A DNA stretch of 64,000 nucleotides, taken from positions 62,001-126,000 of the forward strand of contig JAISPR010000153.1 in assembly GCA_031274765.1 (NCBI GenBank), in the 5' to 3' direction. Below are positions 1-64,000 of the stretch, piece by piece. Each line of letters opens with the position of its first letter. Position 1 is the stretch's first letter. The DNA is from Nitrososphaerota archaeon. Lineage in GTDB: Archaea; Thermoproteota; Bathyarchaeia; Bathyarchaeales; Bathycorpusculaceae. Below the pieces are notes generated by a model. The model was not told where the DNA came from. It saw only the letters and a list, made by a program, of their open reading frames with translations, and searched no databases. The position numbers and the translations under genes were made by a program.

Positions 1-2
1 TG

Positions 3-860
3 CTTGAAAAAGGTATAATTCCAATCGTCACCGGCTTCATCGCGGCCAATCAGGATGGCATTGTCACCACAGTTGGACGAGGCGGTTCAGACTATACCTC
101 AACCATACTGGGCGTTGCACTTCAAGCTGACGAGGTCTGGATATGGACAGATGTCGACGGTATAATGACTACAGACCCAAAAATTGTACCTTCGGCCAAG
201 ATGTTACCACAGCTTAGTTATCAAGAAGCCACCGAGATGGCGATTTTTGGTGCCAAAGCCATGCATCCCCGCGCACTGGGTCCAGTGAGCAAAGCAAACA
301 TTCCGGTAAGAATTCGCAATACCGCCAATCCCAAAAACCACGGCACTCTCATCACCAAAGAACCCCAATCAGGTGTAACAGAGGCTGCCAAAGCAGTTGC
401 CATAATAAAAGACGTTGCCATGCTAAATGTGTATGGAGCCGCGATGGTTGGAGCGCCAGGTAGCTATGCTAAAGTCTTTGAGGTACTGGGTAGAAATGGC
501 ATAAATGTCATGATGATATCAGCCGCAGCCTCAGAAGCAAATATATCCCTAATAATCAAACGGGACTTGCTGGGCAGAGCCATTAGTAGCCTTGAAATTG
601 CTCTACAAGAACATGGCGGCATAATCAGTGAAGTCACCACAGAAGATGACGTTGCGGTTATAGCAATCATAGGTGCCAACATGAAAGGCACTCTTGGTGT
701 TGCCTCAAAGATTTTTAGCACTGTTGCCAAGAAAGGCATAAACATCCACATGATAGCACAAGGAAGCTCAGAACTTAACATCAGCTTTGTTGTTAAAGAA
801 AAAGATGGAGTTGCAGTTGTACAAACAATACATGAAGAATTCAATCTCGACAAAATATAA
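3..860 (+). CDS. Aspartate kinase, C-terminal part with two ACT domains (5' end outside window)
   Basis: The frame is open from position 3 (LEKGIIPIVTGFIAANQDGIVTTVGRGGSDYTSTILGVALQADEVWIWTDVDGIMTTDPK), the typical aspartokinase motif, followed by ACT repeats (INVMMISAAASEANISLII; INIHMIAQGSSELNISFVV). Confidence 0.95.
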   Translation, partial: LEKGIIPIVTGFIAANQDGIVTTVGRGGSDYTSTILGVALQADEVWIWTDVDGIMTTDPKIVPSAKMLPQLSYQEATEMAIFGAKAMHPRALGPVSKANIPVRIRNTANPKNHGTLITKEPQSGVTEAAKAVAIIKDVAMLNVYGAAMVGAPGSYAKVFEVLGRNGINVMMISAAASEANISLIIKRDLLGRAISSLEIALQEHGGIISEVTTEDDVAVIAIIGANMKGTLGVASKIFSTVAKKGINIHMIAQGSSELNISFVVKEKDGVAVVQTIHEEFNLDKI

Positions 861-1043
861 TACCCTCATATTTTTCCTTCTGCACCGTCTTGTCTGTACA
901 CATTAAAACCACGGTAGCCTAAGAGCACTTTTAACACCAGCACACTATACCTGCTACAAAAATCGGCAACTATACCAACAACCATACCAATGCACACCAA
1001 ACCAAGAAGAGGGGTAAACAAAGTTTATGTGCAGTAAATACAT

Positions 1044-2324
1044 TTGACTATTGAGCGTACAATATTGACGACCCCTGAAACCGAAAACACAAAAGCCCAA
1101 CCCCCCAAAACAGAAAAAGAAAAAACTATAGAAATAGGGTTTCCTCTGATTATCATCCGAACCAAACGTTTCGCAAAATTTTTCGATAAATTAGGAGCCT
1201 TTCGAACATCACATTACATTTCATGGATTTTTGTAGCACTTGTGCCCTTCATAGCCGGAATAGCACTCTATCTTGTAGTAAACAGCCTTATTGCTCTGCT
1301 AAGCAATCCCGCAGTTGGCGAAATTACACGCGACTTAGGACCCCAAGGAATACTAATGATACCAGGACTAAATCCCATGTTGCCCATTGTTTATGGCTGG
1401 ATTGCTTTAGTGGCGGCTATAGCAATTCATGAGGGCGCTCACGGTATCATTGCTCGTAACGTAGGCTTTAACGTTAAATCAAGCGGGTTACTGTTCTTTT
1501 TGATTATCCCCATTGGCGCATTTGTCGATGTTGATGAAGAGCAAATAAAAAAGGCTAAGGCCCGCCCCTCACTCAAAGTGATGGCTGCTGGAGTTGGAGG
1601 AAACATCGTTATTGGCGCAATTTGTTTAATGTTGCTTATGGTTTTGGTAGGCGGGTTGAGTCCGGCTGTCAATGGTGTATATATTAACAGTGTTATGGAA
1701 GGAATGCCTGCACAGGAAGCAGGGCTTATGCCTCGAGATGTTTTTATCTCAATTGATAATGTTCCAATCAATAACAATACAGATATTCAAACGATAATAG
1801 GTAATAAAACCGCAGGCGATACGGTACTAGTTGAGGTAATGAGAGGGGACAATTGGCAACAGCAGTATTCAACCAATGTTACGCTCACAATTTCAGACAA
1901 TCGCACCATTATGGGAATAACCACCCAAAACCTACAAACCGAAGCCCGTCTGGAAAACTATCAAACAATGTCCATAGAAAGAATTACAATGTATATAGTT
2001 CCGCCAACTCTTGCCGCGGGAGTTGTGCCGTATTCTGATTCTCTATCACCTTTCTACACCCATGCAATTGGCCCTTCATGGGCAATTGTGGCAAACACGC
2101 TGTTTTGGTTGTGGTTTGTTAATCTTAACCTCGCCATATTCAATGCCTTACCGATTTACCCGATGGACGGGGGTAGAATTTTGGATATAGCCCTCAAACG
2201 CTTGATGGGTAATCGATTAAGTGAAAAAACAATCCGGAGAATAACTTTGAGTGTAACCCTGCTGTGCGTAGCGTTGATCATTTCAACTATAGCATTACCC
2301 TTCATACTTCCCTACATACTTTAA
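1044..2324 (+). CDS. Site-2 protease family (M50) membrane metalloprotease with PDZ domain
   Basis: HEGAHG (HExxH) in a TM segment, PDZ-like GMPAQEAGLMPRDVFISIDN, and C-terminal NALPIYPMDGGRILD motif. Confidence 0.93.
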   Translation: MTIERTILTTPETENTKAQPPKTEKEKTIEIGFPLIIIRTKRFAKFFDKLGAFRTSHYISWIFVALVPFIAGIALYLVVNSLIALLSNPAVGEITRDLGPQGILMIPGLNPMLPIVYGWIALVAAIAIHEGAHGIIARNVGFNVKSSGLLFFLIIPIGAFVDVDEEQIKKAKARPSLKVMAAGVGGNIVIGAICLMLLMVLVGGLSPAVNGVYINSVMEGMPAQEAGLMPRDVFISIDNVPINNNTDIQTIIGNKTAGDTVLVEVMRGDNWQQQYSTNVTLTISDNRTIMGITTQNLQTEARLENYQTMSIERITMYIVPPTLAAGVVPYSDSLSPFYTHAIGPSWAIVANTLFWLWFVNLNLAIFNALPIYPMDGGRILDIALKRLMGNRLSEKTIRRITLSVTLLCVALIISTIALPFILPYIL

Positions 2325-2878
2325 TCGGGTCTTTTTCACCATTGGACAAGATTCATGCAATAGCTACCTCAAAAGCACACACAAATAACAATGTGATCAA
2401 ATAACCCGCTCAGATTGACGCAGAAATTAATGATTCACATATCGCACCACGTTTTTAGTTTTTCATTAAATAAGCGCGTAAAATCAATAAATTATGGATA
2501 GCATATAATAGTTATATGGAAGTAAGACATACATGGATGTGTTTAGAGAATAAATAAAAACACCCCAAATAATAAAAAAATTTGAAATATAATGTGTTAT
2601 AAAATCTGTAAAAATATAATATAATGATAGATCATTGTTTTAATTCAAACAATAATATCAGAGACATTTGGTTGTAACAAACACCCGCCAAATGACGTAT
2701 AAATAACCGTTTCCACTACCAGCTTAACATACTATTTAAGAGTTCATTTCAACTCCATCACGAAGTAACACGGATAAAAGAATCATTAATAAAACAGGTT
2801 TGACCTATTTTGGTGCCGATGAAGAATCTAAAAAGCTGACTGATGATGCACTCTAGGGTATCTGAGGCAAAATTTGGG

Positions 2879-3112
2879 TTAGGTTATGACTTTTTTATGG
2901 ATAAGATAAACGATTAACACAATACCCAAAATAAAAAAGACAGCCCCAACACTGATGGAAACAAAGTATTCGAAACCTATAACACTACTCATTAGATAGG
3001 GTATGTATGTTGGACCAACAAAGATCAACAACACTGCGACGATAGTTAAGGCTACTTTGACGAACTTTGATTCCATACCACTAACTTGAATTTCTTTACT
3101 ATGTTCAGACAT
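2879..3112 (-). CDS. Small membrane protein, two predicted TM segments
   Basis: 77-aa ORF with two hydrophobic stretches, directly downstream of the PAC2 gene on the same strand. Confidence 0.6.
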   Translation of the reverse strand: MSEHSKEIQVSGMESKFVKVALTIVAVLLIFVGPTYIPYLMSSVIGFEYFVSISVGAVFFILGIVLIVYLIHKKVIT

Positions 3113-3126
3113 TTGCCGCGCCCAAC

Positions 3127-3807
3127 TTATGACTCTTCAATTTGATTGTTCTCAGCTAAACCTTCTTTTATCTCTTTGCCTAAAGCTTTCATCAAAAACT
3201 TGAAAACCAAAAAGCCAGCACCCTTATCAGCCCTAAAACCCATCGTTGTCCCAAGCAAACTGACCCCATCAATTTTACGTTCCTTGGCTAAAGCCAGGGT
3301 CAACCCTGTGCCACCAACGATTCGACCTTTACTGTAGATAACAGCGCCCTTCTCCATAAATTCTGTTGCCAAACGGGGTGAAGTTGCAGCAATGTATACC
3401 TGTGCTTTGTCTTCAGTTATTGGAACACCCCCCATGGTAACTATGAAGCGGCAACCAAGTTGCTCCACGAAATCAATCACGAAATCGCAAACTTCATAAT
3501 GTGCAACAACATCATCAAAACTGGGTTGAATTTCCCCAGTCATTATTATTAACGTATTTTTTTCCATAGGTGCACAGTAGAATTCATAACGAGGCAAATG
3601 GGCAATACCTTTAGAGGTTATAGATATATAATCAGGAAAAGAGGGGGAATACAATTCAGCAAAGGGTTTAGCATCACAGAATTTTATAAGGAAGTGAGCC
3701 GCTATGCGCCCCACATTTCCAAATCCGGGTAACCCCTGTACAAATATGGGGTTATCAAGGGGCGGGTTTGAGAGTTTACGTAAATACGGCTTATCCATAG
3801 TATCCAT
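3127..3807 (-). CDS. Proteasome assembly chaperone (PAC2) family protein
   Basis: FVQGLPGFGNVGRIAAHFLI near the N-terminus and GGTGLTLALAKERKIDGVSLLGTT, typical of archaeal PAC2 proteins. Confidence 0.85.
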   Translation of the reverse strand: MDTMDKPYLRKLSNPPLDNPIFVQGLPGFGNVGRIAAHFLIKFCDAKPFAELYSPSFPDYISITSKGIAHLPRYEFYCAPMEKNTLIIMTGEIQPSFDDVVAHYEVCDFVIDFVEQLGCRFIVTMGGVPITEDKAQVYIAATSPRLATEFMEKGAVIYSKGRIVGGTGLTLALAKERKIDGVSLLGTTMGFRADKGAGFLVFKFLMKALGKEIKEGLAENNQIEES

Positions 3808-3924
3808 CCAACCTTAGGGAAAGACTTCGCCTCTAAAATCCTTTTGCCGAATAAGAAAAAGAAACTTAATATCTAACACCTTAACTAATAAGTACACTAA
3901 GCCCGTTTTGGGATACAGAAACAT

Positions 3925-4003
3925 AGCGGGGTGGGGTAGCCAGGATCAACCCGCTGGGCTCATAACCCAGAGATCAGTAGTTCAAATCTACTCCCCGCTA
4001 CCA
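3925..4003 (+). tRNA. tRNA-Met (CAT), initiator type, with encoded CCA
   Basis: AGCGGGG/CCCCGCT acceptor with A1-U72, anticodon arm CTGGG-CTCATAA-CCCAG with three consecutive G-C pairs (initiator hallmark), T-arm GTAGTTCAAATCTAC, and CCA at 4001-4003. Confidence 0.95.
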
Positions 4004-4029
4004 AAAATTAAACACACATTATTCTGGGC

Positions 4030-4193
4030 AATGTGCCAATATAGGATAAATTTTTACAGAATAGGTGTTTTATGGGTCGTACGTGAATTTAAGCGCGGTT
4101 TTTCCCTTAAAAATTTGACGAACCTATCAATCACCTATGGAGTTAACACGGATTTGATTCTACACCACATCATCTATTCTAAAGTGGCACACT
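4030..4193 (+). repeat. MITE-like element family V, directly downstream of tRNA-iMet
   Basis: aatgtgccaatataggataaatttttacagaata...tttgattctacaccacatcatctattctaaagtggcacact, homologous to 40021-40181. Confidence 0.65.
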
Positions 4194-4550
4194 GCCGAAA
4201 ATTTCCTCTATCAATTTCCATTGCGTATCTGTTAAATTTGTCATATATCTCATTTCCATCATTCAATAATAGCATAATTTGCTAGGAATGGGGTTTGTTA
4301 CACAGATTTATTTTTACTGCACACAGTTCTTTAGACGGTTGGGTAAAAATAGGGGTGAATTTTTATGGGGTCTGTTTGTGGGATTTTATGTCGTTTGCGG
4401 TCGTATTTTTTAAACACCTGAAGTGGACAAAAATGAACATGTTTTAGGGCAAATTACCAATCGAAGTTTTAAGCTACACTACGATGAGTTGGACCATATA
4501 CATTACGGTAAAAGTAAATAAACCGGTTACCGTTACATAAAACGAATCAG

Positions 4551-6359
4551 TTGATGAATCTCTTGAAACAAACCACAGTAACACTGCTGACTACAGTTTT
4601 CAGTGCCCTAATCGTACTTTCAACGGTGTTACCTCTCACCATTGTTTCTGCACAAGTAAATAACTATAGCATCACACAAGTTGAACGACAAGTACAGGTC
4701 ATGTATTCTGGAAACATAGTTATTCTTGATACTATCCACGTTTTAGGGCAAATATCAAACAGTTTTACGATTGGTCTGCCCTATCAGTATAGCGCTGATG
4801 TCCTCAAGGTTTTAGCATATGATAAAAATCATGCTTATGATATGAACCGAGGAGTACAAATAGATGGTCATAGCGGGTTTTATGGAGTAGAAATTAACTT
4901 TGAGGGAAACACGCCATCAAGTTTTACGGTGGCATTTGTGTTATCAAACCGTTTAGTTACCGAGGATGGCAACGGTGGCTATATTGTTGATTTTCCAGCT
5001 TACCCAAGTTTAACCCAGAGCGTTGAAACATGTAACGTTAACGTAATGTTTCCCAACAGTCCCACAACCATTACCATAAACAAGTCAGACAGTGTAGAAA
5101 CAAGCACAAGTTATGTGCGAACTAATCTACCAGCCTATACTTATTCAATAGCACAAGCCAAGGTTGTGTTACCAGCAGGAACACTTCAGTTAGCGGTCAT
5201 AAACAGCTTAAACCGGCAAATAACCATCGATGCCACAGGTGCGGTAACCACAGTGGATACTTATCATATCACAAGCAGTTCCGCTTCGCAATTAAGTGCT
5301 TTTGTACTGAGCTTGCCGCTTGAGGCAGAAAATGTGGTTATCAGACAATACGATGAGATACTTTCTAATAGATTAACCGAAAATTCGGGTATGCTCCTGG
5401 CCAATGTTATGCTTGATACATTTGTGAATCAGGGAGAGACTACAAGTGTGACTGCAAAGTATAATCTACCAGGGGTTGTGTTACAAAATGGGAAGTATAT
5501 TCTGAGGGATTTTGAGGTTTTTCCGGATTTGCGTTATTTTGTTGGGCAAGCTGTGGCAGTTTTTAGTTTTCCTGAGGGGGCATCGCTTGTTTTGCCTCAG
5601 GTGTCTTTGCTTGATGTTTCCGCTACTTTGACCCGCAATGCTTTCCAAGATATATTTACCATCAAAACAGAAGGTGTGAGCTATGTTGATCATCTTGCGC
5701 ACCAGCAAAACATCGTTGAGATGGGGTATAGATATAGTCCAGTGTGGGTTTCGTTTAGACCTACGTTTTTGGCGTCTCTTGTAGCATTAATCGGTTGTGT
5801 TGGTGCAGTTGTTTATCGAGTTCATAAGTCTAAAGAGGAGACTTATGAAAATAGAGCGGGTGAAATTTTTACTGCATTAAAACCAACGGTTTTTCAACCG
5901 GGAGATGATGTGACACTTGGACAACCAATAACAGTTGATACTATCAGGTATTTTGTGGATACCTATGAGGCAAAAAAGCATCTGTTGGCAGAATTAAAGA
6001 GATTAGATGTGAAGGCTCAAAAAGGAAAGATACCGAGGCGTCAATATAAAGTTCAGAAAAAAACCATAGAGACCCATATGGAGAGTTTAACACGGAATAT
6101 AGAACGTTCTAAGGTGTTGATACGAAACGCTAGTGATGTTTATACTGATTTGATCATACAGTTAGAGTTAGCTGAGGCTGATTTGACAGAATCAGAGAAA
6201 AATATCGAAAATCTTGAGACCCTTTACGATAAAGGTGAGATCTCGCGAGAGAATTATAAGCAAAATATTGTCGACTGCCAAAAAATACATGATAAAGCAG
6301 AATCTGCAATCAAGGGAATCATGTTAAAACTACGTGAAAAAATTCGTCGACCAACCTAA
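4551..6359 (+). CDS. Secreted/membrane-anchored protein: signal peptide, long extracellular region, one TM, cytoplasmic coiled-coil C-terminus
   Basis: 602-aa ORF with N-terminal signal (VTLLTTVFSALIVLSTVLPLTIVSA), TM near residue 410 (FLASLVALIGCVGAVVY) and a charged helical C-terminus. Confidence 0.75.
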   Translation: MMNLLKQTTVTLLTTVFSALIVLSTVLPLTIVSAQVNNYSITQVERQVQVMYSGNIVILDTIHVLGQISNSFTIGLPYQYSADVLKVLAYDKNHAYDMNRGVQIDGHSGFYGVEINFEGNTPSSFTVAFVLSNRLVTEDGNGGYIVDFPAYPSLTQSVETCNVNVMFPNSPTTITINKSDSVETSTSYVRTNLPAYTYSIAQAKVVLPAGTLQLAVINSLNRQITIDATGAVTTVDTYHITSSSASQLSAFVLSLPLEAENVVIRQYDEILSNRLTENSGMLLANVMLDTFVNQGETTSVTAKYNLPGVVLQNGKYILRDFEVFPDLRYFVGQAVAVFSFPEGASLVLPQVSLLDVSATLTRNAFQDIFTIKTEGVSYVDHLAHQQNIVEMGYRYSPVWVSFRPTFLASLVALIGCVGAVVYRVHKSKEETYENRAGEIFTALKPTVFQPGDDVTLGQPITVDTIRYFVDTYEAKKHLLAELKRLDVKAQKGKIPRRQYKVQKKTIETHMESLTRNIERSKVLIRNASDVYTDLIIQLELAEADLTESEKNIENLETLYDKGEISRENYKQNIVDCQKIHDKAESAIKGIMLKLREKIRRPT

Positions 6360-6413
6360 ACCCTTTTATTTACGCGACGGTTTTTTGAGAAATATCAGTG
6401 AGGTTAAGACAAA

Positions 6414-6593
6414 ATGGTAAAAATTGTTGTCGATGCCAAATGTACTGGATGCGAAACTTGTGTGAACACTTGTCCTGTTGGTGTATATGAACTCAAAGAC
6501 GGCAAGGCAGCGCCCAGCAATGAAAGCGAATGCTTGGTTTGCAGAGCCTGTGAAGCACAATGTCCTGAAGGTGCCATTCAGGTAATCGAATAA
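6414..6593 (+). CDS. Small 2x[4Fe-4S] ferredoxin (59 aa), missed by the ORF track
   Basis: MVKIVVDAKCTGCETCVNTCPVGVYELKDGKAAPSNESECLVCRACEAQCPEGAIQVIE*: two CxxCxxCxxxCP motifs. Confidence 0.93.
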   Translation: MVKIVVDAKCTGCETCVNTCPVGVYELKDGKAAPSNESECLVCRACEAQCPEGAIQVIE

Positions 6594-6736
6594 AACAAAA
6601 GACTCAATGTTGAGAGAGTTTCCCATTTTATTGACACATGTGTTTTTTTCACATACAACATCAGCACAGAAAAACTTTACATTTAGTGTGTAAAACCATA
6701 ACTATGATAATTGTGGAAATCTATTACAAACATATA

Positions 6737-6770
6737 GAATTCAGACTACGCAAAAGTCAAAAACAATACT
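6737..6770 (+). repeat. Fragment of MITE-like family VI
   Basis: gaattcagactacgcaaaagtcaaaaacaatact matches one terminus of family VI. Confidence 0.55.
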
Positions 6771-6811
6771 TAAACCGTAACTCCCGCGGTTTTAAGTAAT
6801 CTATAAAAAAG

Positions 6812-6942
6812 GTTAGGCGTCAAATCAGGTGGGTAGAGCCAATAAGTTTCGTTGCGATATAATGTTATATGGGACATAAGGGAGAACATAGCAAGCTTGA
6901 AGAAGAAAGAATGGGTGCACCCACCTAAAATAGCGAAAGGCC
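6812..6942 (-). repeat. Dispersed repeat family VII, full copy
   Basis: Reverse complement ggcctttcgctattttaggtgggtgcacccattctttcttcttcaagcttgctatgttctcccttatgtccc...ggctctacccacctgatttgacgcctaacc matches 29919-30047. Confidence 0.85.
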
Positions 6943-7363
6943 GATGTATGGGGAACAGGTTATGAGGCTAAAATAAATGTGGATAAGTAGGCTAAATTGG
7001 GGTTTAACAGGAACAAAGATTAGTCTTCTTCGAGATTTAGAAGAAATGCTATAATTCGCCCCAGTTGTTCAACGGTAGCGCGATCAAGGATGGGATCTTC
7101 GTCGATATTTAAGAGAAAGTTATCGGCTTGCATAATAGTGGTATGGTTGCTTTTGTATTAACACTATCTACCCGGTTACTTCGAAGTTCGAAGTAGCAGT
7201 TATTAAAAGAGTTTCATTTTAACAATTTTATGCAAATTTACAAACAGTCAACTCTATTTGTGTCCATAGCAGTTGACGTTAAAACCGCAATGCAAACACA
7301 TTGCATGGAAAACGTGAAATCAAACAAGCAAGAGTTATATCCTCAAATCAATAAAAATAGGTT

Positions 7364-7639
7364 ATGTCAGTCAAAGTTCATTGTTGCCATATACTTGTTA
7401 AAACTTTAACAGAAGCCAACGCAGTAAAAATTCGACTTGATAAGGGCGAAAAATTTGGCGATATCGCCAAACAGGTTTCATTGTGTCCGTCAGGTAAAAA
7501 AGGTGGAGACCTTGGCACCTTCACTAGAGGCAAAATGGTTAAAGAGTTTGAGAAAGCTGCATTTGAACTGCAAAAAGGACAACTTTCAAGCCCGGTTAAA
7601 ACAAAGTTTGGGTACCATATTATTAAACGTATAGAATAA
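7364..7639 (+). CDS. Parvulin-type peptidyl-prolyl cis-trans isomerase
   Basis: CHILVKTLTEAN...FGDIAKQVSLCPSGKKGGDLGTFTRGKMVKEFEKAAFEL...VKTKFGYHIIKR, canonical stand-alone PpiC. Confidence 0.95.
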   Translation: MSVKVHCCHILVKTLTEANAVKIRLDKGEKFGDIAKQVSLCPSGKKGGDLGTFTRGKMVKEFEKAAFELQKGQLSSPVKTKFGYHIIKRIE

Positions 7640-8033
7640 AATAGACATATTTCTTTGTGTGTTTTTCAATTTTTTTCACCATACCCTATTTTGATGTGAT
7701 TTATCGATAAAAACGAGTTATTTACAATATTTTACTAGAACAGTTATTTTGTGTGAATGTAATTTTGGAGTTTAATTTGTGCACTTTTTATAGCTTAATT
7801 TTTGTGCATGGTTTGAAAAATATTTATGTTAGATTTTTGGTAGTTCAAACTGAGTTCACAGCATAAAAAAACTCAAAATTACCCTCATAAAAAATAATTA
7901 TTTTTAGTAAAATGCTACCAAGAATAACTGTTTTCTCGAAAAAGTCCATCAAAAATAGATCATAATAGAAAAATTAAAACTCACAACCCCAATATTACAA
8001 ATAATACCAGCCATCGATACATAGAACAACATC

Positions 8034-8155
8034 ACCCCAGATTGCGCAAAAACTCCAATAAAAATCACCAAAACCACTACTACAACAATAAATGAAAGGA
8101 CACTATCGGCAGTCTTTAGCGCTGTTGTTTTTTGACTTTTGCACCGTCTGAATTC
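8034..8155 (-). repeat. MITE-like element family VI
   Basis: Reverse complement gaattcagacggtgcaaaagtcaaaaaacaacag...attgttgtagtagtggttttggtgatttttattggagtttttgcgcaatctgg aligns with 33297-33417. Confidence 0.7.
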
Positions 8156-8403
8156 AAAAAGTACAGAGAAATAGTTTCAACTAACCACTGCAGAAAACAA
8201 CGACCATAACTTGACACAACGTTTCCTCAAACCATTACAATAACAATTTATCATCAAATACATTCAAACCACCGACTTCAAACAAACGCTGATCAGAATC
8301 TTTTCACTACAACCAATGACCGCCAACCAGTTTCTTGCGAAAATCATATAAGACGCTTTTAGTTAACTTCAATTTAACCATAGTTTTGGAGTGTTAAACT
8401 GAA

Positions 8404-9594
8404 ATGCCCAAAGTTACCCTTAAAAACGGAATCAACTGGGTTGGCGTCACCGACTGGAATATACGGGATTTCCACGATTACGTAACATCCTGCGGTACTA
8501 GCTACAACGCCTACTTGATTCAAGACGAAAAAATTGCACTAGTAGACACCGTAAAAGCGACGTTTTGCAAAGAATTAATCGCCCACATCTCAGAATTAAC
8601 AACCCTTGAAAAAATTGATTACATCATAGTCAATCATGTAGAAATGGATCATTCAAGCAGTCTTCCCATAATTGCGGAACTAGCTAAAAATGCCAAAATC
8701 TGCGCAACTGCACGCGGCAAAGAAGAACTCATCAAACATTACGGGGCTGCCTTTGAACGGGTTGAAACCGTCAAATCTGGCGATAAAATCAGTCTGGGGA
8801 AAAAAACGCTCACATTCCTTGAAGCTCCAATGCTTCACTGGCCTGACAGCATGTTCACCTACATAATTGAAGATAAAGTGTTAATGCCAAACGACGCCTT
8901 TGGGCAACATCTAGCCAGTTCGGGACACTTTGATGATGAAGTCGACCAAGAAAGGTTAATGAAAGAAGCCATTACCTATTATAGCAATATTCTCACGCCT
9001 TTTGCACCACTCATCGTCAAGAAACTTCAAGAAGTCATCGACATAAAGTTGCCCATTGATATCATTGCACCCAGCCACGGTATCATCTGGCGCAAAGACC
9101 CAATGAAAATCGTCAATGCTTACATGGATTGGTCAACGGGTAAAGTTGTGAAACAAAAAGTATCGATAGTCTTTGATACGATGTGGGACAGCACCAACAA
9201 GATGGCCCGAGCTATTAGCGATGGTATCGCAAGTCAGGGTGTCGAAGTCAAATTGTTTAAACTTCGGTGCACCGAAAACACAGATATAGTTACTGAGATC
9301 ACTGATTCTAAAGTGGTTTTGGTGGGTTCTCCCACGCTCAACAATGGCATATTCCCCTCGGTAAGTATGTTTCTCACCTATATCACTGGATTGAAGCCGA
9401 AAGACAAACTGTGGGGCTTTTTTGGCTCGTATGGCTGGGGGGGTGGCGCTGTACGGGGTATGGTGAAGGTGGCTAATGAGGCGGGCTTTGAGGTGATAGA
9501 TCTTGGTATCGAGTTGAAGTGGGTTCCTACTGAAGCAGAACTTAAAAAATGCTTTGACTATGGTGTGCAAATCGCTCAAAAAGTCAAAGCCTAA
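8404..9594 (+). CDS. fprA: FprA-family A-type flavoprotein (flavodiiron protein)
   Basis: HVEMDHSSSLP metal-binding motif, lactamase-like domain, and C-terminal flavodoxin domain (FDTMWDSTNKMARAI, GSPTLNNGIFP). Confidence 0.95.
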   Translation: MPKVTLKNGINWVGVTDWNIRDFHDYVTSCGTSYNAYLIQDEKIALVDTVKATFCKELIAHISELTTLEKIDYIIVNHVEMDHSSSLPIIAELAKNAKICATARGKEELIKHYGAAFERVETVKSGDKISLGKKTLTFLEAPMLHWPDSMFTYIIEDKVLMPNDAFGQHLASSGHFDDEVDQERLMKEAITYYSNILTPFAPLIVKKLQEVIDIKLPIDIIAPSHGIIWRKDPMKIVNAYMDWSTGKVVKQKVSIVFDTMWDSTNKMARAISDGIASQGVEVKLFKLRCTENTDIVTEITDSKVVLVGSPTLNNGIFPSVSMFLTYITGLKPKDKLWGFFGSYGWGGGAVRGMVKVANEAGFEVIDLGIELKWVPTEAELKKCFDYGVQIAQKVKA

Positions 9595-9811
9595 TTTCCC
9601 GATTTATTATTAACCCTATTGAAATTATATGTTGATAGCATTGGAAAGCATAGTCAGATTTTAAATGACTACGCTTCAAGCTATTTAGCAGATTTGAAAC
9701 TGTTTGTGATTGATCAGGCAACAAGCACTGTTTAACCTACTCAACCATCTGTCATAGCAGCATATAGATTTTTAAAAAAAAGTCAAGTGTTAGTTTGATT
9801 GTTTAATTCGT

Positions 9812-10717
9812 TTATATTAAGTTTTTTTCATAAGGCAATCCGTCACGGGCACCCATTTTCATCACACTTTGTGAAGCCACAAAATTACCCAGTCTACCGC
9901 ATTCAAAGAGGGATTTATTGTGGAGTAATCCGTAGATAAAACCAGCGTTAAAAGCATCACCCGCACCCGTCGTGTCAACAACAGGAACTTTGAAAGGTGC
10001 GACAGTTCGTTTTTCTATACCATCGGTAATATAGCAGCCTTTAGCCCCGAGTTTAACTGCAATGACTTTGACGCCCATCTGTAGAAGTGCTGTGGCACCT
10101 TTGGCAACATCCGACTCACCTGTGAGGAGTTCAAGCTCCATCGCATTGGGTAGCATAACATAGCTGTTTTGGATTAGGGGCTCCATTGCCGCTATCCCTT
10201 TTTGGGCATAGAGCGCACCGGGATCAAAACTAACTTTGACATGTTCAGGTAAAAAACTCATAAGTTTTTTTTGTACACGAAAAGATTTTTCCCCCACAAA
10301 TGAAGTTAGATGTAAAAACTTGGTATCAGTAACATAGTTTGCATGTAACTCACGAAATTCAACACCGTCATTGACACCGGGATTAATATAGAGCGCCCGT
10401 GCACCTTTTTTGTCGACAAATCCAAGACAAACACCACTCTTGCCTTTGGGAGCGTGTATAATACCGTCTGTGTTAACGCCCTCTGTTTTAAAACACTCCA
10501 TTTGCAGACCACCCTCATGATCACCAGCCACTTTACCAATAAAACCCACCATACAACCTAACCGCGCCAAACCAACAATGGTGTTAGCAGCTGAACCACC
10601 GCAAACTTCCGCATAGTCATAAATAAAGCTCTCATTGTCAGCACCGGCAATTTTGTCCACTTTTAAGAGGGTATCAACGTTTAATGCACCAAATCCAATG
10701 ACATCAAACCGCGTCAT
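9812..10717 (-). CDS. PfkB-family carbohydrate/nucleoside kinase
   Basis: GGSAANTIVGLARLG and DTTGAGDAFNAGFIYG motifs. Confidence 0.93.
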   Translation of the reverse strand: MTRFDVIGFGALNVDTLLKVDKIAGADNESFIYDYAEVCGGSAANTIVGLARLGCMVGFIGKVAGDHEGGLQMECFKTEGVNTDGIIHAPKGKSGVCLGFVDKKGARALYINPGVNDGVEFRELHANYVTDTKFLHLTSFVGEKSFRVQKKLMSFLPEHVKVSFDPGALYAQKGIAAMEPLIQNSYVMLPNAMELELLTGESDVAKGATALLQMGVKVIAVKLGAKGCYITDGIEKRTVAPFKVPVVDTTGAGDAFNAGFIYGLLHNKSLFECGRLGNFVASQSVMKMGARDGLPYEKNLI

Positions 10718-11619
10718 TGAAAAATCTCCCGCAAAGAGATTTTGAATTGACCAAGCCTACCTTCATAGTTACCAGCAGAAATACGCACAACCCCTTCAAT
10801 GCCCAAGATAGCTTCGACACCTGCTTTTGTTGCAACCCTAAGCGCCTCCACAGAGACACCATCATATACAACCTCAGCGATATAACCTACCCCATCAGGC
10901 ACCCTGGATTTATTACCCAACTTTGCTCTAAGAGAGGGACAAAAATAATGATTTGTTGTAGGCCCAATTTGCGGAAAATTGGTTTCGGGTTTACTACCAG
11001 CTGAACAAATATCAAATGTTGTAATCACACCATCAATGTGGTGAATTGCATCAAGGGCTTTGGCACCGGCTTCTTTGAGTGCTTCTTTGGTTGTACACAT
11101 AAACCAAAAGTTACCTCCCATCACACCCTTAGAATAACCGATATATCGTTCAATGACAAAATCTGGCACCATCAAAGGAACAACAATGACATCTCGACCA
11201 TGACGTTTCTCAACCCATTCATAGCCATCACCGCAGTGACCCACACGTTCCATCATATCCATCTTGCCCTGAGCGTTGGGGAGAGCGTCATAGACAGCAG
11301 TAAATGGTTTAACAAGTATGTCTTGACGGATACGATAACTGAGTTCTTTTTCAAATTTTTCTACCGATTGAGAAAAATCTTTTTTTGCATTGATTTCACC
11401 CCAAAACTGCAGTATAGCACCAACTCTGCCGTCAGGAGTTTCCTCTGGTTGGAGGTAACGCTCTACACCACCCTCAGTTCTACCAATTACTACAGAGGGG
11501 GTTGCGGTAGAATCTGAAGCGGCTCTACAGAGGGTTTCAACATCATCTGCAGTTATAATTACACGGCAATAAATGCCCGCAAACGCTTCAATGAAAGTAT
11601 CATCTATTTTTTTATTCAT
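10714..11619 (-). CDS. ftr: Formylmethanofuran:tetrahydromethanopterin formyltransferase
   Basis: Full-length 301-aa match to the Ftr family by recognition (DDTFIEAFAGIYCRVIITA..., GGNFWFMCTT, VYDGVSVEALRVATKAGVEAILGIEGVVRISAGNYEGRLGQ). Confidence 0.93.
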   Translation of the reverse strand: MNKKIDDTFIEAFAGIYCRVIITADDVETLCRAASDSTATPSVVIGRTEGGVERYLQPEETPDGRVGAILQFWGEINAKKDFSQSVEKFEKELSYRIRQDILVKPFTAVYDALPNAQGKMDMMERVGHCGDGYEWVEKRHGRDVIVVPLMVPDFVIERYIGYSKGVMGGNFWFMCTTKEALKEAGAKALDAIHHIDGVITTFDICSAGSKPETNFPQIGPTTNHYFCPSLRAKLGNKSRVPDGVGYIAEVVYDGVSVEALRVATKAGVEAILGIEGVVRISAGNYEGRLGQFKISLREIFQ

Positions 11620-12711
11620 TTATCCTAATCTCCCAATGTTTTCTCCACGGATTTTTTCTCGAAACGCACAGCTTTCCTTTGTGATTTGCTCCATATTTTG
11701 TGGTGTTATCACTTGGACGTTTGGCTGTGTGTTAGTGTAACCTGTAAACAGCGATTTTAACACTGTAATACTAATACCATTTTCATTGAGCACTGCACGG
11801 CACCAAAAACGAAGTACCTTGAGCACCTGGTCTTTGGCCAATCTACAAAATAAATCAGCCACCACCGCGGTTACAAGCGCACTCTCAGAGAGCACTGCAA
11901 CCGCAGCGTTTTTCACAGCATAACCATTGCCATTAAAAGAAACTGCTAAGCCGCCAGATTCACTGACCAGTTTGAAGGCCTCCACATCAGTTATACTGTC
12001 ACCTACATACATCACATTTGATAACGGGACGCCTAAACGTTTAACGACATCACAAATTGCGTCTGCTTTCTGCGGCCCTCCGATTGTAACCACATCAGTT
12101 AGCAACTTGCCGGCATTCATTTTTGGGAGCTCCGACCAAAAAATTTCGTCAAGGCGACGGATTATTGCTTGATCAAGTGTCGAAAAATCTGCAAAGCTTA
12201 CAGCTGTGGGGGGGATTTTGATACGGGGCATCTGAGCGATTTCTTGAGCCATATTTCTTAGACGGTTTTTCTCTTCGAGGCTAACGGTGTATTTGTAAAG
12301 ATTCACTTTTGTACAATAAGTATTTTCGTAGGGAAAGTTGAGAACCTTACAGAGCGCTTTGATGTAGTGTTCATAACTGGTGCTGACGATAAAAACTTTA
12401 GCATCCACACAAATACTACTCAATGCATCAGCAATATGTGGAATAACGCAGATGTTTTGAGTACAGAACTCGTCTATCTGCTCATCAGTAATGTCATATG
12501 CTTTGAAGAAAGGTAAAATCAAACGAAGGGTACTACCAGCAGCATACCCCGGTTTGTGAAAAACATCTGCAAGTATGTCATCATAGCAGCTTATATTGAC
12601 AAAAAGGGCTTCTCCGTTGGGGATAAAATGGGCCGACAATTCGTAGGCATTGTCGTTTTTTGAAATTGGTCCTTCACAATCGGAAATAATAATTTTCTCT
12701 ACACCCTGCAT
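11620..12711 (-). CDS. HAD-superfamily protein (EhaR-like archaeal HAD family)
   Basis: N-terminal IISDCEGPISKNDNA, internal VSTSYEHYIKAL and MYVGDSITDVEAFKL (HAD motifs). Confidence 0.75.
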   Translation of the reverse strand: MQGVEKIIISDCEGPISKNDNAYELSAHFIPNGEALFVNISCYDDILADVFHKPGYAAGSTLRLILPFFKAYDITDEQIDEFCTQNICVIPHIADALSSICVDAKVFIVSTSYEHYIKALCKVLNFPYENTYCTKVNLYKYTVSLEEKNRLRNMAQEIAQMPRIKIPPTAVSFADFSTLDQAIIRRLDEIFWSELPKMNAGKLLTDVVTIGGPQKADAICDVVKRLGVPLSNVMYVGDSITDVEAFKLVSESGGLAVSFNGNGYAVKNAAVAVLSESALVTAVVADLFCRLAKDQVLKVLRFWCRAVLNENGISITVLKSLFTGYTNTQPNVQVITPQNMEQITKESCAFREKIRGENIGRLG

Positions 12712-14114
12712 TTCAATTTCTCCATGTTCCGGACACTTTTTGTTATATGTTTTTTGGCGGCCACATCAATACGGTTCCACAATGCACCACCATTGATAGC
12801 CCTAGCGCCTTCCTGACTGATTTGACGAGCTTCTTCTATGGATTCGCCAATACCAAGGATACCAACAGTCCGAGATTTGAGGGCATAGTTTTTACCATTT
12901 CGAACTTCCATAGAACCAGGATAAATACGAATGTTAGCACCGTATTTTTTGCTTAAAGCTTCAGCCTTTGTTAAGTCAACAGGAGTACCAACAGCAACTT
13001 TGTCAAGTTTATCAGGATACATTTCACAGTATCCACCATAATCAGGTGGAACCTTGTAGGTTAAAACTGTTGCTGACTTTTCCATTCCAACCCCCTTGAG
13101 AGTACCGTCCACCATACGAAGACAAACATCAACAAAATCATCTTTTATAATGGGAAGCAAATTCATTATTTCAGGATCACCAGGGCGACTATTAATTTCA
13201 AGGATTTTTATACCCCTGCCGGTATGCATAAACGCAAGATAGAGCGGCACTCCACGAAGGGCCGTATCATCGGGAATTTTCTTCTTCCAGCTCTCAAAAA
13301 CTCTTCGGGCTAACTCTAGTTCAGCCTTACGATCGACAACTGTGAGGAAAGGCAAATAATCCTTATTGGCTTTATAGGAACCCATACCACCCGTGTTTGG
13401 TCCTTGATCACCGTCAAAAGCACGTTTATAATCTCGGGTATCGGGAAGCAAAACAAAGTGTTTACCGTCACAAAATCCCATGCAACTGGATTCTTCGCCA
13501 AGTAATTTTTCTTCGATGACAACTGAACTATACTCAAAAATAGAGAGAAAATGCTCAAAAAGTTGTTCACGAGTGATAAAATGATCACCCCAAACGCCAA
13601 CCCCCTTTCCTAAAGCGGGTTTATCGGGTTTAACAACAACGTGATTGTCAAGTTCATCTAACCATTTGTAAACCGCATCTTTTACGTCAGCTTTTGTTGG
13701 GTATTTGGCAGGGTCAAAGACTTGGAAACGCGGGTTAGCTTCGGGCGCGATTTCTTCAAAGAGGATACGTTGGGCCACTTTACTTTCTTCAATAGCGTAG
13801 GCTTTTTTTGGGCAAATAACAGGGACGCCGGTTTTCGCCTCGATTAAATCACGAATACCGTTGATTATGGGATTTTCAGAACCGACTAAAACAAAATCCA
13901 AAACATCCTTGTTTGCCATGGTAAACTTGCAGATTTCGTCAATATTTAGACTTGGAATAACCACATGTTTAGTTGCGTGTTTAGCATTAAACGGGTTACA
14001 TTGCTTGTCAGCAACATAGAGTTCGACTTTGTGGTTTGGGCTTCTTAGAAGGGTATCAGCCATAGCGACTTCTCTAGCACCATAAGAAACCAGCAAGACA
14101 CCGATTTTTTCCAT
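12699..14114 (-). CDS. purD: Phosphoribosylamine--glycine ligase (GARS)
   Basis: ATP-grasp fold; GDQGPNTGGMGSY, EINSRPGDPEIMNLLPI, KPALGKGVGV. Confidence 0.92.
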   Translation of the reverse strand: MEKIGVLLVSYGAREVAMADTLLRSPNHKVELYVADKQCNPFNAKHATKHVVIPSLNIDEICKFTMANKDVLDFVLVGSENPIINGIRDLIEAKTGVPVICPKKAYAIEESKVAQRILFEEIAPEANPRFQVFDPAKYPTKADVKDAVYKWLDELDNHVVVKPDKPALGKGVGVWGDHFITREQLFEHFLSIFEYSSVVIEEKLLGEESSCMGFCDGKHFVLLPDTRDYKRAFDGDQGPNTGGMGSYKANKDYLPFLTVVDRKAELELARRVFESWKKKIPDDTALRGVPLYLAFMHTGRGIKILEINSRPGDPEIMNLLPIIKDDFVDVCLRMVDGTLKGVGMEKSATVLTYKVPPDYGGYCEMYPDKLDKVAVGTPVDLTKAEALSKKYGANIRIYPGSMEVRNGKNYALKSRTVGILGIGESIEEARQISQEGARAINGGALWNRIDVAAKKHITKSVRNMEKLKCRV

Positions 14115-14163
14115 CCAAATACACCCTTGGTTGTTCTACTTTGTGAGAAACGCTTAATAGCAG

Positions 14164-15663
14164 TTACGGCTGAACTTCGTCGTTTTCGTAGACACGCCCT
14201 TTGTCTTCATAACCATCCAAGAAACGTTTCTTCATAGCATCAGCAATTTTCTGTGCACAAGGGGTGGGATATTTACCAGTAACGCAAGCTAAGCAAAGGG
14301 TATCTTCTTTTTCACCTATGGCCGTGAGCAAATTTTCAAGGGATTGATAGCAAACACCATCAGCGCCGATGATTTTAGCAATTTCTTCTGCACTGTGCCG
14401 GCTGCCAACAAGCTGACCATAACTGGACATGTCAATACCATAAAAACAAGGACCAACAATACGGGGGAAAGTGACAAAGACATAGACTTTTTTTGCACCC
14501 GCATTTCGCATTTTTGCGATGATAACTTTAGTTGTGTCACCACGAACAATACTGTCTTCTGTGATGATAACACGTTTACCCTTGATTTTTTCATCCAAGA
14601 TGTTGATTTTCTTATCGATAGTGGAGTAACGTTCAGCGTTTAACAAAATAAAAGCCCGTTCTGTGACATATCGGTGACGACGTGAAGCACGTTCCCAGCG
14701 GAGCCCAGACGCTTCATGAACACCCATAGCAGGGTCATCACCAGTTTCAGGTACCGACATAATGATGTCACTGTCGTTAACAACGTGAGGGTATTCTTTG
14801 ACAATGTTACGGCCAAAAGCTTCACGGATTTCGTAAACATATTTGCCGTTAAAAATTGAGTCCGGCCGCGCAAAATAAGCAAATTCAAAAGCGCAAAACG
14901 CACGCCTAGGATTTGGGATAACCTGAATACGCTTAAACCCCTCTTTGGATGCGATAACAAGTTCTCCAGGGTTTAATTCGAAGTCACGAACAAAACTGTT
15001 CATATCAAGACTGACAGTTTCAGACGAAAACGCAAACGTTTTACCGTTAGGGTCATGTCCAGCACATAGAGGCTTTATACCGTGGGGATCTTTGAAAGCA
15101 AAAAATGTACCGTCACCTGTTATACCAGTAACGCTAAAGGCGCCGTCTAGATTTTCCATAACACCTTTGGCGGCTAGCACCAAATCATTTGTCTGTTTGA
15201 GGCCAAGAAGCATTTTGTGACAGACCAAATCAGAATCGCAGTTATAGATAAACCCAGAGAAATTTTTAGCCATCTCTTTTTTGAGCGGTTGAGTGTTTAC
15301 AATATTGCCGTTAAAAGACAGAGCAATTTTTACATCATCTAAGGTTGCTGTGAAGGGCTGAGTACCTTGTATAATAGAGAGCTCATCACATTTACCCGAG
15401 GTGGTGTAGCGAACATTTCCGATGCCAATCGAGCCCGGTAATCGATTAAACCACTCGTTTATAGCATCGCTTTTCACTTTTGGCACTAAATCAAGGTTTT
15501 TGTAGGGATAAAAAGTTCCGTCATCGTATGTAAGAAAACCATGAGACTGGTGTCCTCTGTGATTTTGTGCCCTTAGTCCCCAGTAAATATAGGGAAAGAT
15601 AGGTTGATACTCATAGTTTATTGCGCCAAAGATACCGCAGCCCGTGATTGGTCCCTTCTCACA
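14164..15663 (-). CDS. purF: Amidophosphoribosyltransferase; start codon unresolved (see finding)
   Basis: The frame contains GCGIFGAINYEYQPIFPYIYWGLRAQNHRGHQSHGF upstream of the ORF-track start at 15486. PRPP-binding region VIITEDSIVRGDTTK. The open frame begins after a TAA at 15666-15664. Confidence 0.9.
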   Translation of the reverse strand, partial: CEKGPITGCGIFGAINYEYQPIFPYIYWGLRAQNHRGHQSHGFLTYDDGTFYPYKNLDLVPKVKSDAINEWFNRLPGSIGIGNVRYTTSGKCDELSIIQGTQPFTATLDDVKIALSFNGNIVNTQPLKKEMAKNFSGFIYNCDSDLVCHKMLLGLKQTNDLVLAAKGVMENLDGAFSVTGITGDGTFFAFKDPHGIKPLCAGHDPNGKTFAFSSETVSLDMNSFVRDFELNPGELVIASKEGFKRIQVIPNPRRAFCAFEFAYFARPDSIFNGKYVYEIREAFGRNIVKEYPHVVNDSDIIMSVPETGDDPAMGVHEASGLRWERASRRHRYVTERAFILLNAERYSTIDKKINILDEKIKGKRVIITEDSIVRGDTTKVIIAKMRNAGAKKVYVFVTFPRIVGPCFYGIDMSSYGQLVGSRHSAEEIAKIIGADGVCYQSLENLLTAIGEKEDTLCLACVTGKYPTPCAQKIADAMKKRFLDGYEDKGRVYENDEVQP

Positions 15664-15795
15664 TTAAATGTGTTTGTAATAACAGAAGGGGTTTATCAAT
15701 TTTTAGTACAAAATTAACTGTTCCATGATGTTTACCAGCCTTCAATTGAGTTTAGACACATGTTTGGCTGGTTGTGAGGTGTCTTAGAGAATAGA

Positions 15796-16683
15796 TCAGG
15801 GAAGAATACGGCCAGTGATGAATGCAATAAGTGCAATCAGCATAGCGACTTTGAGCAGTTTTCTTGCCTTGTTTGGGTCTTGGAAGACGGTGGGAATGGA
15901 ACCAATGAAAAGACAATCAGAAACTATCACAAGCACCAAATAACCTATACCAAAAATTTGGAAAGGATAGAATGCTAATATGCTAATAATAACGGCCAAG
16001 ATCACTAAAAAAGAGGCTAGAACACCTGCGTTTTTTGGTCCAATCAGTTTGGGCAATGTGCTACGGTCTATGTCGCCTTTGATGTCTTCAATATCTTTGA
16101 TTATTTCACGACCAACAATGGCTAAAAAGGAAGATAGCGCCATAACAAAAGTTGCCTCCAAACCACCCACGATTATACCGCCAAAGATGAATCCCAAAGC
16201 AGTTTGAAAACCGATAAGAAGGTTGCCAGCGGCCTTTTTCTTTTTTATACCCAGCTCGTAGCCAATTTGAAGAACTGTTGCAACCGCGACCATTGCTAAA
16301 ACTGTCAGAGTTGATATGGTGCTCAATATGTAGGTTAAGATAAAGCAGAGGGCAAACATTGTAACTGAGAAAGCAAGGTAAGTTTTAGGTTTGAGAATGC
16401 CAGAGGGCAAAAGACGTTCGGGGTGGGCAATTTTATCTATTTCGATATCGAAATAGTCGTTTAGGGCGTTGCTTGCCAATCCAAACAAGAAACCAACAAG
16501 AGTTGCCAAGGTTACCGGTAACCATGACTCAACAACGGTTAACCCGGCACCTGCGACGCAGGCAGCTAAAACGCCAAGGCCTACAAGCAGCGAGGTGAAA
16601 GGTCGGCCCAGGTGTATAATTTTTCGTACCGATTGATTTTTTGTCGCATACCTGCCCTTAGAGTTCATATATTTCCGGTCCAA
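15796..16683 (-). CDS. UbiA-family prenyltransferase (geranylgeranylglycerol-phosphate geranylgeranyltransferase-like)
   Basis: NALNDYFDIEIDKIAHPERLLPSG and DIEDIKGD motifs with multiple TM segments. Confidence 0.9.
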   Translation of the reverse strand: MDRKYMNSKGRYATKNQSVRKIIHLGRPFTSLLVGLGVLAACVAGAGLTVVESWLPVTLATLVGFLFGLASNALNDYFDIEIDKIAHPERLLPSGILKPKTYLAFSVTMFALCFILTYILSTISTLTVLAMVAVATVLQIGYELGIKKKKAAGNLLIGFQTALGFIFGGIIVGGLEATFVMALSSFLAIVGREIIKDIEDIKGDIDRSTLPKLIGPKNAGVLASFLVILAVIISILAFYPFQIFGIGYLVLVIVSDCLFIGSIPTVFQDPNKARKLLKVAMLIALIAFITGRILP

Positions 16684-17599
16684 GGTTCCCTGTTATCATC
16701 ATCCGTTTGGTTTGAGGTATACTACTTGCTATGGGGATAGAGGAGGTTTTAATTTTGTCATACATGATGTCGCCGATGGTTTTTTCTATGAAGGGACGTC
16801 GGTGGACAAGGTAGAGCTCAGTTTCCCTCTGAGAACGTACAAAGTCGCGCTCGCCTTCAGCGTATTGTTTGAAGTATTGGGTGGATTCGTTTAGGATTTT
16901 GCTTCTCAAAGCGACAGCTACTAGATAAATGAGTTGATTATCGCTCCAGGTACTGCTTGCAGAGCCTTGTTGGACATACATAAGGCTGCTAAAGTCAGAA
17001 ATTGAGGGAGGAAGCATCATACCTGTTGGGAACTGGAGTTTAGTGTGGCGAATGGTTACATCTATTTTTGGGAATCCGGTAAAATAGGATTCATGTTTCA
17101 TCGCCCAGTCCAAGGAGTAGTTGATTAAAAAGTTAGCGGTGAACTGGGTGTTGGCTGCTGTTTTTTGGCATAGACTTTTTAGTTTTTCACCGAAAATACC
17201 TGAGGATCCTTGAGGTTCTAGTGCGGTTTCTAGGTCACCCACGAAATTAAGTTTAACACCGTATTTTTGGGCGTATTTGGCATAGTCAATATAGAGTCGT
17301 TTGAGTCCGTCATAGATGTCGGAGTAGTTTTCTCTTTGGCGGTGTTTTTCTTCGATGACATTTATGTAGCATGCCGGCATTTCCAGTACGCGCATGATAT
17401 TTATCAATCGTAAAACAAAGATGCCGCCGTCGTAATAGGCGTCAGCGCCTTTTAACAAGGTGGAAGTACGCATGCCGTCGGTCATGTCATAGATTACTGT
17501 TTGTTTAAGGCTTTTTTCAAAGTTTTCCAGCCCCAATGTGTTGCAGGCGGCTTGGAAACTTGTTTTAATGAAGTCTTCACTGGGTAAGTTTAGAGCCAT
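16658..17599 (-). CDS. Conserved hypothetical protein; possible very divergent cis-prenyltransferase-like
   Basis: 313-aa ORF overlapping the UbiA gene by 26 bp. Family assignment is only a weak impression from VKLNFVGDLETAL and LIYLVAVALRSKIL. Confidence 0.5.
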   Translation of the reverse strand: MALNLPSEDFIKTSFQAACNTLGLENFEKSLKQTVIYDMTDGMRTSTLLKGADAYYDGGIFVLRLINIMRVLEMPACYINVIEEKHRQRENYSDIYDGLKRLYIDYAKYAQKYGVKLNFVGDLETALEPQGSSGIFGEKLKSLCQKTAANTQFTANFLINYSLDWAMKHESYFTGFPKIDVTIRHTKLQFPTGMMLPPSISDFSSLMYVQQGSASSTWSDNQLIYLVAVALRSKILNESTQYFKQYAEGERDFVRSQRETELYLVHRRPFIEKTIGDIMYDKIKTSSIPIASSIPQTKRMMITGNLGPEIYEL

Positions 17600-17649
17600 A
17601 AGTTCCCTCTGCTCCTGTACTTTGTTGTTCTTGTGGATAAATCTTTGGG

Positions 17650-17725
17650 GTTCTTTGTTAAAACAGGTGGGTAAGAACCCAAGTTTCGCTGTGAATCAGG
17701 TTATATGGAGCATAAAGAAAGCACA
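17650..17725 (-). repeat. Partial copy of dispersed repeat family VII
   Basis: Reverse complement gtgctttctttatgctccatataacctgattcacagcgaaacttgggttcttacccacctgttttaacaaagaacc aligns with the 3' half of the copies at 31595-31723 and 45545-45665. Confidence 0.6.
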
Positions 17726-17837
17726 AACAAATTCGTCCAAACAGTTAGATTCTCTAAACTCTGGTATGAAATATATTCAAACAAACCAAAAAATAACCAT
17801 AAACACTAATTATTTCAACTAAAACTTTTCTGAGTTA

Positions 17838-18370
17838 CATAATATGTAGATCTAAAGTCTCTAAGAGTTCACGAGCCTTTTTAGGAACCTCCATAGCATG
17901 CCACTGACCATTCCAATTAATAGTCCAAACACCCTTAGATAACAAAAAAATCCTCCACCGAAACCCTCGACAAAAGCTTATGCCGACGCAACAAATCATA
18001 AACCCAACACATCATCATAAGCACCAAATGATCAATAAACACCCAAGACCCCAAACTCACCTCACACACCATATCCTGCAAAAACAAATTCTTCAAAAAA
18101 TCAAACAACACCAAAATCTCCAAACGTTGCTTATACAAACAATAAACCTCCTCCACACCCCCAAAAAATTAGACCACACAGCAATACACCCAAAATAAAC
18201 TGTCCAACCAAAAACTCCCCCGAACTATACCCCTCAATATTACGCAAAATATTGCGCAAATAACACCGTTCCGCCTCACTCCTTAAATCCCCACCGAAAT
18301 AAACAAACACCAACCCACACCGATAATACCAGATCAGCCGATCCCGATACAAAATAAATATTATAAATCA
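17838..18370 (-). pseudogene. Decayed DDE transposase C-terminal remnant (IS4/IS1634-like)
   Basis: Fragments in three frames: YRCGLVFVYFGGDLRSEAERCYLRNILRNIEGYSSGEFLVGQFI; RRHKLLSRVSVEDFFV; then LLSKGVWTINWNGQWHAMEVPKKARELLETLDLHIM*. Confidence 0.75.
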
Positions 18371-18456
18371 AGACTTGCCCAAAGGAACAATTATATGTTC
18401 TGCATCAACATTTAAATATGTTTATTGTTGTATTAATAGTGGTGGTTTATTAAATC

Positions 18457-19335
18457 ATGAAGAAAAAAATAACCTTTGCAGGTCTGTTATTGATCTGCAT
18501 AATGATACTCTCAACAATATCCTTGACTTTTGGAAACTTCGCCACAGCCACTACAGGAGCCGCCAACTTTTTACCAAACAATTTTCAACCATGGGCAGAT
18601 CCTAAAAACACACCGCCGACACTACCACTGGATACTTTAAATGAAATTGCTCTATCTGAAGAAATCGCCGACTACATAACACTTGTATTTATCTTTCAAG
18701 GTTATAATAACGTCGAAGACATACGTAACACTAATTGTGACCCCGCCACATTTAAGAGCACCATTGGCGCCCTGTCAAATTATGACAAAGGCGTAATCTA
18801 CTCCAAAGGACACCGAACCGCATATACACACACATGCGGAAATACACATATGGGGCTCATTATGCACGATAACGAGACCTCTGTAGCAGATTATGAGATT
18901 GGCTCCTTAACCTCCTCAAAGATCAAGCACGCATTTATCTGGCACTGCGAAACAGGAATTATACCCATAGGTCCAAACCCTGATACATGCGGATATCGTG
19001 GAATGCCCAAAGCCGTTACAAACAATACCAGTATAGCTTGGTGGGGCACTTCGGGCAGCCAAGTTTACCTAGGCTGGAACAACACGCAAGTGTCCGGCTC
19101 ACCTCTGCCATCCGGGTCACCTCAATACGAATGGACGCTTATCGGAGCTTCTAGTGCGAGCTATAACTATGGTGATGTCGCTATCTTGTACTATGGGTTT
19201 GCGGGTTCTTGGGGCTACTCAACCGCCGATGCTCTAATCCAGTTATCCTATGTATTATATGGCAAATCTTTTGCAGACACATCCCTAGCATATTGGCTAG
19301 TTGTGTATGGGAATATGTATTTAGGACTACCTTAG
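18457..19335 (+). CDS. Secreted protein with a possible clan-CD (caspase/gingipain-like) His/Cys dyad
   Basis: Signal peptide (MKKKITFAGLLLICIMILSTISLTFGNFATA), GVIYSKGHRTAYTH and KHAFIWHCETG. Confidence 0.65.
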   Translation: MKKKITFAGLLLICIMILSTISLTFGNFATATTGAANFLPNNFQPWADPKNTPPTLPLDTLNEIALSEEIADYITLVFIFQGYNNVEDIRNTNCDPATFKSTIGALSNYDKGVIYSKGHRTAYTHTCGNTHMGLIMHDNETSVADYEIGSLTSSKIKHAFIWHCETGIIPIGPNPDTCGYRGMPKAVTNNTSIAWWGTSGSQVYLGWNNTQVSGSPLPSGSPQYEWTLIGASSASYNYGDVAILYYGFAGSWGYSTADALIQLSYVLYGKSFADTSLAYWLVVYGNMYLGLP

Positions 19336-19344
19336 GAGGAAACA

Positions 19345-20460
19345 TTGATGCAAAAACATTTGACAAAAAACTTTGTACTCTTACTTGTTATTGTATTGCT
19401 GGGCGCATCTTTTTTTGGAGCGGTTTTGTCTCCAGTTACCGGTCAAACAATCCCTACTGCTGTCCAAGATAAAACAGTGGACATCTTGGAGAATGTGATG
19501 TCAGTGGATTTATCAAAATACGCCTTGGAACTAAAAATCGCCCCACTAGATGGAATGCCTCTTTCCAATAACGACAGAAAACTAACTAACCTAATATATA
19601 CATTGACTCCATTGGAAATTAATGGCGAAAATAGTGCTGTAACTATCTATTTTATGGTTGAAAAAGATGTCGTGATAAATTATTTTGTGAGTGTAACATC
19701 TCCACAAGTCATCACCACCACGCACTATGCTAACCAATATGAAGCAGTAAAAGGCTTTTTGGAAAAATATCAAACCCACACCAACATTGATTCAAAAAAC
19801 CTGATAGCAATGCTGGAGGGCGTCGATCTAACGAAGGATACTACAATACTTAAAGAAAATATCAAACTTGTTCTGTCTACGAGCTCTCTTTTTGGGGAAC
19901 AAACAACGCTGAGGTGGACCTATACAGTTAATGGTGCAGACTATACAGTATTAGACATTAATGTTGATGCGGCGGGGTTTGTGTGTGCAGTATATGATTC
20001 TCGGGCACTCTACAAAATTGGAGATACTGCGATAAATATTTCTAAAGAGCAAGCTATTGATATAGCTATAGAGAATTTGCAGTCTTATTCTTATGATATG
20101 CCGGATGGTTCGGTAGTGAAGGATTTTAAAGTATCTCGTGACAAAGTTGAGGTGGTGTTGTCTACTTCGCCAGTTGATTATGAACTTCGGCCTTATTGGG
20201 ATATTCGTATGATGCTAGATGAGGTTTATCCCGGTAGTGTGTATGGTGTTACGGCGTTTGTTTGGGCTAATAGTGGGGAGGTTTTTTCCTACAGTAATAT
20301 AGCGATTGGTGGAGTCATTAATTCAGACAATCTTGCTAACCATAGTGATTCTGGCTCAGCATCACCTGATTTTGTTTTAATGGTTGGCGCGGTGGTAGTT
20401 ATAGTGGCAGTGCTCATGGCAATGGTAATGGGTATGATGATTAAAAAAAGATGCAAATAA
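19345..20460 (+). CDS. Secreted, C-terminally membrane-anchored hypothetical protein
   Basis: N-terminal signal and C-terminal TM (FVLMVGAVVVIVAVLMAMVMGMMIKKRCK). Confidence 0.7.
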   Translation: MMQKHLTKNFVLLLVIVLLGASFFGAVLSPVTGQTIPTAVQDKTVDILENVMSVDLSKYALELKIAPLDGMPLSNNDRKLTNLIYTLTPLEINGENSAVTIYFMVEKDVVINYFVSVTSPQVITTTHYANQYEAVKGFLEKYQTHTNIDSKNLIAMLEGVDLTKDTTILKENIKLVLSTSSLFGEQTTLRWTYTVNGADYTVLDINVDAAGFVCAVYDSRALYKIGDTAINISKEQAIDIAIENLQSYSYDMPDGSVVKDFKVSRDKVEVVLSTSPVDYELRPYWDIRMMLDEVYPGSVYGVTAFVWANSGEVFSYSNIAIGGVINSDNLANHSDSGSASPDFVLMVGAVVVIVAVLMAMVMGMMIKKRCK

Positions 20461-20508
20461 TCATCCCAAATTTTTTTATTATAGTTTTTAGTTTATTGAA
20501 GAAGGTGC

Positions 20509-21558
20509 GTGAAGAGGGTAGTGCTTTATAAATTGAACCGGGCGAGTTTTTGGTATCAAAAATTGAATTTCAAGTTAGTTAAGTTACAAGCTGAATTTAA
20601 TAAGAGTTCAAAAATATTTTTGCTATGTTTTACATTATTATTTTCAACAATGTTGACGGGACAATTTGTTTATTTGGTGTGTGCTCAGCAGCATTCAACT
20701 CTTCAATCATATCCCACCATAACCATTTTGTCTGATGGACGTGTTAATGGGACAGATTTGATTCAGCGAGAAAAAGATGTCTACACTTTTAAAGGTGATA
20801 TTTTAGGCACCTTAAAAGTTGAGAAAGACGGCGTTACAATTGATGGTGCTGGATATGCACTTAAAGCTGATCGGAATGGTGGAGTGATGCTGAGAAAAAA
20901 TCCTGGAGATATACTTATGCCGTTTTGTTATGGGGGGGTGGTGGTGAGAAATGTGCGGTTTTGTAATGAGAGCTGTATTTTTGGTTCTACACAGGGTAAT
21001 AGTTTTCTTAACAATACCTTTGAAGGCGGCGGTATAGACATCAATGGACTGGTTAGTGGTACTGAAAATATAATTAAATATAATGTTTTTATTGGTTGTA
21101 AATATGCTATATCTGCGGATTATTCGGGGGTAAATGTTGTGAGTGAAAATAATTTTATTGATTGCAATATGTTTATTGCTTTGTATGGTGGGGGTGTTAT
21201 GTTTGATAGGAATTATTGGAGTGTGTATGAAACATTGTATCCTGATGCTAAAGAAATAGGCCTCACAGGCATTTGGGATACACCCTACACACACAAACCG
21301 ATCTATGGATTTGATCACGTTTTTGTTGATTGTAATCCTTTAGTTGGTCCTGTGGCTGGCGCTGGAGCTCCTGAGGTCCACGATGTGCTAATCCCTGTTC
21401 CAACAGAAGCTATGTTCGTTAAGGATTTTTGTCCAATAGTGTTAATGGTGGTCTTTGTAGTGTTTGTAGTAGTCGTGGGTATAGTTTGTTGGTTTATTTT
21501 AAAAACCATAAAACCGGCAGAACCGGAACCAAAACCAATTCTAAAAGAAAAAAAATAA
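20509..21558 (+). CDS. Right-handed beta-helix repeat surface protein with C-terminal TM anchor
   Basis: Repeats GVTIDGAGYALKAD..., GVVVRNVRFCN, NSFLNNTFEGGG, NIIKYNVFIGC, NVVSENNFIDCN; C-terminal TM. Confidence 0.8.
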   Translation: MKRVVLYKLNRASFWYQKLNFKLVKLQAEFNKSSKIFLLCFTLLFSTMLTGQFVYLVCAQQHSTLQSYPTITILSDGRVNGTDLIQREKDVYTFKGDILGTLKVEKDGVTIDGAGYALKADRNGGVMLRKNPGDILMPFCYGGVVVRNVRFCNESCIFGSTQGNSFLNNTFEGGGIDINGLVSGTENIIKYNVFIGCKYAISADYSGVNVVSENNFIDCNMFIALYGGGVMFDRNYWSVYETLYPDAKEIGLTGIWDTPYTHKPIYGFDHVFVDCNPLVGPVAGAGAPEVHDVLIPVPTEAMFVKDFCPIVLMVVFVVFVVVVGIVCWFILKTIKPAEPEPKPILKEKK

Positions 21559-21905
21559 AACCCACCACACACCCAGCACAACAAAAAAGACACACACAAC
21601 AAATCAACAAAAAACACAACCAACAAACAAAAGACACACAAATCCTCATAAAGCAAGCTTCCATAGAAGTGCTATGAAAAACCTTTTTCCTACACTGAGT
21701 TACTATAGTTTAAGAAGAACTAAAAGAAACGCCATGATTTTCTGTGTATTTTACAAAGAATTTCACCCATAAGACATTAATTGGTCCAAAATGGGACAAC
21801 GTAAGGTTTTGTTAAAAATTTCACCATTGGTTGTTGTCGATTAGAAGAACCACAAACACAAATGTTTGCACAGAAACGATACTTAAAGAAAGTAGAGAAA
21901 GCAGC

Positions 21906-23330
21906 TTAGGGCTGCCATTTGTCGACGATATATTTGGGAATCTCGCTGCTGTCACGGGGGCCAACTAAAACTTTCCAGCCGGACAGTTCTTCGATTTCGC
22001 CACTGATGCGTGAGGCTTTGCCTGGACTTATGATTTTGCGATGCTTGACTTTGTTTTCGATACCGCTGGCTTTGATAGCGTCTGCGATTTTTTCAGCAGT
22101 AAGTTTACGTCCTGCAACTCCGCTATCAATAGCGGCACCCTCTGCATCAACAACGATTAGGTAAGCATTAGTTTTACTGCTCTCGATATCAGAAGCAACT
22201 GTGTAGTAGGTCAGTGCAAAGTTACTTGTGAACATAACAGGACTGTTTTCGTCAGGAGTACCAAAGACTTTAAGTCCGGGGGCAACGGCAACGGGCTTTC
22301 GAGGGTCAGTGTAGATATTTTGTCTTAGCACTACTGTTGGAAGTAAGCTCCACCCATCATTATTGTGAAGTATGATTATATCGGCAAATCGTGTAATCAG
22401 CATCGATGCAATATATGATTCGCGCCACTTAACAAGATCGTCAGCCATATCACCCTTGTTTGCCCATGCAACCATAGGAACACCAAGTAGGGGTAACCCG
22501 GCAAGTTCATCGCCGCCCTTTGTAGCAGCACGCCGCAGCATGGTGAAATTGTTGAGTGTGTCGGCTAAGCCATCATTGGCAAAGGTTCCAGGGTCTAACA
22601 CAATATCTTTGACACCGTAGTCTTGTAGGGTTTTTGCCAACGAGACAAGAGCATTTAGATCGTTTGGTGCGGATGCAACAAGGGGTGCGTCATACATTAT
22701 GGCGAGTTCAGCCATATCTTTCCAGTTGGTGGTGGTTGCAGCATAAATAAGGGGTCTAGATTTGGGTATTATCATTAAACCTGCTTCAGCTATAGCGGGG
22801 TTGAGTGTGACAAGGATTAAGGGTAATTGAGTGGTTTCGGAGACTTTTTTAACACATGCTTTGAATTTATCTGCGTCATCACTGGTGCTTCGAACTGCGA
22901 TTAAGTCGAGTTTTAAGGTGTTGCCAATGTATTCGTAGCTAAAGTTTTCGGTTTTCTGTACGCGACGGATAATTTCGTGTTCAGGCATTTCGTCGGTGAC
23001 ATCTATAGCAATAGCGGTGGGGTTTTTGTAGGTAAATTCGTGGCGGTACATAACGAGTTTACCGCCGATTTTTTTGGCTTTGTCACCTGTGCCAAGGGTG
23101 ATTTCTTTGACTGCGGGTTTGAGCAGATCTTTTAGTATGGTATATGATTTTGTGTATTCAGGTTTTAGCAGGGGTTTACAGGTATCGAGATCTATTTCGC
23201 GGTTAACAATTTTTGTGGCAAATGCCATACAGTTGTCTTGTCCACAGTCTTTACAGTTAGTTTTAGGTAAGTTTTTGTATATAGTAATAGGGCTAAGTTC
23301 TTTTAATCCGCCTTTTTTCTTTTCTGCCAT
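21906..23330 (-). CDS. cdhE: ACDS complex subunit gamma (corrinoid Fe-S protein large subunit)
   Basis: NCKDCGQDNCMAFATKIVNREIDLDTCKPL (4Fe-4S motif), TIM barrel and C-terminal domain. Confidence 0.95.
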   Translation of the reverse strand: MAEKKKGGLKELSPITIYKNLPKTNCKDCGQDNCMAFATKIVNREIDLDTCKPLLKPEYTKSYTILKDLLKPAVKEITLGTGDKAKKIGGKLVMYRHEFTYKNPTAIAIDVTDEMPEHEIIRRVQKTENFSYEYIGNTLKLDLIAVRSTSDDADKFKACVKKVSETTQLPLILVTLNPAIAEAGLMIIPKSRPLIYAATTTNWKDMAELAIMYDAPLVASAPNDLNALVSLAKTLQDYGVKDIVLDPGTFANDGLADTLNNFTMLRRAATKGGDELAGLPLLGVPMVAWANKGDMADDLVKWRESYIASMLITRFADIIILHNNDGWSLLPTVVLRQNIYTDPRKPVAVAPGLKVFGTPDENSPVMFTSNFALTYYTVASDIESSKTNAYLIVVDAEGAAIDSGVAGRKLTAEKIADAIKASGIENKVKHRKIISPGKASRISGEIEELSGWKVLVGPRDSSEIPKYIVDKWQP

Positions 23331-23344
23331 ATTGTCATGTCTCC

Positions 23345-24583
23345 TTAAGCTTTCACTTTAACCCAATCAGCAAATTTGGCTGGGTCTGCTTTTTTGCCAC
23401 TTGTTAAATAATTGGTTACGTCTTTTAGGGTTTTTACGGCCGCGGGGTGCATCATCATGAATAAATCAACACCTGCAAGAAGCAGAGTTAATGCGGTGGT
23501 AACTTCCCAAAGCGGGCCTCTGAGTTCGCGCGGTTCCCAGTCAGCAGTCATCTTGAGCCATGCTTCGCGTGCAGCCCAAGCATTGGTTGTGCCACTGCTC
23601 ATGGGATGTGCGAGTTCTTGGTCACCCATTAACCCGGCTATGCGTGCACGTTCCATGTTGGTAAACGCGTAATCTAAACCGTAGCCAAGTGCCGCAGTTG
23701 TTAGGTCCATTATGATGTCTTCGTGAGCGAGGTTGTCATAGAGGCGTCTGTTGAGTTCACGGGCAAAGTTGAGATCCATAGGAGTAAATGCGAGTACTGC
23801 GTTTCCTGCTTTTTTGATGAATTTGGCGCATCGTTCAACTTCCATATCAAGTGTAACTGAACTTATTAGGAAGCGTTCACCTGGGAATTGTTCGCATACT
23901 TCTTCGAAGAGGGCAGTGTCTTTAACGGGATCTCCACAGCCTCCGATGATAAGAGGTACATCTACGGCTTGGAGTACTTTTTCGATAGTTTGACATGCAT
24001 CTTTAGGTGTGGCGTCTTTTAGGAGTGGGTCTACACTGATAAGATGCATTGTGACCATGTCTGCACCAAATTTTTCGACTGCAAGCTTTGCCCATGCTGC
24101 GGGGTCGCCGATGACGTCTTTAACATGCATCTTGACCGCTTTGGACAAAGGTACTTCCATATCGAAAACGTCTAAGGTAACGATTGGTTTGTGGGGAATT
24201 GTGTTTTCAAACGTGTAGAAAGCGGGGGAGAGTTCTCCGCCGATTGTGAAGGTTTTGCCGCGTGTGCCACCTTCGCTTTTAGTTGCACCTAGTTTGACAG
24301 CACTGATTTTGTTGGGGTACTTTTCGATTGGCAACTGGAAGTTAGTGGACAGTAAACTAGAGGGTTTGCTGCCAGCTGTTGGGGTAGTGGGAAGTTTGAG
24401 TTTAGGCAGGATTTGGGCAACCATACTGGGTGTAAAGAGGATTTCGAGTTCTTTAGCATCTAGCTCAAAGTCTTCTAGTTCGATCTGTTGGAATTTGGCA
24501 AGTGCGGATAGGATTTCGTCGCTTAGCTGTAGACATCCGTTGTCTGTTTTTTTGTCAGTGTCATGGTGAGTCGTAGAGATCAC
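23345..24583 (-). CDS. cdhD: ACDS complex subunit delta (corrinoid Fe-S protein small subunit)
   Basis: FTIGGELSPAFYTFENTIPHKPIVTLDVFD, GGCGDPVKD, MDLTTAALGYGLDY. Confidence 0.95.
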   Translation of the reverse strand: MISTTHHDTDKKTDNGCLQLSDEILSALAKFQQIELEDFELDAKELEILFTPSMVAQILPKLKLPTTPTAGSKPSSLLSTNFQLPIEKYPNKISAVKLGATKSEGGTRGKTFTIGGELSPAFYTFENTIPHKPIVTLDVFDMEVPLSKAVKMHVKDVIGDPAAWAKLAVEKFGADMVTMHLISVDPLLKDATPKDACQTIEKVLQAVDVPLIIGGCGDPVKDTALFEEVCEQFPGERFLISSVTLDMEVERCAKFIKKAGNAVLAFTPMDLNFARELNRRLYDNLAHEDIIMDLTTAALGYGLDYAFTNMERARIAGLMGDQELAHPMSSGTTNAWAAREAWLKMTADWEPRELRGPLWEVTTALTLLLAGVDLFMMMHPAAVKTLKDVTNYLTSGKKADPAKFADWVKVKA

Positions 24584-26007
24584 CGTTTGTCTTTGTTGTC
24601 TTTGACTGTTTGGATGATGACTTTGTTGGCATATATCTTGGCGTCTTTTAGTATGATTTTGAATCCGCCGGCCATGAGGGGTAGTGAGCTTGCGGTGGCA
24701 ACGGGCATTATGGTACCTGCTGCATCTTCGTTAAGGGTAACGGTATCTGTTTCAGCGGGAGTTTCTGCATCAGTCCATTTTGCGACTATGGGGTGGTTTT
24801 TTTCTTTGAGAAATGCTTTGAGTTCATCGATGTTTTTGGCGTCTTCTTCAGTTGCAATTTTATCGACGATGTCTTTTGGGATGAAGTCTTTGACTTTTTC
24901 TTTGATTTCTTTGGGTACCCAAACGATGCGGTTCCATCCGTCGTCTGCAGCAAAGAATTTGGTGCTTCGCATGTATTCAATGGACATTCCGTGGAATCCG
25001 TCGATTTGTCGGCCGCCTGCTGCAGAATCGGCTAATGTGCTAAAGGGCAGGCCGTTTACGGTTGCGCCTTTAAAGTTACGTTGGACAACGCCCAGTCCGT
25101 CTACTTCGGGGATGTAGAAGGTTACTGCTTCAAAGCATCCACAACTGGTGTGTGGGTGATCAAATGCGGTATATAGCCAGATTTGGTTGACTTCGCCCAT
25201 ACTGCGTTTCTTTGCAGCTTCGTTGATGCCGCTGAATTCGCCTTTTTCTTCGTTGAGCATATCGCCTCGGGGGATAGCAAAGACTGGCCCTTTGGGGTCA
25301 ATACTTGCAGAGGCTTTGCCGTCAAACCAGCTAATAGCTCCACAGTTGCTGTATCTTTGGGGGGTGATAACGCAGACGTGGCTTGGTGCAAATGATTGGC
25401 AAAGTGCGCAGCCATAGAAGGTGTCTACTTCGGAGTCTTTGAGGCCGCGTGCTTTTGAGTCGCGTGATTCGTATGCTTGGATTGCTTCAGGGGTTAGTTG
25501 ATCAAGTTTGGCAGGGTCGGTTATGAAGGTAACTTGGAGTTTTTCGATGATTGGTAATTCGCTCTTGAAGAGTCGGTATAGAACGTTACCGATAGCTTCA
25601 AAGTTGTTTAGGCCTTTTTGGAAAGATTTTTTGTTGATGCGTATCCAGATGTCGTAGCGTTGATTTAGGTGCATAAAGCCCTCGATATAGTTGAGGTAGC
25701 CGTGGATACGTCGTTCGATGACACCTTCGAGGCCTGCATCGAGTTTTTCGCCTGCGGCTTCGATGAGTATGCCAAACGGGTAAACGCCACCTTCCTTTAG
25801 ATCTTTCAGGTCGGGACCGATTATGGTGACTTTGCCATCTTCGATCTGGGTCAGGGGTTTTACTTTTGCCAATTCGAATTTTTGTTGAACTGAGGGGCCG
25901 CCGAGCTCGACTTGCATGTCGTTTCTGCGGATACGTTCGCCTTCGTAGATTACGCCAACTTCTACAGGTATATCTTTAAACATTGACATTTTAATTTCCT
26001 CCTTCAT
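24580..26007 (-). CDS. cdhC: ACDS complex subunit beta (acetyl-CoA synthase)
   Basis: GCALCQSFAPSHVCVITPQRYSNCGAISWFD and HTSCGCFEAVTFYIPEVDGLGVVQRNF (A-cluster region). Confidence 0.96.
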   Translation of the reverse strand: MKEEIKMSMFKDIPVEVGVIYEGERIRRNDMQVELGGPSVQQKFELAKVKPLTQIEDGKVTIIGPDLKDLKEGGVYPFGILIEAAGEKLDAGLEGVIERRIHGYLNYIEGFMHLNQRYDIWIRINKKSFQKGLNNFEAIGNVLYRLFKSELPIIEKLQVTFITDPAKLDQLTPEAIQAYESRDSKARGLKDSEVDTFYGCALCQSFAPSHVCVITPQRYSNCGAISWFDGKASASIDPKGPVFAIPRGDMLNEEKGEFSGINEAAKKRSMGEVNQIWLYTAFDHPHTSCGCFEAVTFYIPEVDGLGVVQRNFKGATVNGLPFSTLADSAAGGRQIDGFHGMSIEYMRSTKFFAADDGWNRIVWVPKEIKEKVKDFIPKDIVDKIATEEDAKNIDELKAFLKEKNHPIVAKWTDAETPAETDTVTLNEDAAGTIMPVATASSLPLMAGGFKIILKDAKIYANKVIIQTVKDNKDKR

Positions 26008-26536
26008 TAAATTTTGAGGTCATTACCTTGAGATTGATTGCCCATTCTTCTTGGCTTGCATTGGGAAAAGACCAGCTTGCGTGTACGTGATACATGTTGT
26101 CAAGGGTCATGGTTTTGAGTTCGGGTGCAAAATGTTTGAGGCCTGACAGAATCAGGGCTTCCATGTAGTAGGGCATGCCAACGTATATGACAAGGTCTGG
26201 GCGGCCTTTGCCGTCTAGTCCCATCCAGGTTGGATCGCCGACTCGTTGGCTGATTTCCAGTGCGTTCATATAGGCAGCTGGAGTGTATCCGCGGTTGATA
26301 AATTCGCGGACCATGTGAGCGGTTGCGACAACTTGGATTTTTGATGCGTTTGCAAGTTCAATGATGTATTCAATTGCTTTCTTGCCCTCCATCTGTCGGT
26401 CAACTATTTGGCTGCCTACAATGAGTAGGGGGCGTTGGGCTTTTTTTATCATTGCGACTGCTATCTCGGGTTTTTGAATGGGGTTTGCTTTTTTAGTTGA
26501 TGCGATTTCTGCACATTGCCATGGTTCACAAGACAT
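25991..26536 (-). CDS. cdhB: ACDS complex subunit epsilon
   Basis: MIKKAQRPLLIVGSQIVD..., located between alpha and beta as in known cdh operons. Confidence 0.9.
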   Translation of the reverse strand: MSCEPWQCAEIASTKKANPIQKPEIAVAMIKKAQRPLLIVGSQIVDRQMEGKKAIEYIIELANASKIQVVATAHMVREFINRGYTPAAYMNALEISQRVGDPTWMGLDGKGRPDLVIYVGMPYYMEALILSGLKHFAPELKTMTLDNMYHVHASWSFPNASQEEWAINLKVMTSKFNEGGN

Positions 26537-26551
26537 TGTTTGTTCCTCCGT

Positions 26552-28897
26552 TTACTCCTTCATTTTTCGTACCATTCTTGGTAACAGAGTTGGATCTGGA
26601 ATTATGGTTTCTTTCCAGTTCTTTTCTGTCAAGATCTTGACGAATTCATCTTTCATAGTTGAGGGGACATCAGCCATTGTTCTGACATAGAGGTGTAGGT
26701 CGTCTGGCATGACGCCTAAGTAGCGTTTGCTGAGATCCACATAGTGGCTTAGTTTGATACTGCGTCCTTTCCAGGTGTCGTTTGGTCTCATGCAGAGTTT
26801 AGCGATTGCAACCATACATTCCTCTTTGGTTTCTGCGATGTTGAAGAGGTGTTCTGGAGTAGGTCCGACGTTAACTGTTTCGCCAGTGCGTGCGTCGAGG
26901 ACTTCCCAGTTTTTGGGATCTTCTTTTCTGCCCAGAAGGACACGACGGTATTTGCTGCCGTGTGGACCAACGAGTACGGGTACACCTAAGCGCCAAAAGC
27001 CTGCGCCGATAGCGGCAGCTTTTTGGCTGTAGGCACCCCAGGCTAAACCGACTGCGCCAAGACGGTTATGGATATAGTCAGCGATTTCTTCATAGTTGCC
27101 GCGTAGACTGCGTTTTGCAAATATGTTTGCTACTTTGATTGCGGCTCCTGCAACATGACTGTTTGCTACGCATGAACCGACGTTACAGACGCCGCCTGCT
27201 TCAAATCCTCCGGGGAATTCTTCCCAGATAGTTTGACCATCAGCGTTACGGTAACTTCCCGCAGACATGGCTGAGCATCCAGACAGAACAACGATATATC
27301 GTCTGGTTGCGAATTCTCGGGCTATGTCATAGACGTCTTTGCCGCCTTTTGGATAGTTGCTACAACCAACGATTGCTACGATACCGGGAATTTCGCCAAG
27401 TACGATTGGGCTACCGACGTTGCGGATTTCAGTGTCTTGGATTGCTCCTCGCCCAACACGACAGAGATTATTTTCAGCATACATCGCTTTTTCGCCTGCT
27501 TTGACGATTAAGCTGTGTATCATGATTTTTTGTGGACAGGCACTCTCACATCTGCCACATCCGATACAGACTTCATAGAGATCGGTTAGAAGTGAGATAT
27601 CTCCAGTGGCAGCAGCTTTCATGGCAGGGGGAATTGCAAAGTCTTGTGGGCAGTTACGTTGACAGAGTTTGCATTGTGTACAGGTTTTTGCAATTGTGAC
27701 AAGTTCTTCAGGGGTTGGTAAAACAGTTTTGTGTTTACGTACTGGAGCTATGGCCCGTGCAACACGGACTGCGACTTCGCCAACTTTTTCAGGGTCAAGA
27801 ATAAGCACCCCTGCAACTTTGCCGCTAACAAGGTCGTCAACAATTGTGTTTACATCGTCGTTTGTGCGATTTTTGAAACCGACACAATTTTTCTCAGAGG
27901 CTGCAATAACAGGTGCATTGACCTTAGCGGCTTCGTCAGCAACATCGGTTCGAACGCATTGTTCGTCGAGTACAACAACATCAGCTAATCCGGCACGGAT
28001 AAATCGTAGTTCCCAGCTAATTGGACCAACAATTCTAGCACGATTATAGTACCGTGTCATGTCGTGACTTGTGCAACATAATCCGACTACTTCGAGGTTA
28101 TCATCAACTTTGTTTGCTTTTGCGTAGTCAATAATGCCAACAGATGGAACGACATTGTGACCAATACACATGATGACAGGTTTTGAGCGCTCGACACTAC
28201 CGATACCCAGTTTCACAAGGGGAGCTTCAGGGTCAGCTTTGGGATAACCTAAAGCAGAAATCTGGGCAATGTCGCCGACTTCCATGCCAACATGGTCACA
28301 CATACCAACGTGCATTGCTTTAGACTCAAAGTCTAAGTCATTTGCTTCTTGGCCCGTGTGGGCTACTGCGAGAATTTGTGTGATTTGCTCTTCAACATAT
28401 GCTAAAACATCATCCAAGTCACCAAGTGTTTCGGGTTTAATACCGGTTACAAGGCGTGTGATGGGGGCTTCAACTTTAATGTTTAAACCACCGATATCTA
28501 AGGGGAATTTGCGTCCGTATTTCTCGATTAAGTGATGAATTAAGTGCCTTGAGTGCGCTGAGTGACAGGCCGCACCAATTGCACAGGCAATCATGACAAT
28601 ACGGGATGATTGGGATTTGATGTTTAAGCCACATGCACCGCGTTTCCCAGCGGTCAAATCACATTTGCCAAAAGTGCAAAGGCAACATGAATCACAATCA
28701 GGCATGTAGAAGGCTTTGTATTTTGTGAGAAGTTTCATGTCCCAATCTCTTAGGGCAGTAACGGAGGGCATCGGAGTTGGACCCATAGGCTCAGTGTAGC
28801 TATCATTGACAACTTTACCGATGGATAACTCGAGGTTTTTGATAAGACCAACAGTGGTCTTCATTTCGTCTATTTTTACATGGACGTTTTTAGTCAA
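26552..28897 (-). CDS. cdhA: ACDS complex subunit alpha (CO dehydrogenase)
   Basis: CDSCCLCTFGKCDLTAGKRGACGLN, ferredoxin motifs CTQCKLCQRNCPQDF and CIGCGRCESACPQKI, and C-cluster region. Confidence 0.96.
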   Translation of the reverse strand: MTKNVHVKIDEMKTTVGLIKNLELSIGKVVNDSYTEPMGPTPMPSVTALRDWDMKLLTKYKAFYMPDCDSCCLCTFGKCDLTAGKRGACGLNIKSQSSRIVMIACAIGAACHSAHSRHLIHHLIEKYGRKFPLDIGGLNIKVEAPITRLVTGIKPETLGDLDDVLAYVEEQITQILAVAHTGQEANDLDFESKAMHVGMCDHVGMEVGDIAQISALGYPKADPEAPLVKLGIGSVERSKPVIMCIGHNVVPSVGIIDYAKANKVDDNLEVVGLCCTSHDMTRYYNRARIVGPISWELRFIRAGLADVVVLDEQCVRTDVADEAAKVNAPVIAASEKNCVGFKNRTNDDVNTIVDDLVSGKVAGVLILDPEKVGEVAVRVARAIAPVRKHKTVLPTPEELVTIAKTCTQCKLCQRNCPQDFAIPPAMKAAATGDISLLTDLYEVCIGCGRCESACPQKIMIHSLIVKAGEKAMYAENNLCRVGRGAIQDTEIRNVGSPIVLGEIPGIVAIVGCSNYPKGGKDVYDIAREFATRRYIVVLSGCSAMSAGSYRNADGQTIWEEFPGGFEAGGVCNVGSCVANSHVAGAAIKVANIFAKRSLRGNYEEIADYIHNRLGAVGLAWGAYSQKAAAIGAGFWRLGVPVLVGPHGSKYRRVLLGRKEDPKNWEVLDARTGETVNVGPTPEHLFNIAETKEECMVAIAKLCMRPNDTWKGRSIKLSHYVDLSKRYLGVMPDDLHLYVRTMADVPSTMKDEFVKILTEKNWKETIIPDPTLLPRMVRKMKE

Positions 28898-29033
28898 ATT
28901 GGAAACCTCAGTAAAGGTTTACCACTACACTAAATTACAATCTTTTTAAACCTTTCCAGAATTTTATTTAAAAGTCAGATTGCACTTAGAGAAATGCAAG
29001 GTTTCATAAAAATTGTGTAAAAGAAATTACCGC

Positions 29034-29798
29034 TTATAAATAGCCCAAGTTTTTAAGAATTTGCTTTACTGACAAATACGCCTTGTTTGTATTGGGCAAA
29101 TCTAAAAGCGAATCTCCATCGAGAACAAACTGATCAAGCTGATCATCGGCCTCGATTTTCCCAAGATATTTAAATTTCAACTCTTCCTCAGCACGCTTCC
29201 CCAGTTCAGCAGGGAAACGATAACCACCAATTAAGTAAAAATTTTCAAATTTCATGTCAACTTCTTTAGCAATTTTGTAAGCCCGTCTAACATGATCCTG
29301 TGACTTTTTGGAATGATCCAAGATATCAAAGATATCGTTTACCTCAGAGGTTATGCGTCTATTTAGATTTTCCAACCCTGCAGGAGAGTCAACAAGTACA
29401 TATTTGTAGTTTTTTACCAGTGATTCCAAAGCACCCTTTAGTGCACTGTTGGGCATACAATAGCATCCCTCAACCCATTTATTGCCCACTGCCATAAAAT
29501 CAAAATTTTCGCTTTCATATAATCCTTTTTCCCATATACGACTCTCGATACGCTGAGTTGGAGCAATACCTACAGTTGTTCCGCCGCCCTCGATAAAAGT
29601 GCTCACAAGCAAATCGGCTATGGTGGATTTACCTGCCGCCTTGAGATCTACACCCAACATTTCACCCAGATTTTGATCTGGATCAGCATCAACTAACAAT
29701 AGAGGAGACTGTTTAGCTTCAATAAAGGCCTTAGCCATCAAAACACTAAAACTAGATTTTCCAGTTCCACCCCGTCCAACAGTAACAAGAGTTTTCAT
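29034..29798 (-). CDS. CooC-like nickel-insertion P-loop ATPase
   Basis: Deviant Walker A (GRGGTGKSSFS), DADPDQNLGEMLG, CxC motif EGCYCMPNSALKGAL. Confidence 0.85.
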   Translation of the reverse strand: MKTLVTVGRGGTGKSSFSVLMAKAFIEAKQSPLLLVDADPDQNLGEMLGVDLKAAGKSTIADLLVSTFIEGGGTTVGIAPTQRIESRIWEKGLYESENFDFMAVGNKWVEGCYCMPNSALKGALESLVKNYKYVLVDSPAGLENLNRRITSEVNDIFDILDHSKKSQDHVRRAYKIAKEVDMKFENFYLIGGYRFPAELGKRAEEELKFKYLGKIEADDQLDQFVLDGDSLLDLPNTNKAYLSVKQILKNLGYL

Positions 29799-29918
29799 CT
29801 AAAATAACCCTGATATTTAAGTAAAAGCCGCATATATTTCTATGGTTTACATGAGGAATTTTCCCATTCTTTCATAGTTTTACATTTGACAATTTGTCCT
29901 GCAGTACAACTAATTTTA

Positions 29919-30047
29919 GGCCTTTCGCTATTTTAGGTGGGTGCGCTCATTTGCCCTTCTTCAAGCTTGCTATGTTCTCCCTTATACTCCATAACATATA
30001 CCGCAACGGAACTTATTGGCTCTACCCACCTGATTTGACGAATAACC
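29919..30047 (+). repeat. Dispersed repeat family VII, full copy
   Basis: ggcctttcgctattttaggtgggtgc...acccacctgatttgacgaataacc, near-identical to the reverse complement of 6812-6942. Confidence 0.85.
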
Positions 30048-30520
30048 TAATTTTACATCTCAAACTGTCAAAAAACTATTAAAAACTCTTGAAAAACAAG
30101 AAAAACCGATTTTTCTGTCAGTTTTTCGATAAAAACACAAAAAATCACAGTTTTTAGATAGTCTCACCAGGCAAATATCCAAAAACACTACAAAACACAA
30201 ACAACACACACCCATCACACAGAACATAGGAATAATTCATCATGTTTTTCCCCAACCGCCAAACCTGAATGAGTTGGTTTGATATATTTTGACCCAAAAA
30301 TATACATAATTGATTAATTTATGAGTTGATATATTTCACATCGAAGCACATGCACGCAATTAAATACACATATATTTAATAAATAAAAATACATAAAATT
30401 AGAGCTAAACAAAAATTAAACAACTCAAACTTATATTCGATGAGAACTATCGCGCATTAAAAACCACAACATGCATGTTTAAAAATATATTCTGAATGTT
30501 ATTTGAAGAGTGGATAAAAA

Positions 30521-31309
30521 TCAAGTACTTTTATTTAACAACATCTCACAAACATCATCTATAGCTTTTACTGCTTGGACATTTTTATTTTTAAGTGGAG
30601 TTACACCCAACATATCTGATTCGATAACATTCTGATCCCAGGGCACATAAGAGAGCACATGGATACCATTTTGATCGGCAAACGTTTGAATAGTTTCCCG
30701 CTGAACGTCATTCATGACACGATTACCAACAAGATGCAGACTTTTCATACCAGCGCTGACTGCCAACTCATAAATGTGCTTGGCGATTTCAAGCGATTTC
30801 ATATTGGAATCAGCGACTATAAGAAGATCATCAACATGCCGAGATGTTCCTCTACCGATGTGCTCCACCCCTGCTTCGAGGTCCATAACTACGGCCTCGT
30901 TTACTTCAACCACAAGGTGACGCAAAAGAGCCCGAATGACAGCTGTAGGAGCACACATACAACCAGCACCCATCGTGCGAACAGTTCCCATGACAATAAG
31001 ATTTACACCCAATGGAGTAGGTATAGAGTACTGTTTAACAATATCATCAACACTAAAATGAAGATTATAAACGCCGCCGTAACCGGTACTGGTTTTTGTT
31101 TCAATAAGCGGCTGGTTATCCGAAATGGGAACTATTTTTCGGGTTTCCTCAGCAGATAATCCCAAAGTTAAGCCCAGATTTGGAGAGGAATCAGCGTCTA
31201 TTCCAATCGTTTTTAATCCACGTACAGCAAAGCCGCAGGCGATGCCTCCGGCGATAAGCGTTTTACCGACGCCACCCTTACCAGCAACAGCTATTTTCAT
31301 AACAATCAC
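30521..31309 (-). CDS. CooC-like nickel-insertion P-loop ATPase (second paralogue)
   Basis: GKGGVGKTLIAGG Walker A, DADSSPNLGLTLG, CxC motif GAGCMCAPTAVIRALLRHL. Confidence 0.85.
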   Translation of the reverse strand: MIVMKIAVAGKGGVGKTLIAGGIACGFAVRGLKTIGIDADSSPNLGLTLGLSAEETRKIVPISDNQPLIETKTSTGYGGVYNLHFSVDDIVKQYSIPTPLGVNLIVMGTVRTMGAGCMCAPTAVIRALLRHLVVEVNEAVVMDLEAGVEHIGRGTSRHVDDLLIVADSNMKSLEIAKHIYELAVSAGMKSLHLVGNRVMNDVQRETIQTFADQNGIHVLSYVPWDQNVIESDMLGVTPLKNKNVQAVKAIDDVCEMLLNKST

Positions 31310-31380
31310 AATAAAAAAAGGTTTGTCAAATTAATTTACATTTCCTATTACACACAAAACAAATAAAAAGCATCTTTAGA

Positions 31381-31538
31381 CCTACATTTGACAGTTTGAC
31401 CTAAAACAGTCAAAAATTAAAGTACACTCAGAAAATATTCGCATAATAAGAAAGTTCTTGTAAAAATAACCAAAAACATACAACTGCCTGCAATATAAAT
31501 AATTCAACACATTTTCTCCTCAAACTGCCGAACGTGAG
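31381..31538 (+). repeat. MITE-like element family I copy 1 (158 bp, TSD TTTAGA)
   Basis: cctacatttgacagtttgacc...caaactgccgaacgtgag flanked by TTTAGA at 31375-31380 and 31539-31544. Confidence 0.85.
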
Positions 31539-31594
31539 TTTAGACAAAGAACAGACCAGAGTTTTGCCAGTGTATTTCTACAGAATCAAAAACA

Positions 31595-31723
31595 GGCCGT
31601 TCACCATTTTAGGCGGGTACACTTATCTTTATTCTCCAACTTGTTTATGTTCTCAATTATGTTCCATACAAGGCTATGTCGCAACAGAACTTATTGTCTA
31701 CTCACCTGTTTTGACGAAGAACC
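31595..31723 (+). repeat. Dispersed repeat family VII, full copy (diverged)
   Basis: ggccgttcaccattttaggcgggtacacttatc...tatgtcgcaacagaacttattgtctactcacctgttttgacgaagaacc. Confidence 0.8.
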
Positions 31724-31811
31724 AAAAAAGCCGTTTAGTGTTTGTATATTACTTATGGACACACGGTTTTTAAATGAACATATGATCGAAAACCCACACC
31801 ACAATACACAG

Positions 31812-32110
31812 CCTGATTTCTCAGCATTTTTGTACTATACGCGTATGTGTATTTATTTTAACTTGATTTTGCGAATAATATTTCAATTAAAATATTGGTG
31901 ATGATTGTCGCTATTTTTTACAACACGCATTTTTGTTGTGGGGTGTAATTATACCATACATTATGTGTAAAAATTATGATACAGCCATCATATAAAAAAC
32001 AAGAGTTAACACACAAAAAACGAATATAATAGGACATAATAAATAATGCGTGTTAAAAAGCGACAAATAATTTTCAGCCGCGCACATTACAACTCTGACG
32101 AGAAATCAGG
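31812..32110 (+). repeat. MITE-like element family II, uninterrupted copy (299 bp)
   Basis: Inverted ends CCTGATTTCTC / GAGAAATCAGG; homologous along its length to 46708-47171 minus the nested insertion. Confidence 0.88.
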
Positions 32111-32173
32111 ATACATTTAAATTTCCACTCATATGTGGTTTTGATAATACAAGCACATGAGAGGAAATAAAAA

Positions 32174-32791
32174 GTGAACAACACTATTCGCTCAAAAAAA
32201 GATTATGAGTTTTTTTTGAAAGCTGATCAAATTGCCCTCAACATGAATCAAAAACAACGACCAAACAGATTTGGTGACGAAGTATGGATATTCCAAAAAC
32301 TATTGAGAAAAACAGAATATTTCCAAAATTGTCGTAAAGATCCCCTTTCTAAAATCTACCTACATTATCTCCGTTATAGACTACATCGACTAAGTTTAAC
32401 TTGCGGATTTACCATTCCCAGAAATGTATTTGGACCAGGTTTGTCCATAGCCCACCGCGGCACCATAATTATTCACCCCAAAGTTAAAGTGGGCGAAAAT
32501 TGCCGATTGAACACATGCGTCATTATTGGAACATCACCCACAGATAACGTTGATTTAGTCCCTAAAATTGGAAACAACGTTTTTATCGGACCAGGAGTCG
32601 TGATTACTGGCGACATCGAGATTGCAGATGGAATTGCTATAGGCGCTAACTCTTATGTTGATAAGTCTTTTTTAGAGCGCGAAATAACTATTGCGGGTAT
32701 TCCTGCTCGGAAAATTTCACAAAAAGGTCAAAGAAAAGTGTTTGGGCGAGCCACAGACACTCTACGTCAAAAAAATGTGTTGGAACATTAA
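32174..32791 (+). CDS. Hexapeptide-repeat (LbH) acyltransferase, serine acetyltransferase-like
   Basis: IAHRGTIIIHPKVKVGENCRLNTCVIIG...IGNNVFIGPGVVITGDIEIADGIAIGANSYVDKSF, left-handed beta-helix; GTG start. Confidence 0.85.
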   Translation: MNNTIRSKKDYEFFLKADQIALNMNQKQRPNRFGDEVWIFQKLLRKTEYFQNCRKDPLSKIYLHYLRYRLHRLSLTCGFTIPRNVFGPGLSIAHRGTIIIHPKVKVGENCRLNTCVIIGTSPTDNVDLVPKIGNNVFIGPGVVITGDIEIADGIAIGANSYVDKSFLEREITIAGIPARKISQKGQRKVFGRATDTLRQKNVLEH

Positions 32792-32829
32792 ACCGTGTAT
32801 TTATGCGAGTTTTCAATTTTTCTACTACA

Positions 32830-32926
32830 GACAACCTCCAAAAGCCCCATTTCAAAAAACCAGGCAACATAGGTACACGGTTTTTAGCAGACAATTTTTA
32901 GAAAAATATGGTTTTCGAGGGCTACC
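32830..32926 (-). repeat. MITE-like element family III (about 97 bp, degenerate)
   Basis: gacaacctccaaaagccccatttcaaaaaaccagg...agaaaaatatggttttcgagggctacc aligns with 40668-40766. Confidence 0.7.
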
Positions 32927-33296
32927 CGTAATAGATACAATTTGGATAGCGTTCGTTGTAGTGTTAAGTTAATGACATTATCTGAGCAGTCATTTTTTGT
33001 GTTTGTGTTCCCATTATGTGCAAGGGATGACAGGTTGGTCTTTGAAGGTGCTTTCTCAGGTTTTATAGGAATCCGATTTGTTCTTTGGTGGTTTTACGAT
33101 TAGTTTTTGCATACACAAATACTCATTATTTAGCACCATATAATTTATAAGTATTTTGATATTACATTAATCAAAATTCTAGATTTTCACAGATTTATAT
33201 TTGTATTTGATACACATATTTTTTTATGTTTTGACACGTGTATATTGGATCTTGTATTTTGAAAAGCAAAAAGACTTTCCCAAAGCCACATTTACA

Positions 33297-33417
33297 CAAT
33301 TCAAACTGCACAAAAGTCAAAAAAACAACATCCCACTAAACACTACAGATAACGTACCCTATTGCTGTATGTAGTAGTCTTGATGAATTTTATCGGAGTT
33401 TTGCGCAATCTGAATTG
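33297..33417 (+). repeat. MITE-like element family VI (121 bp)
   Basis: CAATTCAAACTGCACAAAAGTCAAAAAAACAACA...TATCGGAGTTTTGCGCAATCTGAATTG with inverted ends. Confidence 0.75.
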
Positions 33418-33504
33418 TTTTTAACCAACCAGTATAGCACAAAATCACAGCTGAGTTTAAAACTTTATTTGCAACTAAATCAGTTTCTAAGTGAGGCACA
33501 ACAG

Positions 33505-34353
33505 ATGCCTACTGAGCAAACAGAAAATAACCAAAAACTCAGAGACGCAAAGAAAAAAGAGATGGAACGCCAATTCCTCGATGGATTCAGAGATGAAGAA
33601 ATAGGCGTCTACCGCGAAATGTTTTCGGCAAAAAGTCAAATTGAAGGCCAAGATGGCGGCATAGTCACAACTTTGTTGCTAAAAGGAATACACGAAAACA
33701 TATTCGACGTAGCCATAGTTGTCCACCGCAAAAAAGAATATAATGCAGAAGTCATAGCAGCAACAACAAAAGAAGAAATTTTAGCAGCCAAAGGCACAAT
33801 CTATTACAGAATCAACGTAACCAAAAAGTTGCGCGAACTCTTAGCCCAAGGCAAAACCCGCATAGCCGTTGTCGGTACATCATGCGAAGTAACAGCAGTT
33901 AGAAAACTCCAACAGACCCTAAGTAAAAACATAGAAATCACTGTTATCGGGTTGTTCTGTTTTGGCGCCTTTAACCCCCAGAAACTTCAAGAGAAAACAA
34001 AAGCACAATTAGGTATTGATTTAAATAAAGCAACAAAAATACAGATTAAACAGGGCAAATTTAGCGTATATGTTGATAACAAAGAGCATTATTGTAAAAT
34101 CAAAGACATCAGTGAAGCAAGCGAGAGGATATGTAGTTTTTGTAATGATTTTGTTTCTCGACTCGCAGACATTTCAATTGGTTCAACAACCAATAGAACA
34201 GGGTATTCCACAGTAATTGTACGTTCAAAAAAAGGAACCACCTTGGTATCAAATTTGGACGTTAAAAAAAAGGAAGCGGACCGACAAGGTATTGCCAAAC
34301 TTGTCCAACTCAAAAGAGAACAAGCAAAAAGGGCCAACCACAATCCACCCTAA
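33505..34353 (+). CDS. Coenzyme F420 hydrogenase/dehydrogenase beta-subunit (FrhB)-like protein; start chosen at MPTEQTENN rather than the ORF-track start inside a repeat
   Basis: KSQIEGQDGGIVTTLLLKGI, VVGTSCEVTAVRKLQ, ICSFCNDFVSRLADISIG. Confidence 0.8.
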   Translation: MPTEQTENNQKLRDAKKKEMERQFLDGFRDEEIGVYREMFSAKSQIEGQDGGIVTTLLLKGIHENIFDVAIVVHRKKEYNAEVIAATTKEEILAAKGTIYYRINVTKKLRELLAQGKTRIAVVGTSCEVTAVRKLQQTLSKNIEITVIGLFCFGAFNPQKLQEKTKAQLGIDLNKATKIQIKQGKFSVYVDNKEHYCKIKDISEASERICSFCNDFVSRLADISIGSTTNRTGYSTVIVRSKKGTTLVSNLDVKKKEADRQGIAKLVQLKREQAKRANHNPP

Positions 34354-34472
34354 AAAGAGACAAACCAACAAAATCATTCTAAGGCAAGCGGTGAATGGGA
34401 GGGTCTAGGGTTAATATGCAAAAGATTTTTTAACTCAGAATGCGTCCCCTTTTAAACTGAGATGAAATTTCC

Positions 34473-35198
34473 ATGAAAATCTTAAACGAGTTTGTGCCCA
34501 CACGTAAATTCTTCAAGCTTGCCGAAGAACTCAAAGATCTAGTTGATGGATGGAATGTAACTGATGGAGCTGCAGGTTTCCCAGCGCCAAGCGGCGTTGT
34601 AGTCAGTTGCTTACTCAAAAATAAATACCCAGACAAATATGTCTGCCCAATCTTCATACTACACTATAAAGGACCTGTTGAAGTCGGCGGTTTAGCCCTT
34701 GCGTCCGACATCGTTGGACTTGACGGCTTAGCAGTCACCATGGGAGATACCCCCCACTTTGGTGAAGCCCTAAAGCAGTTGCCTTCTTCTGAAGTAGCAC
34801 GAGATTTCATACGCAATGACGTGAAAACCAAGAATCTAAAACTCGGTTGTCTCTTAACTGCAAGGCAATCAATCGAAGCCACGCTGGAACGGGTCCGTCA
34901 ACCATGGGACTTTGTCTACTTCATGAGACTAAACGATGACTCATTTGACCATCTCAAAGCAGTTTCTGAGGAATGTAAGAAACTCAACAAACCATTGTTT
35001 GCATACTTTTTGGTTGGCACCGCTAAGAATGTAGAGACTCTCAAACTCATCGGCTGGCCAACTGCGGCAACCATGGAAACTGTGGAAGAGAAAGCAGCAA
35101 AATGTGTCGGACTTGTCGACGGCCTCATCGCAACCTGCGCAGGTGATGCTGAAGGCGACAAACTGATGTTACAAAAACTTCAGAAATTCCGCAGTTAA
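34473..35198 (+). CDS. Methylenetetrahydrofolate reductase-like (MetF superfamily) TIM-barrel protein
   Basis: WNVTDGAAGFPAPSGVVVSCLLKNKYP..., ASDIVGLDGLAVTMGDTPHFG. Confidence 0.75.
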   Translation: MKILNEFVPTRKFFKLAEELKDLVDGWNVTDGAAGFPAPSGVVVSCLLKNKYPDKYVCPIFILHYKGPVEVGGLALASDIVGLDGLAVTMGDTPHFGEALKQLPSSEVARDFIRNDVKTKNLKLGCLLTARQSIEATLERVRQPWDFVYFMRLNDDSFDHLKAVSEECKKLNKPLFAYFLVGTAKNVETLKLIGWPTAATMETVEEKAAKCVGLVDGLIATCAGDAEGDKLMLQKLQKFRS

Positions 35199-35315
35199 AC
35201 ACAAATCCATTGAGACCTAAAGTCTCTTTCCAAACTTTCAAACTTTATTATTTTTTTCAGCCATCAATCAGTTAGATTTGAGTGGTCATGTTTTGTTTTA
35301 TACTTAACATAAAAA

Positions 35316-35474
35316 CTTACATTCGGCAGTTTGACCTAAAACAGCCAAAAATTAAATCATGCTCAAAAAATATTCGAAAAAATAAGAAAATCATTGTAAA
35401 AATAACTAAAAACACGCAACAATCAGTAATATAAACAATTCAAAATATTTTTTTCCCAAACTACCGAATGTAAG
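35316..35474 (+). repeat. MITE-like element family I copy 2 (159 bp, TSD TAAAAA)
   Basis: CTTACATTCGGCAGTTTGACC...CCCAAACTACCGAATGTAAG flanked by TAAAAA at 35310-35315 and 35475-35480. Confidence 0.9.
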
Positions 35475-35645
35475 TAAAAAGACAAATGTGGAATTAATAA
35501 GAACAGAAATATCGACATACATACATTTTCTACCCTCAAAAATAAGCAGCTGACCAAGAATCATGGCATTATATGTTTATCAACAACTATGATTTCACTA
35601 CCGTCGTTGTTTGAACAATAGCTCGGTCCCCAGTACAAGTGTATA

Positions 35646-35742
35646 GACGACCTCCGAAAACCTATATTTTTCCAAAAATCGTTTGCTAAAAACACTCCAA
35701 CTGTGTTGATTGGTTTTCTGAAATGGGTTTTCGGAGGTTGCC
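35646..35742 (+). repeat. MITE-like element family III (97 bp, TSD TATA)
   Basis: gacgacctccgaaaacctatatttttccaaaaatcg...ttggttttctgaaatgggttttcggaggttgcc flanked by TATA. Confidence 0.8.
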
Positions 35743-35917
35743 TATAAAAGAGGAGATTTTTCCGCTCTTAGCGTTAAACTCTTCTCCGAGGAAGCGCTAT
35801 GCATAAAAGATCTGCACACAGAAACGGCCCAACTCATCTCAGCAACATCAAAAGCAACCCTTAAGTTCAGGATAGACAGGCATTTGGTAGGAGAGACACC
35901 TCACGAGCAATATTCAA

Positions 35918-36661
35918 GTGATACCAATTAAAGGACTACCGTTAATACAGTCAGGTGACAACTTGGGCAAAATGATTGTTAAAGCCGCAGAGAAACAGGG
36001 CACACCAATCCAACTGGGCGATATCGTGGTGGTTACACATGTAGTGGTTTCCAAATCCGAGGGTACCATAATAGATCTTAGTGCAATTAAACCGTCCCAA
36101 CGGGCTATGGAAATCGCCAATCAAACCAATAAAGACCCAGCACTTGTGGAAGTTATATTACAAGAAACCAAAAGTATTGTACGCTTAGGACAAAATAGCA
36201 TCATAACCGAAACACATAGTGGCATCATTTGCGCCAATGCCGGTATTGACCACTCCAACGTTAATGGCGAACACAATGTAGTGCCTTTGCCCAAAAATCC
36301 CAATGCGTCCGCGGTAAGTATCCGAAGTGCGATTAAACAGTTTAGCGGTATAGAGGTAGCAGTGATTATTTCAGACACCCATGGCAGACCCTTTCGGCTA
36401 GGTGAAATCAATGTGGCAATTGGCACCGCAGGGTTTAAACCGATCCGGGACAGGCGGGGTGAAAAAGACTTGTTTGGCTATATCCTTAAGATAAAACAAA
36501 CTGCTATAGCCGATGAGATATCTTCTGCTGCAGAGTTGGTGATGGGACAGGCCAACGAGGGTATACCAGCCGCCATTGTACGGGGCTACAACTATCAATC
36601 CGCTGAAGATACAGCTACAAACACCCTTATACGGCCAAAAGAGAAAGATCTTTTTTGGTAA
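35918..36661 (+). CDS. cofE: Coenzyme F420-0:L-glutamate ligase
   Basis: GDIVVVTHVVVSKSEG, ICANAGIDHSNV, VIISDTHGRPFRLGEINVAIGTAGFKPIRDRRG(E)KDLFG. Confidence 0.95.
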   Translation: MIPIKGLPLIQSGDNLGKMIVKAAEKQGTPIQLGDIVVVTHVVVSKSEGTIIDLSAIKPSQRAMEIANQTNKDPALVEVILQETKSIVRLGQNSIITETHSGIICANAGIDHSNVNGEHNVVPLPKNPNASAVSIRSAIKQFSGIEVAVIISDTHGRPFRLGEINVAIGTAGFKPIRDRRGEKDLFGYILKIKQTAIADEISSAAELVMGQANEGIPAAIVRGYNYQSAEDTATNTLIRPKEKDLFW

Positions 36662-36723
36662 TTTTCTTAACAAAGTTCAAAAGTCCGATTCTTATTTAGT
36701 AAACGACACGAGAGCGAAATAGT

Positions 36724-37053
36724 ATGGAAGGACAAACACCCCGAGAATTCTTTGAAAAAATTCTCCCGACGAAATTTAAACCTGAAAAAGCAAAAGGTAT
36801 TACCACAATAGCACAGTTCAACGTGTCTGGTTCAGATGGCGGTAACTGGTTTATAATTATAAAAAATCAGGAACTCCAGATAACTGAAGGTATGGCAACA
36901 TCACCTGATTTGACGTTCAAGTTGAGCGATACAGATTTTTTGGATTTAGTTACTGGAAAAATAAGTGCAGAAAAAGCTGTTTTTACAGGTAAAATCCAGT
37001 TTGAAGGCAATATCGTGACAGCATTAAGGCTACGGGATGCAGGCTTTTTATAA
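36724..37053 (+). CDS. SCP2 sterol-binding domain protein
   Basis: GNWFIIIKNQELQITEGMATSPDLTFKLSDTDFLDLVTGKISAEKAVFTGKIQFEGNI. Confidence 0.88.
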   Translation: MEGQTPREFFEKILPTKFKPEKAKGITTIAQFNVSGSDGGNWFIIIKNQELQITEGMATSPDLTFKLSDTDFLDLVTGKISAEKAVFTGKIQFEGNIVTALRLRDAGFL

Positions 37054-37386
37054 ACCTGCTTCCGGGTGGTTTGTTAATTTATTGAGCAGGTGTTTTTTCT
37101 GTTAATTACAATGTTTTTAATGATTTAAATTTAAAATATGAGTGTTTAGTTGGTTGGGTAGGTACTTTTGTTTATTTTGCTTCTTAGTTAATATGGGATT
37201 TTTCCCCATGGTACTTATGTGTTTATTTAGAATGGTCAATAAATAACAAGAACAATTCGTACAAGGCGCATATTTTCCATGGATATTGTTTTGTTTTTTA
37301 TTTGGCGTTATTTCCGGGCTGATTTTAGAGCGTCACATAACACGAAATTTTGTATGTGCTCTCAGAGGCATATACATCAATTACAC

Positions 37387-39205
37387 CTGAATGCCGCATT
37401 TTTTAGCGTGACAAAAAATAAGTTAAAGACCTTCAAGACTACCAACAATATCATCCTCAACACCAAACACAGACAAAATCTTCTTCTGCTTCTCAGACAA
37501 CGCCCAAACAAATCTAAACTCATCCCCACCACAAGACATGATCACAATATTTGACAACAAATTAAGCGCCTTACGCAAAGATAAACAATTAACAGATAAA
37601 AACCCAGCCAACCGACTAAGCAAATAAGAACGTAACACACATGCCACAAACACCACAAACACCTTCCCCTCAATAATCTCCTCACTATGCACACACACCC
37701 TCCCACAACTCAAATCCACCCCAATCTGCGTAAACAACCCCTCATCCACATCCTTAGCCCGATAATAATACAAAACATCAGACAAAGAAGACAACATATC
37801 AGTTGAAAACAACAAAAAATAACCCTTCATCGCACGCAACAACTCTACTTTTTGCGTGTCAACCGCATAATCAAACTCCAAATCCCCCACATGCCGCGTA
37901 AGAACAAAATAGGGTTCATAGCGACTCAGGTTCTTTGTTGGATAGTGCTTCAAACCAGCAAGCTCTACTTTTAAGTCCTCAATATAAGCCGACAAATCCT
38001 CACACAACTTGACATGACTAAGTGCATCATAGAACAACAGCACCCGACCCTCAACCCCACAAACCACTGTATCTACCGATATTCCATACAAGTGAGGATA
38101 CAACTCAAGCTCATGAGTATAACTCTCCACTTCACTCCTGTGGGTTACAAGGAGTTGTTGTGAGAGTTTTAGGGAGGGTGGCATGCGAAGAGTAAAGGCT
38201 GCACAACAAGACCTCAGAGTCTTGAGATCTTCCTCACTCCAAAACCTTTCATCCAACACTAGCTTTACACGTTCTATGCCTATGTTTTTTGCATTTGCGA
38301 GCACATAGGACAAATTAGTTTTATCGGTTAGGTTTCCATTGTAACGGTTATAGTAGAGGGGTAGTTTAGTTTGTTCATCGCAAAACATACCTAAATTGAA
38401 TTGGTTTAAATTTTCATGGTAGTTATTGTAATAATGTTCAACACTCATCAGGTTTTGGGAATAATATGATATTGGAGTGACGTCATAATATACGGTGCTG
38501 TTTGTCAGGGATTTTTTTATCCAGTGTTTGAAGAATTCGTGTCGCTGAGCGGGGGTTTGGTTGGCAAATAGGGTGCTGCAGGCGGCGGAGGTGAGGGTGC
38601 GGGTTAGGTTGGTGTGGTTTCTTTGTTGCCAATCATCTATGGTGTCCATGGTGGTGCCTTCTTTTATCATGTAGGCGACTATGGTTAGGATTTCTTGGGC
38701 TTGTTTTTCTCCAAAGGTTTGGGTGAGGGTGTCTGTTAGGCCGATTTGTTGGCTTATTTTTTGGATGAGGTAGGTGTAGCCGTAGTCGTATATGGTTGTT
38801 GGTTTTGGTTGGGTTTGTTGGGTTGGGTAGAGTTGGTAGTAGTTGTTGTTGGGTTGCATTTTGTTTGTTTTGGGGTCGTATTTGCCTATGTTTTTGGCTT
38901 TGCTTCTTGGTTGGCCGTTTTGGTTGCGGTAGTGTTTGGTGTATTTGTAGACGTATTTTTCTGCTTTTTTGCCTGCTGTTTTTATGTGTATTCCTTTGTC
39001 TTTGGGTATGTCTATTAGTGTTTTTGGGAGCGTGGCTGTCACCTTTTTTGTATACGCTAATATTAGCGTATATTGGTTGTATTAAAGGTTTTTGGTTGTT
39101 TTTTGTTTGTTTTTTGTTTGTTTTGTTGGTGTTTTTGTTGTTTTGGTGTTTTTGTTATTGTTTTTGGGGTTTTGTTCTGCCCCCGCTAAAAATTACAGAA
39201 TTCAG
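37387..39205 (-). mobile_element. Insertion sequence with inverted ends and one transposase gene (IS1634-like)
   Basis: Outer ends CTGAATGCCGCATTTTTTAGCGTGACA (left) and CTGAATTCTGTAATTTTTAGCGGGGGCA (reverse complement of right) form an imperfect TIR around the 539-aa transposase. Confidence 0.75.
37423..39042 (-). CDS. Transposase, DDE, IS1634/COG5421-like
   Basis: YYDVTPISYYS, LPLYYNRYNGNLTDKTNLSYVLANAKNIGIERVKLVLDERFWSEEDL, typical of this transposase group. Confidence 0.88.
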   Translation of the reverse strand: MTATLPKTLIDIPKDKGIHIKTAGKKAEKYVYKYTKHYRNQNGQPRSKAKNIGKYDPKTNKMQPNNNYYQLYPTQQTQPKPTTIYDYGYTYLIQKISQQIGLTDTLTQTFGEKQAQEILTIVAYMIKEGTTMDTIDDWQQRNHTNLTRTLTSAACSTLFANQTPAQRHEFFKHWIKKSLTNSTVYYDVTPISYYSQNLMSVEHYYNNYHENLNQFNLGMFCDEQTKLPLYYNRYNGNLTDKTNLSYVLANAKNIGIERVKLVLDERFWSEEDLKTLRSCCAAFTLRMPPSLKLSQQLLVTHRSEVESYTHELELYPHLYGISVDTVVCGVEGRVLLFYDALSHVKLCEDLSAYIEDLKVELAGLKHYPTKNLSRYEPYFVLTRHVGDLEFDYAVDTQKVELLRAMKGYFLLFSTDMLSSLSDVLYYYRAKDVDEGLFTQIGVDLSCGRVCVHSEEIIEGKVFVVFVACVLRSYLLSRLAGFLSVNCLSLRKALNLLSNIVIMSCGGDEFRFVWALSEKQKKILSVFGVEDDIVGSLEGL

Positions 39206-39322
39206 GTTATACAATAAAAGCCTAAATCAATAAAAAGCAAAATTGGCCCTCTAAACACTGTCGTTTTTTAAGATAAATAACATTTTGTTGACCCTATTTC
39301 TATAAATTTTATTTATGGGTTT

Positions 39323-39781
39323 TTATTTGCCGTTATTGTTATTTTTGCACTCACGTTCCTCACAATCATTCTCATCGTTATTGTCATAGGGTTTAAGACC
39401 CATTTCTTTCCAAGTTATACCAAATGGGACACCACCAGAGGTATAGCCAGCTATATAATAAAACGTATCATCTTGCCAATCGTAATATTTTTTAGATAAT
39501 CTCTCGGCTTCTGCTTCTGCTTTCTTTTTTCTAAGTTGCTCACAACGGAGAGCTTCTTCTTTTAATAAATTATCAACGTAACCTGGTTTAAATTCATAGC
39601 CGATTTCTAAAAGCTCTCGAACAGCGCAAGGAGTATTGACATGGAATTTTTTACGGTACGCCTTAACAACATGCATACCATTATAGGTTGGAAGCCAAAC
39701 TTTCGCTCTTGTAAGTCGCGATTGTTTTTTTGTGCTCGTGTGCGTTTTTTCTTCTTTTTTGTTACCATAAAGCTTGCACAA
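39323..39781 (-). CDS. Conserved hypothetical protein ending in a FYYIAGYTSGGVPFGITWKEMGL motif
   Basis: 152-aa ORF; the C-terminal IAGYTSGGxPxGxTWxEM motif resembles small hypothetical proteins I associate with Firmicutes (from memory). Confidence 0.6.
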   Translation of the reverse strand: MCKLYGNKKEEKTHTSTKKQSRLTRAKVWLPTYNGMHVVKAYRKKFHVNTPCAVRELLEIGYEFKPGYVDNLLKEEALRCEQLRKKKAEAEAERLSKKYYDWQDDTFYYIAGYTSGGVPFGITWKEMGLKPYDNNDENDCEERECKNNNNGK

Positions 39782-40020
39782 CCCTTTTTTGCAAACAAAC
39801 TATTCTTTACTCCAAACTACTGTTGGGTGTTTTATTTGTTGTGTCCGTTTTTTTTGGTCAGCAGTTTGGGTTTTGTGGGTGGGTTTTTGTTGAACGGATT
39901 GCAATTGTAGGGTTTATTTTCTAAAACTATATTATCATTGCCCGCAGGCACAATATTATCGGGAGGCTGTTTGAGAACTATAAATTTTTAGATTTTTGAA
40001 AAAGAATAGGAAAAAACGAT

Positions 40021-40181
40021 AGTGCGCCAACATAGAATAATTTTTTACAGAACAATATTTTACGTGCTACCCATAAATTAAATATACGTTTATCTTCAAA
40101 ACTTAAAAGATCTACCAATCATGTATAGAGCCAATACGAATTTGATTCTGCATCAAATTAACTATTCTAAATTGTCACACT
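40021..40181 (+). repeat. MITE-like element family V
   Basis: agtgcgccaacatagaataattttttacagaaca...tttgattctgcatcaaattaactattctaaattgtcacact. Confidence 0.65.
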
Positions 40182-40437
40182 CCGAAAAACTGTTAATTTG
40201 TTACTACCTGATTTCCCGGATTTATTATACACAGGCCGATGGAAATCCACGAAAATAACCGGAATTATAAAAATACCTGTAAAATACACCTTAAACAATA
40301 CGGCCTATGTATAATTAAATCTGAATTATACACGTGTTTTGTTTAATCATTAAACGTTGTTTTGAGGCGTTTTTTAAAAACCAAACGCATTTATCAAATA
40401 GTTCCCACACTTGTGTATAAATTTTGTGGGAATTTAG

Positions 40438-40604
40438 GTTACTACTCAGCAGGTTCCCACTGTAGTGTTTTTACAGCAAAATGGCACACATATAGGGTTT
40501 GTTCTTATTTTCCTTCTGTCGCAACCATATTTTTGCAGAAAACCCACTGTGCATAGCGGTTTACGAGCGAAAAATAACACTATATACCCCTGCTGAGCAG
40601 TAAC
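40438..40604 (+). repeat. MITE-like element family IV (167 bp)
   Basis: GTTACTACTCAGCAGG...CCTGCTGAGCAGTAAC inverted ends; interior homologous to the reverse complement of 52494-52655. Confidence 0.85.
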
Positions 40605-40667
40605 ATTAGTTTCTTGTTTTTCAAGATTTTCGCTATTTTTTGATATTGTGTTTTTCTTGAAAAACAC

Positions 40668-40766
40668 ATGTAACCTTTGAAAACCCCATTTCAGAAAACC
40701 AAACAACACAATTGCAGGTTTTCAGCAAAACAATTTTTGGAAAAATATAGGTTTTCGGAGGTTGCC
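40668..40766 (-). repeat. MITE-like element family III
   Basis: tgtaacctttgaaaaccccatttcagaaaaccaa...tttttggaaaaatataggttttcggaggttgcc, inverted relative to the 35646 copy. Confidence 0.75.
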
Positions 40767-40885
40767 TATAGTGTTATGAAAACAACCCAAGCAGCAGTCA
40801 AATAATTATTATTGCTCAAATTAGCACCACAATCTCGACACCTATTTATGCCTTTATTTGTTAACCTCTCAGCGGAGACTAAAAA

Positions 40886-41848
40886 ATGTCAAAAGCACAA
40901 AGAGCACATAAAATTGCAGTAAGAGATTACCAATTCACAGAAAACTTGACCGTAGAAGAACTTGTGAGACAAATGGGAGAAGCGTGGGGTTTCACCGCAG
41001 GCAAACTCGCCATGGGGGTAGACATTATAGAAACCATGATGACCGATAAGAAATGCACTAAATTTCTCTCGTTCACCGCCGACATCATTGCAACAGGTAC
41101 CCGGGGCGTTATCAAGGAATTAGTAAAACAAAAACTTGTTGACGTTATCATCACAACCTGTGGTACGCTTGACCATGATATTGCTCGATGTTGGAAAGAC
41201 TACTATAGAGGCAGTTTTATCATGAATGACAGCAAACTACATGAAGAAAGCGTCAATCGATTAGGCAATGTGCTTGTTCCCAATGACAGCTATGGCCCAA
41301 TCATTGAAAAGAAAATTCAAACCATGCTCTCTGAGCTCTACGCAGAAGGAAAAAAAGAGTTGTCCACAGCTGAATTGTCACGCGAAATTGGTTTACGTTG
41401 TTGCGATGAGACCTCTATTCTCTATTGGGCCGCTAAAAATGACATCCCGGTCTATGTACCAGGCATAACAGATGGCGCTGTGGGTTACCAGTTGTGGTTT
41501 TTTAGCCAAGATCACAGAGATTTTCGAGTTAATCTGCTAAAAGATGAGGATGAACTCAACAACATTGTTTTTGACGCAAAAAAATCAGGGGCACTTATAG
41601 TTGGAGGCGGCATAAGCAAACATCACACGATTTGGTGGAATCAATTCAAAGATGGACTAGACTACGCGGTCTATATTAGCACTGCAGACGAATGGGATGG
41701 TAGCCTTAGCGGTGCGCGTCCCAGAGAAGCAATTTCGTGGGGTAAAATTAGCGAGAAGGCCAAACGGATAATGATTGAAGGTGACGCAACGATGGTGTTG
41801 CCGGTAATGGTAAGTGCATTAATCGATAGGTTAAACAAAAGAAAATGA
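40886..41848 (+). CDS. Deoxyhypusine synthase
   Basis: EWDGSLSGARPREAISWGKISEKAKRIMIEGDATMVLPVMVSAL, containing the catalytic-Lys motif SWGKI. Confidence 0.95.
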   Translation: MSKAQRAHKIAVRDYQFTENLTVEELVRQMGEAWGFTAGKLAMGVDIIETMMTDKKCTKFLSFTADIIATGTRGVIKELVKQKLVDVIITTCGTLDHDIARCWKDYYRGSFIMNDSKLHEESVNRLGNVLVPNDSYGPIIEKKIQTMLSELYAEGKKELSTAELSREIGLRCCDETSILYWAAKNDIPVYVPGITDGAVGYQLWFFSQDHRDFRVNLLKDEDELNNIVFDAKKSGALIVGGGISKHHTIWWNQFKDGLDYAVYISTADEWDGSLSGARPREAISWGKISEKAKRIMIEGDATMVLPVMVSALIDRLNKRK

Positions 41849-42426
41849 GCGGATCTTTTGAATCCACCAAGCATCATAGACAGTGTAAGTGAACCCGGCA
41901 ACAACGATTCAAGTGATTAATCGTCATCAGACAATGTTATGGTTCATCGTTCACTTATTTAGTACGAATTTGAAACACTACGCCATCGTTTACAGGGATT
42001 AGTGAATAAAAGGGGTTGCTATTGTTAATGTAGTTTAGCATTAGTTTGATTGAAAATTAGGAGAGTTTTCACCATAGGCAGATGATGATTTTCGCAAAAC
42101 AATGGAGGGTAAAAAACGGGGTAGCTATGGAATGTTCATCAAAGAGTCTGTTAGCTTTTAAAGTTATAAAAAATGACACTATTTACTGTGAGCTTCTCAA
42201 AATAAGGGTTATTGATGTTTTTAGCGATAAAAGTAATATCTCTAAAAATAGCAATCACCCTACAGAAAGATGTTTCACCGGCAATATGAGTAAGAACAGA
42301 TATTTTCAAATTAGAAAACTCACACAGCAAAATTAAATACAGCCACACATCAACTAAATAAAAAATTCAACACATCTAGAATAAAATTAATAGCTATACC
42401 AAAAAATAAAAAATAATAATATATAT

Positions 42427-43512
42427 TTATGTTTTTGGCATATTTTTGAATATCCAACTCATATCTGGGCCTTCACGTTTCTCAGGAACACGTTCAGCCA
42501 AAGCATGAGCGATAAGAGGTAGAGCAATTGTTGCGTCACAATAACACACTGCACGGGTTCCAGTTTGACTATTTATTTTGCCCCAGCTAATTGCCTCTTC
42601 TAGGGTACATCCACTGAGCCCCCCCCACTGTGGAGAATCAGTGGTTATTTGAATAGCATATTTGTGGGGATAATAGTATTCCTGCAAGGATTTTCGCAGC
42701 CCGCCCTTTCTATCTTTAACACCTTGATCCTCGGTCATGGGTGATACGGATATAGCAATAAGTTGGGTGAGGTCTTTTGGAACACCACCACCGATGTAGA
42801 TGACCCCGACTTCTTTGGTTTTTGTTCCGATTTGTATGAATTGGTCAAATTCTTTGACACTATCAATGTGAACATTGTGACCTTTGTTTTTAGCGAGCAA
42901 AAAGGTTTCACCATATGCACTATCCACTAAAGCAGGACTAAAGATTGGAACTTTGTTAGCGGCTGCAACTGCAGTGATAGCGGGGATTTTTTTTGTGTTT
43001 AAAAAGTTACCAAGACCATAAAGGAACTCTGCGGAAGTATACATGTGATCTTCTTTGCAGGTCATAACATAGTCAGTGACAAGATCTTCCATTTCGCGGT
43101 AATCAGTTTCTTTGCCAAAGACGTCGTAGTAGCGATTGACGTCTGCGTTGAGGAGTTCTTCGTCATTGACCATGTGATTGCCCTGCCAATAACCCAAACC
43201 CATCGCATCCACGATATCCTCAGACACGTTTGCACCTGTTGAAACCAAGACGTCTATGAAACGATTCTCTATGAGCCAGTTGATAACTGTCCACTGCCCA
43301 GCGGTGGACATGGAGCCGGCAAACCCCAGAGCAATAACAAGGTCTTTTTCTTTAAGCATGTTCTCCCAGACATCAACGGCTTCACCCAGCTTACGGCCTT
43401 GATAGGCTGTTCGGCTCATTTCCTTTAATAGCTGAGAAATCGGTTTTTGCTTGGTAACTTTGATTGGTTCAAGTTTCTTGGTAAAGTAATCGTTATTCAT
43501 TGTAATATGCAC
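42427..43512 (-). CDS. Deoxyhypusine synthase family protein (second, divergent paralogue)
   Basis: DSPQWGGLSGCTLEEAISWGKINSQTGTRAVCYCDATIALPLIAHAL. Confidence 0.9.
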   Translation of the reverse strand: MHITMNNDYFTKKLEPIKVTKQKPISQLLKEMSRTAYQGRKLGEAVDVWENMLKEKDLVIALGFAGSMSTAGQWTVINWLIENRFIDVLVSTGANVSEDIVDAMGLGYWQGNHMVNDEELLNADVNRYYDVFGKETDYREMEDLVTDYVMTCKEDHMYTSAEFLYGLGNFLNTKKIPAITAVAAANKVPIFSPALVDSAYGETFLLAKNKGHNVHIDSVKEFDQFIQIGTKTKEVGVIYIGGGVPKDLTQLIAISVSPMTEDQGVKDRKGGLRKSLQEYYYPHKYAIQITTDSPQWGGLSGCTLEEAISWGKINSQTGTRAVCYCDATIALPLIAHALAERVPEKREGPDMSWIFKNMPKT

Positions 43513-43912
43513 CTGCGTTCTATGTTATAGGGCAGGTATTTGAAATTTGTTATTGAAAAACAGGCATCCATATAGAAGCTTAAAGCGTAACTGCCGATAT
43601 TTCTGTGTATTTTTTCAAGCCGACTATTTTTTGAGTTCCCAATCCAATAGATTAGGCACAAATACAGAAATAGACAGCTTTTATCTATTGCCCCTCCAGG
43701 CAGAGCAGAGACAGCTTTCATTCCAAACAGATAATACAGTTCAACATAGATAACCACTATCATCACAACAAACAGGACTTAAATACAAGCCTATACAACA
43801 GAATAGATACTTTTTCAACCACATTAATTAAAAATCATTTTACACCACAGCTCCATAAACAAACAACCATAAAAAAAGAAAATATCGTTGGTTGCAGCGT
43901 GATATTTGCATG

Positions 43913-45427
43913 CTAGGGGAGTTTACCCAAAAGTATTCGGACAGTTTTTCTGGGATGCCGTAATGCCCTTAGAAGCTTTTTGGTGGTAACAATACGGTTT
44001 ATCTGGTTAGCTTTCATACACAACGCGGTTAACTCTTGGGCAGTAAACTGGGGGGTTTCCACAAGCGGCTCTGTTGCCGCTAAAGTGTAATCACAAAAGT
44101 TCTCACAGATATAACCTTTGGATTTTGCCTGCTCGTAGAAAGCTGTTCCATAGAGCGGCATAACAATACTAAAAATAAAGCTCTCAGCACCCAGTGTTTT
44201 GAGCTTGTAAGCGTACTGGATTGTTGCCTCAATGTCGGCTTTGGTTTCACCAATTAAACCTATGACAAAAAAGCAACCCACCTTAATGCCTACTTTTTTA
44301 CAAGCTACAATCGCATCCTCCACTTTTTTTAGGTCAAGACTCTTTTTGGCAACATTAGAAACAATGTGTTGTACACCGGATTCCGGTGCAACACGAATTT
44401 TTTTACACCCCGCACGTTTCATCTTGCGCAATAACGTCTCACTAAGTGTGTCGGCACGGACACCATTTGGAGTGAACCATTCAAAGCGTAGACCACGTTC
44501 TACGATTAAATCACATATCTCGGCCATGCGCTTGGGATCCCAGGTCATGTTATCATCAGCAAAATCTATTTGTTTAATACCATAGGTTTTAATAACATGC
44601 TCTATCTCGTCAACCACGTTTTTGGAGCTTCGAGAACGCCAGGTTTTACCCCACATAAGAGAATGGGTACAAAAAACACAACTAAAAGGGCACCCTCGAC
44701 TGGTAATAACAATGGTGTTGGGTTTGGTGATTTCTCCGCGCAGAGGGTTTTCTTTGACTGCACTTGTATAAACTTGCATGGGTAACAAGTGGCGGGCAGG
44801 CAGGGGCAAAATATCTAGGTCTTTAATGACCTCTCGTTTGCGATTTAATATGATATTGCCGTTTTTTTTGTAACCTAACCCATCGATATTGTATAGTTCA
44901 GTTTTTTTTTGCTCCAGGGCCAAAACCAGTTCAGAAACGGTTATTTCAGGTTCGCCGACTACCACAAAATCTGCTACACTATTCTGTAGACAGTCTTCGG
45001 GTCGTGAAGATGGATGAAGACCAAACAGCACCACAGAGATGTTTTGGTCAACATTTTTTGTAATGGAGACAACTTCATAAGCAGTTTTGGACCAGCCTGA
45101 AAAGGGGATTTCAACGATGACGACCTCAGGTTTCCAATTTCTGATGCGTTCTGCAATGGTTTTTGCACTCAAACCCACGCGGTACTTAGTTGCGTCTAGC
45201 TCCAGTAAATTCATCCAGCCTTCGGTGGGTGAGTCGATAATGGTTACTGAATGATTTTTTTCAAGCACCGCAGCAACAGAGGCCAGAACAATGGGGGGAA
45301 AAACGTTGGGTCGTCCCCATGCTTTTGGTTGTATTCGGGGTGGATTAATCAAGCAAACTCGCATTGCAGACCCTTCTTTTAAGCAAACATACCTGCTTTG
45401 ATTAATATGTTTGCACGAAATAGACAT
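43913..45427 (-). CDS. B12-binding-domain radical SAM protein
   Basis: SRGCPFSCVFCTHSLMWG (CxxxCxxC), N-terminal cobalamin-binding-like domain, GVQHIVSNVAKK. Confidence 0.92.
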   Translation of the reverse strand: MSISCKHINQSRYVCLKEGSAMRVCLINPPRIQPKAWGRPNVFPPIVLASVAAVLEKNHSVTIIDSPTEGWMNLLELDATKYRVGLSAKTIAERIRNWKPEVVIVEIPFSGWSKTAYEVVSITKNVDQNISVVLFGLHPSSRPEDCLQNSVADFVVVGEPEITVSELVLALEQKKTELYNIDGLGYKKNGNIILNRKREVIKDLDILPLPARHLLPMQVYTSAVKENPLRGEITKPNTIVITSRGCPFSCVFCTHSLMWGKTWRSRSSKNVVDEIEHVIKTYGIKQIDFADDNMTWDPKRMAEICDLIVERGLRFEWFTPNGVRADTLSETLLRKMKRAGCKKIRVAPESGVQHIVSNVAKKSLDLKKVEDAIVACKKVGIKVGCFFVIGLIGETKADIEATIQYAYKLKTLGAESFIFSIVMPLYGTAFYEQAKSKGYICENFCDYTLAATEPLVETPQFTAQELTALCMKANQINRIVTTKKLLRALRHPRKTVRILLGKLP

Positions 45428-45544
45428 TTATGGATATGCTCAGAGGCCAATAGTTTAATCGATGAAGAGCAACAATATCGAAAATAGTTCATAAAATGAT
45501 ACCTCAAGAGGTGTGTTTCTAAGTCTAGGTGCGCTTGTTTTGTT

Positions 45545-45665
45545 GGCCTTTTGCATTTTAGGTGGTGCTTGTGTCATTCTTTCTCTAACGGTTTATGTTC
45601 AAACATGTCCAACAACTGCTATGTCACAACAAAACTTATTGACCTGCCTGTTTTGACGAAGAGCC
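45545..45665 (+). repeat. Dispersed repeat family VII, full copy (diverged)
   Basis: ggccttttgcattttaggtggtgc...gctatgtcacaacaaaacttattgacctgcctgttttgacgaagagcc. Confidence 0.75.
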
Positions 45666-45737
45666 AAGCGTTTTTTAATTTTAAGATTTATTAGCCTACA
45701 AGCCAAACATATACCAAACCTCCTTGGAGCCAGACAG

Positions 45738-46550
45738 TTGCAAAAAGATCCCCGATTAAAACAGAAAATTTTTGAAGCAAACATCGCTGTTCATCGAGAA
45801 GAAGCAAAATACTACGAACAGCTCCATCCGGAAGTCTATAGCAAAAAAGAACAAAAAAGAATAACAACCAAACTCAGAGAAGTCGGCCAGCTGATTGGCA
45901 ACAATAAAAAAAACGCATTGGATGTTGGTGCGGGAACTGGCAACTTAACGGGTAAACTATTACAAATGGGTTACCATGTAACAGCCATAGATATTTCAGC
46001 AGAAATGTGTGCCATCCTCAAAAAAAAATATACCTCTTTTATAGGTAATAATTTAACAGTGATTAATTCACCCATCGAAGATTTGACTTTTAACCAAAAC
46101 ACGTTTGATTTAATTACCAGCTACTCGGTGTTGCACCATCTGCCCGACTACACAGTCGCACTACAAACACTTACAGGCTTGCTCAAAAAAAGCGGCGTAA
46201 TCTATATCGATCATGAAGCATCACCTTTCTACTGGACAAATGAGCGTAGTATGATAGCAGCAGTAATCAAAGGCCTCTATTTGCATTCTAATCCCATAGT
46301 CAATAGCCTATACTTTCAAGTCACCGGCTTGAGGGTTCCCATGATAGACTATACTTTCTCGGATTACTGGTTCAAAAAAGAACATGCACTAAACCATCAA
46401 AACATAGAAGGTGTGTTCAAACAATCGCACTTTACATATTATAAACGGATAGATTATTACCAAAATGCAACTTGGACACCAAATCCCCTGTTTTATCCGT
46501 ATCGACTGATTTGTAAACCCGAAATGAGCTATTGGATAGCCAAAAAATAA
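45738..46550 (+). CDS. Class I SAM-dependent methyltransferase
   Basis: NALDVGAGTGNLTGKLLQMGYHVTAIDIS...FDLITSYSVLHHLPDY. Confidence 0.92.
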   Translation: MQKDPRLKQKIFEANIAVHREEAKYYEQLHPEVYSKKEQKRITTKLREVGQLIGNNKKNALDVGAGTGNLTGKLLQMGYHVTAIDISAEMCAILKKKYTSFIGNNLTVINSPIEDLTFNQNTFDLITSYSVLHHLPDYTVALQTLTGLLKKSGVIYIDHEASPFYWTNERSMIAAVIKGLYLHSNPIVNSLYFQVTGLRVPMIDYTFSDYWFKKEHALNHQNIEGVFKQSHFTYYKRIDYYQNATWTPNPLFYPYRLICKPEMSYWIAKK

Positions 46551-46707
46551 CCAGATATGAGAACCAAACAGTAACGCATCATTGTGGAAAGGTAAACAAA
46601 TTTTCACTTAAACTCAAGGGTTTCGATAAAATTCACAAGACTACAAAACATACAACAACACATAAAGAAACATACACAACCTGAATTTTTGTCAAAATTT
46701 AATATAT

Positions 46708-47171
46708 CCTGATTTCTCGGCGTTTCTGTACTATATATGTATATGTGTTGCTTTTAATTTGATTTTACTGATAATGTTTCAATTAAAGTGTTGGTGATGG
46801 TTGTCACTATTTTTTACAATACGCATTTTTGTTGTAGGGTGTAATTATATCATACATTATGTGTAAAAATTATGACCTAGTTACTTACATTTGGCAGTTT
46901 GACCTAAAACAGCCAAAAATTAAATCATGCTCAAAAAATATTCGAAAAAATAAGAAAACCATTGTAAAAATAACCAAAAACGCGTAACAACCAGTAATAT
47001 AAACAATTCAAAATATTTTTTTCCCAAACTGCAGAATGTAAATAGTTATCATATAAAAAACAAGAGTTAACACACAAAAAACGAATATAATGGGACATAA
47101 TAAATAATGCGTGCTGAAAAGCGACAAATAATTTTCAGCCGTGTATATTACAACTTTGACGAGAATTCAGG
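46708..47171 (+). repeat. MITE-like element family II, copy interrupted by family I element
   Basis: CCTGATTTCTCG...CGAGAATTCAGG flanked by ATATAT. 464 bp minus (159+6) equals 299 bp, the length of the uninterrupted copy. Confidence 0.9.
46884..47042 (+). repeat. MITE-like element family I copy 3 (159 bp, TSD TAGTTA), nested in family II element
   Basis: Nearly identical to 35316-35474; flanked by TAGTTA at 46878-46883 and 47043-47048. Confidence 0.93.
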
Positions 47172-47341
47172 ATATATGTGACCAGTTATTTGCCAAATTT
47201 TAATGTGTTATTTGTTAGTATGTGTTTAGTTCGCAGATTGTGAAGCAAACTGGTGTTGTGTCGTTATTTGATAAGTAAATGGCCCAGAAATTTAGGTTTA
47301 GTATAAATGAGAAATTAAAGATAAATTTTGCTGAAAACTAA

Positions 47342-47436
47342 GGTGACCTCCGAAAACCCATATTTTCCAAAAATCATCTGAGAAACCCTACAAATATGTT
47401 ACTTGGTTTTCTGAAAGGGTGTTTTCGAAGGTTGCC
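47342..47436 (+). repeat. MITE-like element family III (95 bp, TSD CTAA)
   Basis: ggtgacctccgaaaacccatattttccaaaaatcat...cttggttttctgaaagggtgttttcgaaggttgcc flanked by CTAA. Confidence 0.8.
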
Positions 47437-47729
47437 CTAAATACATACATTGATGTTGGTTATGTTTGTTTTATGTGCAGTTTTATGTGTTGATTGGAGC
47501 ATAAATTTTTATTCACACTGCCAGCATAATTGTATTACATGACAAAATTGCAAGTGTAGCAGACAATATTAACATCATTAATGTTTAAACTGGCGATATT
47601 TATAAAATCAAGTTAAAACCAGTACATTGCATGCAGGGTATAAAACAATGAGAGTTCAGGTTTTAGGGAATTAAAAACAAACCCTCTGTCGAATTTGTGT
47701 AATTTATCCGCTAAAAAAATAGAGAGAAA

Positions 47730-48071
47730 TTATTTATGCTGAAACGCCGTTGCAATGGCTATAACCACAATGATTAGCAATATAACAATTACTGAATAGA
47801 TCCAATTGATTGCAAAAACTGCCCATGCACCACCCACAGCAAGTGTAATCAAACCAAACACAACAGTACTAAAGCTACTACGCTCATACCGTTCGAGCTT
47901 ATTTGTACGCATGACACCAAGAACAATCAACCACAAACCACAAAACACAGCCACCACTGGCACAATCAGTATCCAATTGATAATCCCTATAACATAGAGT
48001 AGTATAGCAATTGTGACGGCAAGAAAAAAAATGCCGATGGTTAACAGAGTACGCTTTTGTTCAGTGCCCAT
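47730..48071 (-). CDS. Small multi-TM membrane protein
   Basis: 113-aa hydrophobic ORF, downstream of the SPFH gene on the same strand. Confidence 0.75.
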   Translation of the reverse strand: MGTEQKRTLLTIGIFFLAVTIAILLYVIGIINWILIVPVVAVFCGLWLIVLGVMRTNKLERYERSSFSTVVFGLITLAVGGAWAVFAINWIYSVIVILLIIVVIAIATAFQHK

Positions 48072-48082
48072 ACTTTTGGCAC

Positions 48083-49060
48083 CTAACTGGTTTTATGTCC
48101 ACATTCGGGGCAGAATTTACTGTATACGGGGATAGCTTTATTGCAGTTAGGACAAATCATCGTCTGCTGGTTTGGCGGGGTGAGATTGGTTCCACAACTA
48201 GGGCAGAATTTACTGGTTGCGGGCACTTTTTCGCTGCATTTAGGACAGATAATTAGTGTCGCCGCAGGTGCTGCTTGTGGGACATTTTGTTGGTTCATGA
48301 TTTGGGGGATAAGTACCATGCCTGCGCCCATCGCGCCTGAGCCACCGCCTTTGCCAAGGGATTCTGCTGAGCTCTTTAGGGTTTCCATGCGTAATACGTC
48401 GCCGGCTGCGGTGTTGCCAGTTTTGAGCCAAAAGAGACGTTCTCGGTATTCGGGTGTAGTGTCGATGCCTTCAAAGCGAAGATCAGTGAGTTCTACGCCG
48501 ACGCGTTTGAAATAGTCAATAAGAGTATTTTTGACGATAATGGAAGTTTCGGTTAGGCGGGTGAATACGGATACAAGGTCGTAGTGACTGAGTTCGGTGA
48601 TGATTTTTTCATTGAGAAAGCCGCGGAGAAAGCCGTTGACGCTGTCGGTGGTGTAGACTTTTTGTCCACCGATGACTTCGTTAACAAACAGAGTGGGTTC
48701 AGCTACTTTGAACCAGAACTGTCCATATACCTGCAGAGGTGCAAGTTCGGTGGTCTGTGCACGTGTTCCCCATTTGCCAGCAAAGATTTTAGTACTGATG
48801 AACAATACGGTTGCTTTAAATGGTTTGTTACCGCCAAACCCGGCTATTCTTGTCAGTAAACCGGTGAATAGGGGCAGATTTAGGGTGGTTAGGGTGTGTC
48901 GACCGGCTTGGAATACGTCATAAGCCTTACCGTCACGGAAGAATACAGCAATCTCGTATTCGCGCACGATAAGTTGGGCACCCCAGGTTATGTCCTCTTT
49001 GGGGTAGCGCCAGACAATATCGTCTGCACCTGCGTTTGTCCATTCGATAACTTGCGGCAT
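48083..49060 (-). CDS. SPFH/virion-core-like protein (YdjI-type) with two C-terminal zinc ribbons
   Basis: N-terminal WRYPKEDITWGAQLIVREYEIAVFFRDGKAYDVFQAGRHTL and C-terminal CPKCSEKVPATSKFCPSCG, CPNCNKAIPVYSKFCPECG. Confidence 0.88.
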   Translation of the reverse strand: MPQVIEWTNAGADDIVWRYPKEDITWGAQLIVREYEIAVFFRDGKAYDVFQAGRHTLTTLNLPLFTGLLTRIAGFGGNKPFKATVLFISTKIFAGKWGTRAQTTELAPLQVYGQFWFKVAEPTLFVNEVIGGQKVYTTDSVNGFLRGFLNEKIITELSHYDLVSVFTRLTETSIIVKNTLIDYFKRVGVELTDLRFEGIDTTPEYRERLFWLKTGNTAAGDVLRMETLKSSAESLGKGGGSGAMGAGMVLIPQIMNQQNVPQAAPAATLIICPKCSEKVPATSKFCPSCGTNLTPPNQQTMICPNCNKAIPVYSKFCPECGHKTS

Positions 49061-49605
49061 TAGGCATGCACTCCTTTAATGACTTCTTGGCGTTTATCAA
49101 ATATGTCTTCGAGCAACTCAAATTTGTCTGTTACGGTTTGGATTTTTTCTTTGAGGTTGGTGTAGTCACCGTCTAGGAGCTGACTTTTTAGTGTGTCAAT
49201 TTGGTCGGTTAAGGTGTTGACACTGTCTATGAGTTGGGTGTCGTAGGCTATCATACGGTCAAGGTTTTCTTCTTTAATTTTAACTATATCAAAGAAACCA
49301 GCGTAACCATATGATGCGTGGTTAATTTTTTCGGTTATGCGATCCATTTTTGCAACTAAACGATCAATATCGGTTAAGACATCAAGGTATCGTTTATCGG
49401 TGATTTTTTGGGCTATTGCTCTAGCAGTGTTTTTTCCTCGGGACAGTTTGAGCACAAGATGCGTGCGGAGTAACTTGTCAGACTCTCGTCGGAGTTCTTT
49501 TTCTTTGTAGCCGCGGAAACCAGGAAGCGCAGCAACTATACGCTCGGAAAGCCGCATTTGGCTTTTCGCTTGGGTATATCCATCTTTATTTTCGCTTATT
49601 TCCAC
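49060..49605 (-). CDS. Coiled-coil hypothetical protein, coupled to the SPFH gene
   Basis: 181-aa helical ORF sharing a base with the SPFH gene start (49060). Confidence 0.75.
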   Translation of the reverse strand: MEISENKDGYTQAKSQMRLSERIVAALPGFRGYKEKELRRESDKLLRTHLVLKLSRGKNTARAIAQKITDKRYLDVLTDIDRLVAKMDRITEKINHASYGYAGFFDIVKIKEENLDRMIAYDTQLIDSVNTLTDQIDTLKSQLLDGDYTNLKEKIQTVTDKFELLEDIFDKRQEVIKGVHA

Positions 49606-49657
49606 TTCCTCCTATGTTTTCAATGCGTTATAAAAAACGCTCGCATTTAAAGGTTGG

Positions 49658-50401
49658 CTAGAATTTACGGTTGGGAATGTCACCCCTAAGGGTCATGCCT
49701 TTTGCTCCATCAAGAATTATCTGATAAATGTTACCCTTGTACTCATATTTGATAAACCATACCGGTGCATGTAGATACACCATTTGGTTTAGTGTTATAG
49801 TGGTGGAAGCTTCTATAATACGGTCGATGTCTTGCTGGAGTAGAAAACGATGATGGGCATCAATCTGCTGACGGGCAACTGTTAACACTTGATCTCGTTC
49901 CATCTCGCTGTTTAAGAGCTTGGCGAACCCTTCGATTTTGCGAAAATCGTAGGGCACTTTGCCGGCCAAGGGAACGTCGTAGGCACGCGTGGGGAAATCT
50001 GAAGCTTGTCTTGCCAGCACAAGCCAGTTGTATTCTTTTTTGATTTCGCCTTCTTTAACTATCGGTGGGGCGATGCGTTCAAAGATACCTTTGTATTTGG
50101 TTGAGGCTTCTACGGATACTATCCAAAACGGCAAGTAGGTAAGGTTTTTTTCGGTAATTTTGGATTTTTTAGCCAAGTCCGCGGGTTTCATAAAGCCTGA
50201 ACGCATCCAGTCGCGCACTAAATTCTCCATCTGTTCGAGGCTGTAGTTATTGGGAAGAACGGAATGTTCAAAGTTGAATGCTTTCCCAGTTTCTATAACA
50301 GTTGTGAAACCACAGTATTTGCAGGTCGCTATAATTTCGCCTGCTTTAAACTCTACTGGTGCACCGCAATGTGAACAGCCGATATTTTGGGCCACTGCCA
50401 T
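49658..50401 (-). CDS. Zinc-ribbon protein of unknown function
   Basis: CSHCGAPVEFKAGEIIATCKYCGFTTVIETGKAF followed by a globular region. Confidence 0.8.
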   Translation of the reverse strand: MAVAQNIGCSHCGAPVEFKAGEIIATCKYCGFTTVIETGKAFNFEHSVLPNNYSLEQMENLVRDWMRSGFMKPADLAKKSKITEKNLTYLPFWIVSVEASTKYKGIFERIAPPIVKEGEIKKEYNWLVLARQASDFPTRAYDVPLAGKVPYDFRKIEGFAKLLNSEMERDQVLTVARQQIDAHHRFLLQQDIDRIIEASTTITLNQMVYLHAPVWFIKYEYKGNIYQIILDGAKGMTLRGDIPNRKF

Positions 50402-50409
50402 TTGTGTAT

Positions 50410-51792
50410 TTACACCTTTAGTTTTTCTCGTTTGAGGATTTCTCGGGCAACAATAACGCCAGACGCGGAAGCCTGAATTAAGCCTCGGGTAACGCCGGCG
50501 CCGTCACCGATTGTGAACATGTTTTGGATTCGGCTTTCTAAGGCGTGGTTTAGTTGCAGGTGAGATGAATAAAATTTGACTTCAACGCCGTAGAGTAGAG
50601 TCTCGGGTGATGCCACGCCAGGAACAATTTTGTCGAGGGCTTCGAGCATTTCGCGGATGTCGGTTAGATAGCGGTAGGGCAAAACAAAACTGAGATCGCC
50701 AGGGGTGGCGTTTTTGAGAGTGGGCGTGACAACGCTGTGAGCTATGCGTTCTGTTGTACTGCGTCGGCCATGGTTGAGATCGCCAAGGCGCTGGACCATG
50801 ACCCCGCCGCTAAGTAAGTTACTGAGCCGCGCGATGTATTTACCGTATGCAATGGGTTCTTTGAAGGGTTCTGTGAACTGGGTACTGACTAAAACTGCAA
50901 AGTTGGTGTTAGCAGTTTTGGTTTCTGCTTGGCTACCGCCGTTGACGGTTAAGACGCCGTCGTAGGATTCGGTGGTGACTTCGCCATAGGGAGAAACACA
51001 AAAAGTACGGACTTGATCATCAAAGGAACGAGAAAAGTAAACCAATTTTGGTTCATAGAGAATTTTGGTTAGTTTCTCCATCACAGAAGCTATCAATTCG
51101 ACACGAACACCGATATCCACGGGGTTATTGACGGTTTTTAAGCCACGGATTTGTGCTTCGGTTTGTAGCCACTCAGCACCGCTTCTGCCGGGTGCAATGA
51201 TTACGTATTTAGAAAGAATTTTTTCGCCGTTCACGGTTTCAACGCCTTGAATGGTGTTGTTTTCGGCGATTAGACCTTTTACTTCGGTTTTAGGCATAAA
51301 TGTGATTTTGCTATCAAGGTATTCGCGCATACGTTTGAGGGTTTCTAGGCAACGATCAGTGCCCATGTGGCGGACTTCTTGTTTGATGAGTTTTAAACCT
51401 ACTAATGATGCTTGACGCTCGATTTCATCGACTTGTTTGCTGGCTACACCGTAGACTTCTTTGCTGGCTCCGAATTTGAGGTAGATTTCGTCACAGTATT
51501 TGACGAGTTCTTGTAGTTCTTTAGTGGAGACGTATTGGTTTAGCCATCCGCCGACTTCGGTGGATAGGGTGAGTTTGCCATCACTATATGCACCTGCGCC
51601 ACCCCAACCTGAGAGTACTGCGCAGGGTTCACAGTTAACGCATTCAAAGCCGCGTTTTGAGGGGCATTTGCGTTTGTCAATATCTGTACCTCTGTCGATA
51701 ACAAGGACATTAAGGGGTGTATGTTCGGTTAGTTCTAATGCTGAAAAGATGCCTGCGGGGCCTGCGCCCACGATGATTACGTCATATTTCAA
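50410..51792 (-). CDS. NAD(P)/FAD-dependent oxidoreductase
   Basis: DVIIVGAGPAGIFSALEL (Rossmann), MFTIGDGAGVTRGLIQASASGVIVAREIL. Confidence 0.9.
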   Translation of the reverse strand: MKYDVIIVGAGPAGIFSALELTEHTPLNVLVIDRGTDIDKRKCPSKRGFECVNCEPCAVLSGWGGAGAYSDGKLTLSTEVGGWLNQYVSTKELQELVKYCDEIYLKFGASKEVYGVASKQVDEIERQASLVGLKLIKQEVRHMGTDRCLETLKRMREYLDSKITFMPKTEVKGLIAENNTIQGVETVNGEKILSKYVIIAPGRSGAEWLQTEAQIRGLKTVNNPVDIGVRVELIASVMEKLTKILYEPKLVYFSRSFDDQVRTFCVSPYGEVTTESYDGVLTVNGGSQAETKTANTNFAVLVSTQFTEPFKEPIAYGKYIARLSNLLSGGVMVQRLGDLNHGRRSTTERIAHSVVTPTLKNATPGDLSFVLPYRYLTDIREMLEALDKIVPGVASPETLLYGVEVKFYSSHLQLNHALESRIQNMFTIGDGAGVTRGLIQASASGVIVAREILKREKLKV

Positions 51793-51953
51793 AGACTAAT
51801 ATCCCTCGGGAACCCAGATGTAGATACAACAGCTCACATATAACTGTTAGCGCCTTTTGGGTCTGGTTAAACTGGGGTAGGCGGCGTGTTTTAAGGGATA
51901 CATAGTTACAAACATTTAATATCTAACAGGTTCTTTTTATCACGGGATGAGTT

Positions 51954-52415
51954 ATGGTAAAAGATAAAAGTCTTGAAGGTATGGATGACTTAATCAGTGA
52001 CTTCAATCGTTTTTACATCCTTACCCTGCTTTACAAAGGCCCTATTCACGGCTACAGCATAATTATCCAATTTAAGTGTCGAATTGGAAAAGAAATCAGC
52101 CCCAGTCTTGTTTATCCTTTCCTCCAACAGCTCGAAGAAAAAGGTTATGTTAAACATACTGCAGAATTGGTAGAAGATAAGAAACGTAAAAATTTTGAGC
52201 TGACTAAAACAGGCAAAGAGTGTTGCACAACCCTTTTTAAACGCTTCACTGAGCTGGTTTCTACGGCTATTGAATCAAGTATCTATGCGTGTGATCACTG
52301 CAACTGTAAAATCTATGAAAGCGCTTATCGTGAAACCATTGACTGTATCGAGATGACGTTTTGTTGTATACACTGTGCACAGTCATACAAGCAATCTAAA
52401 ACCATCAACATGTAA
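51954..52415 (+). CDS. PadR-like winged-helix regulator with C-terminal TRASH-like Cys cluster
   Basis: FYILTLLYKGPIHGYSIIIQ...SLVYPFLQQLEEKGYV; C-terminal CDHCNCKIYES...MTFCCIHCAQSY. Confidence 0.85.
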   Translation: MVKDKSLEGMDDLISDFNRFYILTLLYKGPIHGYSIIIQFKCRIGKEISPSLVYPFLQQLEEKGYVKHTAELVEDKKRKNFELTKTGKECCTTLFKRFTELVSTAIESSIYACDHCNCKIYESAYRETIDCIEMTFCCIHCAQSYKQSKTINM

Positions 52416-52493
52416 ACAATTTCCTAAAGTCAGGCTATGTAGCAGTTGTGTAGTCTGAAATTTTTTTTGTTTTATTGTTTTAGTAAATTTATA

Positions 52494-52655
52494 GTTACTA
52501 CTCAGCAGGGGCATATAGCACCATTTTTCATTCGTAAACAGCTATGTATAGCGGTTTTTCTGCAAAATTGTGGTATGAAATAAGGGAAATAAGAATAACG
52601 TTAGTGCTATTTTGCGGTAAAAACATTACTATAATGGGACTGCTGAGTAGTAACG
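52494..52655 (-). repeat. MITE-like element family IV, inverted copy
   Basis: GTTACTACTCAGCAGGGGCATATAG...GGGACTGCTGAGTAGTAACG; flanks ATTTATA on both sides. Confidence 0.85.
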
Positions 52656-52869
52656 ATTTATACGCTTTTGTATTGTTTTTTAATATTATCTGTATAAAAA
52701 AGTGCAATGTGCTGTGCTGTTTGTTTGGTGCAGTATAAACTTGAATTAGAAGATTAGGTTCCGTCTTTATTAACAGGTTAACAAAAGAAACAGGTAAAAC
52801 AAGTTGCCATTAAAGACAGATTTATTTTGTAAAGGCGTATAGAAAAATAGAGTAACTTGATACTCGGCA

Positions 52870-53148
52870 TTAATCTTTAATGGCTTCTATGAAACTCATA
52901 ACATTCCAGAGTTTAACTCTTGTATAGGGCGGCATATTAGGATCTTGGAGTATCTCATCCAACAATGCAACTGCATTTGAGGCCTTCACCGCTGGCGTAT
53001 ATTCATCACTTTGTAGAGCGTTCATAGCGTCTTTAGCGCTTCGACGTATATTACGCGGCGTCGTACTGTCTTCTGAGACTTCACCGAGCACCACCAGTGC
53101 TTGCTTAATTTTTGCTTCATATTCTTCAGTTTTCTTCTTACGCACCAT
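52870..53148 (-). CDS. UPF0147 family protein
   Basis: LVVLGEVSEDSTTPRNIRRSAKDAMNAL...ALLDEILQDPNMPPYTRVKLWNVMSFIE. Confidence 0.9.
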   Translation of the reverse strand: MVRKKKTEEYEAKIKQALVVLGEVSEDSTTPRNIRRSAKDAMNALQSDEYTPAVKASNAVALLDEILQDPNMPPYTRVKLWNVMSFIEAIKD

Positions 53149-53226
53149 AGATGGACCCTCGATTTTCTATATCTCCGCAGTAATCAAGTTATATATGTAT
53201 TTATACGTATTTACTCTGGGTTTAAC

Positions 53227-53598
53227 ATGCAACAAGATAGAGAAAACAATCCAATCAAACGTATGGCAGAGTTACTACGACAGGGTGCCACTTTAACTGA
53301 TCTCTCCTGCCCAGCCTGTGCATCACCACTGTTTCGACTAAAAGAGGGCATGCTCTGGTGTGCAAAAGATGAAAAAAAAGTAGTCATAGTCAAAGAAGGC
53401 GAAGAACCACCCAAACAAAACACCACAACACAAAACAACGGTGCCTACGATAAACTTGAAACCGTTTTAATGGCTAAAATCACAGACATACAAAACAAAA
53501 TCGAAACAACCCAAGATATAGATGAACTACAAAAACTTACCCTCGCACTAAGTGAACTGTTAAATAACGTTGAAAAAATCAAAAAAATGAAGGCTTAA
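53227..53598 (+). CDS. Sjogren's syndrome/scleroderma autoantigen 1 (ZNRD2)-like zinc-ribbon protein
   Basis: MAELLRQGATLTDLSCPACASPLFRLKEGMLWCAKDEKKVVIV. ATG at 53227 preferred over the ORF-track start. Confidence 0.88.
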   Translation: MQQDRENNPIKRMAELLRQGATLTDLSCPACASPLFRLKEGMLWCAKDEKKVVIVKEGEEPPKQNTTTQNNGAYDKLETVLMAKITDIQNKIETTQDIDELQKLTLALSELLNNVEKIKKMKA

Positions 53599-53605
53599 AC
53601 ACCAC

Positions 53606-54115
53606 TTGACACTTGGGGTCTACAATAATTTTCCCGTAAATGTTCACCATACTGAAAGCTATCCTTGTACAGTTTCAAACCGGAAGCTTCAACAACAATT
53701 GATCCAGTTTTTTGGCAAAGTAAACCGTCAAAAATTTAGTTTTGAAGAAGTCACCATTCCAACGGTCCCAAACAGCAGAGTTATCTTTGAGTTTGGGCTA
53801 GCAGAAACAGACGGCTTCACCTTTCTCAATGAAGCCCACACCAAAAAAGCTCTCGAATATGTCACAAAAAGTCATGTTCAAATATTGGATTTCTTCTGTG
53901 CAATATGCTACTACAAAAACAGTTATGAAAAATGGCAAGCACTAAAATTTGATTACTATATGCTGCGAATACTGTTTGGGAAAGGAACAATTGAGTTGCA
54001 AATTTACCACGAACGGGGCCCCCGTTATCTCTCCCCACAAGATTTAGCAGAATTCTCAATAAATAGTCTCAACAACGCAAATCACAAAACCTTCAAAAAA
54101 TCAAACCCCGCCTGA
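53606..54115 (+). CDS. Hypothetical protein
   Basis: 169-aa ORF between same-strand genes, little intergenic space. Confidence 0.55.
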   Translation: MTLGVYNNFPVNVHHTESYPCTVSNRKLQQQLIQFFGKVNRQKFSFEEVTIPTVPNSRVIFEFGLAETDGFTFLNEAHTKKALEYVTKSHVQILDFFCAICYYKNSYEKWQALKFDYYMLRILFGKGTIELQIYHERGPRYLSPQDLAEFSINSLNNANHKTFKKSNPA

Positions 54116-54212
54116 CAATCAAATGCAATCAGCTATTATGCATCTATAGCCGAAAACTATTTTACCCACTAAGAACAAAAAACAAAAAATATAGCACCGG
54201 AGACACCAAAAA

Positions 54213-55172
54213 ATGGCATCAATCGAAGTAGGGGGATTAAAAAAATACTACGGTAACCTCAAAGCCGTTGATGGTATCTCCTTTAGTGTTAAAAAAGGCG
54301 AAGTTTTCGGATTACTAGGACCAAACGGCGCAGGCAAAACCACTACTATCGAAATCATGGAAGGCCTACGCGAACGCGACAGCGGCGATGTCAAAATCCT
54401 GGGTTTTGATCCTTGGAAAAACGGATATGAATTACACAAAAAAATTGGCGTCATCCCACAAAATTTTACCTTCTTTGAAAAAACATCCCCAAAAGAAGCC
54501 ATAAACTACTACGCTGACCTTTTTGACGTTAAAGTAAACGCTGACATTATCCTACGAGAAGTGCTCCTCGAAGACATGGCAAACCACAACTTTGAAAACC
54601 TCAGCGGCGGACAAAAACAAAAAACCGGCTTAGCCCTCGCACTGGTAAATCAACCAGAACTACTTTTCCTTGACGAACCCACCACAGGTTTAGACCCAAA
54701 CGCACGCCGAGCCATCTGGGAAGTCATCCGCAGATTAAAAGCTAAAGGCAAAACCATCATCTTAACCACTCACTATCTCGACGAAGCCCAACAACTCTCA
54801 GACCGAGTTGCCATCATGGACCATGGACACATCGTTGCCAGCGGTACAACCCAAGAAATTATTCATCAACACGGCTCAGGCGAACGTCTAGAAATGCAGG
54901 GCAAACAACAGCTTGCGGCATACATCAAAGAAAACACAGAACTACAAGTAGAATACAACCCATTAAACAACCTAATCACTATACCAATCAAAAAAAGAAT
55001 TGATACGTTAGCAGCTTTGGCAGCAGCAGAACAATCAGGATTGGAATGGAACAATATTCAAACCCGCCAGGACAGCTTAGACGACGTGTTTATTAAACTC
55101 ATTCAAAAACCCCTCGACGACCAAGAAGAATCAAAGCTAGAACCCCAAACAAACAAAAAACGGGGACATTAA
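54213..55172 (+). CDS. ABC transporter ATP-binding protein
   Basis: LLGPNGAGKTTTIEIMEGL, LSGGQKQKTGLALALVNQPELLFLDEPTTGLDP. Confidence 0.96.
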   Translation: MASIEVGGLKKYYGNLKAVDGISFSVKKGEVFGLLGPNGAGKTTTIEIMEGLRERDSGDVKILGFDPWKNGYELHKKIGVIPQNFTFFEKTSPKEAINYYADLFDVKVNADIILREVLLEDMANHNFENLSGGQKQKTGLALALVNQPELLFLDEPTTGLDPNARRAIWEVIRRLKAKGKTIILTTHYLDEAQQLSDRVAIMDHGHIVASGTTQEIIHQHGSGERLEMQGKQQLAAYIKENTELQVEYNPLNNLITIPIKKRIDTLAALAAAEQSGLEWNNIQTRQDSLDDVFIKLIQKPLDDQEESKLEPQTNKKRGH

Positions 55173-55173
55173 T

Positions 55174-56280
55174 ATGATAAGTGCAAAACGTATCTATGCA
55201 GACTTTAAAGTATTTAGTATAGGATACCTTAGAAACAAATTTGGTTTATTTTTTGGTTTAATCTTTCCTGTGGTATTGATTTTAATTTTTGGAGCCATTT
55301 TTTCGGGCGGTGGAAGTGAAACAATTAACGTTTATGCCCAAAACCAAGATACCGGAGGTTTGGGACAAAACATAGGTGACAGTTTTCTCACGGCACTAAA
55401 CACATCCACCACTATAAGAGTTGTCACGACTAATATGTCAGAGAATTTTGCGGATTTTCTAGCAACTAACTCGGCATCAGACGGCATATTTATCCCATCA
55501 AATTTTTCATCAGAATACATGATGGGAAATCAAGTCAATATCACTGTCTATGGCAATCCAGCATCGAGCACAAGTGGAATAGTTACCGGCACAGTCAGTG
55601 GATATGCCAACTATTTCAATCTCCAACGCTTCAATGGAACTGTAGTCGTAGGCTTAACCTCAGCGACTATTAACACCCAACAAACTAATTATATAGATTT
55701 TTTGATTCCAGGCTTAATTGGCTTTTCCATCCTCACAAGTCCCATGTTTTCATTAGTTAACATATCTAGTGAATACAAGAAAGTTAAACTCTTCAAGCAA
55801 CTCTCCCTCACTCCGCTGACCAAGATGGAGTGGCTCGCATCCAAGGTGCTCTTCTATATTCTGCTAAGTGCCGCAGGCTTTCTATTGATGGTTGGAGTGG
55901 GTATTTTTGCCTTTGGAGCGCATGTCACACTGTCACTATGGTTGATACCCTTTCTAATATTGGGGCCCATACTCTTTGCGGCATTGGGTATGCTAGTTGG
56001 GACCGTAACTAAAAATCCTGAAACTGCAGGTGTCATTGGTAACCTTGTAACGTTTCCCATGATGTTTCTGGCAGGTACCTTTTTCCCCATCAGCACCATG
56101 CCTATATATTTGCAGACCGTTGCTCGGGTATTGCCGCTTTTCTATGTTACAGAAGGCCTAAACAATGTCATGGTCTACAACAATATTTCTGCGGCGTTGG
56201 TTGATGTAGCGGTTCTAGGGGTTATAACACTGGTTATCTTTGTCTTAGCAGTGAAACTGTTTAAGTGGAGAGAAGACTAA
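55174..56280 (+). CDS. ABC-2 type transporter permease
   Basis: Six TM-like segments; VTFPMMFLAGTFFPISTMPIYLQ motif of ABC-2 permeases. Confidence 0.92.
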   Translation: MISAKRIYADFKVFSIGYLRNKFGLFFGLIFPVVLILIFGAIFSGGGSETINVYAQNQDTGGLGQNIGDSFLTALNTSTTIRVVTTNMSENFADFLATNSASDGIFIPSNFSSEYMMGNQVNITVYGNPASSTSGIVTGTVSGYANYFNLQRFNGTVVVGLTSATINTQQTNYIDFLIPGLIGFSILTSPMFSLVNISSEYKKVKLFKQLSLTPLTKMEWLASKVLFYILLSAAGFLLMVGVGIFAFGAHVTLSLWLIPFLILGPILFAALGMLVGTVTKNPETAGVIGNLVTFPMMFLAGTFFPISTMPIYLQTVARVLPLFYVTEGLNNVMVYNNISAALVDVAVLGVITLVIFVLAVKLFKWRED

Positions 56281-56357
56281 CCGTTCTTTTTATTGTGGGC
56301 ATACGATGTATTTGGTTTTGTTTGAAATTGGTTGTTCTGGTTTGCCGAGTCAGAGAT

Positions 56358-57401
56358 TTAGGGGTTGTTTTTCATTTGGTATTTTTGTTCGGGTGCAGTG
56401 AGGGTTATTTTTGTTCCTGACGACACTGGACCAGTCACCCAGACGTTTCCGCCGATAATCACATTGTCGCCCACCACAGTTTCGGCGCCCAAAAGTGTCG
56501 CACCGCTATAGATGACTACATTGTTGCCAATGGTTGGGTGTCGTTTGCGGCCTTTGATAATGTTGCCTTTTTCATCTTTGGGAAAACTCAATGCTCCAAG
56601 GGTCACGCCTTGATAGAGTTTGACATTGTCACCGATTTCTGCGGTTTCACCTATAACGACTCCAGATCCGTGGTCGATAAAAAAGTTTCGACCGATTTTT
56701 GCACCGGGGTGGATGTCAATGCCGGTTAAACTGTGCAGGTGTTCGCTCATGATACGAGGAATCAGAGGTACGCCGCTAAGATAGAGTTCGTGAGCTATGC
56801 GATAAGTTGTAATGGCTAAAACGCAAGGGTAGCTTAGGATGACTTCATCGGTGCTTACTGCAGCGGGATCACCACTGTATGCGGCTTGGATGTCGCCGCT
56901 GAGTTTACTTCGAATTTCAGGTAATTTTTCAAGTATTTCTCGGGCTACCACATTTGCTCGTTTCTGGCATAGATCCCGGGGACATTGGCTGATTTTTCTG
57001 CAGATGTATTTGAGACTTTTTTCGATTTCGTCAGTAAGACGTGTGTAAATTGAGGTTAGTTTAATACCTAAGTGGTATTTTATGTTGATTTTAGTTAGTT
57101 CTGAATCGCCAAGATAACCGGGGAAAAGGACGGTGAATAAATCTTCTAAAACTTCGATAACGATTTTTTTGCTGGGTAAATCGCGTCCTTCAAGGTGGAC
57201 CATGCCCCCGAATTTTTCGTAGTTGTCCATGAAATCATCGACTAGTTGGGGTATACCGCTTGCGGTCCAATTTTGTTCCACTGTGTGAGTGGTTTGCATC
57301 AGTGTGTCAAGCATGCGATCGGGATTCCAGCAGTCAACGTCTTTGTTGTGTTCTGTGCAGTCTTTGCATTCTTTAGATTGGGGGATATTATTAGTGGTCA
57401 T
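56358..57401 (-). CDS. Serine O-acetyltransferase (EpsC/CysE-like)
   Basis: [49 protein letters not shown]. Confidence 0.93.
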
Positions 57402-57491
57402 GTGGTTTCTTCCCTGTTCTCTGTATTGACAAGAGAGGAATATAAGAGAAGCGTCTGGTTAGAGGAAAAAATGTGATGTTTGTTGGAGGGG

Positions 57492-58412
57492 TTATTGGAA
57501 GAGTTCAGTGCTTAGGTAGCGTTCGCCTGTGTCGGGCAGGATAACTATGATGAGTTTGTTTTGGTTTTCGGGACGTTTGGCAACTTCGATGGCGGCCCAT
57601 GTTGCAGCACCCGCAGAGATGCCTACTAGCATACCTTCTTGTTTGGCTAATGCACGGGCAGTTTTTAGTGCGTCGTCGTCGGTTACTTTGATGATTTCGT
57701 CGACTTCGTCTAGTTTTAGGACTTCGGGTTTGAAGCCTGCGCCGATGCCTTGGATTTTGTGGGGGCCTCTTTTTCCGCCGCTAAGGACCGGTGATGTTGC
57801 GGGTTCTACTGCTATGGTTTTTAGAGTTGGTTTTTTGGATTTGATGTATTCGGATATACCGGTTAGGGTTCCGCCTGTGCCAACTCCTGCGATGAGGATG
57901 TCGATTTTGCCATCGGTGTCTGCCCAGATTTCGGGTCCGGTTGTTTCACGATGGATTTGGGGGTTTGCTGAGTTTTTGAATTGTTGGGGGATAAAACTGC
58001 CAGGTATGGAGGTTGCGAGTTCTTCGGCTTTTTTGATAGCTCCACCCATACCTTCGGGTCCAGGTGTGAGTACGAGTTGTGCGCCATATGCTTTGAGGAG
58101 ATTTTGGCGTTCTTTGCTCATGGTTTCAGGCATGGTTAGTATGAGTTTGTAGCCTTTGACTGCTGCGACCATGGCAAGTCCGATGCCGGTGTTTCCAGAG
58201 GTGGGTTCGATGATTGTTGCGCCGGGTTTGATTAACCCTTGAGTTTCAGCGGTTTCTATCATGCTTTTGCAGATTCGGTCTTTTATACTGCCGCTGGGGT
58301 TGAGGGATTCGAGTTTGCCTGCGACAATGGCGTTTGTGTTTTCGGTGAGTTTGTTTAGGCGTATGAGGGGAGTTTTGCCTATTGTGTCTAATATGGTGTT
58401 GTTTATTGTCAT
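57492..58412 (-). CDS. cysK: Cysteine synthase A (O-acetylserine sulfhydrylase)
   Basis: [51 protein letters not shown]. Confidence 0.95.
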
Positions 58413-58624
58413 GTGTTTTCACACGTCATATAACGCTGTTATGGGAATATGTTTGCCAACTTAAAGCTTTTACGGAACACAAGAAAAGAATTCATGCGGC
58501 AAATAATTTATTCCAAACAAATTGTAACCCAGTGAGAACCAAATAACTCATGAACAAAATAGCTCATTAGAAAGATGCAGAATTTGAAACGACTTATAAG
58601 ATAGCAGGTTGTACAGAAACATGG

Positions 58625-58860
58625 ATTTATGGAACACAGTGTGAAGTAATTAGCAAGTATATCTCCTGTCTATTGCTCGATGCTAGCAAAGAACTTGTTC
58701 AAACACTCACTCGCCCAAACTGGAACGGTCAAAAAGCTGGGAACCACTCAAGCAGTCATTAGCCAGTATCTCAGTTCAAAACGTGCCTACAAAAGCAGAG
58801 AATAGGTGGAGAAATTTTTACCCCGATCCAAATGGTCACAGACACCGCCAAAAACTAGTT
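58625..58860 (+). pseudogene. Decayed HTH transcriptional regulator
   Basis: CEVISKYISCLLLDASKELVQTLTR, then in a shifted frame TVKKLGTTQAVISQYLSSKRAYKSRE*; no start codon in frame with the first part. Confidence 0.65.
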
Positions 58861-59038
58861 GGTAAAGAATCAATTCAGAAAACATTACACCGTAATTCTG
58901 TATTCTCTGTATAATATTTTGCAAAAAAGAACTACGTTTAAAGCTGTCAACCCTGAATATTATATTTAATTTCCACATAAATCATACCAGTAATTTCAAT
59001 AACAGACATATAGAACAACACAAAAAAGAGCAGAGACA

Positions 59039-59620
59039 CTATTTTTGTCGCGTTTGTAATTGTTGAATTTCGTGATAAATTTCATTCCAACAATACACCC
59101 GTTTGATTAAACCGCGTAAATTGAGGGTTTTGTTCCACGGATGATCATAGATGAAAATATTTTTGACTTTATTACTCCATTCTAAGGCTTCTGTTAGTGA
59201 ATCCTCCACGATTACATCCATGGGCACAATGTTAGCTTGGTGCTTTTTACCCACGTCTAATAAATGTAGCTCTGTATAGGGAACACCTTTTTCTTTAAGC
59301 CAGGCAACAGTAGCGTCTCTGAGGTGTCCCCACCGACCTGTCAGAAGGTAAATGCTGTGGCCTTCTCGAGTTAGTTTTTCTAGGGTTTCTTTGGCGCCAT
59401 CGTATAGAGGCAGATTATTGATTAGTATATCCTCAACAAGTGTGGCTTCTTCTGTTTTAGTTATACCAAAAACGATGTTTAAGTCATAGCAATAGATATC
59501 ACTTTCTTTGACTGCAACATTGTATTCTTTGTTAATTCGCTCGATTAGAGGCAAAGAAAAATTGGCGATTACCCCATCTATATCAAAGCCTAAACGCATG
59601 CCATTCCTCCAAGTACCCAT
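59039..59620 (-). CDS. HAD-superfamily phosphatase (5'-nucleotidase NT5C-like)
   Basis: LGFDIDGVIANFSLPLIERI..., IYLLTGRWGHLRDATVAWL, DVIVEDS. Confidence 0.85.
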   Translation of the reverse strand: MGTWRNGMRLGFDIDGVIANFSLPLIERINKEYNVAVKESDIYCYDLNIVFGITKTEEATLVEDILINNLPLYDGAKETLEKLTREGHSIYLLTGRWGHLRDATVAWLKEKGVPYTELHLLDVGKKHQANIVPMDVIVEDSLTEALEWSNKVKNIFIYDHPWNKTLNLRGLIKRVYCWNEIYHEIQQLQTRQK

Positions 59621-59905
59621 TTAACATGCAGAACACTGTAAATAGCTTATTGTCGATTAAACATACAAAAAGGCTTACCAAAAACCACAGTCAAACATAA
59701 AAACATCAAGAAACAAGACGCATTCAATATCAAAATAGATTTTTAAAACCCTGTCAAAAGAACTACCACACCCATCATTTCATATTAAATTTCACATGTG
59801 TCAATTTGTGTTATTTATTTCACAAAATATTTTACAGACCCGTCAACACATATGCTAAGAAATCAACATACCTGAACAACACAGGTTCAATACCATTTTT
59901 AGACC

Positions 59906-60055
59906 TTAATAACCCGTATCGGGTAACTTCAGTTCTGCATGTATGCGCTTGAATTTACGTTTTCCACATTTTGGACAACTACGTGCATGCTTTCGGGGTA
60001 TATCACTAACTGCTTCTCGACCACAGTTAATACACACATATTTTTGTTTGGCCAC
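59906..60055 (-). CDS. 49-aa zinc-ribbon protein, missed by the ORF track
   Basis: GTG start: (M)AKQKYVCINCGREAVSDIPRKHARSCPKCGKRKFKRIHAELKLPDTGY*; CxxC...CxxC. Confidence 0.75.
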   Translation of the reverse strand: MAKQKYVCINCGREAVSDIPRKHARSCPKCGKRKFKRIHAELKLPDTGY

Positions 60056-60290
60056 GCTTATTTGTCGCCTCTTGCCAAATTGTATTCATACCGCTATATA
60101 ATTAAAAGTAACGCCAACACACAACACCACACAACCCTACCCAAATACCGCAAACCAAAGATTACGGTAAAATACATGACAACATGACCATAGCAATATA
60201 ACACGCAAAACATATGCCTTCAAAATCAACTGTTCTACTTATGCAACCTGTTTTTATTAATCCCTTCAACTATCTTTTATGGGATGATCT

Positions 60291-61427
60291 TTGTTTACGC
60301 CTAAAACCTCACCTGACATTAAAACCATTGGATTTGTTGTCAACCCTGTAGCAGGTATGGGCGGTGCTGTTGGCTTAAAAGGCACAGACGGTGAACAGAC
60401 CCTCCAGCAAGCCATAGCCTTGGGCGCTAAACCTCTTGCGGCAAAGCGGGCAGAAATTTTTCTCACCGGACTCTTAGTAGTTAAATCGCACCTCAAATTA
60501 ATCGTGGGTGCAGGTGACATGGGTGAATCTGAAACTAAAAAACTGGGCTACACCTACAGCGTCGTTGGTGAAACTAAAACGAAAACAACCGCAAAGGATA
60601 CCAAAGCCGTTGCGGAGGCCATCGTTAAAGCGGGCGTAGATTTATTGGTTTACTGTGGAGGTGATGGCACAACCCGTGACATTCAAAAAGCTGTGGGTAT
60701 GAAGTTAGCTGTGTTGGGAGTGCCAACGGGAGTCAAGATGCACAGTGCACTCTTTGCAATCAGCCCACAGGCGGCGTCTAGAGTTGTGATTCAGTATTTG
60801 TGGGGTTACTTACCCGTACAGGAAGCTGAGGTCATGGATATTAATGAACAAGCTTTTCGGGCAGGTCATCTTTCTGCTGAGCTATATGGGTATATGCTCA
60901 GTCCTTTTGAACCGCATTTGATTCAGGGTAATAAATTGGCGAGTTCTGTTGCTACAAATGAGGTGGAGAATCAGGCAGCTATTGCACTCTACGTCATAGA
61001 AAAAATGCAATCAGGCATTATCTATATTGTGGGGCCAGGAACCACCACTCGGACAGTGGCTGATTTGCTAGAACAGCAAAAAACTTTGCTGGGTGTCGAT
61101 TTGTTCTTGGATAAAAAAATAATTGCTCAAGATGTAAATGAAAAACAAATTCTTGAACAAATAAATCACCGAGGGGCAAAAATTGTAATCACACCCATAG
61201 GCGGGCAGGGTTTTATCTTTGGCAGAGGTAATCAACAGATAAGTGCAAAAGTTATTGGTCAAGTGGGTTTAGACAATATTTTAATAATTGCTACAAAAAG
61301 TAAATTGGATAGACTCAACTCTCTAAGGGTAGATACAGGTGAGGTGCGCCTTGATGCAGAGTTTAAAGAGCGAGGGGTCCAAGTTATATTTGACTATAAC
61401 GCTGTACGTGATATGACTGTAGAATGA
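60291..61427 (+). CDS. ATP-NAD kinase family protein
   Basis: IGFVVNPVAGMGGAVGLKGTDG, VYCGGDGTTRDI, GVPTGVKMHSALFA. Confidence 0.92.
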   Translation: MFTPKTSPDIKTIGFVVNPVAGMGGAVGLKGTDGEQTLQQAIALGAKPLAAKRAEIFLTGLLVVKSHLKLIVGAGDMGESETKKLGYTYSVVGETKTKTTAKDTKAVAEAIVKAGVDLLVYCGGDGTTRDIQKAVGMKLAVLGVPTGVKMHSALFAISPQAASRVVIQYLWGYLPVQEAEVMDINEQAFRAGHLSAELYGYMLSPFEPHLIQGNKLASSVATNEVENQAAIALYVIEKMQSGIIYIVGPGTTTRTVADLLEQQKTLLGVDLFLDKKIIAQDVNEKQILEQINHRGAKIVITPIGGQGFIFGRGNQQISAKVIGQVGLDNILIIATKSKLDRLNSLRVDTGEVRLDAEFKERGVQVIFDYNAVRDMTVE

Positions 61428-61577
61428 GATTTTATTAGCTCTGCTTTGTTTTGACAGGTCGTTTGTTATCTCAGGCGGGGTCAGAAAAGTTTTATAAAGA
61501 CCACTCCTTTAGCCTGATAGGAAGCAGTCGATAATTTGTTTTTAAATCCTAGTAAGTAAACAAAAGGAGAACCTAAA

Positions 61578-62681
61578 ATGATATCTATTAATAAACCGCA
61601 AACTGATGAAAACGAAGTTCAAGCTGTATTAGATGTTATGCGCAGTGGTCCTCTGACAAATGCATTGGGTATGGGACCCAAAGTTTTAGAGTTTGAAAAA
61701 ACTTTTGCCGCATTTGCAGGTGCTAAATATGCAGTTGCTGTCAACACAGGTACGGCTGCACTGCATTCTGCTGTTATGGCTATGGGCGTCAAACGTGACG
61801 ATGAAGTTATTTTACCCAGTTTTACTTTTGTTGCAACCGCCGAAGCTGTTGTGCTCTCCGGTGGTAGGCCGGTCTTTGTAGATATCGACCCCAAAACCTA
61901 CAACCTCTCCCCCAAAGCCGTAGAGAAAGCCATCACCAAAAAAACCAAAGCAATCCTCCCTGTGGATCTCTATGGATTTTCTGCAGATATGAAATCCCTG
62001 CGAGAAATTGCCAACAAACATAACTTGGGATTAGTCGAGGATGCCGCCCAAGCCCATGGCACAACCTATGCAGGTAAACCTGCAGGTTCATTTGCAGATG
62101 CAGCCTGCTGGAGTCTTTATGCAAGCAAAAATATGACAACCGGCGAAGGGGGAGTTATAACAACTAACAATGCCAAAATCGATGAAACCCTGCGTATGAT
62201 ACGAACCCATGGTGAAAAAACAAAATACACCTCAGAGATGTTGGGTAACAATTACCGTATGTTAGAGTTACAAGCCGCCATAGGTAATGTGCAGATGACC
62301 AAATTACCCTCATTTATCGCAAAACGCCGCAGAAACGCAGAACAACTCACCAAAATGTTACAAGAAAACACCCAACTTACTTTACCCTATGAAACCCCAG
62401 ACTGCCAACACAGCTGGTATCTCTACACTGCACGCTTAATCAACAGCACCCAAACCCAACGCAACAAACTCCTCGATAACCTTAAAGCCAAAAACATCGG
62501 TGCCGAAGCCTACTACATAAACCCCGTCAACACCATGCCCTTCTACCAAAACAATTACCAAACCCAAACTCTACCCGAAACTGAAAAAGCCGCTAAACAG
62601 GTATTTTCTCTACCCATTCATCCAGGAGTAACTGAAGACGAAATAAAATTCATCGGTAAAACAACACTAGAACTTCTATAA
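61578..62681 (+). CDS. DegT/DnrJ/EryC1/StrS family PLP-dependent aminotransferase
   Basis: AVNTGTAALHSAVMAMGV, VEDAAQAHGTTYAGKPAGSFADAACWSLYASKNMTTGEGGVI. Confidence 0.95.
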   Translation: MISINKPQTDENEVQAVLDVMRSGPLTNALGMGPKVLEFEKTFAAFAGAKYAVAVNTGTAALHSAVMAMGVKRDDEVILPSFTFVATAEAVVLSGGRPVFVDIDPKTYNLSPKAVEKAITKKTKAILPVDLYGFSADMKSLREIANKHNLGLVEDAAQAHGTTYAGKPAGSFADAACWSLYASKNMTTGEGGVITTNNAKIDETLRMIRTHGEKTKYTSEMLGNNYRMLELQAAIGNVQMTKLPSFIAKRRRNAEQLTKMLQENTQLTLPYETPDCQHSWYLYTARLINSTQTQRNKLLDNLKAKNIGAEAYYINPVNTMPFYQNNYQTQTLPETEKAAKQVFSLPIHPGVTEDEIKFIGKTTLELL

Positions 62682-62767
62682 CCAATGCAGATATCAAAAG
62701 AAAGTGTAAGGGTTAAATTACACTTTTACTATACACTCTACAATTTAGGTTTTCTAAAGGGGTATGA

Positions 62768-63160
62768 GTGTTGAGTAACGACGAAGGCGTTTCCCGTATA
62801 AAAATAAAATTCCTCATTGAAGCTTTAGGCGAAGCAGAAGGTGAACTAGTTCGCTTCTTAGCACCACGAACTATAGACACTATTGTGCGTAAATTACCTA
62901 TGGAGGGCCGAGCGGCACTATGGAAAGAAGAAGTTTATTTTGAAATCCCCATAAAGATGGGGGAAGAAAAAGCTAAACCAAAAGTTGAAGAAGGCACCAT
63001 AGCGTTTTGGCCAATGGGCAGCGCCTTATGTATCTTTTATGGAAAAAGCCAACCCTACAGCCCTGTAAGTATACTAGGAAAAATTACAAGCAACTTGGAG
63101 CTGTTTAAGAGAGTTAAAAGCGGTGCAACCATCAAAGTTATGCTTGTGACAGCTCCTTAG
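62768..63160 (+). CDS. Cyclophilin-like fold protein (TM1367-like)
   Basis: IKIKFLIEALGEAEGELVRFLAPRTIDTIVRKLPMEGRAALWKEEVYFEIP...GTIAFWPMGSALCIFYG. Confidence 0.8.
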   Translation: MLSNDEGVSRIKIKFLIEALGEAEGELVRFLAPRTIDTIVRKLPMEGRAALWKEEVYFEIPIKMGEEKAKPKVEEGTIAFWPMGSALCIFYGKSQPYSPVSILGKITSNLELFKRVKSGATIKVMLVTAP

Positions 63161-63666
63161 AGTGAGCTGTCTTTCCACAACTCTAAGAGCCGTTCGCATT
63201 CTTCTCTGACTTCTCTATTGGCACTTTTATCTCTAAGAGCCTCTAAAAATTCGACACGTCTAGCAGTTGAGCGCTTCTCGGCAGTACCGCCGTAGTAGAG
63301 TTTACCCTGCATATACTCCTCCATAGTGAAAGCTTTTTGAACAAAAAGACTAGCTGCATCGACGGGATTGTCTACGGCAAACTTGTTTGCCCAAATGGCC
63401 ACTTCTGTTTCACGGAGTTGGGTCATACCATCAATTTCTACGATTTTACGAATATAGCTTTGCAGATAATCATAATAGCCAGCTGTCCGTAGATGCTCAA
63501 GTGCCTCTTTGACTTTTTTGGTGAAATCCGATTTACCATCAACAATTAATTCATGTTTATATCCTTGCGCGATGAGGGCTTTAGCTTCTCGGAGTTCTTT
63601 GTTGGTATACACTTTCTCAGGAAAACTCAAACATATAACTCCAAAATTAAAAAACAAATTCCGCAT
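63157..63666 (-). CDS. Conserved hypothetical protein, adjacent to eS25
   Basis: 169-aa helical ORF starting at the stop of the eS25 gene. Confidence 0.75.
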   Translation of the reverse strand: MRNLFFNFGVICLSFPEKVYTNKELREAKALIAQGYKHELIVDGKSDFTKKVKEALEHLRTAGYYDYLQSYIRKIVEIDGMTQLRETEVAIWANKFAVDNPVDAASLFVQKAFTMEEYMQGKLYYGGTAEKRSTARRVEFLEALRDKSANREVREECERLLELWKDSSL

Positions 63667-63986
63667 TATGCGGCTGGTTTGTAGATTTTTAGACTATGAC
63701 TTCCTGAAACGAGCTGAATTGCACCATTGTTTTCTAATTGTTCAAGGAAGTCTTTTGCTGCACTGATACGTATGCCATAGCGGGTTGCAATTGCATAGGG
63801 CGTTAACACACTCATTTTTTTAATCTCTGCAATTATTTTGTCATCTTTGACATCAGGAGCCATGATACTGATGTTTGTTTTCTTTTGCGGAGGGCCGGTC
63901 TTTTTCTCCTTTTTTGACTTATCCTCAGCTTTGTCTTCTTGTTGTTTTTCCATCTGCTTTATGCCAAGCTTCTTTTTTCCACCCAT
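63666..63986 (-). CDS. rps25e: 30S ribosomal protein eS25
   Basis: Lys-rich N-terminus then IIAEIKKMSVLTPYAIATRYGIRISAAKDFLEQLENNGAIQLVSGSHSLKIYKP. Confidence 0.92.
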   Translation of the reverse strand: MGGKKKLGIKQMEKQQEDKAEDKSKKEKKTGPPQKKTNISIMAPDVKDDKIIAEIKKMSVLTPYAIATRYGIRISAAKDFLEQLENNGAIQLVSGSHSLKIYKPAA

Positions 63987-64000
63987 TGATTTTTCGCCTA

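Follow-up and report, generated by a model that had tools for sequence, protein, structure and literature searches.

Nested MITEs with 6-bp target-site duplications in a Bathycorpusculum-lineage archaeon: two repeat families probably mobilised by IS1634-type transposases

MITEs are known from archaea but have been little studied (review PMC10969869). The closest described systems are those of Methanosarcina, where a MITE of M. barkeri (247 bp, 23 copies, IR 20, DR 6) has the IS1634-family element ISMba11 as its partner, and one of M. acetivorans (249 bp, 15 copies, DR not recorded) is partnered by ISMac10 (PMC3852290). The MITE pipeline of the same study anticipates nested or 'Russian doll' elements. 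The IS1634 family itself was split from IS4 partly on the basis of shorter duplications of about 5 bp, while the elements IS1634 and IS1549 carry long and variable duplications of 8-514 bp rather than 6 bp (PMC2266710). Several MITE families can load a single archaeal genome, as in Sulfolobus solfataricus, whose SM1-SM4 elements are cited in PMC10969869 with 25-44 copies.

Here, we describe a locus at which one such element lies within another, in a 64,000-nucleotide stretch of DNA (in the following, the window) on contig 49 of an archaeal genome of 2.50 Mb. The assembly is of the MAG type, comprises 170 contigs and has many breaks in the repeats in question. An SPFH-like gene of the window (48083-49060) shares 91-92% identity with its counterparts in Candidatus Bathycorpusculum acetigenerans and Ca. 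B. termitum; the host, a termite-gut-type archaeon, is therefore of the Bathycorpusculum lineage (Bathyarchaeia). A search for MITEs in Bathycorpusculum found no paper in the literature library covered. The two repeat families involved, I and II, are probably non-autonomous MITE families mobilised by IS1634 transposases. Like the Methanosarcina MITEs, they are archaeal elements of 150-300 bp with terminal repeats of 18-20 bp, 6-bp duplications, tens of copies and a putative IS1634 partner; unlike them, they reside in the Bathycorpusculum lineage and have other sequences, family I is about three times more numerous, and its partner is seen only as a decayed copy. The genome resembles that of S. 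solfataricus, as far as SM1-SM4 are described in the review cited above, in being loaded with several MITE families, whereas partners and sequences differ. The nest is a clean, dateable instance of a known phenomenon, IS1634-partnered MITEs with 6-bp repeats already being known in Methanosarcina, and it leaves the understanding of how such elements move unchanged. What it offers is a relative dating, exact to the base, of three successive waves of insertion at a single locus, a likely transposase family for two abundant, unnamed repeat families, and a probable extension of IS1634-partnered MITEs from Methanosarcina to Bathyarchaeia. The two families also account in part for the large number of contigs in assemblies of such genomes.

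Table 1. Mobile elements and duplications at the nested locus and at related sites of the window
Feature	Position	Strand	Ends or basis
Old diverged family II-related relic, host of the young family II copy	46680..47660	-	alignment and blastn; no TSD left (ACACAA / TTTTAG)
Family II target-site duplication, left, ATATAT	46702..46707	.	
Young family II MITE, 299 bp plus 165-bp insertion	46708..47171	+	TIR CCTGATTTCTCGGC / CCTGAATTCTCGTC
Family I target-site duplication, left, TAGTTA	46878..46883	.	
Family I MITE, 159 bp	46884..47042	+	TIR CTTACATTTGGCAGTTTG / TTTACATTCTGCAGTTTG
Family I target-site duplication, right, TAGTTA	47043..47048	.	
Family II target-site duplication, right, ATATAT	47172..47177	.	
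Palindromic MITE, about 95 bp, inside the old relic	47342..47436	.	GGTGACCTCCGAAAACC...GGTTGCC; 4-bp TSD CTAA
Family II copy without insertion (empty site)	31812..32110	+	alignment to 46708-47171
Second family I copy, 95% identical	35316..35474	+	TSD TAAAAA
Third, older family I copy (80%)	31383..31540	+	TSD TTTAGA
IS1634-family insertion sequence, 552-codon open frame	37386..39206	-	TIR CCTGAATGCCGCATTTTTTAGCG / CCTGAATTCTGTAATTTTTAGCG

The structure of the nest follows from a pairwise alignment of 31780-32140 with 46680-47200 (Table 1), which is unbroken save for a single gap of 165-168 columns. The initial annotation had matched the 299-bp copy lengthwise to the 464-bp one and had read the difference as a family I element with its duplication, and it was correct to the base: the two copies align over their full length but for one block, this block consists of the 159-bp element and one extra TAGTTA, and its subtraction gives exactly 299 bp (464-165=299). 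The empty site that it had proposed aligns through the junction, with the qualification that the adjacent bases carry small substitutions (GATACAGYYATCATAT vs GACC-TAGTTA-TCATAT). Once the block is removed, 35/299 positions are different between the two versions of 299 bp, and 30 of these 35 differences are transitions. Fungal RIP, considered as the origin of a C-to-T excess, was dropped; the genome is archaeal, and transitions prevail in both directions.

The insert is a peculiarity of this copy. All 13 other full or near-full family II copies that were aligned, among them 31812-32110 and 12 more from the same genome, and including divergent copies of 73-75%, are uninterrupted at the family I site. 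Because these copies run through the site, the insert is derived and the insert-free state ancestral. That the 165-bp segment was instead ancestral in family II and lost from the other copies has next to no likelihood: no evidence in its favour was found, all 13 are scarless at the site, the segment is found about 75 times elsewhere with its own duplications, and exact excision of the segment together with one repeat would, implausibly, have had to occur in each lineage. In a MAG-type assembly of 170 contigs with many breaks in these very repeats, one might suspect that repeats had been joined into a chimaera, but such an artefact would not yield a matched 6-bp host duplication while leaving the host element continuous to the left and right of it. 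Moreover, another contig (143) carries a second, independent insertion of family I into family II, near family II position 279 and with the duplication AYATTA, and we regard a chimaera as very improbable. Both nests show family I inserted into pre-existing family II copies; the reverse, family II inserted into family I, was not seen among the copies read.

Beyond this locus, family I is widespread. Its terminal inverted repeat CTTACATTCGGCAGTTTG has 153 matches in the genome at up to three mismatches, against two for a reversed control pattern, which corresponds to about 75 copies in 2.50 Mb; at least 40 copies were scored out of 143 candidates in the genome. We collected 55 distinct copies with both flanks present, from the genome itself and its relatives. 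A perfect, unadjusted 6-bp duplication flanks 33 of them, where 0.016 are expected by chance, and seven more match at 5/6 positions, which bears out the earlier claim that family I moves with 6-bp target-site duplications. The duplicated hexamer is biased towards TAWWWA (first base T in 36/44, sixth base A in 40/44). Family I is thus short, non-coding and multicopy, with terminal inverted repeats and, at most copies, target-site duplications, as is characteristic of MITEs. At one further place (L076:1900-1941 on contig G000:C100), two outward-facing family I ends are separated by one TAATTA that serves both, which looks like the entry of another copy into the duplication of the first.

Family II, of about 299 bp, has 34 matches in the genome and shows the same hallmarks: it is short and multicopy, has inverted ends and is flanked by several exact 6-bp duplications (TTATAA, TTAAAA, GTTTAT, ATGTAT and ATATAT). 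Its copies fall into a younger layer with 92-97% identity to the consensus and an older one with 73-75%, while family I copies are mostly 94-98% identical to theirs. Family I and young family II are therefore about equally diverged and overlap in age genome-wide. The proposal that family I transposed after family II had spread accordingly holds at this locus and on contig 143, but not as a rule for the genome.

The locus contains a third layer, which the initial annotation, right about the other two, had missed. The surroundings of the young family II copy align with reversed family II (local alignment score 117, highest score after shuffling 45; 149/230 columns identical), from which it follows that this copy sits in a diverged family II relic; a separate blastn match of the relic spans the insertion point. 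At this locus, the best explanation starts from the old relic of family II on the minus strand, which received the young family II copy at ATATAT; family I then entered this copy at TAGTTA. The palindromic MITE within the relic belongs to a family of its own (GGCGACCTCCGAAAACC...GGTTTTCGGAGGTTGCC), which recurs in the window at 35645-35741, 40669-40766 and ~32820-32920 and of which several copies have 4-bp duplications ending in TA (TATA, TGTA, TTTA, GATA) or the duplication CTAA.

Filled and empty sites form pairs within the genome, and at two loci the corresponding intervals in relatives are much shorter. The two genes that flank the nest lie 1163 bp apart in the window, compared with 229 bp in Ca. 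B. acetigenerans (L199) and ~55 bp in Ca. B. hydrogenotrophicum (L220); the whole nested block is absent from these named relatives, in which its neighbours are conserved. The interval that holds the second family I copy (35316) is ~570 bp long here, compared with 77 bp for its counterpart in genome G012. Among 60 relatives searched, near full-length family I was present in only three congeneric genomes, G026 (95%) as well as G012 and G021 (~80%). The G026 copy at C75 has no alignable counterpart in our genome that could serve as a cross-species empty site.

As to the source of transposition, a likely transposase family is encoded in the window itself, which had been overlooked. The open frame at 37423-38859 matches the NCBIfam model NF033559 (IS1634) with 3.1e-50 and 171.6 bits (cut-off 100), while Pfam returns DDE_Tnp_1 only, below threshold. 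The ends of this element, read by eye, are CCTGAAT[T/G]C...TTTTTAGCG, and a perfect target-site duplication is absent (flanks ATTACA / TTATAC); it belongs to the group with ends resembling those of family II. Other insertion sequences of the genome above the IS1634 cut-off have CCTGAATT-type ends. One of them (L097, on C131) has a perfect inverted repeat, CCTGAATTCCCGAAAAAATTTTAAC, and a 6-bp duplication, TTTGTA; another (L099, on C74, 238 bits) ends in CCTRAATTCT...TATAGTATACA, compared with CCTGATTTCTCAGCATTTTTGTACTATACG in family II, the two being similar by eye but not identical. Because IS1634 ends of this kind resemble its own, family II is most likely an IS1634-derived MITE.

The only long element whose two ends are both similar to those of family I is a decayed IS1634-type element (C27:15274-17740), which has CTTATCCTCGGCAGTTTG and CTGACATTCGGCAGTTC at its borders, correctly oriented, and contains a pseudogene in which three stretches match IS1634 (1.5e-12, 3.1e-5 and 5.9e-13). 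Its ends agree with family I at ~14-16/17 bases, its flanks are mismatched (TTAAAA / TACATA) with no target-site duplication, and it has nothing beyond the ends in common with family I. As a source of family I, it is plausible and the best candidate. The transposase piece had no homologue in 40 relatives, and an intact insertion sequence with family I repeats was found neither in the assembly nor in the relatives searched; the loci newly fetched from four genomes with NF033559 lacked family I ends within three mismatches. Because the 170-contig assembly is often broken in these repeats, the intact partner may be missing from it. About ten solo ends (CTGACATTCGGCAGTT) occur, and several contigs end inside them, as expected if the assembly lost intact copies. 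The solo ends on C3 and C128 were rejected as intact elements, there being no transposase open frame between the paired ends. Equally rejected, as a mobiliser of family I, was the L095/L105 transposase group (550/523 aa), whose own and relatives' copies lack CTTACATTCGGCAG ends; the family I copy beside L105 is an independent MITE with its own duplication.

Since an intact IS1634 element ending like family I was not recovered, and the ends of families I and II are dissimilar (CTTACATTCGGCAG vs CCTGATTTCTCGG), one may suppose that only family II belongs to IS1634, and that an unrelated IS family, also leaving 6-bp duplications, mobilises family I. We consider this unlikely, though deserving of weight: the sole long element with family I-type ends encodes IS1634 fragments, and the solo ends mostly lie beside the same TxxxxA hexamers. 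We thus infer an IS1634 transposase for both families, an assignment that is well supported for family II and moderately supported for family I. In this mechanism, an IS1634-type DDE transposase would act in trans and bind the terminal inverted repeats; the short element would then be excised or copied and joined to a hexamer rich in A+T (TAWWWA in the case of family I) through strand transfer with a 6-bp stagger, the repair of which would produce the 6-bp duplication. Such a scheme, whose steps are drawn from knowledge of IS families, would account for every feature. Transposases of the genome and the window exceed the NF033559 cut-off, and the duplications of both families fit those reported for IS1634 (~5 bp, PMC2266710; DR 6, PMC3852290); unlike IS1634-family insertion sequences, families I and II have no transposase gene.

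Interruptions affect at least six copies of family II: two by family I, one (C154) by a 250-bp MITE with CCTAAATTCTG ends, one (C47) by the palindromic MITE with TGTA/TGTA, one (L029, G000:C163:5198-5325) by a 128-bp segment with a flanking 13-bp repeat, AAAACAAGRGTTA, and one by a 333-bp segment. Three of the interruptions fall at consensus positions ~176-197. That family II copies are preferred landing sites for other mobile elements nevertheless appears quite improbable; if true, MITEs would be safe havens that shape where later waves of elements settle. A segment similar to the 128-bp one follows L102 and interrupts L021.

Further observations concern other elements. A pattern search for the interior of the element with CTGACATTCGGCAG ends gave only four places. 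Next to such ends, a ~115-bp inverted-repeat unit (AGACTGTCYGAAAACTA...TAGTTTTYAGACAGTCTC) recurs at L133, L134 and L138, and the protein fragment beside it is IS630-like by eye. Finally, L239:1-2865 (G000:C132) is a single open frame of >950 aa that joins GLUG-repeat surface-protein sequence (PF07581, 1.6e-13), a hydrophobic segment and, at the C terminus, an IS1634 transposase domain (108.6 bits). By eye, the region of the first catalytic Asp reads IIKIPTS in place of YDVTP, and the domain may be an inactive transposase that was taken over as the tail of a protein.
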